A stretch of 37,007 bases of DNA from an uncultured Bacilli bacterium (GTDB taxonomy: Bacteria; Bacillota_I; Bacilli_A; RF39; UBA660), in assembly GCA_947626125.1 (NCBI GenBank), contig CANQRA010000008.1, positions 1-37,007 on the forward strand. The letters run 5' to 3'. The notes under the pieces were generated by a model, which worked only from the letters and a program-made list of their open reading frames with translations, searched no databases and had not been told where the DNA came from. Below are positions 1 through 37,007 of the stretch, piece after piece; within the stretch, counting starts at the first letter, position 1, and each line of letters starts with the position of its first letter. A program made the translations under genes and the position numbers.

Positions 1-28
1 AAGATTACAAAATTGCTTATCATTTTGA

Positions 29-73
29 TTATCGGACGGCCTCCCCCCGAATTGCTAATTTTATGCCTTTCAT
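29..73 (-). other. possible 14-codon leader peptide ORF
   Basis: A short reading frame, MKGIKLAIRGEAVR then stop, lies about 25 nt downstream of a good leftward promoter (106-134). A weak GAGAG purine stretch precedes the ATG. The frame covers an unusually GC-rich tract in this AT-rich window (CGGGGGGAGGCCGTCCG on the minus strand) that could form a short TCGG/CCGA hairpin. It may be a leader peptide, the start of a structured 5' leader for a gene beyond the left edge (proS or polC would be usual after rseP), or chance. The start codon context is poor. Confidence 0.25.
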
Positions 74-105
74 AATCTTATTTCTCTCTTTCTATCTTTA
101 TCTAA

Positions 106-134
106 ATTCTACTATTTTTACCTTCCTTAGTCAA
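106..134 (-). promoter_or_regulatory. leftward sigma-A-type promoter
   Basis: On the minus strand TTGACT and TAGAAT are separated by exactly 17 nt. The predicted start is near position 99, so the transcript runs off the left end. No gene for it is visible here. Positions 1-105 hold only its leader. Confidence 0.6.
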
Positions 135-255
135 GGGCTTTATGATTATTTTTAACAAGATGGCATTTTACATTTGTTTACAAAAAAAGTCTTTCCAAAA
201 CTCTAGAAATTTGGGCAAAAAACTACAACTTTTTTCTTTTTTTATTCAAAAACTA

Positions 256-284
256 TTTACAAAAATAATTAATATTGCTTTAAT
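256..284 (+). promoter_or_regulatory. promoter for the small membrane peptide
   Basis: TTTACA and TTTAAT are separated by 17 nt, with a TGC extended -10 element. The predicted start near 291 gives a leader of about 83 nt before the ATG at 374. The leader begins with TAGGAG (291-296), complementary to CTCCTA (517-522) in the 3' part of the same transcript. Confidence 0.55.
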
Positions 285-373
285 AAAGCCTAGGAGGACA
301 AATTTAAGTTGTTGCCTAAAACTTTTTTTGAAGAAACTCAGGTGGGTTTTGGATAGGAAGGTGGTGGGTGCCA

Positions 374-475
374 ATGAATAAGAAGTGTCGTGAAGATATA
401 TTTTTATTTATTGTTTTTATGTTAGTCTTAACTCTGTTAATATTAGTCATAAAAATGGCTAGCCCTTTGAAGTAG
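374..475 (+). CDS. 33-aa hydrophobic peptide, candidate type I toxin
   Basis: The peptide has a charged start (MNKKCRED), one membrane segment of about 18 residues rich in L, I, F and V, and a short tail ending SPLK. An AAGGTGG ribosome site lies about 9 nt before the ATG. It is below the cutoff of the ORF track, and the overlapping 79-aa track ORF (142-381) looks spurious. Size, topology, a long leader and an antisense promoter with a terminator inside the 3' end of the frame match Fst/TxpA/BsrG-type toxins, which insert into the cell's own membrane when the antisense RNA is lost. I do not recognise the sequence itself as a named family. It could be another small membrane protein. Confidence 0.55.
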   Translation: MNKKCREDIFLFIVFMLVLTLLILVIKMASPLK

Positions 476-522
476 CAATGGACTAGCCAGTACACACAGG
501 TAACGCTTAATGCGTTCTCCTA
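447..522 (-). ncRNA. candidate antisense RNA (antitoxin), about 75 nt
   Basis: The minus-strand promoter at 529-557 would start a transcript near 522 that ends at the intrinsic terminator at 451-488. It is fully complementary to the 3' end and 3' UTR of the small peptide gene. It begins with a hairpin (AACGC/GCGTT) and ends in the terminator stem, the usual two-hairpin form of type I antitoxin RNAs. No coding frame is likely; the 74-aa track ORF at 443-667 has no ribosome site. Confidence 0.5.
451..488 (-). terminator. terminator of the antisense RNA
   Basis: Minus-strand stem GGCTAGTCC/GGGCTAGCC is followed by ATTTTT. One position is a G-U wobble in the minus-strand RNA but an A-C mismatch in the plus-strand RNA. 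The T-run is only on the minus side. The signal is therefore for leftward transcription, although it overlaps the peptide's last codons. Confidence 0.7.
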
Positions 523-528
523 TTAATA

Positions 529-557
529 ATTTTAGCATATTAATTTTTATTATACAA
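529..557 (-). promoter_or_regulatory. antisense RNA promoter
   Basis: TTGTAT and TAAAAT are separated by 17 nt, with a TGC extended -10, on the minus strand. Predicted start is about 522. Confidence 0.5.
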
Positions 558-579
558 TTACTTTTTACTATATTTTTTC

Positions 580-756
580 TTACCCCTTTTTTATTTTTAA
601 CATAATGGTTAATAATAAAATGCCAATCGGTAATGTTATACCTAAGGTAAGTTGGGAAGATAAACATGTATCTAGATTAGTAGTAATATCTCCCTTTGAA
701 AAGTCACTAGTTTTTACTTCAAGTACATTACTATTAAAATAATCGAATAATATCAT
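580..756 (-). CDS. possible small tail-anchored protein or remnant downstream of rseP
   Basis: An open frame of up to 62 aa begins inside the rseP 3' end and ends in a convincing membrane helix plus basic tail (LGITLPIGILLLTIML then KIKKG), preceded by a polar, Ser/Thr/Asp-rich stretch. No ribosome site precedes either possible ATG (768 or 756). The layout resembles the C-terminal anchor of a longer surface protein, so it may be a decayed fragment. Nothing else fills the 250 bases left of rseP on this strand except the antisense RNA. Reality is uncertain. Confidence 0.25.
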   Translation of the reverse strand: MILFDYFNSNVLEVKTSDFSKGDITTNLDTCLSSQLTLGITLPIGILLLTIMLKIKKG

Positions 757-1804
757 TAAATGTAACAACTATAATTAAAAGCATTAATAAGATAAAACCA
801 ATGGTATGACAAATACTTTCAAATCTTTGATTAACAGGACTTCCTTTAATTTTTTCAATAATTAAGAATAAAATGTGACCTCCATCGAAAGCTGGGAATG
901 GTAAAATATTTACTAAACCAACATTAATACTTAATAAAGATATTAAAGTAATAACATTATAAATAACATCCGTAAATTTAAAACCAACAACATTACTACC
1001 TACAGCTTCATAAATACCTACAGGGCCAGATAAATTATCTAAGGATAAATGACCCGTTACTAGATTACCTAAGGTAATAAGCATCGTATAAAGTAAATCA
1101 CCAAATCTTAAGAAAGAATTTTTTAAGGCTGGAATAAAGCCTTTTTCTAATTCATTTGTATTAAAGCCATATAGTAAATCATCTGATACACAGTTACCTT
1201 CATCATCTTTAACACAATCTTTTTTTAATTTCAAATCTCTTGTTTTACCATCTTGAGATTTAATAGTAAAAGTGTAAGAACCATCTTTACTTTTAAATGC
1301 TAACCTAGTTTGAATTTGATACATACTATGAACTTTTTTACCATCGATGGCTAGAATTCTATCTCCAACTTCAATACCATTTAAATCAAAAACCGAATTT
1401 TTTTCTACAATGGCTACTTTATTACTTGTCGTTGTACTTCCCCAGATAAGGAAAGAAATAAACAATAATATTAAAGCTAAGATAAAATTATTCATAACTC
1501 CGGCAGCCATGACAATAATTCTTTGCCATATAGGTTTATTACATAAACATTTTTCTTTCGGAATTTCTTTATCATCTTCATATACTTCCCCAGCCATGGC
1601 AACAAAACCACCAATAGGTAAAGCCCTAATATGATAAGTTATTCCTTTTTTACTAACTTTTGTCCATATAATAGGACCCATCCCAATGGAAAATTCATAA
1701 ATATGAACACCAAAAGCTCGAGCCCATAAGAAATGTCCTAACTCATGAACTAAAACAATTATACCTAAAATAAAGATAAATACTAATAAAGTCACTATCC
1801 ACAT
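734..1804 (-). CDS. rseP: RIP zinc metalloprotease RseP/RasP (site-2 protease)
   Basis: This is an integral membrane zinc protease that cleaves substrates within the membrane (anti-sigma factors, signal peptide remnants). The zinc motif HELGH is at residues 20-24 in the first helix. A PDZ-like region follows at about 115-200, and the second conserved segment NILPFPAFDGGH is near 300. The last helices are at the C-terminus. At 356 aa it is a little shorter than B. subtilis RasP (about 420 aa) because of a single compact PDZ. It lies 15 nt after cdsA, the usual cdsA-rseP pairing in Firmicutes, and is probably the last gene of the glyRS-sepF-divIVA-cdsA-rseP unit. Confidence 0.95.
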   Translation of the reverse strand: MWIVTLLVFIFILGIIVLVHELGHFLWARAFGVHIYEFSIGMGPIIWTKVSKKGITYHIRALPIGGFVAMAGEVYEDDKEIPKEKCLCNKPIWQRIIVMAAGVMNNFILALILLFISFLIWGSTTTSNKVAIVEKNSVFDLNGIEVGDRILAIDGKKVHSMYQIQTRLAFKSKDGSYTFTIKSQDGKTRDLKLKKDCVKDDEGNCVSDDLLYGFNTNELEKGFIPALKNSFLRFGDLLYTMLITLGNLVTGHLSLDNLSGPVGIYEAVGSNVVGFKFTDVIYNVITLISLLSINVGLVNILPFPAFDGGHILFLIIEKIKGSPVNQRFESICHTIGFILLMLLIIVVTFNDIIRLF

Positions 1805-1819
1805 AGTTGCTCTCTCTTT

Positions 1820-2596
1820 CTATACTGTCCAAAGTAATATCATATATGCAAACATAATAAAGCTTATACTATCTAAACGGTCTAACACTCCACCATGTCC
1901 GGGCATGATATTGGAAAAATCTTTAATGCCATTTTCTCTTTTAATTTTACTATAAAATAAATCCCCAGCTTGACCAACTAAAGATAAAAGCAAGGTTGTT
2001 ATTAATATTCTAAAACTAAAAGGACCTATTAAATTAACATAAACAATCATGGCAATAATAGTACCCCCGATTAAACCAGCACCAAATCCTTCCCATGATT
2101 TATTAGGACTAATTTTAGTCATTTTATGTTTGCCTATTAAACACCCTATGGCATAAGCAAAGGTATCCGTAGCAATCGATATACTAAGTAAATAAACTAA
2201 AACATGAACATTAACACTTCTTATGATAATAAATAAATTAAATAACATGCCAATTAAATAAATACAGGCAAGTAAATATAAGGCATCATGAGTAGAATAT
2301 TTATCATTTTCATAAAATACCGTTGGTAATAATACTAAAACTAAAGGTATAAGAATTAAACGATAAGTAAGCAATATACTATTATAATTACCTATAATCA
2401 TAAATAACAAGGAAACAAGTCCCAAAATAACCACGACTAAAGGAAATTTTTTATGGGATTTTTGTAAATCAAGTATTTCTTTATAAGCTAAAACACCTAA
2501 AATACTACAAGCAATAGCAAAAGGAATACCACCAATCATAATTAAAGGAATAAGTATTGCTAAGGCTACAATAGCACTAATAATTCTTACTTTCAT
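1820..2596 (-). CDS. cdsA: phosphatidate cytidylyltransferase
   Basis: The enzyme makes CDP-diacylglycerol from phosphatidic acid and CTP, the branch point to phosphatidylglycerol and cardiolipin. The 258-aa protein is almost wholly membrane helices. The family signature is complete: KISPNKSWEGFGAG near the middle and GDLFYSKIKRENGIKDFS followed by PGHGGVLDRLDS near the C-terminus. GGAGGT lies 7 nt before the ATG. Its product feeds enzymes such as the CDP-alcohol phosphatidyltransferase encoded at 20079. An undecaprenyl diphosphate synthase gene, often just upstream of cdsA, is absent; divIVA takes that place. Confidence 0.95.
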   Translation of the reverse strand: MKVRIISAIVALAILIPLIMIGGIPFAIACSILGVLAYKEILDLQKSHKKFPLVVVILGLVSLLFMIIGNYNSILLTYRLILIPLVLVLLPTVFYENDKYSTHDALYLLACIYLIGMLFNLFIIIRSVNVHVLVYLLSISIATDTFAYAIGCLIGKHKMTKISPNKSWEGFGAGLIGGTIIAMIVYVNLIGPFSFRILITTLLLSLVGQAGDLFYSKIKRENGIKDFSNIMPGHGGVLDRLDSISFIMFAYMILLWTV

Positions 2597-2624
2597 AGAT
2601 TACCTCCATACATTATATTACTAA

Positions 2625-3077
2625 TTAATTATCAAATTTACTAAAATCTTCTAAAGTATCAAGATTTAAAGTTTCCACCGTTTCTAACTCGGTTTCTAAA
2701 TAATCTTTATATTTCCTTTTATAAGTAGAAACTCTTCTTTTTAAACTTTGAGCCATCTTTTCTAATTCTTCACTTTTTATTAGGGCATTATTAATAATTC
2801 TAGAAGCATTTTTCTTAGCATCTTCGACAATGACTTTAGCTTCCGTTATAGCACTCTTCTTAATATTATGCGTACTTTCTTCCGCAATTAAAATAGCTCT
2901 ATTTAGAGTATTTTCAATTGTCTTATAATGTTCTAATTCTTGCTTTAATTTTTCAATTTCCGCATCTCGTGCTTTTAAATTGTTCAGCATACTTTCATAT
3001 TCATTTGTGACATTTTGCACAAATGAATTAACTTCATTTTTATTATATCCTGGTATGCTTGTATTAAATTTTCTCAT
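2625..3077 (-). CDS. divIVA: DivIVA-domain cell division protein
   Basis: DivIVA-family proteins bind negatively curved membrane at poles and septa and recruit partners. The N-terminus (MRKFNTSIPGYNKNEVNSF) carries the lipid-binding pattern with the conserved GY.K.EV core. It is followed by coiled coil from about residue 25 to 120 rich in K/E, then an acidic tail. At 150 aa it is a short form. It sits between sepF and cdsA. In many Firmicutes divIVA is next to sepF in the division cluster, which supports the call. The ribosome site (GGGG then GTGATGCA) is weak, so translation may be coupled to sepF. Confidence 0.88.
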   Translation of the reverse strand: MRKFNTSIPGYNKNEVNSFVQNVTNEYESMLNNLKARDAEIEKLKQELEHYKTIENTLNRAILIAEESTHNIKKSAITEAKVIVEDAKKNASRIINNALIKSEELEKMAQSLKRRVSTYKRKYKDYLETELETVETLNLDTLEDFSKFDN

Positions 3078-3104
3078 ATTGCATCACAGCCCCAACTTAA
3101 AATA

Positions 3105-3515
3105 TTACCACTCTAACTCGTCGTCTCTATCCGTCTTTCCTTTATCATTATCTTCTGTTATTTGTCCTTGAACATTAACATTATTAGGTGTACATAAATA
3201 AATACCAACACCTATTTTTTGCATATTGCCCCCAATGGCATAGATACACCCACTTAAAAAATCAATAATTCTTTTTGCTTGAGGACTTGTAACTCTTTTT
3301 AAATTAACTACCACACTATTGCGACTTTTTAAATGGTCCGCGATAGCTTGCGCCTCAGATACACTTCTTGGCTCTAACAAAACCATTTTATTTCCAGCAG
3401 AAGTAGCATCTTTATAAGCATCTTGAGTTGATACTTTATAATATTCATCTTCTGTTTCATTAACTTCTAATTCATCATCACTTTTAAATAATTCTTTTAA
3501 TTTACTTAAAGCCAT
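3105..3515 (-). CDS. sepF: cell division protein SepF
   Basis: SepF anchors FtsZ polymers to the membrane and bundles them into rings. The N-terminus [10 protein letters not shown] is a short amphipathic helix for membrane binding, followed by an acidic linker to about residue 35. The conserved globular domain has the typical pattern [20 protein letters not shown] and VVNLKRV, then RIIDFLSG and YAIGG near residues 85-97. The acidic tail is [15 protein letters not shown]. Length (136 aa) is typical. GGGAGG precedes the ATG. The neighbour divIVA is also a division gene, and ftsZ is not in the window. Confidence 0.93.
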
Positions 3516-3565
3516 ATTTATCCTCCCTATTTTTACTCTTTAATTTTATCAAACAAATAAAGTTT

Positions 3566-4942
3566 TTACAAGACTATTTTACTTTCAATATAATCTTTTA
3601 CTTCGCTAATTTTTAAGGTAATTTGCTCCATGGAATCGCGAAGACGAAGGGTTACCGTATCATTGTTGATTGTTTCATCATCAACAGTTATAACAAATGG
3701 CGTTCCCACGGCATCACTTCGACGATATCTTTTCCCAATACTTCCCGCATCATCATATGAACAAGGGAAATATTTACATAATTTGGCATATATATCACTG
3801 GCTTTTTCACTATGGAATTTCTTAACTAATGGTAAAATAGTAACTTTTATTGGAGCAAGCGCTGGATGAAGTTTTAAAACTATTCTCTCTTCATTATTTA
3901 CTTCTTCTTTGGCATAAGCATCACACAAAATAGTAAGTAATAAACGGTCGACACCTAAAGATGGTTCAATAACATAAGGCAAGTATTTTTCATTAGTCTC
4001 CGGGTCTAAATATCTTAAATCTTCACCGGAATGTTCCATATGCACAGATAAATCATAATTAGTCCGGTCAGCAATGCCCCAAAGTTCACCCCAACCAAAA
4101 GGAAATTTATATTCTATATCAGTTGTAGCTTTACTATAAAAAGATAGTTCTTCTTTTTCATGGTCACGGTACCTTAAATTTTCACTCTTAATGCCAATTA
4201 ATTTAAGGAAATCAATGCAATAATTTTTCCAAAAACCAAACCACTCTAAATCCGTATCAGGTTTACAGAAAAACTCTAATTCCATTTGTTCAAATTCCCG
4301 CGTTCTAAAAATAAAATTACCAGGAGTTATTTCGTTTCGAAAACTTTTACCATATTGACCAATCCCAAAAGGAATTTTAGCTCGCATACTTCTTTCCACA
4401 TTTTTAAAATTAACAAATATTCCTTGAGCGGTTTCTCCTCTTAAATAAATTTTATTCTTAGCATCTTCCGTAACCCCTTGACTAGTTTCAAATAATAAAT
4501 TAAATTTCCGAATATCCGTAAATTCAGTACTACCACATTTAGGACAAGCAATATTATTATCTTTAATATATTTAATTAATTCTTCTTCACTAAAACCATC
4601 GCCCGTAATTTGCCCTTTAGTAGCATCTTCAATTAATTTATCAGCCCGATAACGACTCTTACATTTTTTGCAATCAATTAAAGGGTCCGCAAAAGAAGCA
4701 ACATGACCAGATGCTACCCATACTTTAGGATTCATTAAAATTGCCGAATCAAGCCCATAATTATATGGTAATTCTTGAATAAATTTTTTCCACCATATAT
4801 TTTTAATATTTTGTTTAAGTAATACCCCTAATGGGCCATAATCCCAAGCATTAGCTAAACCTCCATAAATTTCGCTTCCTTGGTATATGTAACCATAATT
4901 TTTAGCATAATTAGTAAGCTCTTCCATTGTTAAATTTTCCAT
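3566..4942 (-). CDS. glyQS: glycine--tRNA ligase, single-chain type
   Basis: Class II synthetase that charges tRNA-Gly. The 458-aa protein is the alpha2 (eukaryote/archaeal-like) GlyRS, not the two-subunit GlyQ+GlyS. It shows the N-terminal [14 protein letters not shown] segment, an insertion with two Cys pairs (CKKCKSRY and CPKCGSTEF), motif 2 ([14 protein letters not shown]), motif 3 ([11 protein letters not shown]), and the anticodon-binding domain from about residue 360. GGGAG precedes the ATG. No T-box or promoter is visible; the Bro-N gene ends only 18 nt upstream, so glyRS is probably read through from it or from further upstream. In Bacillus the glycyl-tRNA synthetase genes directly follow recO; here 6.3 kb separates them. 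Confidence 0.96.
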
Positions 4943-4960
4943 TAATTTTCTCCCATCATC

Positions 4961-5764
4961 TTATTTATTTTCAATTTGCTTATTATCATCAACATATTTA
5001 TAATTTAAAGCATTATTACTGGAAACTGCCAATGTTTTTGTTTCTTTTTCATATAAATCTCGAGCACCTTTGGCAACTTTTCCTCCCCGTGCAGCTATTT
5101 CCCCAATGTCAGTCAAAGCTATTTCTATGTCGGTCATATTATCTCTTAAAGATTCTTTTCTCAACCCTTTATAAGCTTTATATTCACTAGCTTTCATTCC
5201 TGACCAGTTGCGATATATCTCATTTGTTAAAAGAGCAAATTCGATAGGTTTGTTAATGCCACCATCTTTCCAAGTATCGGTTAACTTAAAACGGTCGACA
5301 ATGCCAATTAATCTTTTCTTAATCCATTCATCACTATAGCCTTTATTGCGATAATAATTAACTGCCCTATTAACAGCTTTTTCAGGGTCAAATACTTCAT
5401 CAACTCTCTCTTTACCTAAACTGGCAAGCCAAAGTTTAAATGGCTCTGCTTTAGGGCTTGGAACCGACTCAATAAGGCGAAATATTCCCTCGGTATCTAA
5501 GGTATCGGTTAAATAACTTTTACCATCTTTTTTAGATTGCATTTTCAGTTGGTTAGTTTTACTAACCAACTCACTGCCCTCATCATTTAATTTGCCTTTT
5601 AACCATTTCCAATAATTTCTTGCTTTGTCATAATCATTGTTAGTTAAAGCACTTATAACATCAACTACACTAAAAAAATATTCCTCTGCTTCAGCATTCC
5701 AAATGCTTCTAATTTCTACTCCTTCGAATAAATTTGATATTGTTTGTAATTTGTTTTGAATCAT
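4961..5764 (-). CDS. Bro-N domain protein (BRO / phage antirepressor-like family)
   Basis: The 267-aa protein begins with a Bro-N-like DNA-binding domain (about residues 10-115): WNAEAEEYFFSVVDVISAL, then WKWLKGKL and LTDTLDTEGIFRLIESVPSP. These follow the BRO/antirepressor pattern. The C-terminal half (about 120-235) contains WIKKRLIGIVDRFKLTDTWK and ALLTNEIYRNWSGMKASEYK, as in chromosomal Bro-N proteins of gut bacteria. Such proteins are typical of phages and mobile elements, but a chromosomal regulatory role is possible. GGAGGTAGAGG precedes the ATG. It lies directly upstream of glyRS on the same strand, with no terminator between. Target and function are unknown. Confidence 0.8.
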   Translation of the reverse strand: MIQNKLQTISNLFEGVEIRSIWNAEAEEYFFSVVDVISALTNNDYDKARNYWKWLKGKLNDEGSELVSKTNQLKMQSKKDGKSYLTDTLDTEGIFRLIESVPSPKAEPFKLWLASLGKERVDEVFDPEKAVNRAVNYYRNKGYSDEWIKKRLIGIVDRFKLTDTWKDGGINKPIEFALLTNEIYRNWSGMKASEYKAYKGLRKESLRDNMTDIEIALTDIGEIAARGGKVAKGARDLYEKETKTLAVSSNNALNYKYVDDNKQIENK

Positions 5765-5805
5765 CCTCTACCTCCATTAAAATTATATCATGCATACAAT
5801 AATTA

Positions 5806-6657
5806 TTAAACTATTTTTCTGTGCAAAAGCATACTTTTTTCTTTTAAATTGTCCATCATCGTTATTAAAGAAATAACCCCAACATCACTTATTAGATATG
5901 CCTCATCAAAAAGTACTTGTCTTTCCAATTCTTCATCACTTAATCCCGCGATAGTATCTAAGCATTCATTTAAAAAATCTAAATAATATATAGGAATATT
6001 TAAGGATGCTTTATATAAATTTAATAAAGTAGTTATAGGCTTGTTACTAGATATTTTATAATGCTCACGTAAACTTTTTATTTCTATACCTTCTTCTGTT
6101 TTTTCAATATCATCACTAAATAACAAATATCCTTTGGCTAGAAATTGTTTTTGTAATAAATATAAAATTTGTTCTAATTTCTTTATACTAAAATGATTAT
6201 TTAACTTGGCTAGAACATATTTAGCTACTTCTAAAGCTTTAATACTATTTTTCATTTCCACTAAAGTTTCACTCATCAAATAAGTTTTTATTCCTTCACT
6301 ACTTTTATGTATTTCTTCTCTTATCTTTTCTTCATCATAACTATCTAATAAATTTAAAGCATTAAAGATAATACTTATAACATCTTTATCTAAATAAGGA
6401 AAATTATTAGTTAATTCTTTTTTCGTAGTTTTACTTGATAATGAATTAAAATATTGCATTACTTTTCCTTTTTCTTCATCTTTATATTCACTAATAATTT
6501 TTATCATTTCTAATAAACCTAAAGTAATAGTACTACTTTTACTTACTAAAAAATCATGACAAAAAACATTAGTATAATGAAGTCTTTTATCATTTTCCAC
6601 TAATTCCCCTATATTTTTAATATCTTCCATTGTAAAAAACATAAACCAATTTATCAT
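5806..6657 (-). CDS. GepA/Panacea (DUF4065)-like protein, tentative
   Basis: The 283-aa protein is helical, with no signal peptide or membrane segment. Residues 1-135 are not recognised. From about residue 145 the pattern VAKYVLAKLNNHFSIKKLEQ, ILYLLQKQFLAKGYLLFSDD, IEK...SLREHYK resembles the DUF4065/GepA (Panacea) fold, where IKLQKLLYFAQ...G.PLF.E.IEAW.YGPV...Y is usual. The normal YGPV stretch is replaced by EGIEIKS, so this is divergent at best. Panacea proteins are antitoxin or chaperone modules for many toxins. No obvious toxin is adjacent. The gene has its own AT-rich upstream region with a TATAAT-like element. The start at 6657 is the first of three in-frame ATGs, the only one with a GAGA-type purine run before it. 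Confidence 0.45.
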   Translation of the reverse strand: MINWFMFFTMEDIKNIGELVENDKRLHYTNVFCHDFLVSKSSTITLGLLEMIKIISEYKDEEKGKVMQYFNSLSSKTTKKELTNNFPYLDKDVISIIFNALNLLDSYDEEKIREEIHKSSEGIKTYLMSETLVEMKNSIKALEVAKYVLAKLNNHFSIKKLEQILYLLQKQFLAKGYLLFSDDIEKTEEGIEIKSLREHYKISSNKPITTLLNLYKASLNIPIYYLDFLNECLDTIAGLSDEELERQVLFDEAYLISDVGVISLITMMDNLKEKSMLLHRKIV

Positions 6658-6727
6658 CTATTCTCTTATAATAATCCTTTCTATTAAATTATATATTATT
6701 TATAAAACATAATATTAAAAATAAATG

Positions 6728-6997
6728 CTATTTTTTATTTGTAGCATTTAGTAAACTTTGTAAATTATTTTCATATTCTTCAAATAATTTTTCATCATCA
6801 GCATTAAGCAATATAACATTTGCCGACAACAAATTATCTAGTAAATTTCGCCACCCTGGAAAATTATCATTTCTTAAACCAATACATAAATGATAATACT
6901 CGGTAAATTCATGAAATGTAATTTTATTAATTTGGATATGTCTAGTAATCTTATTAATTAATTCATACATTTCTTCTTGTTCATCATTATTATTCAT
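6728..6997 (-). CDS. small acidic hypothetical protein
   Basis: An 89-aa soluble protein rich in N, E, D and L, predicted helical, with a central tryptophan pair region (FPGWRNLLDNLLSA). I do not recognise the family. A GAGGA ribosome site precedes the ATG, which lies 12 nt after tdk, so it is probably co-transcribed with tdk. No catalytic motif is seen. Confidence 0.6.
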   Translation of the reverse strand: MNNNDEQEEMYELINKITRHIQINKITFHEFTEYYHLCIGLRNDNFPGWRNLLDNLLSANVILLNADDEKLFEEYENNLQSLLNATNKK

Positions 6998-7009
6998 ACA
7001 GTCCTCATT

Positions 7010-7651
7010 CTATTTTACTTTATCTACTAATTCTGTTAAATCTTTAGCTTCTTCACTTTTAATTTTCACATATTTTAAATAACAATCTGAGCATAAAGGA
7101 ACGTATTCATATTCATTTTTCGTTCCATCGTCAATAACTATGGTTGGCCCTACATCTGTAAACCTACCACTTTCTTTCCGAGCATTAAAAATAGCTTTTT
7201 TACCACAAGCACAAACAGAACTGCTCCCTATTTCTTCCACAAAATCAGCCGAAGCAAATAATTGAGCAATCCCATCACTAAATATTTCTCCATGAAAATT
7301 ACTTCTTAACCCATAACAAATAATAGGTATATTTATTAAATGAGCAATCATCCATAATTCTTTAACTTGTTTCTTATTTAATAATTCAACTTCATCAACT
7401 AATATAATTTTAGCCGTATAGTATATTTTATAATATTCTTCTGTTAATAAAGACGCATTTTCTTTAAGTACAATATCTGCTTTTCTTTTATTATCATTCC
7501 GGAATATAACATTGTCAAACCCTTTTGTATCTTTTTCGGACTTAACTAAAACAACTTTAAAATTGTTTTTCTCATAACTATAAATGGTTTGCATAATATT
7601 TAATGTTTTGCCACCATTCATAGCACTATATTTAAAAATTAAATTAGCCAT
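7010..7651 (-). CDS. tdk: thymidine kinase
   Basis: Phosphorylates thymidine in the dTMP salvage route. The 213-aa protein has the P-loop in the E. coli-type form SAMNGGKT (residues 9-16), the LVDEVELL segment that matches the VDE(C/A)QF magnesium/catalytic region, the substrate lasso CYGLRSNFHGE, and a C-terminal zinc site made of CACGKK and CSDCY. The call is firm even though the usual glutamine after the DE motif is replaced by glutamate. AGGAGGG precedes the ATG. It is followed by the 89-aa gene. Salvage fits with deoD at the other end of the window. Confidence 0.93.
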   Translation of the reverse strand: MANLIFKYSAMNGGKTLNIMQTIYSYEKNNFKVVLVKSEKDTKGFDNVIFRNDNKRKADIVLKENASLLTEEYYKIYYTAKIILVDEVELLNKKQVKELWMIAHLINIPIICYGLRSNFHGEIFSDGIAQLFASADFVEEIGSSSVCACGKKAIFNARKESGRFTDVGPTIVIDDGTKNEYEYVPLCSDCYLKYVKIKSEEAKDLTELVDKVK

Positions 7652-7659
7652 AAACCCTC

Positions 7660-8499
7660 CTATTTATAAACTTTTTTCTTAAATGATATATTACATATTA
7701 TTTCTATTATCATAATAATTAATAACATAGATACTGCCACAAATTCTTGATAACCAGTTAAAGGATTATCAGTTGTTTCATCAACATAACCATCATCAAC
7801 ATTATCAAAATAATTTAAATTTATCTCTTCTATATCACTATAATTATCTGCCATCGATACAACTGCTTTATAATAATATTTAGCATTATCTAAATTATAA
7901 TCTATATAGCTTCCTAAGTTATCTATTATTTCTATTGTACTTATATATTCATAATTTTTATTATCAATACTTCTATATAAATCAACACTTTTTTCATTAC
8001 TCTTAACATTTATTTTAACTTCACCATCATTTAATTTAGTTAATTTAATTTCTGGCTTATCAGCATCAATATAATTTAAAGCAAAATTAAATTTACTAAT
8101 ATCTATTTTAAATGTTACAGTATTATTTTTTCTAATTATAGCATATCCGTTTTTTTCCAAGTCAGCTTCATTTATTTTAGGCATGTAATAATCAATATCT
8201 TTATAACTATACCCTTTAAGTAACGCGATGGATTTAGTAACATAAGAATACATTGTTAAATCTTTAGCACTATTTAATAAGTTATCATATGTTTTAGTAC
8301 TTTCTAAAATGTTATTTTCAAATTTTAAGGTAATATCATAATTACTATTTTTAATAATTAAATTATGATCTTGAATTTCACCATTAACAGTAAAAGATAC
8401 TTCATTAAATTTGTCTTTTATATTCTCTAAAGTTATACTTTCTGCTTTAACTACATTAAGGCTAAATAATAACATTATTATTAATAATATTTTTTTCAT
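7660..8499 (-). CDS. secreted, C-terminally anchored surface protein with NPLTG motif
   Basis: The 279-aa protein has a signal peptide (MKKILLIIMLLFSLNVVKA, likely cut after KA) and a beta-rich exported region. Near residues 150-225 there is an FN3-like segment (PEIKLTKLNDGEVKINVKS ... YYYKAVVS). The C-terminus has TDNPLTGYQ, a hydrophobic helix and the tail FKKKVYK. This is the layout of a sortase signal, with NPLTG in place of LPXTG. Variants such as NPxTG occur in gut Firmicutes. No sortase gene is in the window, so simple membrane anchoring is equally possible. It follows the 761-aa surface protein after a terminator and precedes tdk by 8 nt. Confidence 0.7.
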   Translation of the reverse strand: MKKILLIIMLLFSLNVVKAESITLENIKDKFNEVSFTVNGEIQDHNLIIKNSNYDITLKFENNILESTKTYDNLLNSAKDLTMYSYVTKSIALLKGYSYKDIDYYMPKINEADLEKNGYAIIRKNNTVTFKIDISKFNFALNYIDADKPEIKLTKLNDGEVKINVKSNEKSVDLYRSIDNKNYEYISTIEIIDNLGSYIDYNLDNAKYYYKAVVSMADNYSDIEEINLNYFDNVDDGYVDETTDNPLTGYQEFVAVSMLLIIMIIEIICNISFKKKVYK

Positions 8500-8528
8500 T
8501 TTATCACTACCTATCCTAATTAAATCAC

Positions 8529-8560
8529 AAAAAAAGTTATGTGTAAAGTCATAACTTTTT
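8529..8560 (-). terminator. terminator after the large surface protein gene
   Basis: Minus-strand AAAAAGTTATG/CATAACTTTTT forms an 11-bp stem with an 8-nt loop, followed by further T residues. It lies 18 nt beyond the stop. The A-tract on the other side would let it work in both directions. Confidence 0.75.
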
Positions 8561-8577
8561 AAAAACAGATTTTATTC

Positions 8578-10863
8578 TTAACTAGCCTTTAGTGCGGCTT
8601 TATAACATCTTTGAGAAGACCCCGAACCATCAAGAACACCCCATGATGAGCTGCAGATCCACTCATAAGAATAGCACGCATCAATGAAACGACGGTATTC
8701 AATCCGATACATCCCAGAACCAACGTACACACAAGAAGTCGAGCAATCAATGTATGAAGACCACGCATTGATCTGAGAGGTGCAAGAATCAAGAGAGTGG
8801 AATGTTGGGCCAGTGAACTCACCCGTCTCCAAGCAAGAATCACCAACGCTACAATTGACAACCGTCTTCTCGAAGGCATTCTCCACGCAAATCCACCCAT
8901 GAGTAGAGTGGTTCATTAAGGTACCGCCAATTCCTTTACATGTATATGATACCTGTGTAGTTACAGTATTACTATACTGTACTTCACTTGATTCTCTTCC
9001 TGAATTATCTTTTGTCTTTACCTTAATGGTATATGTCGTACCTTCGGTAAGACCCGAAATAGTACATGTTGTTCCTGATGCTGTTTTCCATCCGCTGTCA
9101 TATCCACTCTTTGTTGCTTTACAATATCTGGCTGCTATTCCACTTCCACTATCACTTCCGCCAACGGTTACAGTAATACTAGTAGTCCCCGCACTTACAC
9201 TACTTACACTTGCTGTTGGATTTGTCTTATCTATCTTTATTATTGTCCCTGTATTTCCACTACATCTTCCGGATTCATTACATGCTCTTACATATTCTGT
9301 ACTATTTCTCTCTGTACTATATTCTGGTGTTATATATGTTAATGCATTTGAACTACTATATGTACTCCAACTACTTGTATTTCCTGTATATTGCCATTTA
9401 TCTATTCCTACTTTACTTGTTGTTGTTAATCTTAATATTACATCATCCATGTTCCATTGGCCTACAGTACCTGATAATCCTAAATGTTTTATTGTATACT
9501 TTAAGCCACTTGAACTTCCTATATCAAATCTTACTTGTTTCCAACTTCCACTTGCACTCATTGGTAAATATATCTTTTTATCTCCTGCTTTTAATGTTCC
9601 TTTTACTGAGTTTGTCTCATTATAACTTCCTGTTGATGTCGCATAAAATACCTGAATTAACATATCCTGGTTCAAAGCTTCTTCTAATTCAATATAGAAT
9701 CCATTTATTCCACTTATATTTCCTATGTCATTAAATATAATCATAGGGTCATTATTGCTGGTTGTCCAAGTTCCATTTTCCCCAACATTACTACTATAAT
9801 TTTTGGTCGTATAACTTCTACTTCCCCATATATCATATATCTCTATTATACTTGGTGTTGATGGATTTGTTTTATCTAATGTTATGGTTTTACTCGCACT
9901 TCCTATATTTCCTGCTTTATCTTTAACATTTATTTTTACTGTTTTTAATCCCTCTGTATCACTTACGCTTATTCCTACATTATTAAATGTTTTAGTTGTA
10001 CTACTTGTATATGTTGTACAATTCCCTTCCCCTATACAATATCCTTCCATATTATCTTCCGTTATACTTGCTGTATATTTTATACTTGTTGTTTGAGTAT
10101 ATGTTCCACTATTGCTTAATGTTTGGCCTGTATCTGCTGTTCCTGTTAAGCTTAATGTTACTTTCGGTGCTGTTCTATCTACAGTGATTGTTTTACTTGC
10201 TACTTGTGATACATTCCTGGCTTTATCTCTTATATAGGCATAAATTGTTTTGGCTCCTTCACTACTTACTGTTATGGTTCCACTTTTAGTTGTTACTCCA
10301 TTTGTCTTTTGCCAGTCACTTTCACTACATGTAGAACTTCCTTCTTTTACACAATAATATACTACATCTGTATCTGTCCATGTAACTGTATAACTTATTC
10401 CATAATTATATATATAATCACTCTTTGTATTCCCATCTTTATCTGTTCCATTTATGGTCAAACTTTTTACTGTTGGTTTCGTATTATCTATGTCAAAATA
10501 CATCTGACAATAGATTGATACTGTTGTTTCTAATCTTACTCTTCCTTCATCTGTTTGGCTTACTTTTCCGGTTACTTCTTTTCCATAATAATCAAAACAC
10601 TTGGTCATACTTGTATTTAATATATATCCTTCAGTTGGGTATTCATTATTATTTTGTTTAACATAATTATTACTATTTTCTTTATCTTGCAAATAAATCC
10701 CAAAGTCATTGACATTGATATATTTATTATTTATTTTATTTGTTTCTAAGGTATAACTATTCTTTACTTTATTGTCATAGTATTTATCTACTTGTAATAT
10801 TACTATTGCTATTATTATAAACAATATTGTACTTATTATAAAATATTTCTTTTGCTCTTCCAT
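8578..10863 (-). CDS. large surface protein: N-terminal anchor, Ig/FN3-like repeats, variable-looking Cys-rich C-terminus
   Basis: The 761-aa protein has an N-terminal signal anchor (residues 7-24, type II topology) and then a region with YILNTSMTKC and CQMYFDID. Ig-like repeats follow, bounded by linkers TKPTVKSL, TAPKVTLSL and TNPSTPSII and containing KDKARNVS and KDKAGNIGS. A jelly-roll/carbohydrate-binding-like region covers about 335-480. An FN3-like domain with SGLTEGTTYTIKV lies near 590-650. The last 115 residues are Cys-rich (about 12 Cys) and Trp/Tyr/Ser-rich, and are encoded by DNA of about 46% GC, far above the rest of the gene. Likely an adhesin or binding protein. A divergent XRE gene and two operator-like sites lie upstream. 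It is probably phase- or condition-regulated. Confidence 0.8.
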   Translation of the reverse strand: MEEQKKYFIISTILFIIIAIVILQVDKYYDNKVKNSYTLETNKINNKYINVNDFGIYLQDKENSNNYVKQNNNEYPTEGYILNTSMTKCFDYYGKEVTGKVSQTDEGRVRLETTVSIYCQMYFDIDNTKPTVKSLTINGTDKDGNTKSDYIYNYGISYTVTWTDTDVVYYCVKEGSSTCSESDWQKTNGVTTKSGTITVSSEGAKTIYAYIRDKARNVSQVASKTITVDRTAPKVTLSLTGTADTGQTLSNSGTYTQTTSIKYTASITEDNMEGYCIGEGNCTTYTSSTTKTFNNVGISVSDTEGLKTVKINVKDKAGNIGSASKTITLDKTNPSTPSIIEIYDIWGSRSYTTKNYSSNVGENGTWTTSNNDPMIIFNDIGNISGINGFYIELEEALNQDMLIQVFYATSTGSYNETNSVKGTLKAGDKKIYLPMSASGSWKQVRFDIGSSSGLKYTIKHLGLSGTVGQWNMDDVILRLTTTSKVGIDKWQYTGNTSSWSTYSSSNALTYITPEYSTERNSTEYVRACNESGRCSGNTGTIIKIDKTNPTASVSSVSAGTTSITVTVGGSDSGSGIAARYCKATKSGYDSGWKTASGTTCTISGLTEGTTYTIKVKTKDNSGRESSEVQYSNTVTTQVSYTCKGIGGTLMNHSTHGWICVENAFEKTVVNCSVGDSCLETGEFTGPTFHSLDSCTSQINAWSSYIDCSTSCVYVGSGMYRIEYRRFIDACYSYEWICSSSWGVLDGSGSSQRCYKAALKAS

Positions 10864-10883
10864 AGGAACCCTACCTTTTTATT

Positions 10884-10896
10884 AGTGCTTATAGCA
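10884..10896. promoter_or_regulatory. operator-like dyad 1
   Basis: GTGCT-TAT-AGCAC is a perfect 5-bp dyad in the divergent intergenic region, just upstream of the surface protein gene. With the second site it also forms an 11-bp inverted repeat (GCTTATAGCAC/GTGCTATAAGC). Probable binding site for the XRE protein. Confidence 0.6.
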
Positions 10897-10932
10897 CAAT
10901 AAAACTATAACATAAAAATATCAAAAAATCTA

Positions 10933-10945
10933 GTGCTATAAGCCC
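10933..10945. promoter_or_regulatory. operator-like dyad 2
   Basis: GTGCT-ATA-AGCCC is an imperfect copy of the first dyad, centred 49 bp away. A TTGATA element between the sites could be the -35 of the surface gene promoter, which would put promoter and operators in the same space. Confidence 0.55.
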
Positions 10946-10995
10946 ATAAATTTATTTTTTGATATATTGGAAAATATTATTAGGAGTTGGTGTTA

Positions 10996-11229
10996 ATGGC
11001 ACTAAAAAATAGTGATAATTATTATTATGATATTGTAAGAAAAAATATAAAAAAATACCGTAAAGAAAAGGGATATACTTTACAAAAATTAGCAGAAGAA
11101 GCTGAAATGTCCATGGATTATTTGGCGGAAATTGAAAGTGAAAAAAGAAAGAAGAGTTTTAGTTTAGCTATCTTAGGAAGGATTGCCGAAGTATTAGATG
11201 TCGACATAATTAAATTTTTTGACAAATAA
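10996..11229 (+). CDS. XRE-family transcriptional regulator
   Basis: A 77-aa single-domain helix-turn-helix protein. The HTH is KYRKEKGYTLQKLAEEAEMS followed by MDYLAEIESEKR, with a final helix SLAILGRIAEVLDVDIIKFF. The size fits restriction-controller-type and small autoregulators. The ORF track starts at a TTG at 10987 that directly abuts the TAGGAG ribosome site. The ATG at 10996 has the correct spacing (9 nt), so I moved the start. It is divergent from the 761-aa surface gene and shares the two dyad sites with it, so it probably represses or activates both. Confidence 0.88.
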   Translation: MALKNSDNYYYDIVRKNIKKYRKEKGYTLQKLAEEAEMSMDYLAEIESEKRKKSFSLAILGRIAEVLDVDIIKFFDK

Positions 11230-11232
11230 AAA

Positions 11233-11263
11233 ATAAGTAAAGAACTCTCTACTTATAATTTTT
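11233..11263 (+). terminator. terminator of the XRE gene, overlapping the recO 3' end
   Basis: ATAAGTA/TACTTAT forms a 7-bp stem with a 10-nt loop, followed by AATTTTT. The recO stop codon lies in the right arm, so the two convergent genes end within the same hairpin. Confidence 0.6.
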
Positions 11264-11993
11264 CGATTGTTTTTAAGAAACTTTTACTTTTTAAATATAG
11301 ACCTGTATAATCATCATAATAATTACTTAGAAAACCATTTATTTCTTTAATAATATCTTCTTTAATTGATAATTTACTAATACTTTTGATTTCTACTAAA
11401 TAATACATATTAAGAATTTTAATAACACTTAAAGGTATTATTCTTTCATTATGATAACAATTCTTACAAAGTATGCCACCACGCTCACTAGATAAAGTAA
11501 CAATTTCTTTTTTGCTTCCACAGATAGTACAACTAGTAAGATTTAAACCCACCCCTAAGTAATCTAACATTTTAACTTCATAAATGTTCGTTATAACCAT
11601 GGGGTTTAATCCTTCTTCAATTTTTATTAAAGCATCTTTAAAATTTTTATAAATATCTTTTATTTGTTCAATTTTTAAATCTTGTTTCAATATTTGATAA
11701 GTTAAATCACTTAAATATGAAGCATAACTAATCAGAGTTATATCTTTTCTAATATTGGGGAAATAGTTAATAATATCCGATGATGATAATAAAGATAATT
11801 TATTTTCTTTATCATAAATGTTATAAGCACCAAGAGTAAGTTTCGTGGTAGTAAGGCGATTTTTATTTTTAATAGCCATGGCTCCTTTACAAATTATGCC
11901 TTTAAGGCCTGAATCTGTAAAAACATTAATAATTTTAGAGGTATCGCCAAAAGGAGTCTCACTTAAAACTATACCCTCGATTTTTTTTAACAC
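11253..11993 (-). CDS. recO: DNA repair protein RecO
   Basis: RecO anneals single strands and helps load RecA in the RecFOR pathway. The 246-aa protein has the N-terminal OB-fold (EGIVLSETPFGDTSKIINVF ... GLKGIICKGA), a helical middle and a C-terminal zinc site formed by CTICGSK and CKNCY. This is the family's typical order and length. It follows yqzL by 10 nt in the conserved era-yqzL-recO unit. In Bacillus the glycyl-tRNA synthetase genes come next; here an accessory block intervenes. Confidence 0.95.
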   Translation of the reverse strand: MLKKIEGIVLSETPFGDTSKIINVFTDSGLKGIICKGAMAIKNKNRLTTTKLTLGAYNIYDKENKLSLLSSSDIINYFPNIRKDITLISYASYLSDLTYQILKQDLKIEQIKDIYKNFKDALIKIEEGLNPMVITNIYEVKMLDYLGVGLNLTSCTICGSKKEIVTLSSERGGILCKNCYHNERIIPLSVIKILNMYYLVEIKSISKLSIKEDIIKEINGFLSNYYDDYTGLYLKSKSFLKTIEKL

Positions 11994-12003
11994 TTAAACC
12001 ACC

Positions 12004-12084
12004 TTATTTACTTTTTTTATAATTTAGGTAATCTTCAACTTTACCACTTTTTTTAAATTTCTCCCAAGCTTCCTTTTTATTCAT
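12004..12084 (-). CDS. yqzL: YqzL-family microprotein
   Basis: A 26-aa ORF (MNKKEAWEKFKKSGKVEDYL then NYKKSK) lies between era and recO. It is below the ORF-track limit. B. subtilis YqzL (47 aa), found at the same place, has the same W..F..(T/S)G.V..YL.(F/Y)K pattern. GGAAAGG upstream could serve as ribosome site, though spaced rather far. The match in position and pattern makes it very likely real. Its function is unknown in any organism I know of. This version is only the conserved core, without the usual acidic tail. Confidence 0.8.
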   Translation of the reverse strand: MNKKEAWEKFKKSGKVEDYLNYKKSK

Positions 12085-12130
12085 GTTCTTTTTTCCTTTC
12101 CATTACTATAATGGGGAAAAAAGAAAAATT

Positions 12131-13012
12131 TTATTCATAATCAAAAAAACCTAGTTCTTTTAAATATTTTTCTTTATCTTTCCAATCTTCAATTACTTTA
12201 ACATATAATTCTAAATAAACTTTTTTATTAAACATTTCTTCTAATTCTCGGCGAGCTAAAATACCAATTCTTTTAAGCATCTCTCCACCTGAACCAATAA
12301 TGATTTTTTTAATGTTTTGTTTATCTACAATTATATCAACAGATATATTAACAATATCTTTTTTATTTTCTAATTTAATGGTATGGCAAGTAATCGAATG
12401 AGGAATTTCGTCCATGGTATTTTGCAATAACTTCTCTCTTACTATTTCTGAAACCATAAAAGATGTACTACTGCTTGTGATAGTTTTATCATCATAATAT
12501 TTAACATCATCTTTTAAGTATTTTTGAATTACCGTGATTAAATGTGCAACATTATCATTTTCTTTCGCCGATACAGGAACAATTTCCGCAAAGTTATAAT
12601 CTTTAAATTCATTAATAGCCATGATTAAAGTTTCTTTCGATACTTTATCAATTTTATTAATGACTAAGATAACGGGTACTTTATTATTTTTTAAAGAATC
12701 CATTAAAAATTTATCGCCTTTACCTATTCCTGAGGCAATATCCACCACAAGCATGATGGCATCAACATCTTTAGTTAAAGCAAATGCTTGTTTATTTAAA
12801 ACTTTACCTAATTTATTTAATGGTTTACTTACGCCGGGAGTATCAACAAAAATGATTTGACAATCGGGCATATTATAAATACCTTCAATAATATTTCTGG
12901 TTGTACCTGCCACATTTGAAGTAATGGCGATTTTTCTTGCTAAAATAGCGTTAAGTAAAGTACTTTTTCCTACATTTGGTCTTCCAACAATACTAACAAA
13001 CCCACTTTTCAT
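12131..13012 (-). CDS. era: GTPase Era
   Basis: Era binds the 3' end of 16S rRNA and acts in 30S ribosome maturation. The 293-aa protein has G1 GRPNVGKST (10-18), the switch region with TTRNIIEG, G3 DTPG (about 58-61) and G4 NKID (about 119-122). The C-terminal KH domain contains IIIGSGGEMLKRIG and AREL-type contacts (ILARRELEEMF). Length is standard. GGAGGG precedes the ATG. It sits 8 nt after dgkA and before yqzL, exactly the Bacillus order minus cdd. Confidence 0.97.
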   Translation of the reverse strand: MKSGFVSIVGRPNVGKSTLLNAILARKIAITSNVAGTTRNIIEGIYNMPDCQIIFVDTPGVSKPLNKLGKVLNKQAFALTKDVDAIMLVVDIASGIGKGDKFLMDSLKNNKVPVILVINKIDKVSKETLIMAINEFKDYNFAEIVPVSAKENDNVAHLITVIQKYLKDDVKYYDDKTITSSSTSFMVSEIVREKLLQNTMDEIPHSITCHTIKLENKKDIVNISVDIIVDKQNIKKIIIGSGGEMLKRIGILARRELEEMFNKKVYLELYVKVIEDWKDKEKYLKELGFFDYE

Positions 13013-13020
13013 AAACCCTC

Positions 13021-13458
13021 CTAAAACATTTCAACAAATAAGGCAATAAAATAAGGAACAAAAATAATTATATTAACAATTACCGCTAAAATAGACATAA
13101 TTCCTGTGGCTGCGGAACCACAATCTTTAGCAATCTTAGCATACTCATTATATTCTTGGGTAAACATATCGACCGTAGCTTCAATCGCTGTATTAAGTAG
13201 TTCAATAACCATGATTAAAGCCATCGAACCAAAAGATATAACCCATTCTAAAAATTCGATATCAAAGGCAATACCTAAAACAATAATAATGCAACTACAT
13301 AAAGCTACTAGTAAAAAAGATGATTCATTAGTAAAACAATACTTTAACCCTTGTAGGGAATATTTACATTTATTTAAGACATTTTTTATTAGACCGACTT
13401 CTTTTTTTATTTCTTTTTTATTTTCTCTATTAATTTTTCTTGGTTCTTTCATCTTCAC
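13021..13458 (-). CDS. dgkA: diacylglycerol/undecaprenol kinase family protein
   Basis: A small integral membrane kinase. In Gram-positives this family phosphorylates undecaprenol, recycling the carrier lipid for wall synthesis. The 145-aa protein has a basic N-terminal extension of about 30 residues, then three membrane helices with the family signature ELLNTAIEATVD and KDCGSAATG. The GTG start at 13458 is used because AGGAAG is well spaced from it; an ATG lies two codons later. It overlaps ybeY by 29 nt, so translation is probably coupled. Confidence 0.92.
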   Translation of the reverse strand: MKMKEPRKINRENKKEIKKEVGLIKNVLNKCKYSLQGLKYCFTNESSFLLVALCSCIIIVLGIAFDIEFLEWVISFGSMALIMVIELLNTAIEATVDMFTQEYNEYAKIAKDCGSAATGIMSILAVIVNIIIFVPYFIALFVEMF

Positions 13459-13879
13459 TTAACACTTCCTCTTGCTTTTGAAACATAACCATTTCATCTT
13501 CTTTAGTCATATGGTCATAACCTAATAAATGTAAAAGACCATGTACCGTTAAGAAAGATAGTTCTCTTACTTCACTATGACCATAATTAATTGCTTGTTC
13601 TTCCATTCTGGGAATACAAATATATATCTCTCCTAAAAGGCGCATATTATTATACAATACTTTTTCATTATCTTCAAATGCAAATGATATAACATCCGTA
13701 ATACTATCTTTTCCTCGATAAGTTTTATTGATTTCTTGAATCTCTTCATTACCGACAAAGACAATACTAAAATTAGCATTTTTAACTTTTTCTTTTTTTA
13801 ATGTTCTTTTAATAACATCATCTAAGTAACTATAATCTTTTTCATAACCATAAGAATTGGTAATACTATAATCTATCAT
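13430..13879 (-). CDS. ybeY: endoribonuclease YbeY
   Basis: YbeY is a zinc-dependent ribonuclease in rRNA maturation and ribosome quality control. The 149-aa protein carries the family signature HGLLHLLGYDH (about 113-123, three zinc-binding His), with TDVISFAFED and LLGEIYI upstream. It overlaps the VanZ gene at ATGA (13876-13879) and dgkA at its 3' end. phoH and yqfF, which usually precede ybeY in Bacillus, are not here. Confidence 0.95.
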   Translation of the reverse strand: MIDYSITNSYGYEKDYSYLDDVIKRTLKKEKVKNANFSIVFVGNEEIQEINKTYRGKDSITDVISFAFEDNEKVLYNNMRLLGEIYICIPRMEEQAINYGHSEVRELSFLTVHGLLHLLGYDHMTKEDEMVMFQKQEEVLSEDERTKKN

Positions 13880-14493
13880 TTAAATATAACTCCCCAATAA
13901 CCAAATATATATATCCCAAATAAAATAATTAAAATTACTGTTACAATATTATAAAAAGTATCACTCGTTAAAAAACTTGGTAAATGTCTCTTGATGGCCG
14001 AAAGTCCTATATATAATAAATATCCTGTGATAGCCCCTACAATATTTAATAAGATATCATCAATATCAAAACTCCTGCCAATATTTAATTGGACAAACTC
14101 TACGGTAATGCTGGTAATAAGACCCGTGATTAAAACGGGGAAAATATTTTTGGGATTAATATATTCGCCAATTAAATAACCAAAAGGAATAAAAATCAAA
14201 ATATTACCCAGAACATTATAATTAAACATGGTTGTCCCTACTTTATAACGCATAATTTCTTTAAAAGGTATTAAGTTAAACCCACTAGTAGGATTATATT
14301 CTGTCGTAGTTAAGATTTCAAATAAAAGCCAAATATATAAAATAGATACGAGATAACTAACTTCTTTATGTAAACAAAATCTTTCTTTATGATTTTGTAA
14401 GTAAAAAAAGCGCATACAAATTAAAGCCACCATAAAAATCACTAACATAGGCCATATATTATTAAATATTTTATGGATTATTTGTGCTATCAT
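13876..14493 (-). CDS. VanZ-family membrane protein
   Basis: The 205-aa protein has about five membrane helices. The VanZ pattern is clear: FNLIPFKEIMRY, NVLGNILIFIPFGYLIG, then ITVEFVQL and RSFDIDDILLNIVGAITGYL. VanZ relatives are linked to teicoplanin resistance in VanA elements, but most chromosomal members have no known role. It overlaps yqfD upstream and ybeY downstream, so it belongs to this operon, in the position usually held by phoH and yqfF. Confidence 0.85.
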   Translation of the reverse strand: MIAQIIHKIFNNIWPMLVIFMVALICMRFFYLQNHKERFCLHKEVSYLVSILYIWLLFEILTTTEYNPTSGFNLIPFKEIMRYKVGTTMFNYNVLGNILIFIPFGYLIGEYINPKNIFPVLITGLITSITVEFVQLNIGRSFDIDDILLNIVGAITGYLLYIGLSAIKRHLPSFLTSDTFYNIVTVILIILFGIYIFGYWGVIFK

Positions 14494-15634
14494 TTAGGTT
14501 ATCCTCCTCAACTACTTTTAATTCGGCAATATTTTCTTTCGTTACAATAAATACTTCTACATATATTGTACTATCATTTACTTCTTTTTTCAAAACTTTT
14601 TTAACAATTATATCTTCATTGGCACTTAATTTTAATTTTATTTTTTCTTCAGCTAAGGATAATGCTTTATTATAGGCTTCTTCTTCACTAATTATTTTCT
14701 CTTTCGTTACATATTCTTTCTCTTTAACTAGATTAATGGCAAAATCATTTAACTTATATAAATTAGTCTCTTCTATCTTTTTATTTTTGATTCTACTTTT
14801 TAAAATACTATATGTATTGTCATTAATTTTAACACTTAAATTGTAACGATTTTTCCCTGTATACTCGATATATGTTTCTTTAAAAGGAACAGTAACTTTA
14901 ACTTTATACCATACTTCCCCATATATTTCGCCACTGGCACAAACTTTATTTTTTACTTCTTCATTAAAGGATACTTCCCCACTTAAAATAATTTCTCCTT
15001 TAGTAACATAATCATTAATTTCTTTTAAAGCTACACCCCGATAAATATTCATGTTACTTATTTTAGCATCGGTATTAGCCACAATATGACAAAAAGAATG
15101 TTCTTCTTCCTTAACAATGGGTGTTTTCTCGGTCACATAGACATTCATGAACATGCCATCATAATTGATTTCTAACCATTCTAAAGTATCTTTGTTATCA
15201 TCTAATATTTTATTAACAATTTTTTCAATTTTAGGGTGTTTTAACTTTAATTTAAAAGTAGTTAAACCATTTTTTTGTAACTCATCTAAAACTAATTGAT
15301 TTATTTTAGCATTGTTACTTTTTACTTCGATTTTAAAAACCATATTATTTGCCATAAATAATAAAATAATACTTATAATACTCGCGATTAAAAAAACAAT
15401 ATATTTTTTCGTGATTTTTTCCGCTTTCGTTATGCCTGTATAAGCATAAATAGATGTGTCATAACTAATTAAATATTTTTGAATTCTTTGATAATCTTTT
15501 AAAGTTGTTTTAATTAGAATATAATTATTTATTTTTTTATTATCATAAATATTAATACTTAAACTATTTAATTTAGTTAACACTTTATAATAATTATCAT
15601 CATTAATTTTTACCCAGATTATTTTACTATTCAT
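14471..15634 (-). CDS. yqfD: sporulation protein YqfD
   Basis: YqfD is a mother-cell sporulation protein of endospore formers, made under sigma-E in B. subtilis. The 387-aa protein has a cytoplasmic N-terminus (about 1-85), one membrane helix (YIVFLIASIISIILLFMA) and an extracytoplasmic domain with the family patterns VYVTEKTPIV, NIYRGVALK and GEIILSGEV. The track start (TTG, 15646) is replaced by the ATG at 15634, which overlaps the yqfC stop (ATGAATAG). The yqfC-yqfD pairing confirms the call. Confidence 0.92.
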   Translation of the reverse strand: MNSKIIWVKINDDNYYKVLTKLNSLSINIYDNKKINNYILIKTTLKDYQRIQKYLISYDTSIYAYTGITKAEKITKKYIVFLIASIISIILLFMANNMVFKIEVKSNNAKINQLVLDELQKNGLTTFKLKLKHPKIEKIVNKILDDNKDTLEWLEINYDGMFMNVYVTEKTPIVKEEEHSFCHIVANTDAKISNMNIYRGVALKEINDYVTKGEIILSGEVSFNEEVKNKVCASGEIYGEVWYKVKVTVPFKETYIEYTGKNRYNLSVKINDNTYSILKSRIKNKKIEETNLYKLNDFAINLVKEKEYVTKEKIISEEEAYNKALSLAEEKIKLKLSANEDIIVKKVLKKEVNDSTIYVEVFIVTKENIAELKVVEEDNLNDSTNNP

Positions 15635-15881
15635 AAGTAAACTCAACTTTCAAAACTTCACCTTTAATGAGTAATTCTTGTTTGGTCATTTTAATAACTT
15701 TTAAGTCTACTCCCTTAATTGTTACTATTTTATTTGCCATCGTTATAATTATTTCATCACCTTGTAATTTATTTAATTTCGTATAATTAAACACATGAAA
15801 ATTATTTTCATATATACTTATGAAGTTATTTAAATCAAATAAAAAATTTTTAAAATACTCATTAAAATGTAAATTTTTCAT
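15627..15881 (-). CDS. yqfC: YabP/YqfC-family sporulation protein
   Basis: An 84-aa protein with the YabP/YqfC core: YTKLNKLQGDEIIITMANK, IVTIKGVDLKVIKMTKQELL, then IKGEVLKVEF. It matches the family's two beta-rich halves and usual length (about 90 aa). Members act in spore coat or mother-cell functions; YqfC is sigma-E dependent in B. subtilis. It overlaps yqfD by 8 nt. Only 25 nt separate it from the yqeY terminator, and I see no convincing promoter there, so readthrough may drive it. The ribosome site is weak. Confidence 0.85.
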   Translation of the reverse strand: MKNLHFNEYFKNFLFDLNNFISIYENNFHVFNYTKLNKLQGDEIIITMANKIVTIKGVDLKVIKMTKQELLIKGEVLKVEFTYE

Positions 15882-15906
15882 CACTAAAGTATATTTTTAA
15901 CCCATG

Positions 15907-15932
15907 AAAAAAAGACTATTTTGTTAGTCTTT
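15907..15932 (-). terminator. terminator after yqeY
   Basis: AAAGACTA/TAGTCTTT forms an 8-bp stem with a 6-nt loop and a T-run on the minus strand. It contains the yqeY stop codon and separates rpsU-yqeY from the sporulation and ribosome block. Confidence 0.75.
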
Positions 15933-16353
15933 CTTTCACTATTTGACTTACCTTTGTCATGTCAGCATTGGCAAGTTTGGTTGTAACATATTTCATAATA
16001 CTACCCATATCTTTCATACTTGTGGGATTAATTTCTTGAAAAGCAGCATCGATGACTTTATTAATCTCTTCCTCACTAGCTTCTTCGGGTAGATATTTAT
16101 TAATAATGGCTATTTCTTTATCTAGGTCATTCACAACATCCATTTTACCAAGATTTTCATATTCTTTCTTCGAATCATTTCTTTGTTTAACTTGTTTTTT
16201 TAAAACGCTTATTACGACTTCATCAGAAGCCTCTTTTTTGTTGTTAATGATTTCTAATTGCAAAGCACTTTTTACCATTCGCAAAACAGAAAGAGTAAAC
16301 TTATCACCATCTTTTAAGGCTGCTTGCAAATCATTATTAATTTTCTCAAACAT
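15916..16353 (-). CDS. yqeY: GatB/YqeY domain protein
   Basis: YqeY resembles the tRNA-binding tail domain of GatB; its exact role is unknown. The 145-aa length and the patterns LSVLRMVKSALQLEI, LKKQVKQRNDSKKEYE, YLPEEASEEEI and DMGSIMKYVTTKLANADMT are typical of the family. AAGGAGG precedes the ATG. It lies 11 nt after rpsU, the conserved rpsU-yqeY pair of Firmicutes. Confidence 0.94.
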   Translation of the reverse strand: MFEKINNDLQAALKDGDKFTLSVLRMVKSALQLEIINNKKEASDEVVISVLKKQVKQRNDSKKEYENLGKMDVVNDLDKEIAIINKYLPEEASEEEINKVIDAAFQEINPTSMKDMGSIMKYVTTKLANADMTKVSQIVKERLTK

Positions 16354-16364
16354 TAAAATCCTCC

Positions 16365-16550
16365 TTAATTATGATTTCTTTTATGAGAATTTTTGATTCC
16401 TTCTTCTTTTTTTATTCTTCTTTCCACTCCTGGTTTAACATGGAATTTTCTCTTTTTTACTTCTGAAGGGACTCCACTTCGTGCAACTTTAACTTTGAAT
16501 TTTCTTAATGCTGTGTTAATGTCTCCGTTTTGTACTACTACCTTTGTCAT
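16365..16550 (-). CDS. rpsU: 30S ribosomal protein S21
   Basis: A 61-aa basic protein with the S21 pattern ALRKFKVKVARSGVPSEVKK and an RR/KK-rich C-terminus. S21 binds the 3' end region of 16S rRNA and helps start-site pairing. GGGAGGG precedes the ATG. A near-consensus promoter lies 36 nt upstream. rpsU heads the rpsU-yqeY unit. Confidence 0.96.
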   Translation of the reverse strand: MTKVVVQNGDINTALRKFKVKVARSGVPSEVKKRKFHVKPGVERRIKKEEGIKNSHKRNHN

Positions 16551-16585
16551 GATTTCGGCCCTCCCTTCACGTTTGAACTAGCCAT

Positions 16586-16614
16586 ATTATAACACTTACC
16601 ATGCCATTTGACAA
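16586..16614 (-). promoter_or_regulatory. rpsU promoter
   Basis: TTGTCA and TATAAT are separated by 17 nt on the minus strand. The predicted start near 16579 gives a leader of about 29 nt to rpsU. It separates rpsU from the bacteriocin genes just upstream. Confidence 0.8.
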
Positions 16615-16653
16615 CCAAAAAGCAAAGTTTTTGTAAATAGTTTTTTTATATTT

Positions 16654-16812
16654 TTAGCTAAGTTTACAAATACTACTTTCAAAAAGTCTTCTGATGGCTG
16701 AACCAATAGTTCTCCCAAATTCAAATATACTTTTCCCCGCATTAACTATACTAGTAACTAGGGCTGCAGATATACTACCACCTTGAACTTTCATTAACTC
16801 TTCATCACTCAT
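16654..16812 (-). CDS. bacteriocin-like peptide 2 (double-glycine leader)
   Basis: A 52-aa peptide missed by the ORF track. The leader MSDEELMKVQGG ends in GG, the cut site for C39 peptidases. The mature 40-residue part is amphipathic and cationic, with FGRTIGSAIRRLF near its centre and one Cys four residues from the end. The GR..GSAIRR pattern recalls predicted class II bacteriocins. The start at 16812 has AGGTGA at proper spacing; an ATG two codons earlier has none. It follows peptide 1 by 10 nt. A weak TTTGTAAA/TTTACAAA hairpin lies after the stop. Likely an antimicrobial or signalling peptide; activity is inferred. Confidence 0.75.
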   Translation of the reverse strand: MSDEELMKVQGGSISAALVTSIVNAGKSIFEFGRTIGSAIRRLFESSICKLS

Positions 16813-16822
16813 AGACATTCAC

Positions 16823-16966
16823 CTAACATTTCTTGGGATGCAAAATACCATCCAAAACTCCCGTCAAAAAGAGAACTACTCCGCCAATTAGGGACAACTG
16901 CAAATAATAAGTCGTTGAGACAGCTCCCCCATTTACATTCAACATTTCTTCATTATTTAATACCAT
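16823..16966 (-). CDS. bacteriocin-like peptide 1 (double-glycine leader)
   Basis: A 47-aa peptide missed by the ORF track. The leader MVLNNEEMLNVNGG ends in GG and shares the E/D..L..V.GG pattern of class II leaders. The 33-residue mature part is hydrophobic with a glycine-spaced helix (LSLIGGVVLFLTGVLDGIL) and ends HPKKC, so Cys is the last residue. AGGAGG lies 4 nt before the ATG. It starts 8 nt after the accessory gene and precedes peptide 2. The two could form a two-peptide bacteriocin. An alternative reading for the more hydrophobic peptide 1 is an immunity or helper peptide, but its GG leader argues for export. Confidence 0.75.
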   Translation of the reverse strand: MVLNNEEMLNVNGGAVSTTYYLQLSLIGGVVLFLTGVLDGILHPKKC

Positions 16967-16974
16967 ATTACCTC

Positions 16975-17388
16975 CTACTTAAATAAATCAAAAACATATT
17001 TGCACAGTTTTTCATCATCATAATAAATCGTTACTTTACCAACTTCATTATTATAAAAATTACCATCTAGTTTTAAACTAATACTTTCATAAATTATATT
17101 ATCGATAATGTCATATTCATTAAAACTTAGAACCGTATAACTTGTCGTAGTATCTTTAAATTTTAAAGTATTGCCTTTTTTAATTTTATCAGAGAGTTCA
17201 CTATTAATTTTTAAATTTAATACTCCATCATTTATAATACCATAATAAGTTATATTCTTTTTAACTTTAATAAAAAATGCTAGAAAAGAGACATACAAAA
17301 TAATAAATAGACCAAAAACAATAATAATATAATAATTTTTTTGTTCTAAGTTTTTTAATTTATCATAATTAACTTTAAAATAATCCAT
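16975..17388 (-). CDS. short membrane-anchored accessory protein of the bacteriocin exporter
   Basis: The 137-aa protein has a cytoplasmic start (about 1-19), one membrane helix (YYIIIVFGLFIILYVSFLAF) and a beta-rich outer part (about 48-137) with ITYYGIINDGVLNLKINSEL and KGNTLKFKD. The position directly after the ABC gene (TGATG stop-start overlap) and the single helix plus beta-barrel-like domain resemble a HlyD/BsaX-type accessory protein cut down to about a third of normal length. An immunity role cannot be excluded. I do not see the coiled-coil arm of normal HlyD proteins. Confidence 0.6.
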   Translation of the reverse strand: MDYFKVNYDKLKNLEQKNYYIIIVFGLFIILYVSFLAFFIKVKKNITYYGIINDGVLNLKINSELSDKIKKGNTLKFKDTTTSYTVLSFNEYDIIDNIIYESISLKLDGNFYNNEVGKVTIYYDDEKLCKYVFDLFK

Positions 17389-19430
17389 CACACTTCTCCT
17401 ATCTCAATAATTTTGGTAAAATTTTTAGTTTGATTTTTATGCGAAATGTAAATCAAAGTTTGATTTTTAAAATAATCATGGATATTTTTAATAATTTTAT
17501 CTTCTAAGTTTTTATCTACTTCACTTAAAGCTTCGTCTAAAATAATAATGCTAGCATCTTTTAATAGACCACGAGCTAAAATAATTCTTTGCTTTTCACC
17601 TCCGGAAATGTTTAAAGCTTCGTTTTCTATTAAGGCATCATATCTTAAGCTTTTCTTACTTACGATGTCTTCTAATTCACAAATGCGACAAACATTCTCA
17701 AATTTTTTTAAACTAACTTGCCGATTTAAAAGAATATTCTCTCTTATCGTGGCTGTGAATAATTCTTCATTTTGTGATACATATAAAATGTTATTTCTAA
17801 TTGTATTGATACTAAGGTCTTTAACATTTATATTATCAATTAAAATATCGCCATAATTAGCCTTTAAATCTTTGTGAATTAGTTTACAAATGGTACTTTT
17901 ACCCGAACCGGATTTACCATTTAATAAAATATGTTCCCCAGCATTAATATTAAAGCTTTTATTTTTTAAAATATAATCATAATTATTGTATGAATAAGAT
18001 ACTTTTTTAAAACGAATATTTCCTTTTAATACTTCTTTACTATCACTTATTTTTTCTTCTTCAATGTTAATAAACTCTTCTATTTTTCTAATTGTAGCTT
18101 TAATAAAGTTGTACTTAGGTAAAATGTTGATTATATTTTGAATTGAGGAAGTAAAATAGTTTAATATTAAATCGAAGGTGAATAAGTTTATAATATTAAA
18201 GTTACCTTTTAAAGAAAAATAAAGTCCAAAAGAATTGATTAAAAAGAACGCTGTTTCTAAAATTATATTCTTAATTAAGTTATAATTATTAAATTTATTA
18301 TTAAATTCATAATTATTAAGCAGATACTTAGATAAACTTTTTTCTATATTAAAAAGTCCCGTATTAATTAAATTTAAATTTTTAAGACTTTCTAAGCCCT
18401 TGATATTTTCTAAAACCACACTATGAAAAGTGGTATCATAATCAATATTCGTTAAGACATCTTTATAAATTAATTTACTTATAAAGAACCCATAGATTAA
18501 ATAAATAACCATAAAAATCATCAGAATTTGCCATAATAATTTATTAAGGGTATAGAGAATAAACATCGATGAAAGCATCATTAAAGTATCTAAGAAGCAT
18601 GAAACAAATATTTCGGAAAATAAACTTTTCACACTGCTAAGTTCATTAATACGCATCATAACTTCTCCTGTGCTCCTACTCTTGATGCTTTTAAAAGGAA
18701 GGTAAAAGATATGATGTAAAAATTCAGGGAATAAATAAACATCAACTAAATTATTTAAATGATTGAGATAATATTCTTTAATGTAGTTAAATAGACATTT
18801 AAATAAAATTAGGAAACCAAATATAACGAAAGCGTATTTTAAATAATCAACATTAGTACTTAAAATATTACTGCCAACTTTTAAATAGTAGCTACTTAAA
18901 ATTGATATAAGCGTTAAAACAATACTGGTTAAAATGATTTTAAATAAAAGACTTTTTTCATGACCAATAATCTTAAAAAATATTTTTCTTAAGGTTAGAC
19001 CCTTAGCCATTTTTATTAGTGTACTTCTTGGTTTGCAAAGAATTATGTGACCCGTGAATAATTTATTGAATTTTTCTTTACTAATAACTTTATCACCATT
19101 ACCTGGATCCATTATATAAATAGTTTTTGGTGATACACCCTTAACCACGACAAAATGTTCTAGACCATTTTCTAATGATAAGTGGGCAATTAAAGGAAAA
19201 CTAATATTATTTTTGGTAAGGTCTTTTTCAAATATTCCGACAGCATCAAAGCCCCATTTTTTGAAAGCATTAACGATTTGGTAGGCATTCGTACCATTGA
19301 TGTCCGTTAAAGTATCTTCTCTTAATTTTTCTAATGAGACATAACCATCATAATAGATAAAAATCCATTGCATACAAGAGATGCCACAGTCTTTAAAACT
19401 ACTACTTAAAACCGGCTTAATTTTTTTCAT
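17388..19430 (-). CDS. peptidase-domain (C39) ABC transporter for double-glycine peptides
   Basis: The exporter cuts GG leaders and pumps out the mature peptide. The 680-aa protein has an N-terminal C39 peptidase: Cys15 in KDCGISCMQ, His92 in LEHFVVVKG, Asp108 in MDPGNG. About six membrane helices follow (about 160-430). The C-terminal ATPase has Walker A GKSGSGKST, signature LNISGGEKQR and Walker B SIIILDEALSEVD. All three catalytic peptidase residues are present. It is the first gene of the locus, with the substrate peptide genes last. GGGAGG precedes the ATG. A TATATA-like element lies just upstream, but no clear -35 is seen. Confidence 0.92.
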   Translation of the reverse strand: MKKIKPVLSSSFKDCGISCMQWIFIYYDGYVSLEKLREDTLTDINGTNAYQIVNAFKKWGFDAVGIFEKDLTKNNISFPLIAHLSLENGLEHFVVVKGVSPKTIYIMDPGNGDKVISKEKFNKLFTGHIILCKPRSTLIKMAKGLTLRKIFFKIIGHEKSLLFKIILTSIVLTLISILSSYYLKVGSNILSTNVDYLKYAFVIFGFLILFKCLFNYIKEYYLNHLNNLVDVYLFPEFLHHIFYLPFKSIKSRSTGEVMMRINELSSVKSLFSEIFVSCFLDTLMMLSSMFILYTLNKLLWQILMIFMVIYLIYGFFISKLIYKDVLTNIDYDTTFHSVVLENIKGLESLKNLNLINTGLFNIEKSLSKYLLNNYEFNNKFNNYNLIKNIILETAFFLINSFGLYFSLKGNFNIINLFTFDLILNYFTSSIQNIINILPKYNFIKATIRKIEEFINIEEEKISDSKEVLKGNIRFKKVSYSYNNYDYILKNKSFNINAGEHILLNGKSGSGKSTICKLIHKDLKANYGDILIDNINVKDLSINTIRNNILYVSQNEELFTATIRENILLNRQVSLKKFENVCRICELEDIVSKKSLRYDALIENEALNISGGEKQRIILARGLLKDASIIILDEALSEVDKNLEDKIIKNIHDYFKNQTLIYISHKNQTKNFTKIIEIGEV

Positions 19431-19508
19431 CTTTTCCTCCCTTCTACTATATATATAACAACTTTCTCGCCCATTTCCTTTTTTTTTCGAAAACTTTTTA
19501 AAAAAACT

Positions 19509-19536
19509 GCATTTTTTTGCCCAAATCTCATAAGAT
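19509..19536 (+). promoter_or_regulatory. sigma-E-like sporulation promoter
   Basis: GCATTTT, 13 nt, CATAAGAT. Against the B. subtilis sigma-E pattern (KMATATT, N13-15, CATACAMT) this is 6/7 and 6/8. It lies 29 nt before the spoIIIAH-like ATG. No sigma-A promoter of equal quality is seen on this strand. The CATAAGAT overlaps a small palindrome (AAATCTCATAAGATTT). Confidence 0.45.
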
Positions 19537-19564
19537 TTAGTAACAAAAAAGGAGCGATAAAAAA

Positions 19565-20056
19565 ATGATTAATAAACAAAACTTATGGTTTGTAACTTTA
19601 TTTTCTTTAATCCTAATTTTAGGAATTTATTATGTTAGCATTGATGATGAAGTAGAAAGCGTTTTAAAAGCCGAGAATAATAACAATAAAGAAGTAATTG
19701 AGATAACGGAGTCAGATGTTTTAGTCGCTTTAGAAGTAGAAAGTGATGAGGAAAAACAAGCCTTGATGGAAGAATACCAAAATGTTTTATTAAATGCCGA
19801 AAGTACTATTCAAGAAAAAAATGCTGCTTATGAAAACTTACAAAAATTAAATAATACGAAAGCTAATGAAACGAAGATTAAAAATTTAATTAAAGAAAAA
19901 TTTCAAATGAATGCTTTTGTTAAAATAGATGATAATGCCATTAGCTTAGTTATTGCTGAGAAGGAACATAACACCGAAATTGCTAATAACATCATTAGAG
20001 AGGTGCAAAAACTATTTAACGAAGAAAAATATATAACTGTCAAATTTAATGCTTAA
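19565..20056 (+). CDS. spoIIIAH: SpoIIIAH-like stage III sporulation protein
   Basis: SpoIIIAH is the mother-cell protein that pairs with SpoIIQ across the intermembrane space of the engulfed forespore. The 163-aa protein has an N-terminal membrane helix (LWFVTLFSLILILGIYYVS), an acidic linker, a coiled-coil middle and the C-terminal ring-forming domain with FVKIDDNAISLVIAEKEHN then IIREVQKLF. The pattern and length fit. It stands alone here, whereas it is usually the last of eight spoIIIA genes. AAAGGAG precedes the ATG. The sigma-E-like promoter supports the call. Confidence 0.85.
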   Translation: MINKQNLWFVTLFSLILILGIYYVSIDDEVESVLKAENNNNKEVIEITESDVLVALEVESDEEKQALMEEYQNVLLNAESTIQEKNAAYENLQKLNNTKANETKIKNLIKEKFQMNAFVKIDDNAISLVIAEKEHNTEIANNIIREVQKLFNEEKYITVKFNA

Positions 20057-20057
20057 A

Positions 20058-20090
20058 AAAACAACCTCCGGGTTGCTTTTATTTTTCTTT
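20058..20090. terminator. bidirectional terminator between spoIIIAH and the CDP-alcohol transferase
   Basis: CAACC/GGTTG hairpin with a T-rich run to the right (plus) and an A-run to the left that becomes a T-run on the minus strand. It serves the two convergent genes. Confidence 0.65.
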
Positions 20091-20807
20091 TTTAATTTTC
20101 GTAAGTTTTCTTAAATTAACATCATTTTTATGTTGAGCGTAATAATCGGGATTAAACCAAACATTTTTAATTCTTTCCCATTTGCTTTGGTTTTTTAAAG
20201 AGGGAACCACTACTTCTTTATTATCATTATAAAGGACTTGCATATTTTTAGGTGAAAATATTTCTAAAACATAACTGATTAAAGTTAAAGCTTCTATAAT
20301 TATAGTCGGAAGTAATAAACAAAAGTATAAACGGTCCGCATTAACGGAACTAATATTGTTTTTAAGGCTAGCACTTAAAAAAGGAATGTTATTAATATCG
20401 CTCATAAAGAATGTTAAAACGATTGTTATAGCTAAAATCCAGACTTTTGATTTACCAATAATGTTGGATTTAACATTAAGATTTTTACGATACTTGAAAT
20501 ATTGGACAACAACTATAGATAATTCAAAAATAAGGGGAATGATGGCATAAGGTGTAATTAAATAAAGAAGAATAAAATTAGCTATAGTTAACATTTTGTC
20601 CGCTAGAGCATCGAAAGAAGCCCCAAAGAAGGTGGAAGCATGAAAATGACGGGCTAAAATACCATCAATACTGTCGGTTGCATAACAGATGAGGGAAATT
20701 AAACCAGCATACACCCCTCCATAAATCTTATAAATAGGGACAATAATAATGGTACCAATAATTCTAATTAGGGTTAAAAAATTAATAAAAAGTAATTTAA
20801 AAGTCAT
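20079..20807 (-). CDS. pgsA: CDP-alcohol phosphatidyltransferase (PgsA-like)
   Basis: Transfers a phosphatidyl group from CDP-diacylglycerol to an alcohol, most likely glycerol-3-phosphate, to start phosphatidylglycerol synthesis. The 242-aa membrane protein has the full active-site motif DGxxARxxxxxxxxGxxxDxxxD in the form TDSIDGILARHFHAS ... GASFDALADK at about 45-70. It is longer than typical PgsA (about 190 aa) because of a basic C-terminal extension (about 205-242) containing WERIKNVWFNPDYYAQ. The exact alcohol is inferred. It is 11 nt after the 188-aa gene in the fmt unit. Confidence 0.85.
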   Translation of the reverse strand: MTFKLLFINFLTLIRIIGTIIIVPIYKIYGGVYAGLISLICYATDSIDGILARHFHASTFFGASFDALADKMLTIANFILLYLITPYAIIPLIFELSIVVVQYFKYRKNLNVKSNIIGKSKVWILAITIVLTFFMSDINNIPFLSASLKNNISSVNADRLYFCLLLPTIIIEALTLISYVLEIFSPKNMQVLYNDNKEVVVPSLKNQSKWERIKNVWFNPDYYAQHKNDVNLRKLTKIKKEK

Positions 20808-20818
20808 AATACCTCTCC

Positions 20819-21385
20819 TTAATAATGAACTTCTTTTACCGCATTAATATTCGCAAAAGATAGTTTATAATAATCATTTTCTAAATAAATATCGATATTA
20901 GTTATATTTTTATCATCAAAGGTAACTGTGATATTTACATTTTCTAAAGTATATTGATATGATGAATTATTTTCCTCATAATTTTTATTGGCAATTAAGT
21001 TTTTAAGATAATTAATATCCAGATAATCTAGGTTAATACCGGCATATAAATCACTTATTTGATTTAATCCTCCATCAATTACTTCATAAATATAATTGTT
21101 TTCTTTAAAATAATTGGTGGTTGTATCATTAACTTTTTTAACTCCCACTTCTCTATCTTTATTTCTTTTTCCTACAAAATTATAAAGTTCCTCACCAATT
21201 TTAATATCATAAGTATACTCGTAATTATCATTTAAGTTTTGCAATTTTTCAGTATAAGTTATTTGCTCTTCCTTTATCTCTTTTTGATTAGGGGTAGAAA
21301 ATTTAGCAATGATAACTAGGACAACAATAAAACATAACCATAAACCAATTTTAATAATCGATACATTTTTATTTACTTCTTTCAT
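20819..21385 (-). CDS. membrane-anchored exported protein of unknown function
   Basis: The 188-aa protein has one N-terminal helix (IIKIGLWLCFIVVLVIIAKF, residues 10-29) and a polar, beta-rich outer domain of about 150 residues with many Asn and Tyr, no Cys and no repeats. I do not recognise the family. The ATG overlaps the fmt stop (ATGA), so it is translationally coupled to fmt and precedes the phosphatidyltransferase. The pattern DIKIGEELYNFVGKRN followed by EVGVKKV may mark a small PepSY- or lipoprotein-like fold, but this is only an impression. Confidence 0.7.
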   Translation of the reverse strand: MKEVNKNVSIIKIGLWLCFIVVLVIIAKFSTPNQKEIKEEQITYTEKLQNLNDNYEYTYDIKIGEELYNFVGKRNKDREVGVKKVNDTTTNYFKENNYIYEVIDGGLNQISDLYAGINLDYLDINYLKNLIANKNYEENNSSYQYTLENVNITVTFDDKNITNIDIYLENDYYKLSFANINAVKEVHY

Positions 21386-22290
21386 TTTAAAACTCCCTTT
21401 TTACCATTTAAATAATCTTTAATAGCCATACTATTTTTACCAACAGGCTTAACTATATCTAAATAAATAATTCCTTTTTTGGTACCAATACCTAAACTAT
21501 TTTTGGTAACATATAATTTATTTGGCGTGGCCTCTTCATCCGTATAATGAGCTTTTATAATTTTTACTTCTTCATTACAAATGGTGGTTTTAGTTAATGG
21601 ATAAGGACTAAAAGCTCTTATTTTATTGTATAAATCTTTGGCGGGATAATTAAAATCTAACTCTTCCATTTCTCTTGTTATCATGGGAGCATAAGTTGCT
21701 TCTTCCTCATTTTGCTTAATTCTATGCACGCGATTATTTATGATATCATCTAGATTATTCATTAATAACTCACAACCTAAGGTACTTAAAACATTAAATA
21801 AATCTTCAACATTATCTTCATCTTTGATTTCATAAGTACCCTTGGCAATTATATCACCCGTATCCATAAATTCATCCATATACATTAAAGTAATTCCTGT
21901 TATTTTTTCTCCATTAATTAAAGCCCATTGAATAGGGGCTGAACCTCGATACTTAGGAAGCAAAGAAGCATGAATATTAACACAACCAAATTTAGGATAA
22001 TCAATTAATACTTTAGGAATGATTTTTCCATAAGCACAAGTAATAATAATGTCGGGTTTATAATCAATTATTTGTTGATACTCTTTCTTAATAGATTTTA
22101 ATTTTAAAACCGGAATATTATTGGCACTGGCAAGCTTAGCTACGGAAGATGGAGTTAAAACTTTTTTCCTACCAACATAAGCATCAACTTTAGTTACCAC
22201 ACATACAACATGACAATTATCTATTAAAGCTTGTAAAGGTTTTAAAGCAAAATCGGGAGTTCCCATAAAAACAACTCTTAAATCTTTCAT
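21382..22290 (-). CDS. fmt: methionyl-tRNA formyltransferase
   Basis: Adds a formyl group to initiator Met-tRNA using 10-formyl-tetrahydrofolate. The 302-aa protein begins with VVFMGTPDFALKPLQAL, then NIHASLLPKYRGSAPIQWAL (catalytic Asn/His region), a GITLMYMDEFMDTGDII segment (the usual catalytic Asp in MDTGDI), and a C-terminal tRNA-binding domain from about 205. Length is standard. AGGTGA precedes the ATG. def and priA, frequent partners, are absent. Confidence 0.96.
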   Translation of the reverse strand: MKDLRVVFMGTPDFALKPLQALIDNCHVVCVVTKVDAYVGRKKVLTPSSVAKLASANNIPVLKLKSIKKEYQQIIDYKPDIIITCAYGKIIPKVLIDYPKFGCVNIHASLLPKYRGSAPIQWALINGEKITGITLMYMDEFMDTGDIIAKGTYEIKDEDNVEDLFNVLSTLGCELLMNNLDDIINNRVHRIKQNEEEATYAPMITREMEELDFNYPAKDLYNKIRAFSPYPLTKTTICNEEVKIIKAHYTDEEATPNKLYVTKNSLGIGTKKGIIYLDIVKPVGKNSMAIKDYLNGKKGVLK

Positions 22291-22309
22291 TTGTATTCAC
22301 CTAATAAGT

Positions 22310-22338
22310 ATTATAAGATAAAATTTCTAAAAACACAA
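22310..22338 (-). promoter_or_regulatory. promoter of the fmt unit
   Basis: TTGTGT and TATAAT are separated by 17 nt on the minus strand, with a predicted start near 22303, just upstream of the fmt ribosome site. Confidence 0.65.
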
Positions 22339-22353
22339 ACTAACTTGTTTATT

Positions 22354-23544
22354 TTAAATATCTTCCAAGCTATCCATTAGTAAAAAATCTTTTAATTTAA
22401 TATGTTTTACGGTACTTGTAGAATAATCTATATCATCATTAGAAATGATTATTTTTTGGGATAAATTATCAAGATATTTAAATGATTTAACTTTTCTTTG
22501 ATATTCTTTTTCATCAACTAAACTATAAGTCGCTTGAATATAATATATTTTATTTTCTTTTTGAGCAACAAAATCTATTTCTTTACCATTCTTATTATAA
22601 ACATTAATTTTATATCCCATATAGATAAGTTCATTATAAACAATATTTTCTAAATTATGACTTATATCATATTTATTATCAAAGGTACGAATAGAATTTA
22701 AAGAAACATCAGCATCATATAATTTATAATAATAGGCTAACTCAGATTTAGTTTTTAAAGAATATTGCTTAACTTTTTCAATTATATATGCTTCTTCTAA
22801 GTAATCAAGATATTTTATAATAGTATTAATTGAACAATTCTCACTTTTTCCTTTAATATAATCTTTGATGGAACTAGCTGAAAAAATCCTCCCGTTAGAC
22901 TTTAAAACATAATTAACTAAGCTTTTAAATAAATTTTCTTTTTTAATTTTATAACGATTAATTAAATCATTAATAACGATGGTATCATCCAAGTCATTTA
23001 AATATTGTCTTCTAGCTTCTAATGAATCAAATTCAAAAATTTTGGGAAAACCACCCCAGATTAAATAATCAGTTACACTATATTCTTTTTTTAATTCTTT
23101 TGTATATTCTAGTATTTCTTTATAAACAAAAGGTCTTATTTGAAAAGATACATATCTTCCACTTAATTCTTTAGTAAATTCTTTCGACAGTAATTTGGAA
23201 TTAGACCCTGTGATAAAAATAGAATTATTACTCAACCGTAAAGTTTTACAAGCGTCTTGCCAGTTATCTAAAAGTTGTATTTCATCAAAGAATAGATAAC
23301 ATTTACCTTTTTTTCTATTTTTATCAACATATTCAATTAATTTATTTTCATTATCAATATTAGTTAATACTCTTTTATCCTCAAAATTCAAATAAATGAT
23401 ATTATTACTCTTTTTTTTAATTTCCGTCATTATTTGCTCTAAGATAACCGATTTACCACATCTTCTTATGCCAGTTATAATTTTAATTAAATCCGAATCA
23501 TAAAACTCTCTTATTTTTTTTAAGTAATGTTCTCTTTTTATCAT
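22354..23544 (-). CDS. AAA-type ATPase with DUF4143 domain
   Basis: The 396-aa protein has a Walker A in TGIRRCGKSVI (about 25-35), Walker B in CYLFFDEIQLLDNW (about 87-100), sensor-like SIFITGSNSKLL, a winged-helix region about 200-260 (SSIKDYIKGKSENCSINTII) and a C-terminal DUF4143 nuclease-like domain with NGKEIDFVAQKENKIYYIQA (about 335-355), which keeps the E/D...(x)Q pattern of PD-(D/E)XK folds. The family is common, often mobile and poorly understood. The ATG at 23544 is preferred to the track's start because of GGTGAT spacing. Its promoter lies in nested palindromes. Confidence 0.88.
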   Translation of the reverse strand: MIKREHYLKKIREFYDSDLIKIITGIRRCGKSVILEQIMTEIKKKSNNIIYLNFEDKRVLTNIDNENKLIEYVDKNRKKGKCYLFFDEIQLLDNWQDACKTLRLSNNSIFITGSNSKLLSKEFTKELSGRYVSFQIRPFVYKEILEYTKELKKEYSVTDYLIWGGFPKIFEFDSLEARRQYLNDLDDTIVINDLINRYKIKKENLFKSLVNYVLKSNGRIFSASSIKDYIKGKSENCSINTIIKYLDYLEEAYIIEKVKQYSLKTKSELAYYYKLYDADVSLNSIRTFDNKYDISHNLENIVYNELIYMGYKINVYNKNGKEIDFVAQKENKIYYIQATYSLVDEKEYQRKVKSFKYLDNLSQKIIISNDDIDYSTSTVKHIKLKDFLLMDSLEDI

Positions 23545-23560
23545 TTTTATCACCAATTAA

Positions 23561-23589
23561 ATTATACTGAAAGATTTTTTAAAAGTCAA
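23561..23589 (-). promoter_or_regulatory. promoter of the DUF4143 ATPase
   Basis: TTGACT and TATAAT are separated by exactly 17 nt on the minus strand. The spacer is part of the 18-bp outer inverted repeat, so a protein bound to the repeat would block or bend this promoter. Confidence 0.8.
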
Positions 23590-23643
23590 CATATCTTTCA
23601 CTGCCGCTGAAAGATATTTCAAAAATTAAAAAATCTTTCAGTA
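23565..23643. repeat. nested palindrome with four copies of TGAAAGAT
   Basis: A perfect 18-bp inverted repeat (TACTGAAAGATTTTTTAA at 23565-23582 and its complement at 23626-23643) encloses a second perfect 10-bp inverted repeat (ATATCTTTCA at 23591-23600 and TGAAAGATAT at 23608-23617). The centre is CTGCCGC. Four copies of the same octamer face alternately. It covers the DUF4143 promoter and looks like a multi-site operator, or the target site of a nuclease or recombinase. Confidence 0.85.
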
Positions 23644-23659
23644 CATTTACAGTTCAAAT

Positions 23660-23682
23660 AAAAAAGACTTTTCAGTCCTTTT
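23660..23682 (-). terminator. ileS terminator
   Basis: Minus-strand AAGGACT-GAAA-AGTCTTTTTT: a 7-bp stem with one G-U pair, a 4-nt loop and a T-run, directly after the ileS stop. Confidence 0.75.
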
Positions 23683-26600
23683 TATTTGGTAACTTTTTCA
23701 ATGCTGACTAGAACATCAATACCATTAATATTTATTGTTTCCCCACCAACTTTATCTTTAATTTCTAAAGCTAAAGTCTCTCCTTTGATATAATCCATGT
23801 ATTCATTAATAACGGATTCAAACTCATCACTATGATAATAAATAATTATGCGGTCACTTACATCATAATTATTAACTTTACGCATGTTTTGAATTTTAGA
23901 AATAAATTCTCGAGCATGACCTTCATTAATTAAATCACTTGTTAAATTAGTATTAAGAACAATAAATAAATTACTTAAAGTACCGACATTAAAGCCTTCT
24001 TTACTAGATATTTTTATTTCATACATATCATTTGTTATAAGAACATCTGCAAATTTAACTTCGCCATTATTTAAACTTTCAAGACTAGTATTTTGTAAGA
24101 ATGTTTCAAATTCTTTGATTCTAGAGCCTAATAACTTACCTACTACTTTATAGTTAGGTTTTAAAGTAATATTCATATACTTATTTAAATCTTCTTCTCT
24201 TAAGACTTCTTTAACATTTAATTCTTCTTCAATAAGAGGAACTAAATCAACAATTTTATCATATACTTTACTTTCAATGATTGCTTCTTTTAAAGGAGTC
24301 CGAACCTTTATTTTGGCTTCTTCTCTCATCATCCGTCCAAGAGAAATCAAATTACGCACTAAATCCATTTTTTCTTCTAATGTTAAATCAATTAATGATT
24401 CATCATATAATGGGAAATCTTCTAAATGAACAGAATAATTACCGGTTAATTTCGTATATATTTCTTCACTTACATAAGGCACAATTGGGGCAATCATTTT
24501 AGCAAGACCGACTAAAACTTCATAAGTAGTCATATAAACAGCTTTTTTACTATTATCTAGGGAGCTTCCCCAGAAACGATTACGACATCTTCTTATGTAC
24601 CAGTTAGATAAATCATCGGAAACAAAACTCGTGATATTACGAACAACTTTATTTAAATCATATTCTTCATAACCTTCGGTTACTAATTTAAGTAAACTAT
24701 GATACCTGGAAAGGAGCCATTTATCTATGGTTTCTCTATCTTTAACCGGAATATTGCATTCATCGATATCTATTTCATCGGTCGTCGCATACATACTAAA
24801 GAAATTATAAGTATTTTTTAAAGGATTAAAGAATTTTGAATAAACTTCTTTTAAGCCTTCTTCATCAAATTTAAGCGGAGTCCAAACGGGAGATACATAA
24901 GGAATATACCATCTTACTGTATCAGCTCCATAAGTTTCCATGATGGTAAATGGTTCAATGGCATTACCCTTAGATTTATGCATTTTTTGCCCATTTTTAT
25001 CGAGTAATAATTCGTTAACTAAAACATTTTTATATGGCGCTACCCCTTTAACAAAGGTGGAAATAACAAGTAAAGAATAGAACCAACCTCTTGTTTGGTC
25101 AATACCCTCACTAATAAAATCCGCCGGAAATTGATGCTCAAATAAATCTTGATTTTCAAATGGGTAATGGTATTGGGCAAAAGGCATAGCCCCAGAGTCA
25201 AACCAACAGTCAATAACATCTTTAACCCGGCTCATAACTTGACCACATTTTGGACATAAAATGTGAATATCATCAACATAAGGACGATGCAAATCAATAT
25301 CAGGAGTAATATCCTCCATAGCTTTAGAAACTAACTCTTCTCTTGAGCCAATCATTTCATCATGACCACAGCTACAACGCCATAAAGGAAGTGGTGTTCC
25401 CCAATAACGACTCCGTGATATTGCCCAATCATTTAAATTCTCTAACCAATTGCCAAATCTTTTTTCGCCCACAAAAGAAGGATACCAATTAACGGTTTTA
25501 TTATTCGCAATTATTTTATCTTTTAATTTTGTAACTTCTAGATAAAATGATGGTTTAGAATAATAAATAAGTGGAGATTTACAACGCCAACAATGAGGAT
25601 AATTATGGACAATTCGTTGTTTTTTAAATAATTTATCATTGGCTTTTAAATAATTAATGACTTCTTTATCGGCATCAAAAACAAGCATGCCTTTCCAAGG
25701 TCCTTCGGTATAACAACCATCATCGCCAACCGGATTTAAATAAGGTAAGTTATAATTTTTACCAACATTAGCATCATCGGCACCAAAGGCAGGAGCAATA
25801 TGAACGATACCAGTTCCATCTTCCATCGTAACATAATTATCACATGTAACAAAGAATGCTTTTTTATTAACTTTTAACTCCGGAATTAATTGTTCATATT
25901 CCATGTATTCTAAGTCTTTACCTTTGTATGTGGCAAGGATTTCATAATCATCGCCTAAAACTTTATTAGCTAAGGCTTTGGCTAGAATAAATTTATAATC
26001 CATGCTTTTAACCAAAACATATTCTTCATTTGGGTTAACACATAAGGCAACATTGGCAAGCAAAGTCCAAGGTGTCGTTGTCCACACTAAGAAGTAAACA
26101 TCCTCATCTTTTTTCTTCATGGGCACAATTACAGTATCAACCGGAGTTTCTTCATAACCTTGAGCTACTTCATGAGAAGCAAGACCAGTACCACAACGAG
26201 GACAATAAGGAAGAATTTTACTACCTTCATAAAATAAGCCTTCATCGAAGAATTTCTTTAAAATCCACCATTCGGTTTCAATATAGTTATTATCATAAGT
26301 AATATAACGATTATCCAAATCAATAAATTGACCCATATTATTTGTTAAATCGCGAAAAGCTTTTTCATTTTCCCAGACAATATGACGACATTCTTCATTA
26401 AATTCTTTAATGCCATAAGCTTCAATGTCAGCCTTAGAAGTAAAGCCTAATTTCTTTTCTACTTGCACTTCCACTGGTAAGCCATGAGTATCCCAACCAA
26501 TTTTTCTTAAGACTTTATAACCTTGCATCGTTTTATATTTACAAAAACTATCTTTTAAAAACTTCGATACCATATGGTGTAATCCTGGCATCCCATTCGC

Positions 26601-26750
26601 CGTCGCTGGTCCATCATAAAATACCCAGTAAGGTTTATCTTCTCTATTTTGAATACAACGATCCAAAATATTATCTTTTAACCATTTTTCCCGGATATCT
26701 TTTTCCACTAATGATACCTTTCTACTATCCAAACTCACAAATTCTTTCAT
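23682..26750 (-). CDS. ileS: isoleucine--tRNA ligase, type 2, with altered HIGH motif
   Basis: Charges tRNA-Ile. The 1022-aa protein begins at MKEFVSLDSRKVS; the ORF-track start (26798) lies inside the T-box and is rejected because GGAGGTATAT lies right before 26750. The class I first motif reads ANGMPGLHHM, so HIGH is GLHH. KMSKS reads KMHKSKGN. The editing domain holds TTPWTLLANVAL and GTGIVHIAPAFGADD. Cys pairs (CPRCG, CWRCKS, CSCG, CPKCG) are present. Length, WDTHGLPVE and GLHH match type 2 IleRS, the form less sensitive to mupirocin. A T-box leader controls it. Confidence 0.95.
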   Translation of the reverse strand: MKEFVSLDSRKVSLVEKDIREKWLKDNILDRCIQNREDKPYWVFYDGPATANGMPGLHHMVSKFLKDSFCKYKTMQGYKVLRKIGWDTHGLPVEVQVEKKLGFTSKADIEAYGIKEFNEECRHIVWENEKAFRDLTNNMGQFIDLDNRYITYDNNYIETEWWILKKFFDEGLFYEGSKILPYCPRCGTGLASHEVAQGYEETPVDTVIVPMKKKDEDVYFLVWTTTPWTLLANVALCVNPNEEYVLVKSMDYKFILAKALANKVLGDDYEILATYKGKDLEYMEYEQLIPELKVNKKAFFVTCDNYVTMEDGTGIVHIAPAFGADDANVGKNYNLPYLNPVGDDGCYTEGPWKGMLVFDADKEVINYLKANDKLFKKQRIVHNYPHCWRCKSPLIYYSKPSFYLEVTKLKDKIIANNKTVNWYPSFVGEKRFGNWLENLNDWAISRSRYWGTPLPLWRCSCGHDEMIGSREELVSKAMEDITPDIDLHRPYVDDIHILCPKCGQVMSRVKDVIDCWFDSGAMPFAQYHYPFENQDLFEHQFPADFISEGIDQTRGWFYSLLVISTFVKGVAPYKNVLVNELLLDKNGQKMHKSKGNAIEPFTIMETYGADTVRWYIPYVSPVWTPLKFDEEGLKEVYSKFFNPLKNTYNFFSMYATTDEIDIDECNIPVKDRETIDKWLLSRYHSLLKLVTEGYEEYDLNKVVRNITSFVSDDLSNWYIRRCRNRFWGSSLDNSKKAVYMTTYEVLVGLAKMIAPIVPYVSEEIYTKLTGNYSVHLEDFPLYDESLIDLTLEEKMDLVRNLISLGRMMREEAKIKVRTPLKEAIIESKVYDKIVDLVPLIEEELNVKEVLREEDLNKYMNITLKPNYKVVGKLLGSRIKEFETFLQNTSLESLNNGEVKFADVLITNDMYEIKISSKEGFNVGTLSNLFIVLNTNLTSDLINEGHAREFISKIQNMRKVNNYDVSDRIIIYYHSDEFESVINEYMDYIKGETLALEIKDKVGGETININGIDVLVSIEKVTK

Positions 26751-26751
26751 A

Positions 26752-26998
26752 TATACCTCCTCATTAAAAAATTCATAAACAAAAGGACACTTTGACATGT
26801 GGTACCACCTTTATTTATGAATTAATTCACCTCATTTATGGTTAACGCCCAAAAACGAATTATTTTACTAACTTTCAAATAATTAACTCCCAAGTGATAT
26901 AAATTAAATAATATTTATTAGTTTGCACCAACCACTAATTCTCTTTAAACTTTCTTTAATTTACCTGTCTTGTTCTTCGTCTTTAATTTACAATTAAA
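26752..26998 (-). promoter_or_regulatory. T-box riboswitch (tRNA-Ile) of ileS
   Basis: The leader of about 245 nt contains the T-box sequence AAGGTGGTACCAC (near 26800-26812), which binds the free CCA end of uncharged tRNA. An alternative terminator stem forms from AATTCATAAA and TTTATGAATT (26771-26824) followed by a T-run. A candidate specifier AUC (isoleucine) lies at 26896-26898 within ATATCACTT, the usual ileS context. Stem I apical elements near GTTGGTGCAAACTAAT are also visible. This fills the roughly 300-base gap upstream of ileS. Low charged tRNA-Ile would turn ileS on. Confidence 0.88.
26766..26824 (-). terminator. conditional terminator of the ileS T-box
   Basis: AATTCATAAA...AAGG pairs with CCTT...TTTATGAATT, followed by TTTTTAA on the minus strand. 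The T-box sequence lies in its loop side, so tRNA binding would prevent its formation. Confidence 0.75.
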
Positions 26999-27027
26999 AT
27001 TATATGCAAAATAGCCTTTTTCGTCAA
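26999..27027 (-). promoter_or_regulatory. ileS promoter
   Basis: TTGACG and TATAAT are separated by 17 nt on the minus strand, with a predicted start near 26992, at the 5' end of the T-box leader. Confidence 0.8.
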
Positions 27028-27057
27028 GAACTTTTTACATTTTTGCCATAATTTCTT

Positions 27058-27978
27058 CTAACCCATTACTTCGCCACCATTATTATGGATAACTTGACCC
27101 GTTACATAACTAGAATCATCACTGGCTAAAAAGACAAATGTTGGTGCTAGTTCATAAGGATTGGCTCCTCTTGCCATCGCGGAATTACAACCTAAAGAAG
27201 GAATTTTTTCTTTAACCCAACAAGCCGGTTGTAAAGGGGTCCAAAAAAATCCTGGGGCAATAGCATTAACCCGAATATTCTTTAAAGCTAAATTTCTAGC
27301 TAAAGCTCTCGTAAACCCCACAATCGCACCTTTAGTAGTTACATAATCAATAAGCTGTGGGTCACCATAGAAAGTGGTTACACTTGATAAATTGATGATG
27401 GAATCGCCAGAATGTAAATGAGGTAAAACCGCTCTAGTTAAATAAAACATCCCATAAACATTTACTTTCATCGTCCAATCAAATTGTTTATCACTAATTA
27501 AATCCAAAGAATCCGCTTGATATTGAACTCCAGCATTATTTACTAAAATATTAATTTTACCAAAAGTTTCTAAAGTAGCACTAACTATTCTTTCACAAAA
27601 CTTTTTATCGCTAATATCTCCGGATAAAAGTAAACATTCTCCTCCTAAAGATTCAATGTATTCTTTAGTTTCATTGGCATCTATATGTTCATCATAATAA
27701 GGAATAACAACCTTAGCTCCTTCTTTAGCAAAGGCTACTGCCGCGGCTTTCCCAAGACCACTATCACCACCTGTAATAATAGCTACTTTATCTTTTAACT
27801 TACCACTACCTTTATAATTAGGATTATCAAAAATAGGTTTTGGTTTCATTAAATACTCAAAACCTGGTTGTCTTTCTTGTTCTTGCTCGGGAGCTAAAAT
27901 TTCATACTCTGTACCTTCTATCCCAAAATCATCATAATAATCATAAAAATTATTGCCGAAGGCATAATTATGTTTCAA
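27058..27978 (-). CDS. SDR-family oxidoreductase (general-stress-protein type)
   Basis: NAD(P)-dependent short-chain dehydrogenase of the GSP39/YdaD/YhxC group. The 306-aa protein has the family's N-terminal extension RQPGFEYLMKPKPIFDNPNY, the cofactor motif TGGDSGLG (69-76), NNAG, catalytic Ser in NLSSVTTF, Tyr/Lys in DYVTTKG (about 215-220), and the C-terminal SSYVTGQVIHNNGGE. The substrate is unknown. The start is a TTG with GGGTGAT upstream; there is no ATG until residue 44, which would lose the family extension. It is divergent from the phosphohexomutase. Confidence 0.9.
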   Translation of the reverse strand: MKHNYAFGNNFYDYYDDFGIEGTEYEILAPEQEQERQPGFEYLMKPKPIFDNPNYKGSGKLKDKVAIITGGDSGLGKAAAVAFAKEGAKVVIPYYDEHIDANETKEYIESLGGECLLLSGDISDKKFCERIVSATLETFGKINILVNNAGVQYQADSLDLISDKQFDWTMKVNVYGMFYLTRAVLPHLHSGDSIINLSSVTTFYGDPQLIDYVTTKGAIVGFTRALARNLALKNIRVNAIAPGFFWTPLQPACWVKEKIPSLGCNSAMARGANPYELAPTFVFLASDDSSYVTGQVIHNNGGEVMG

Positions 27979-27990
27979 TTAAAATCACCC

Positions 27991-28019
27991 ATTATAATAA
28001 TATTGGCTTCCTTTGTAAA
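27991..28019 (-). promoter_or_regulatory. promoter-like sequence before the SDR gene
   Basis: TTTACA and TATAAT are separated by 17 nt on the minus strand. It lies so close to the TTG start (27978) that the ribosome site would fall at or before the predicted transcription start. Either the message is nearly leaderless or the start or promoter is misplaced. Confidence 0.45.
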
Positions 28020-28080
28020 TTATCCCTATTAATTTTTGGAAGAATATGCTAAAATTATAAATAAGATATGAGGGATTGAT

Positions 28081-29439
28081 ATGGTAGATAACATTTTTAG
28101 AGAATATGATATACGGGGAAAAGTACCTAAGGAAATAAATAAGGATGTTGCTTATAAAGTTGGCTTAGGATATGGCTCTTATTTACAAGAATTTTTAAAT
28201 CAAAAAGCTTGTGTGATTAGTCATGATAATCGTTTATCAAGCGATGAATTAAATAAACATTTAATTAAAGGTTTATTAGAAAGTGGTATTAATGTTATTG
28301 ATTATGGGCTTACAACAACCCCAATGCATTACTATGCTAGATACATAAATAAATTATTTGGTATCATGATAACGGCATCACACAACCCTAAAGATGAAAA
28401 TGGCTTTAAATTTTCCTTTGATGAATACGCCAATGCCCGAGGAATAATGGTTAAAGATTTAAAAACTTATATCGATAATGGTGTTTTCTTAAAAGGTAAA
28501 GGTACTTTAGAAAAGAAAGATATAAAAGAAGATTATATAAATTATCTTATTAGTCATTTAAAGATGGGGAAAAAGAAAATTAAAGTAGTTGTCGACCCCG
28601 CGAATGGTGCAACAACTTGTATATGTAAAGATATTTTTGCTAAATTTAATTTAGATGTCGTATATATAAATGATAAATCGGATGGCAGTTTTCCTAACCA
28701 TCATCCCGACCCTAGTATTGAAGAAAATTTAACAATGCTAAAGGAAAAGGTTTTAGAAGTAAAGGCAGATATTGGCGTTTCCTTTGATGGTGATGGTGAC
28801 CGGGTTGGCTTTGTCGATGAAAAAGGTAATGTAGTTTCAACAGAAGAATATGCCATTATAATTTTAAGAAATATAATTGATAAAGTTAAAAATAAAAAAT
28901 TCTTATATGATGCTAAATGTTCAGATAATTTTAAAGATGAAATCATTCGTTTAAAGGCTACCCCTGTGATATGCAGAACAGGTTCTAGTTATACCCAAGA
29001 AAAAGTATTAAGGGAAAATATTCCTTTTGGCATTCAACAAGTAGGACACATTTCATTAAACGACCGTCTATATAGTACGGAAAGCGCTATTTACGCTAGT
29101 TTAAGATTAATTGAAATATTAACTAAAACTGATAAATCTTTAAGTGAACTTACAAAAACTGTTCAAAAATATTGCAATACGCCGGAACTTAAATATGCTT
29201 CCTCAGATACTTTAAAAGTTGAAGTTATTAACAAAATCAAAAAATATTGTGATGATAAAGAATATAAATATATCGAAATTGATGGCTTAAAAGTAATATT
29301 TAAAAATGGTTGGGCTTATGTAAGAAGCAGTAACACGGGACCAAATATTACACTTAGATGTGAAGCTAATAACAAAGATGATTTAAATAATTTAGTTAAA
29401 TTATTCGAAACCTTAATTAATGTGTATAATAATGATTAG
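28081..29439 (+). CDS. phosphomannomutase/phosphoglucomutase
   Basis: Interconverts hexose 1- and 6-phosphates, giving sugar-1-phosphates for nucleotide sugars and surface polymers. The 452-aa protein has IFREYDIRG at the N-terminus, the phosphoserine loop TASHNP (Ser100), the metal loop FDGDGDR (about 236-242), a sugar-specificity loop that is weak, and the C-terminal phosphate-binding SNTGPNITLR (RSSNT, about 418). The substrate (mannose or glucose) cannot be fixed. GAGGG precedes the ATG. An extended -10 (TGCTAAAAT) lies about 40 nt upstream. Confidence 0.92.
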   Translation: MVDNIFREYDIRGKVPKEINKDVAYKVGLGYGSYLQEFLNQKACVISHDNRLSSDELNKHLIKGLLESGINVIDYGLTTTPMHYYARYINKLFGIMITASHNPKDENGFKFSFDEYANARGIMVKDLKTYIDNGVFLKGKGTLEKKDIKEDYINYLISHLKMGKKKIKVVVDPANGATTCICKDIFAKFNLDVVYINDKSDGSFPNHHPDPSIEENLTMLKEKVLEVKADIGVSFDGDGDRVGFVDEKGNVVSTEEYAIIILRNIIDKVKNKKFLYDAKCSDNFKDEIIRLKATPVICRTGSSYTQEKVLRENIPFGIQQVGHISLNDRLYSTESAIYASLRLIEILTKTDKSLSELTKTVQKYCNTPELKYASSDTLKVEVINKIKKYCDDKEYKYIEIDGLKVIFKNGWAYVRSSNTGPNITLRCEANNKDDLNNLVKLFETLINVYNND

Positions 29440-29466
29440 TGATAACGATAAGTTATCGCTTTTTTA
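29439..29466 (+). terminator. terminator after the phosphohexomutase gene
   Basis: GATAAC-GATAA-GTTATC (extended by GT/GC) followed by TTTTTT, directly after the stop. Confidence 0.7.
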
Positions 29467-29500
29467 AGCAAAAAAGGCAATGACTTAGCTCACTTCCTTT
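29466..29500 (-). terminator. terminator after the 58-aa gene
   Basis: Minus-strand GGAAGTGA/TCATTGCC stem with one mismatch and one G-U pair, then TTTTTTGC. Weak but well placed after the stop codon. Confidence 0.5.
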
Positions 29501-29676
29501 TATTTAACTAGTTTACTAGATACTAATTTTACTTTACTTTTACCATTTAAAGTGTTTTTACTCCACTCAAATGGTTTATCGTAATCTTTAGAATCTTTAC
29601 TATGATTGATTTTGCAAGGCTTGATACTGGTAAAGAATCCTTTGGGAAATTTAGTATTTGACTTTTTTTCGCTCAT
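29500..29676 (-). CDS. 58-aa basic hypothetical protein
   Basis: A short ORF below the track limit: MSEKKSNTKFPKGFFTSIKP, then a Lys/Ser-rich stretch with DKPFEWSKNTLNGKSKVKL. It is basic and soluble with one Cys. GAGAGGAG lies well placed before the ATG, and a terminator-like hairpin follows. The stop-start overlap with an upstream short frame (ATGA) hints at coupled translation. The family is not recognised. Confidence 0.6.
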   Translation of the reverse strand: MSEKKSNTKFPKGFFTSIKPCKINHSKDSKDYDKPFEWSKNTLNGKSKVKLVSSKLVK

Positions 29677-29798
29677 AGAAACTCCTCTCTTGATATTTTT
29701 TCTTCTTTGATTGCTAAATTTTGCTTAAATTGAATTTTTTGGTCATCACTCTTTTCTAGAAAAGCGCATCCTCTACACCCTTCACTATATATATACAT
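29673..29798 (-). CDS. possible 41-aa Cys-pair peptide coupled to the 58-aa gene
   Basis: An open frame starting MYIYSEGCRGCAFLEK and ending KISREEFL overlaps the next start by ATGA. The CRGC pair and the overlap support it, but no ribosome site lies before its ATG at 29798. The AAAGG upstream is better placed for a different frame (ATG 29809) that stops after 17 codons. A run of seven A residues lies between the two starts. Uncertain. Confidence 0.3.
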   Translation of the reverse strand: MYIYSEGCRGCAFLEKSDDQKIQFKQNLAIKEEKISREEFL

Positions 29799-29837
29799 GT
29801 TTTTTTCATGATTTCCTTTTTTTTGAACAAAATTTTT

Positions 29838-29863
29838 AAAAAAAGCAATGAACCTTGTTCATT
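29838..29863 (-). terminator. terminator of the dlt-like operon
   Basis: AATGAAC-AAG-GTTCATT-GC followed by TTTTTTT on the minus strand, directly after the last gene of the operon. Confidence 0.8.
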
Positions 29864-29870
29864 ACCTTAA

Positions 29871-30821
29871 TTATTGCTTATTATTCATATCTTTATATAT
29901 TGCATAAGCTTCATTCCAAGAAGCATACGCTTTATCATTTCTTTTATCTTTAAATAAATTAGTATCTTTTAAATATTCACCTATATAATTAGATAACTTT
30001 AAAGCACCTTTATAATTTAAATGATTGCCTCCATCTCGTGACTCAGTTTTCCAATCGATTTTTAAAGGATTGCCAATGTTTAAATCAATATAGATAACAT
30101 TATTTTGCTCTGCTAGTTCTTTAGTTCCTAAATACTTACTATAATTCCAACTCTTCATGTTTGGGGTACTAATTAAAATTAACTCTACATCATTTTTTTG
30201 ACATAAATCCACAATCTTAGCAAATGTTTCTTGATTTTCTCTAGGTACTTTTTTTATTTTATCTGTATATTCCATATAGTTTAATTTCTTTCCGGGAGCA
30301 GTTTTGTTAATGTATTTAAAACCTTTATAGAAATTTAACCTACTATACTCTAGAGAATCATTTAAAGAAGAAAATAAATATTTTTTCCAATTATTATGAT
30401 ATTTAATAATGGGAAAATATGTTTTATATAATTCTTGATAAACATAGAACCAAGGTTTATTTTTACTTTCTCGATACAAGACATTCCCTTCAAAGAAAAT
30501 AATTTTTGGATGTTGACTAGCAATGACAACTTCAAAACTTTTATATGCATCATCAATAAGCTCTGCACTTTTTGCCACATCAAAAACCGTATAACCATAA
30601 TTATGCCAAATTTCCATGGGAGATATGCCCGAATAAATTAAGCTATCCCCAATGACAATGGCATCGAGAGTATTCTCTTTTTCTTCTAATATTTCATAAC
30701 TAGAAATTTTAAACATGCCATATTTTTTAATATTTTCTTGAGGTGTTAAAAGAAATGAAAAGGCCACGAATAAAACGAAAAAAATTATAACAAATAAAAT
30801 ACTTTTTCCAAAATTTTTCAT
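29871..30821 (-). CDS. DltD-like SGNH/GDSL membrane-anchored protein
   Basis: The last gene of a dlt-like operon. The 316-aa protein has an N-terminal helix (SILFVIIFFVLFVAFSFLL) and an outer SGNH-type domain: block I IVIGDSLIYSGISP (about 56-69), a middle FFEGNVLYR, and the C-terminal GGNHLNYKGA that holds the Asn/His of block V. DltD-type proteins act outside the membrane with MBOAT partners in moving acyl groups to a polymer. It is shorter than classical DltD (about 400 aa) and lacks obvious full-length similarity, so it may be a functional analogue. It lies 8 nt after the MBOAT gene. Confidence 0.8.
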   Translation of the reverse strand: MKNFGKSILFVIIFFVLFVAFSFLLTPQENIKKYGMFKISSYEILEEKENTLDAIVIGDSLIYSGISPMEIWHNYGYTVFDVAKSAELIDDAYKSFEVVIASQHPKIIFFEGNVLYRESKNKPWFYVYQELYKTYFPIIKYHNNWKKYLFSSLNDSLEYSRLNFYKGFKYINKTAPGKKLNYMEYTDKIKKVPRENQETFAKIVDLCQKNDVELILISTPNMKSWNYSKYLGTKELAEQNNVIYIDLNIGNPLKIDWKTESRDGGNHLNYKGALKLSNYIGEYLKDTNLFKDKRNDKAYASWNEAYAIYKDMNNKQ

Positions 30822-30829
30822 GATATCAC

Positions 30830-32386
30830 CTAAAAATCCGCATAAATTGGTTCCACTGGAGCATAACCATCACCATAAGCCCCAAAGATAATAATACTAA
30901 ATATTAAAAGATAAAAACAAGCCCATCTAAGTACAATATTTTTCTTACTTAAACTATCCCGAACTTCAACATTCTTTTCTTTTAAAATACTTATAATAAA
31001 GATAACTATTAAAGCGATAGCCATTATAATATAATCTTTAATATCTAAGCCTAGAGTTAAAACATATTTATTAAAGGAATGGAAAGTAAAATGCGTAAAT
31101 ATTCTCTTTAACATTTGCATTCCCGCCTTAAGAGATGATGCATTAAAGAATAACTCCCCAATAAAGATAAAGAACCAAGTTTTGACAATTCTAATTATTT
31201 TAATAAAAATATTTTCGCGATTAATCTTTAGTTTATGGCAAAAATTAATAATCGTGGGTTCAAATATATTACCTAGAAGAATTAAGGTAAAATGATAATA
31301 ACCATAAAAGATAAATTGATACCCAGCTCCATGCCACAAACCATTTAAAGACCAGACCACAAATAAAGCGATGGCGCCCATTAATAAAGAAGATACCCGA
31401 TTATTAAAGACCTTTTTAACAAAGGTAGTTATTTTTCTTACTACCCTTGATAAAGATACAGGATAAAAAATATATTCTTTAAACCATAAACCTAAGGTAA
31501 TATGCCATCTACTCCAAAATTCGGCAATATTCTTGGAGAAAAAAGGTTGACGGAAGTTTTCCGGAATTTTAATATTAAATATCTCGGCACTGCCAATAAC
31601 AATATCCATGGTACCAGAAAATTCCATATAAAGTAAGATTGTATAAAAGATAGCGCCTAGAAAAACAATGGGACCCGAAAAGCGCACATAATCTTGAAAG
31701 ACTATTTTTACAAAAATATTTAAACGGTCAGCGATAATCATTTTTTTAAATAGACCATATAAAATTCTTTGGGCGCCATAACAAAAACCTTGATAAGTTA
31801 TTTTATCGCCAGCATAGATGGTATCAGAGACTTCATTATAACGGGTAATAGGCCCTTCCACAATGGTAGGGAAAAAACTTAAATACAACATTATCTTTAA
31901 TAAATTCTTTTCGGCTTTATACTTTTCATGATAAATATCAAATAGATAAGATAAAGCTTCTAAAGTATAAAAAGAGATGCCAATTGGAGCTAGATGTTTA
32001 ATTATTTTATTTTTAAGATGGAAAATACTTTGAAAGAAATTTAAATATTTAAAATAAAATAAAAAGGCTACATTAAATATGATTGTTACTAATAAAATTA
32101 ATTTATTAATATTCTTATATTTAGTTTTTATTTTTTTCTTATCTTCTATTTCCTCATTTAAAGCTTTATCTCTTCTATCATTAACATGTTTCATTAATAG
32201 ACCAGCAAGATAAATGCTTAAAATCGATAATAATAAATAGATAACTAACCATTTACTATAAATAAAATAAAAGATGAAACTTGCAATAAGTAAAATAATG
32301 GGTCTTATTTTGCGAGGTAATATATTATAAATGATAATGACAAGAGGTAAAAAGGCCAATAAATATAAAATGCTAAAATAAGACAT
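30830..32386 (-). CDS. MBOAT-family O-acyltransferase (DltB-like)
   Basis: A membrane-bound O-acyltransferase that passes an acyl group from a carrier protein across the membrane. The 518-aa protein has about 11 helices and the family's landmarks: PIGISFYTLEALSYLFDIY, FFPTIVEGPITRY, SRWHITLGLWFKEYIFYP, and the catalytic His in LNGLWHGAGYQF. The length is that of the AlgI/DltB group, somewhat longer than DltB (about 400 aa). It starts 3 nt after the carrier protein gene, so both are probably made together. Confidence 0.92.
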   Translation of the reverse strand: MSYFSILYLLAFLPLVIIIYNILPRKIRPIILLIASFIFYFIYSKWLVIYLLLSILSIYLAGLLMKHVNDRRDKALNEEIEDKKKIKTKYKNINKLILLVTIIFNVAFLFYFKYLNFFQSIFHLKNKIIKHLAPIGISFYTLEALSYLFDIYHEKYKAEKNLLKIMLYLSFFPTIVEGPITRYNEVSDTIYAGDKITYQGFCYGAQRILYGLFKKMIIADRLNIFVKIVFQDYVRFSGPIVFLGAIFYTILLYMEFSGTMDIVIGSAEIFNIKIPENFRQPFFSKNIAEFWSRWHITLGLWFKEYIFYPVSLSRVVRKITTFVKKVFNNRVSSLLMGAIALFVVWSLNGLWHGAGYQFIFYGYYHFTLILLGNIFEPTIINFCHKLKINRENIFIKIIRIVKTWFFIFIGELFFNASSLKAGMQMLKRIFTHFTFHSFNKYVLTLGLDIKDYIIMAIALIVIFIISILKEKNVEVRDSLSKKNIVLRWACFYLLIFSIIIFGAYGDGYAPVEPIYADF

Positions 32387-32389
32387 TTT

Positions 32390-32614
32390 TTATCCTTTTA
32401 ACCTCGTTATTAAAGCCCATATATTCTTAATGGAATTGAAATTCGCAGGGATTATTTCTACCGTGGGAATTTCAATATCAAAGGTATCTTCTAATTCGGT
32501 GATTAAAGATAAAATAGTTAAAGAATCTAAATATCTCCCATCTACTAAATTTTCACAGGTCATAAAATCTACATCAAGATTTAATTCATTAAATATATCG
32601 ATTAATTTTTCCAT
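32390..32614 (-). CDS. acyl carrier protein (DltC-like)
   Basis: A 74-aa carrier protein. The phosphopantetheine Ser lies in GRYLDSLTIL (about 30), and the following LITELEDTFDIEIP pattern matches DltC and amino acid carrier proteins. The start is taken at the ATG (32614), not the GTG nine bases earlier, because GAGGAG is too close to the GTG; this remains uncertain. It lies between the decarboxylase and MBOAT genes. It probably receives the aminoacyl group from the adenylation enzyme at 33765. Confidence 0.85.
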   Translation of the reverse strand: MEKLIDIFNELNLDVDFMTCENLVDGRYLDSLTILSLITELEDTFDIEIPTVEIIPANFNSIKNIWALITRLKG

Positions 32615-32622
32615 TTTTATCA

Positions 32623-33768
32623 CTACTCCTCTATCTTTGGAAAATTTAATTTACTTGTTTTAAAATTATCTCTTACAAGCATATCTTTATCTTTATTTTT
32701 TAAAATTACTTTCGGTAAGTCATGACTTAAAAATAAAGATATTCCTTCCGTTACACTGTAAGCACCCGTATTATGAAAAACAATATAATCATTAATTTTT
32801 AATTCTTGTAAGTTAACATTTTTAACTAAAATATCATTAATAGTACATAAAGAACCACATAAATTATAATTAATGATTGTATTTCTTTTAGGTATTTGTT
32901 CCATGTAAGGTATTTTCATAGCCATCGTTTGGCCATAATAAACTAGTTGATTAATTCCCCCATCTAAGATAACAAAATTACCATTTTCATTGGTTTTCAT
33001 ATCAACTACTTTGGTAATGTAAAACCCACAGTTTGCCACAAGAGAACGACCAATTTCTAAATATAATTTAGGCTCAATTTTACTTAATAACTGATTTAAT
33101 TCGGTTAAAAATTCTTCTTCCTTAAAATCATCATCTTGAAAATAATATATTGGTAGTCCTGGACCATATTCTAATTCATTAACGGAAAAATGCAAATCAT
33201 TTTTCAGATGATTAATAAAATCTTGTAAATAATTGATTTCTTTTTCAATTCTTTTTAAGGAATGTTTTTGTGTACCGGAAAAATACTCTAACCCTTCGAT
33301 AACAAGATAATCTTTATCATAGTCTTGAATGATTGTTTCACATTCTTCTTTAGTAATCCCAAATTGATTACCACTGGTTAGCCTTAAAAGCAAATGAATT
33401 TTTTTCTTTCTTTTATGAGCTAAATGCGTAAGCAAATGATATTGTTCCAGCGACTCAATTGTGTATCTTAATACTTCCTCGTTCATTAAGTTTTCCATAT
33501 ACTCTTCTTCTTTATAGACACCCGAGATAACTTTTTTCTGACTAGAAATTTTTAAACCCGCACAAATATCTATTTCTCCCGATGAACAAATTTCTAATCT
33601 TTCTACTTTACTTGCCATAAAAGGAAGAACAAAAGAATTAGCTTTAATGGCATAGACAAAATCATACGGTAACTTACTCTTTAAAAATTGCAGACGACTT
33701 TCTAAAATATCTAAATCAAAAAGATAACTAGGAGTTCCATATTTTTTAATAATGTTTTCTATATTCAT
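32623..33768 (-). CDS. fold-type III PLP-dependent amino acid decarboxylase (LysA/BtrK-like)
   Basis: The 381-aa protein has the alanine-racemase-fold barrel: PLP Lys in VYAIKANSF (about 42), LEICSSGEID, LLLRLTSGNQFGI, EYGPGLP (glycine loop for PLP phosphate), EIGRSLVANCGFY, and the C-terminal NLCGSLCTINDIL (active Cys) and NTGAYSV. This is the diaminopimelate/ornithine decarboxylase family, but lysine biosynthesis genes are absent and it lies in a dlt-like operon. BtrK (butirosin) and VinO (vicenistatin) are relatives that decarboxylate carrier-bound amino acids. The start overlaps the preceding stop (ATGA). The substrate is unknown. Confidence 0.88.
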   Translation of the reverse strand: MNIENIIKKYGTPSYLFDLDILESRLQFLKSKLPYDFVYAIKANSFVLPFMASKVERLEICSSGEIDICAGLKISSQKKVISGVYKEEEYMENLMNEEVLRYTIESLEQYHLLTHLAHKRKKKIHLLLRLTSGNQFGITKEECETIIQDYDKDYLVIEGLEYFSGTQKHSLKRIEKEINYLQDFINHLKNDLHFSVNELEYGPGLPIYYFQDDDFKEEEFLTELNQLLSKIEPKLYLEIGRSLVANCGFYITKVVDMKTNENGNFVILDGGINQLVYYGQTMAMKIPYMEQIPKRNTIINYNLCGSLCTINDILVKNVNLQELKINDYIVFHNTGAYSVTEGISLFLSHDLPKVILKNKDKDMLVRDNFKTSKLNFPKIEE

Positions 33769-35282
33769 ACTTCTACCACTTTCTTTTCGTCTAATTCTTG
33801 TAATTTTTGCCGGTCAATTTTGCCATTTTTATTTAAAGGAAATTCTGAAACTTGCATAAATTTTGCCGGCACCATATAACTAGGTAAGACTTGTTTTAAA
33901 TTCTCTTTAATATCTTCTTTTTTTATATTACCGATATAAAAAGCTTCAATTTTATGCTTTTCTTCTTTAAAAATAACCACTGCCCGGACAATTTCAGGAA
34001 TATCCATCATTGCTTTTTCGATTTCTTCTAATTCAATACGATGACCTTCAAACTTAATTTGAAAATCTTTTCTTCCCATAAAATAGAAATCATTCGCAGC
34101 ATCAATATAGGCTAAATCACCCGTTTTATAAATAATTTCATTATAATGATTATTTAAAGGATTTTGACAGAAATGTTTGGTAGTTATTTCTTTGTTATTA
34201 TAATATCCTAACCCCACAGCAACACCAGAGACACATATTTCGCCCACTTTATTTTTTTCCGTTATTAACAGATCATTTTCATCTAAAAGAAATACTCTTT
34301 CATTTGGAAAAGGCTTACCTAAAGGTATTTTTTCATAATCTTTTTGCTTATTAATAACATGGTAAAGACAATTACAAGTTATCTCCGTTGGGCCATATAA
34401 ATTAACAAATAAAGCGTTAGGTAATTTCTCTTGCCATATTTTTAAATGTTTCATGGGCATAACTTCGCCACTAAATAACACCTTATTAACTGTTTGAGGT
34501 ACTTTATAATCAAGGCCATGAAAAGTAGTAATTAAGCATAATGCTGATACTGCCCAAGTAAGCGTTGTTACTTTGTGTTCACATAGATAATCTAATAAAG
34601 AAGCTGGGGCGGAAAAATATTTTTTTGGTATTAGTAAAAGGGTCCCGCCAACTTTCAAAGAAGTATAAATATCTTTAACCGAAACATCAAAATCTAGAGG
34701 TGCTTGATTAGCAATAACATCATTATCAGCAAAAGGGAAAAGCTCTGTAAATTCCTTAATAAAATCAATAACGGCTTGATGCGAAATAACAACCCCCTTA
34801 GGATTACCCGTCGAACCCGAAGTAAAATTAATATATAAAGGGTCCGAAGATAAATGTTTACTTAAAGCATTCTTTAATATCTCTTCATTAATTGGGTATT
34901 CTTTTAATTCATTAATATTTTTAACTGTTGCATCGGAAAAATATTGTTTAGCCAAAGCATAGTTTTCATCATCAGTAATAACTAACTTAGTTTTAATTGT
35001 CTCTTTAATACTTTGAATTCGTACCTTTGGTAAACTAGGATTAATTAAAGAGTAAAAACAACCAGCATAAATAGTACCTAAAAAACTGATAAGCGCATTA
35101 ATGCTTTTATCCATAAAAACCACGACCGGTTCATTAAACAAATTATTAGCAATAAAACTCCCTACTCTTTTACTACTCATGGCTAAATCTTGATAAGTGA
35201 TTTTTTCATCTTCACAAATAATCGCTATTTTATCTTTGTTAATAAGTAAGTTGTTTTCCACATATTCTACTACATTATTCAT
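33765..35282 (-). CDS. amino acid adenylation enzyme (DltA-like)
   Basis: Activates an amino acid with ATP and loads it on a carrier protein. The 505-aa protein has all core motifs: A3 FTSGSTGNPKGV, A4 LDFDVSVKDIY (Asp that binds the amino group), A5 NLYGPTEIT, A7 YKTGD, A8 RKDFQIKFEGHRIELEEIE, A10 PLNKNGKIDR. It resembles D-alanine:DltC ligase, but LFSGEVMP has Ser where, from memory, DltA has Cys (LFCGEVLP), a residue linked to D-Ala selection. A different or L-amino acid substrate is therefore plausible. It is the first gene of the operon, with a promoter just upstream. Confidence 0.9.
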   Translation of the reverse strand: MNNVVEYVENNLLINKDKIAIICEDEKITYQDLAMSSKRVGSFIANNLFNEPVVVFMDKSINALISFLGTIYAGCFYSLINPSLPKVRIQSIKETIKTKLVITDDENYALAKQYFSDATVKNINELKEYPINEEILKNALSKHLSSDPLYINFTSGSTGNPKGVVISHQAVIDFIKEFTELFPFADNDVIANQAPLDFDVSVKDIYTSLKVGGTLLLIPKKYFSAPASLLDYLCEHKVTTLTWAVSALCLITTFHGLDYKVPQTVNKVLFSGEVMPMKHLKIWQEKLPNALFVNLYGPTEITCNCLYHVINKQKDYEKIPLGKPFPNERVFLLDENDLLITEKNKVGEICVSGVAVGLGYYNNKEITTKHFCQNPLNNHYNEIIYKTGDLAYIDAANDFYFMGRKDFQIKFEGHRIELEEIEKAMMDIPEIVRAVVIFKEEKHKIEAFYIGNIKKEDIKENLKQVLPSYMVPAKFMQVSEFPLNKNGKIDRQKLQELDEKKVVEV

Positions 35283-35317
35283 AACTACCTCAAAACTTCA
35301 CATAAATTTCACTTTTA

Positions 35318-35346
35318 ATTATACCATGAAATTAAAAAAGAGTATA
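35318..35346 (-). promoter_or_regulatory. promoter of the dlt-like operon
   Basis: TATACT and TATAAT are separated by 17 nt, with a TGG extended -10, on the minus strand. AATTTCA and TGAAATT flank the -10 as an inverted repeat and may be a regulator site. The -35 is weak. Confidence 0.5.
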
Positions 35347-35356
35347 TCACTACCCT

Positions 35357-36085
35357 TTATTTTATAATAGAATTTAACGCTAAAGTTATCATATCGTTTA
35401 AACTTCTTTCTCGCTCTTCCCCACTTAGAACAACATCGCTAAATTTAGAATCCACCGCGGTTAAAAGACAAGAAGCTTCTTTTTGAAAATGACTGGCGAT
35501 ATGGAATAAACCAAAGGCTTCCATTTCTTCCCCTAAAACATTTAATTCTTTAGGAATTCTATTTAAAACTCGGTCATAATCAATATAAGGACCAAAAACA
35601 TCCATGGTGGTAATATCACCAACATGTAATTTATATCCTAACTCCTTAGAAGTTTCAATGATTTTCTCATTTAACTCCTTAGATGGGTAAGTTATATTTT
35701 TATCATAATTATCAAAGGTATATGCAAAATTCGTTTCACTATAAGATTTGGTCGCTAAAATTAATTCAGGAACATTAATGTTGGGATTAACTACTCCACA
35801 AGTTCCAATACGAATAATTTTTTCAACATGATAAAAATAATATAATTCAAAAGAATAAATACCCATGCTAGGCATTCCCATCCCAGAACCAATAACTGAT
35901 ACTCTTACTCCTTTATATGTTCCTGTATAACCTAACATATTTCTTAAATTACAAACTTCTTTCGCATTTTCTAAAAAATTTTCAGCGATATATTTAGCTC
36001 TTAAAGGGTCTCCTGGCATTAAAACTAAGGGAGCTATACTTCCTTTTTCGGCATTAATATGAATAGGTTCTTCGCCAATAAACAT
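35357..36085 (-). CDS. deoD: purine nucleoside phosphorylase, DeoD type
   Basis: Splits purine (deoxy)nucleosides with phosphate to base and (deoxy)ribose-1-phosphate. The 242-aa hexameric-type enzyme has LMPGDPLRAKYIAE (phosphate-binding Arg and Gly), GMGMPS, IRIGTCGVV, and the C-terminal EMEAFGLFHIA and AVDSKFSD (the usual Asp that acts on the base, here in VDSKFSD). The start is set at 36085, where AGGAG spacing is right; the track's ATG (36094) abuts the AGGAG. With tdk it gives nucleoside salvage. Confidence 0.95.
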   Translation of the reverse strand: MFIGEEPIHINAEKGSIAPLVLMPGDPLRAKYIAENFLENAKEVCNLRNMLGYTGTYKGVRVSVIGSGMGMPSMGIYSFELYYFYHVEKIIRIGTCGVVNPNINVPELILATKSYSETNFAYTFDNYDKNITYPSKELNEKIIETSKELGYKLHVGDITTMDVFGPYIDYDRVLNRIPKELNVLGEEMEAFGLFHIASHFQKEASCLLTAVDSKFSDVVLSGEERERSLNDMITLALNSIIK

Positions 36086-36114
36086 AATTACCATCTCCTA
36101 ATCTTTATTCTAAC

Positions 36115-36145
36115 AAAAAAAACATATTATGAAATATGTTTTTTT
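36115..36145. terminator. bidirectional hairpin terminator
   Basis: AAAAAACATAT/ATATGTTTTTT is an 11-bp perfect stem with a short loop and flanking T-runs on both strands. It lies between the abiEii remnant and deoD. Confidence 0.75.
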
Positions 36146-36236
36146 AATTTTTGACATTAATTTAACAATGACGATTAATTTTCTAATTTACCCCATATCT
36201 GTTAATTTTAAACTTATTTTGTCAAATATTACTTTT

Positions 36237-36938
36237 TTATACATTAATTTCTTCTTCGCTTAAAATATTAGTTATGTATTCTAATGAATCAAATAAACTT
36301 TCAAAAGATATATTACTAGAATATGGGGCAGTAATCTGATAACTTTTCCACAATTTAATAAGTTGCTCACTTGATTTCATATTATTTAATTGTTCTTTAA
36401 TATTTTCTATATTTAATTCAGTTTCTCTATATTTGAAAGTATTTCTTATTGCTAAAACAAGATTTTTAAAGTTTATTTTTTCTTTATTGTCATTTATCAA
36501 AACATAAATATCATAAAAATCTTTCATTCTAGTATTATAAATATCTCTGTCTATTACAGTTTGATACTTTTCAGCAATAAGGGTTTCCAATGTATACGCG
36601 AGAATTGGTATCTTTTTATCTTCAAAATGTGAATTATACATATAGTGGGTTTCTCTTGGTGTTATTCTATCTCCCGTTGTAAGTTCTATGGCAAGATAAA
36701 CCTTCAAATTATCCATAGTTGCTAAAATGTTTATCTTAAATCCTCCATATTCACTTTCCTGCCTTATATCTTTAACACTTTCAATTTCAAATTTTATTCC
36801 ATCATCAACTTTTGTATTTAATATTTCTGTTATTATTTCTTTTACATTATCTTTCTCAAGTGGCAAACTCTTTAATGTTGCATCCATATCCTTTGTTGTT
36901 CTTTCATCATCACCAATAATAGAAGAAAGTAATTGGTG
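36237..36938 (-). pseudogene. abiEii-type nucleotidyltransferase toxin, 5'-truncated
   Basis: AbiEii/AbiGii proteins are nucleotidyltransferase toxins of type IV-like toxin-antitoxin and phage-abortive systems. The remnant reads LLSSIIGDDERTTKDMDATL, the family's NTase strand, then GGFKINILATMDNLKVYLAI and IPILAYTLETLIAEKYQTVI. The normal N-terminus of about 35-45 residues with the GG active-site start is missing: an in-frame TAA lies right before HQLLSSIIG (36939-36941). The track's 216-aa start (MDATLKS) is an internal Met with no proper ribosome site. The partner antitoxin (abiEi) is not present. The break coincides with the start of different DNA to the right. Confidence 0.75.
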
Positions 36939-37007
36939 TTAGGATAGAAATATAGACACAAAAAAATGGAGAATATGATAAAATAACATACAAGGAAGGA
37001 AGTGTCT
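36939..37007. mobile_element. probable end of an insertion sequence, cut by the window edge
   Basis: Right of the abiEii break the sequence has a short inverted pair (AGACAC at about 36954 and GTGTCT at the end), a -10-like TATGATAAAAT and an AAGGAAGG ribosome site just before the window ends. This looks like the terminal region and first bases upstream of a plus-strand gene, most likely a transposase. The family cannot be named. Confidence 0.4.

Follow-up and report, generated by a model that had tools for sequence, protein, structure and literature searches.

A class-IIb-like two-peptide export cassette, likely under sigma-H-type control, conserved across a family of uncultured gut Bacilli

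Two-peptide bacteriocins of class IIb, such as lactococcin G and cerein 7B/lactobin A, share three traits with the cassette described here: adjacent precursors with double-glycine (GG) leaders, GxxxG helices and a C39 exporter. CibAB of Streptococcus pneumoniae, with its small companion gene CibC, and CabAB of Streptococcus mitis are also two-peptide systems with GG leaders (PMC13059744). In pneumococcus, where CibAB is universal, its production follows the competence sigma factor and falls in the late phase of competence (PMC13059744). The CibAB/CabAB leaders are recognised by ComAB, which is encoded elsewhere, whereas the cassette reported here carries exporter, accessory protein and peptides together. 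We consider CibAB/CabAB to be its closest functional parallel: CibAB is core in pneumococcus and belongs to a late, sigma-factor-driven phase of competence, and our cassette is core in its family and has a promoter that appears to be of the sigma-H type.

The window (the whole stretch of 37,007 nucleotides that we analysed, from an uncultured Bacilli bacterium) carries four genes in tandem on its minus strand. They encode a C39 peptidase-ABC exporter of the PCAT1/ComA type (680 aa, 17388-19430), a mini-accessory protein with a single transmembrane (TM) helix (137 aa, 16975-17388, or 138 aa from an overlapping GTG), and two GG-leader precursors, PepA (47 aa, 16823-16966, leader ending VNGG) and PepB (52 aa, 16654-16812, leader ending VQGG). 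Coordinates and domains agree with the arrangement given in a preliminary description of this DNA. PepA lies 8 nt after the accessory gene, and PepB lies 10 nt after PepA. That description also called both ribosome sites good; the site of PepA is indeed strong (aggaggtaat), but that of PepB is only moderate (aggtg). Two neighbours give context only. Downstream lies rpsU (S21; 16365..16550, minus strand), followed by genes that we take, from synteny and sequence, to be yqeY, yqfC-like, yqfD-like, ybeY, dgkA and era. Upstream of the exporter is a divergent SpoIIIAH-like gene on the plus strand (19565..20056; PF12685, 4e-7), and a one-sequence profile located a similar gene at the equivalent position of 35 among 118 loci.

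The same four genes occur in identical order beside rpsU in 8/8 named close relatives, all uncultured Bacilli/Bacillota MAGs (one labelled goat rectum) with exporter identities of 57-63%, and the order is kept in nearly all of the approximately 150 family loci with complete sequence. Thus, the cassette is not a chance arrangement. In all eight named relatives, and at many other loci, rpsU and then yqeY lie 3' of the cassette. The exporter profile matches 257 of 291 family genomes and 142 of 150 genera, mostly in single copy, and the PepB profile matches 270 of 288 genomes of the order, every match falling inside one family. In a sample of the class, profile searches found PepB in 51 of 54 members of the family and in 0 of 341 genomes outside it. 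In 106 of 111 comparisons the nearest exporter was one from the same genus, as against about 1% expected by chance, which argues for vertical inheritance. Judged by these sequence comparisons, the cassette is an old, vertically inherited core trait of its host family, normally present in single copy. GG leaders, a C39 exporter and class-II-like cores would also be expected of an ordinary bacteriocin locus acquired horizontally by one genome. However, the gene order common to nearly all relatives, the same-genus nearest neighbours, the restriction to one family within the class and a plasmid search that returned no match refute a horizontal or plasmid origin, and we regard this explanation as extremely improbable. 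Membership of class Bacilli, small genomes and spore genes, SpoIIIAH among them, make RF39 the probable taxon (compare PMC10868615). A literature search on RF39 plus bacteriocin found nothing on the cassette; the IIBacFinder atlas may include PepA and PepB as unlabelled candidates. Several MAG contigs (L095, L139, L143 and L145) break off within one of the two peptide genes, a possible sign of strain-level variation there.

PepA consists of a leader of 14 aa (16925-16966) and a hydrophobic mature peptide of 33 aa with a net charge of +1, the last residue of which is Cys47. The leader of PepB is 12 aa long; its mature peptide of 40 aa has a net charge of +3 and contains GRTIGSAIRR, a GxxxG motif and Cys49. 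The earlier account of one hydrophobic and one cationic peptide, each with a single cysteine, is therefore correct. Across 47-49 diverse members, the GG, G36 and Cys47 of PepA are invariant and G40 and P44 exceed 90%, and the GG, the GxxxG and the one cysteine of PepB are all invariant. Typical cores read ..FxxGxxDGYxRPLxC in PepA and ..LGRSLGSAIRR..C in PepB. GxxxG is nearly invariant in PepA and invariant both in PepB and in PepC, a third gene that is described below. Because iterated profiles merged the PepA and PepB families, we classified the cores by motif instead. We do not claim a common origin for the two cores, as profile comparison aligns mainly the leader.

Window PepA matches NF038034 (5.4e-4, over residues 3-41) and window PepB matches PF10439 (1.9e-4), and the window peptides fall below the curated cut-offs of PF10439, TIGR03949 and NF038034. 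Among PepA relatives, TIGR03949 is matched by 39 of 47 (best 5.6e-9) and NF038034 by 26 of 47 (best 4.3e-9); the families best matched by the relatives are those of lactococcin G-beta and cerein 7B, and for PepA relatives these profile matches are weak to moderate. The arrangement itself resembles class IIb: two adjacent GG-leader precursors, a GxxxG-type helix-pairing motif in both peptides, and a dedicated C39 ABC exporter within the cassette. We are nearly certain that PepA and PepB form an exported GG pair, and a class-IIb-like pairing of the two is probable. In its anatomy the cassette is two-peptide bacteriocin-like, yet we stop short of a formal assignment to class IIb, since the window lacks the usual immunity gene and its peptides miss the curated cut-offs. 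It also differs from class IIb in its paired C-terminal cysteines, miniature accessory protein, family-wide core distribution and sigma-H-type promoter. The earlier reading of a two-peptide class II bacteriocin is well supported for GG export and class-IIb-like pairing, in keeping with the GxxxG motifs, the relatives' profiles and the cysteine covariation, but the curated cut-offs are missed, and the family-wide vertical core and the promoter point away from an ordinary acquired bacteriocin. Some loci depart from the usual layout. At L063, L015, L016 and L197, additional third GG peptides without cysteine lie before or between the pair, and at L094 PepA and PepB are separated by a methyltransferase-like gene, located 594-1277 nt past the stop codon of the exporter.

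The C-terminal cysteines of the two peptides vary together. Both are present in 137 adjacent PepA-PepB pairs, and the exceptions are spacing variants, third peptides and joint losses. Joint loss was found in a sublineage of genus g46 (PepA ..GIFCGLFEK, PepB ..GKNLRRLIFN) and in genome G152, while sister genomes keep both cysteines; parsimony places this loss as two changes on the tree. No clear case of the loss of one C-terminal cysteine was seen among adjacent pairs. That the cysteines are kept or lost together supports an inter-peptide disulfide, and this covariation is the best evidence for such a bond, short of proof. A disulfide had been suggested before; co-loss at least twice, and never clearly singly, strengthens this suggestion, and we now lean towards a PepA-PepB bond. 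The bond would require an oxidising exterior, which is uncertain in the anaerobic gut. In some g46 genomes (L014, L198-L202, L211 and L215) the PepA-PepB pair is present twice, and only one of the two pairs has the C-terminal cysteines. The PepA of the other pair has an internal cysteine (FCG) with no clear partner.

The exporter matches the Pfam C39, ABC membrane and ATPase domains (PF03412, 1.7e-28; PF00664; PF00005). Its closest solved chains are PCAT1 (4ry2) and ComA (8hf4), with residues 8-668 aligning to PCAT1 (E 1.5e-85), and it has the same domain order and catalytic triad as both. The triad, Cys15-His92-Asp108, is present and invariant in our alignment, and Pro109 is present as well. 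However, the oxyanion-hole position 9 is glutamine in 151 of 152 aligned exporters and serine in the window only, so that the earlier claim that all catalytic residues are present is right for the triad and wrong for Gln9. The serine also sets the window exporter apart from PCAT1 and ComA, from which it differs in cargo as well. Codon 9 (19404-19406) lies within the run AGTAGTAGT, and the serine is either a natural change or an assembly error. In CvaB, alanine or asparagine at the oxyanion-hole position had little effect (PMC3335142); thus, the window enzyme may still work. Because of Ser9 and a weak -10 element, expression or processing of the pair might be poorer in the window genome than in related genomes.

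The preliminary description noted no normal immunity gene. This is correct for the window, where no dedicated immunity gene lies between PepB and rpsU, but in many relatives this place holds an additional gene for a small membrane protein. This gene, PepC, is a short open reading frame without a GG leader, mostly of 42-63 aa, and is present in 63 of the 144 loci with enough sequence (for example L057, L070, L094, L113 and about 60 others). It is missing from the remaining 81 of 144 and from the window lineage, and on the exporter tree it switches between presence and absence 18 times. PepC begins near the end of PepB and usually overlaps the PepB stop codon, its start most often lying 6-15 nt ahead of this codon. 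Its features are a charged beginning, a single TM helix and, towards the C-terminus, a GxxxGT..R segment. No Pfam family matched PepC. It resembles the C-terminal half of PepB: in a profile comparison, it aligned with the final 31 columns of the PepB profile (probability 94%, pairwise E 8.6e-8). We propose that PepC is a candidate immunity protein that would act by imitating the PepB helix.

The accessory protein was modelled with AlphaFold as a helix, a TM helix, a beta-barrel and a C-terminal helix (mean pLDDT 94). In a fold search of this model, the adaptors MacA, BesA and Spr0693 ranked high with weak matches (E 0.03-0.3), and Pfam gave no HlyD match; on these results we do not assign the protein to the standard HlyD accessories. 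The NCBIfam family MAG1140 was matched by 18 of 97 accessory relatives (best 8.7e-8). The Mycoplasma Mbov_0121 exporter/MAG1140 system (NF045998/NF045999) likewise pairs an exporter with a matching mini-accessory protein, in the chromosomal region where the window has its cassette, but its exporter is only about 24% identical to the window type. Directly upstream of ybeY-cdd-era, 14 mycoplasma-like genomes carry genes for a C39 exporter and a MAG1140-type accessory protein. It is plausible that this locus and the family cassette descend from one ancestral locus. At the mycoplasma-like loci (L312-L325 and L342-L351), we looked for GG peptides near the exporter and found none.

The putative promoter of the cassette lies at 19451..19481 on the minus strand. 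Its -35 element, AAAGGAAAT (19473-19481), begins 51 nt before the exporter start and is perfect, and its -10 element, GTTATATAT, is degenerate. Close relatives have AAAGGAAAT upstream of the exporter, followed after about 12 nt by an AAT-containing -10. The -35 element falls at -56..-45 in 100 of 151 family loci, against 0-5 in other 12-nt windows, and promoters of score 14/15 occur 39 times against 3.2 times in shuffled sequences. At the family level the conserved upstream pattern is RNAGGAWWW-N11/12-RNN[G/T]AATAW, which matches the published sigma-H consensus, RNAGGAWWW / RNNGAATWW (PMC8510167). This match supports sigma-H-type control of the cassette, which we hold to be likely. With a strict pattern search, we located this element upstream of genes that we take, from their sequences, to be comEA-comEC (G025), spoIIAA (G048), recA (G081) and dnaG (four genomes); hits of the form TATGGCTCGTGAATA were set aside since they are located within a gene. 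In Listeria, sigma-H targets include comEABC and dnaG-rpoD (PMC4754846). Only 9 of 22 identified comEA starts had the motif, against a background of 7%. Most genomes encode full-length sigma-H-like proteins; every TIGR02859 match was below its curated cut-off, and thus a sigma-H orthologue is not certain. When we scanned the window for other promoters of this type, none of three 14/15 matches lay convincingly before a gene. In some genomes (L252, L262 and L263) the element also precedes FtsK-like and BRO/KilA-like genes; a similar BRO-like gene in the window (4961-5764) lacks it.

The cassette shares its sigma-H-type promoter with competence and sporulation genes, and C39 exporters such as ComA, to which our exporter is homologous, export signals. 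PepA and PepB could be a secreted pheromone pair through which the species would sense its cell density and time its competence or sporulation, and a core, usually single-copy and vertically inherited cassette would suit this role. However, neither the window cassette nor those of the named relatives include a receptor kinase or response regulator. In addition, the mature peptides are long (33-40 aa) and hydrophobic, and strictly paired peptides with GxxxG helices and paired cysteines are untypical of pheromones. We consider a pheromone role unlikely.

The distribution of PepB was compared with that of comEC and of sporulation genes. In a set of 98 genomes, 5 lack PepB and 12 lack comEC; comEC is absent from 5/5 genomes that lack PepB and from 7/93 others (p=1.2e-5). 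In a second set, comEC is absent from 4/14 PepB-lacking genomes, the other 10 retaining it, and from 0/36 PepB-bearing sisters (p=0.004). Both p-values are weakened by draft-genome completeness and shared ancestry, which partly confound them. This co-absence bears on the possibility that the pair is a self-acting envelope component, which would enter the producer's own membrane, for example to aid DNA uptake or the release of cell contents, and would be tuned by PepC. Near-universal presence, the many loci without an immunity gene, and the position beside PepB of a membrane-anchored look-alike all fit such a role. Nevertheless, we know of no precedent for it, the profiles resemble two-peptide bacteriocins, and some genomes have comEC without PepB. 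It seems quite unlikely to us.

A sporulation-specific system is less consistent with the data. Spore formation in the family, the divergent SpoIIIAH-like gene, the downstream yqfC and yqfD, the promoter element before spoIIAA and the presence of SpoIVA in 83 of 98 genomes could all point to sporulation. However, SpoIVA is absent from 2/5 genomes without PepB and from 13/93 with it (p=0.17), which is no association, and genomes that lack SpoIVA (among them G005, G036, G038, G057, G059 and G096) retain PepB, down to sizes of 0.5-0.6 Mb. Because of these genomes, a role in sporulation only is disfavoured, and we judge it very unlikely. Instead, a vertical, family-wide core together with a sigma-H-type promoter points to competence or transition-state physiology rather than to an ordinary acquired bacteriocin.

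Based on these results, we propose a model in which a core, class-IIb-like and sigma-H-driven two-peptide cassette would kill siblings or neighbours in the competence or transition state. We regard this as the best explanation and give it about even confidence. A sigma-H-type sigma factor of the transition state or of competence would transcribe the cassette. The C39 exporter, aided by the miniature adaptor, would cut both leaders after GG and export both peptides. Outside the cell, GxxxG helix contacts and a C-terminal disulfide between the chains would hold PepA and PepB together, and the linked pair would permeabilise the membranes of cells that are not running the programme. DNA or nutrients from these cells would then feed the producer, analogous to the proposal for CibAB in pneumococcus. 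Where present, membrane-anchored PepC would imitate the PepB helix and so prevent self-damage; as a small companion gene it would correspond to CibC in Streptococcus. Near-universal presence counts against this killing model, as it is unusual for a weapon. The lack of an immunity gene in the window and of PepC at 81 of 144 loci, and the imperfect -10 element and oxyanion residue of the window, also count against it. A more specific version, which we find unlikely as a whole, is that the disulfide-linked pair is a conserved part of the natural-competence programme of an entire uncultured gut order, acting on its own or sibling envelopes, with the membrane-anchored PepC look-alike as a regulator or immunity factor that mimics the pairing helix of PepB.

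As a rule, bacteriocin loci are mobile and their distribution is patchy. The cassette reported here is retained across a whole family of gut bacteria with reduced genomes, and it persists even where sporulation genes are gone and genomes have shrunk to about 0.6 Mb. This conservation, together with an apparent co-activation with DNA-uptake and early-sporulation genes, suggests that the pair is not an antibiotic picked up from elsewhere but an intrinsic means of attack or of modifying the producer itself. If the pair is a competence-linked killing or self-modifying system, a large group of uncultured bacteria would have a fratricide or DNA-acquisition programme of its own.
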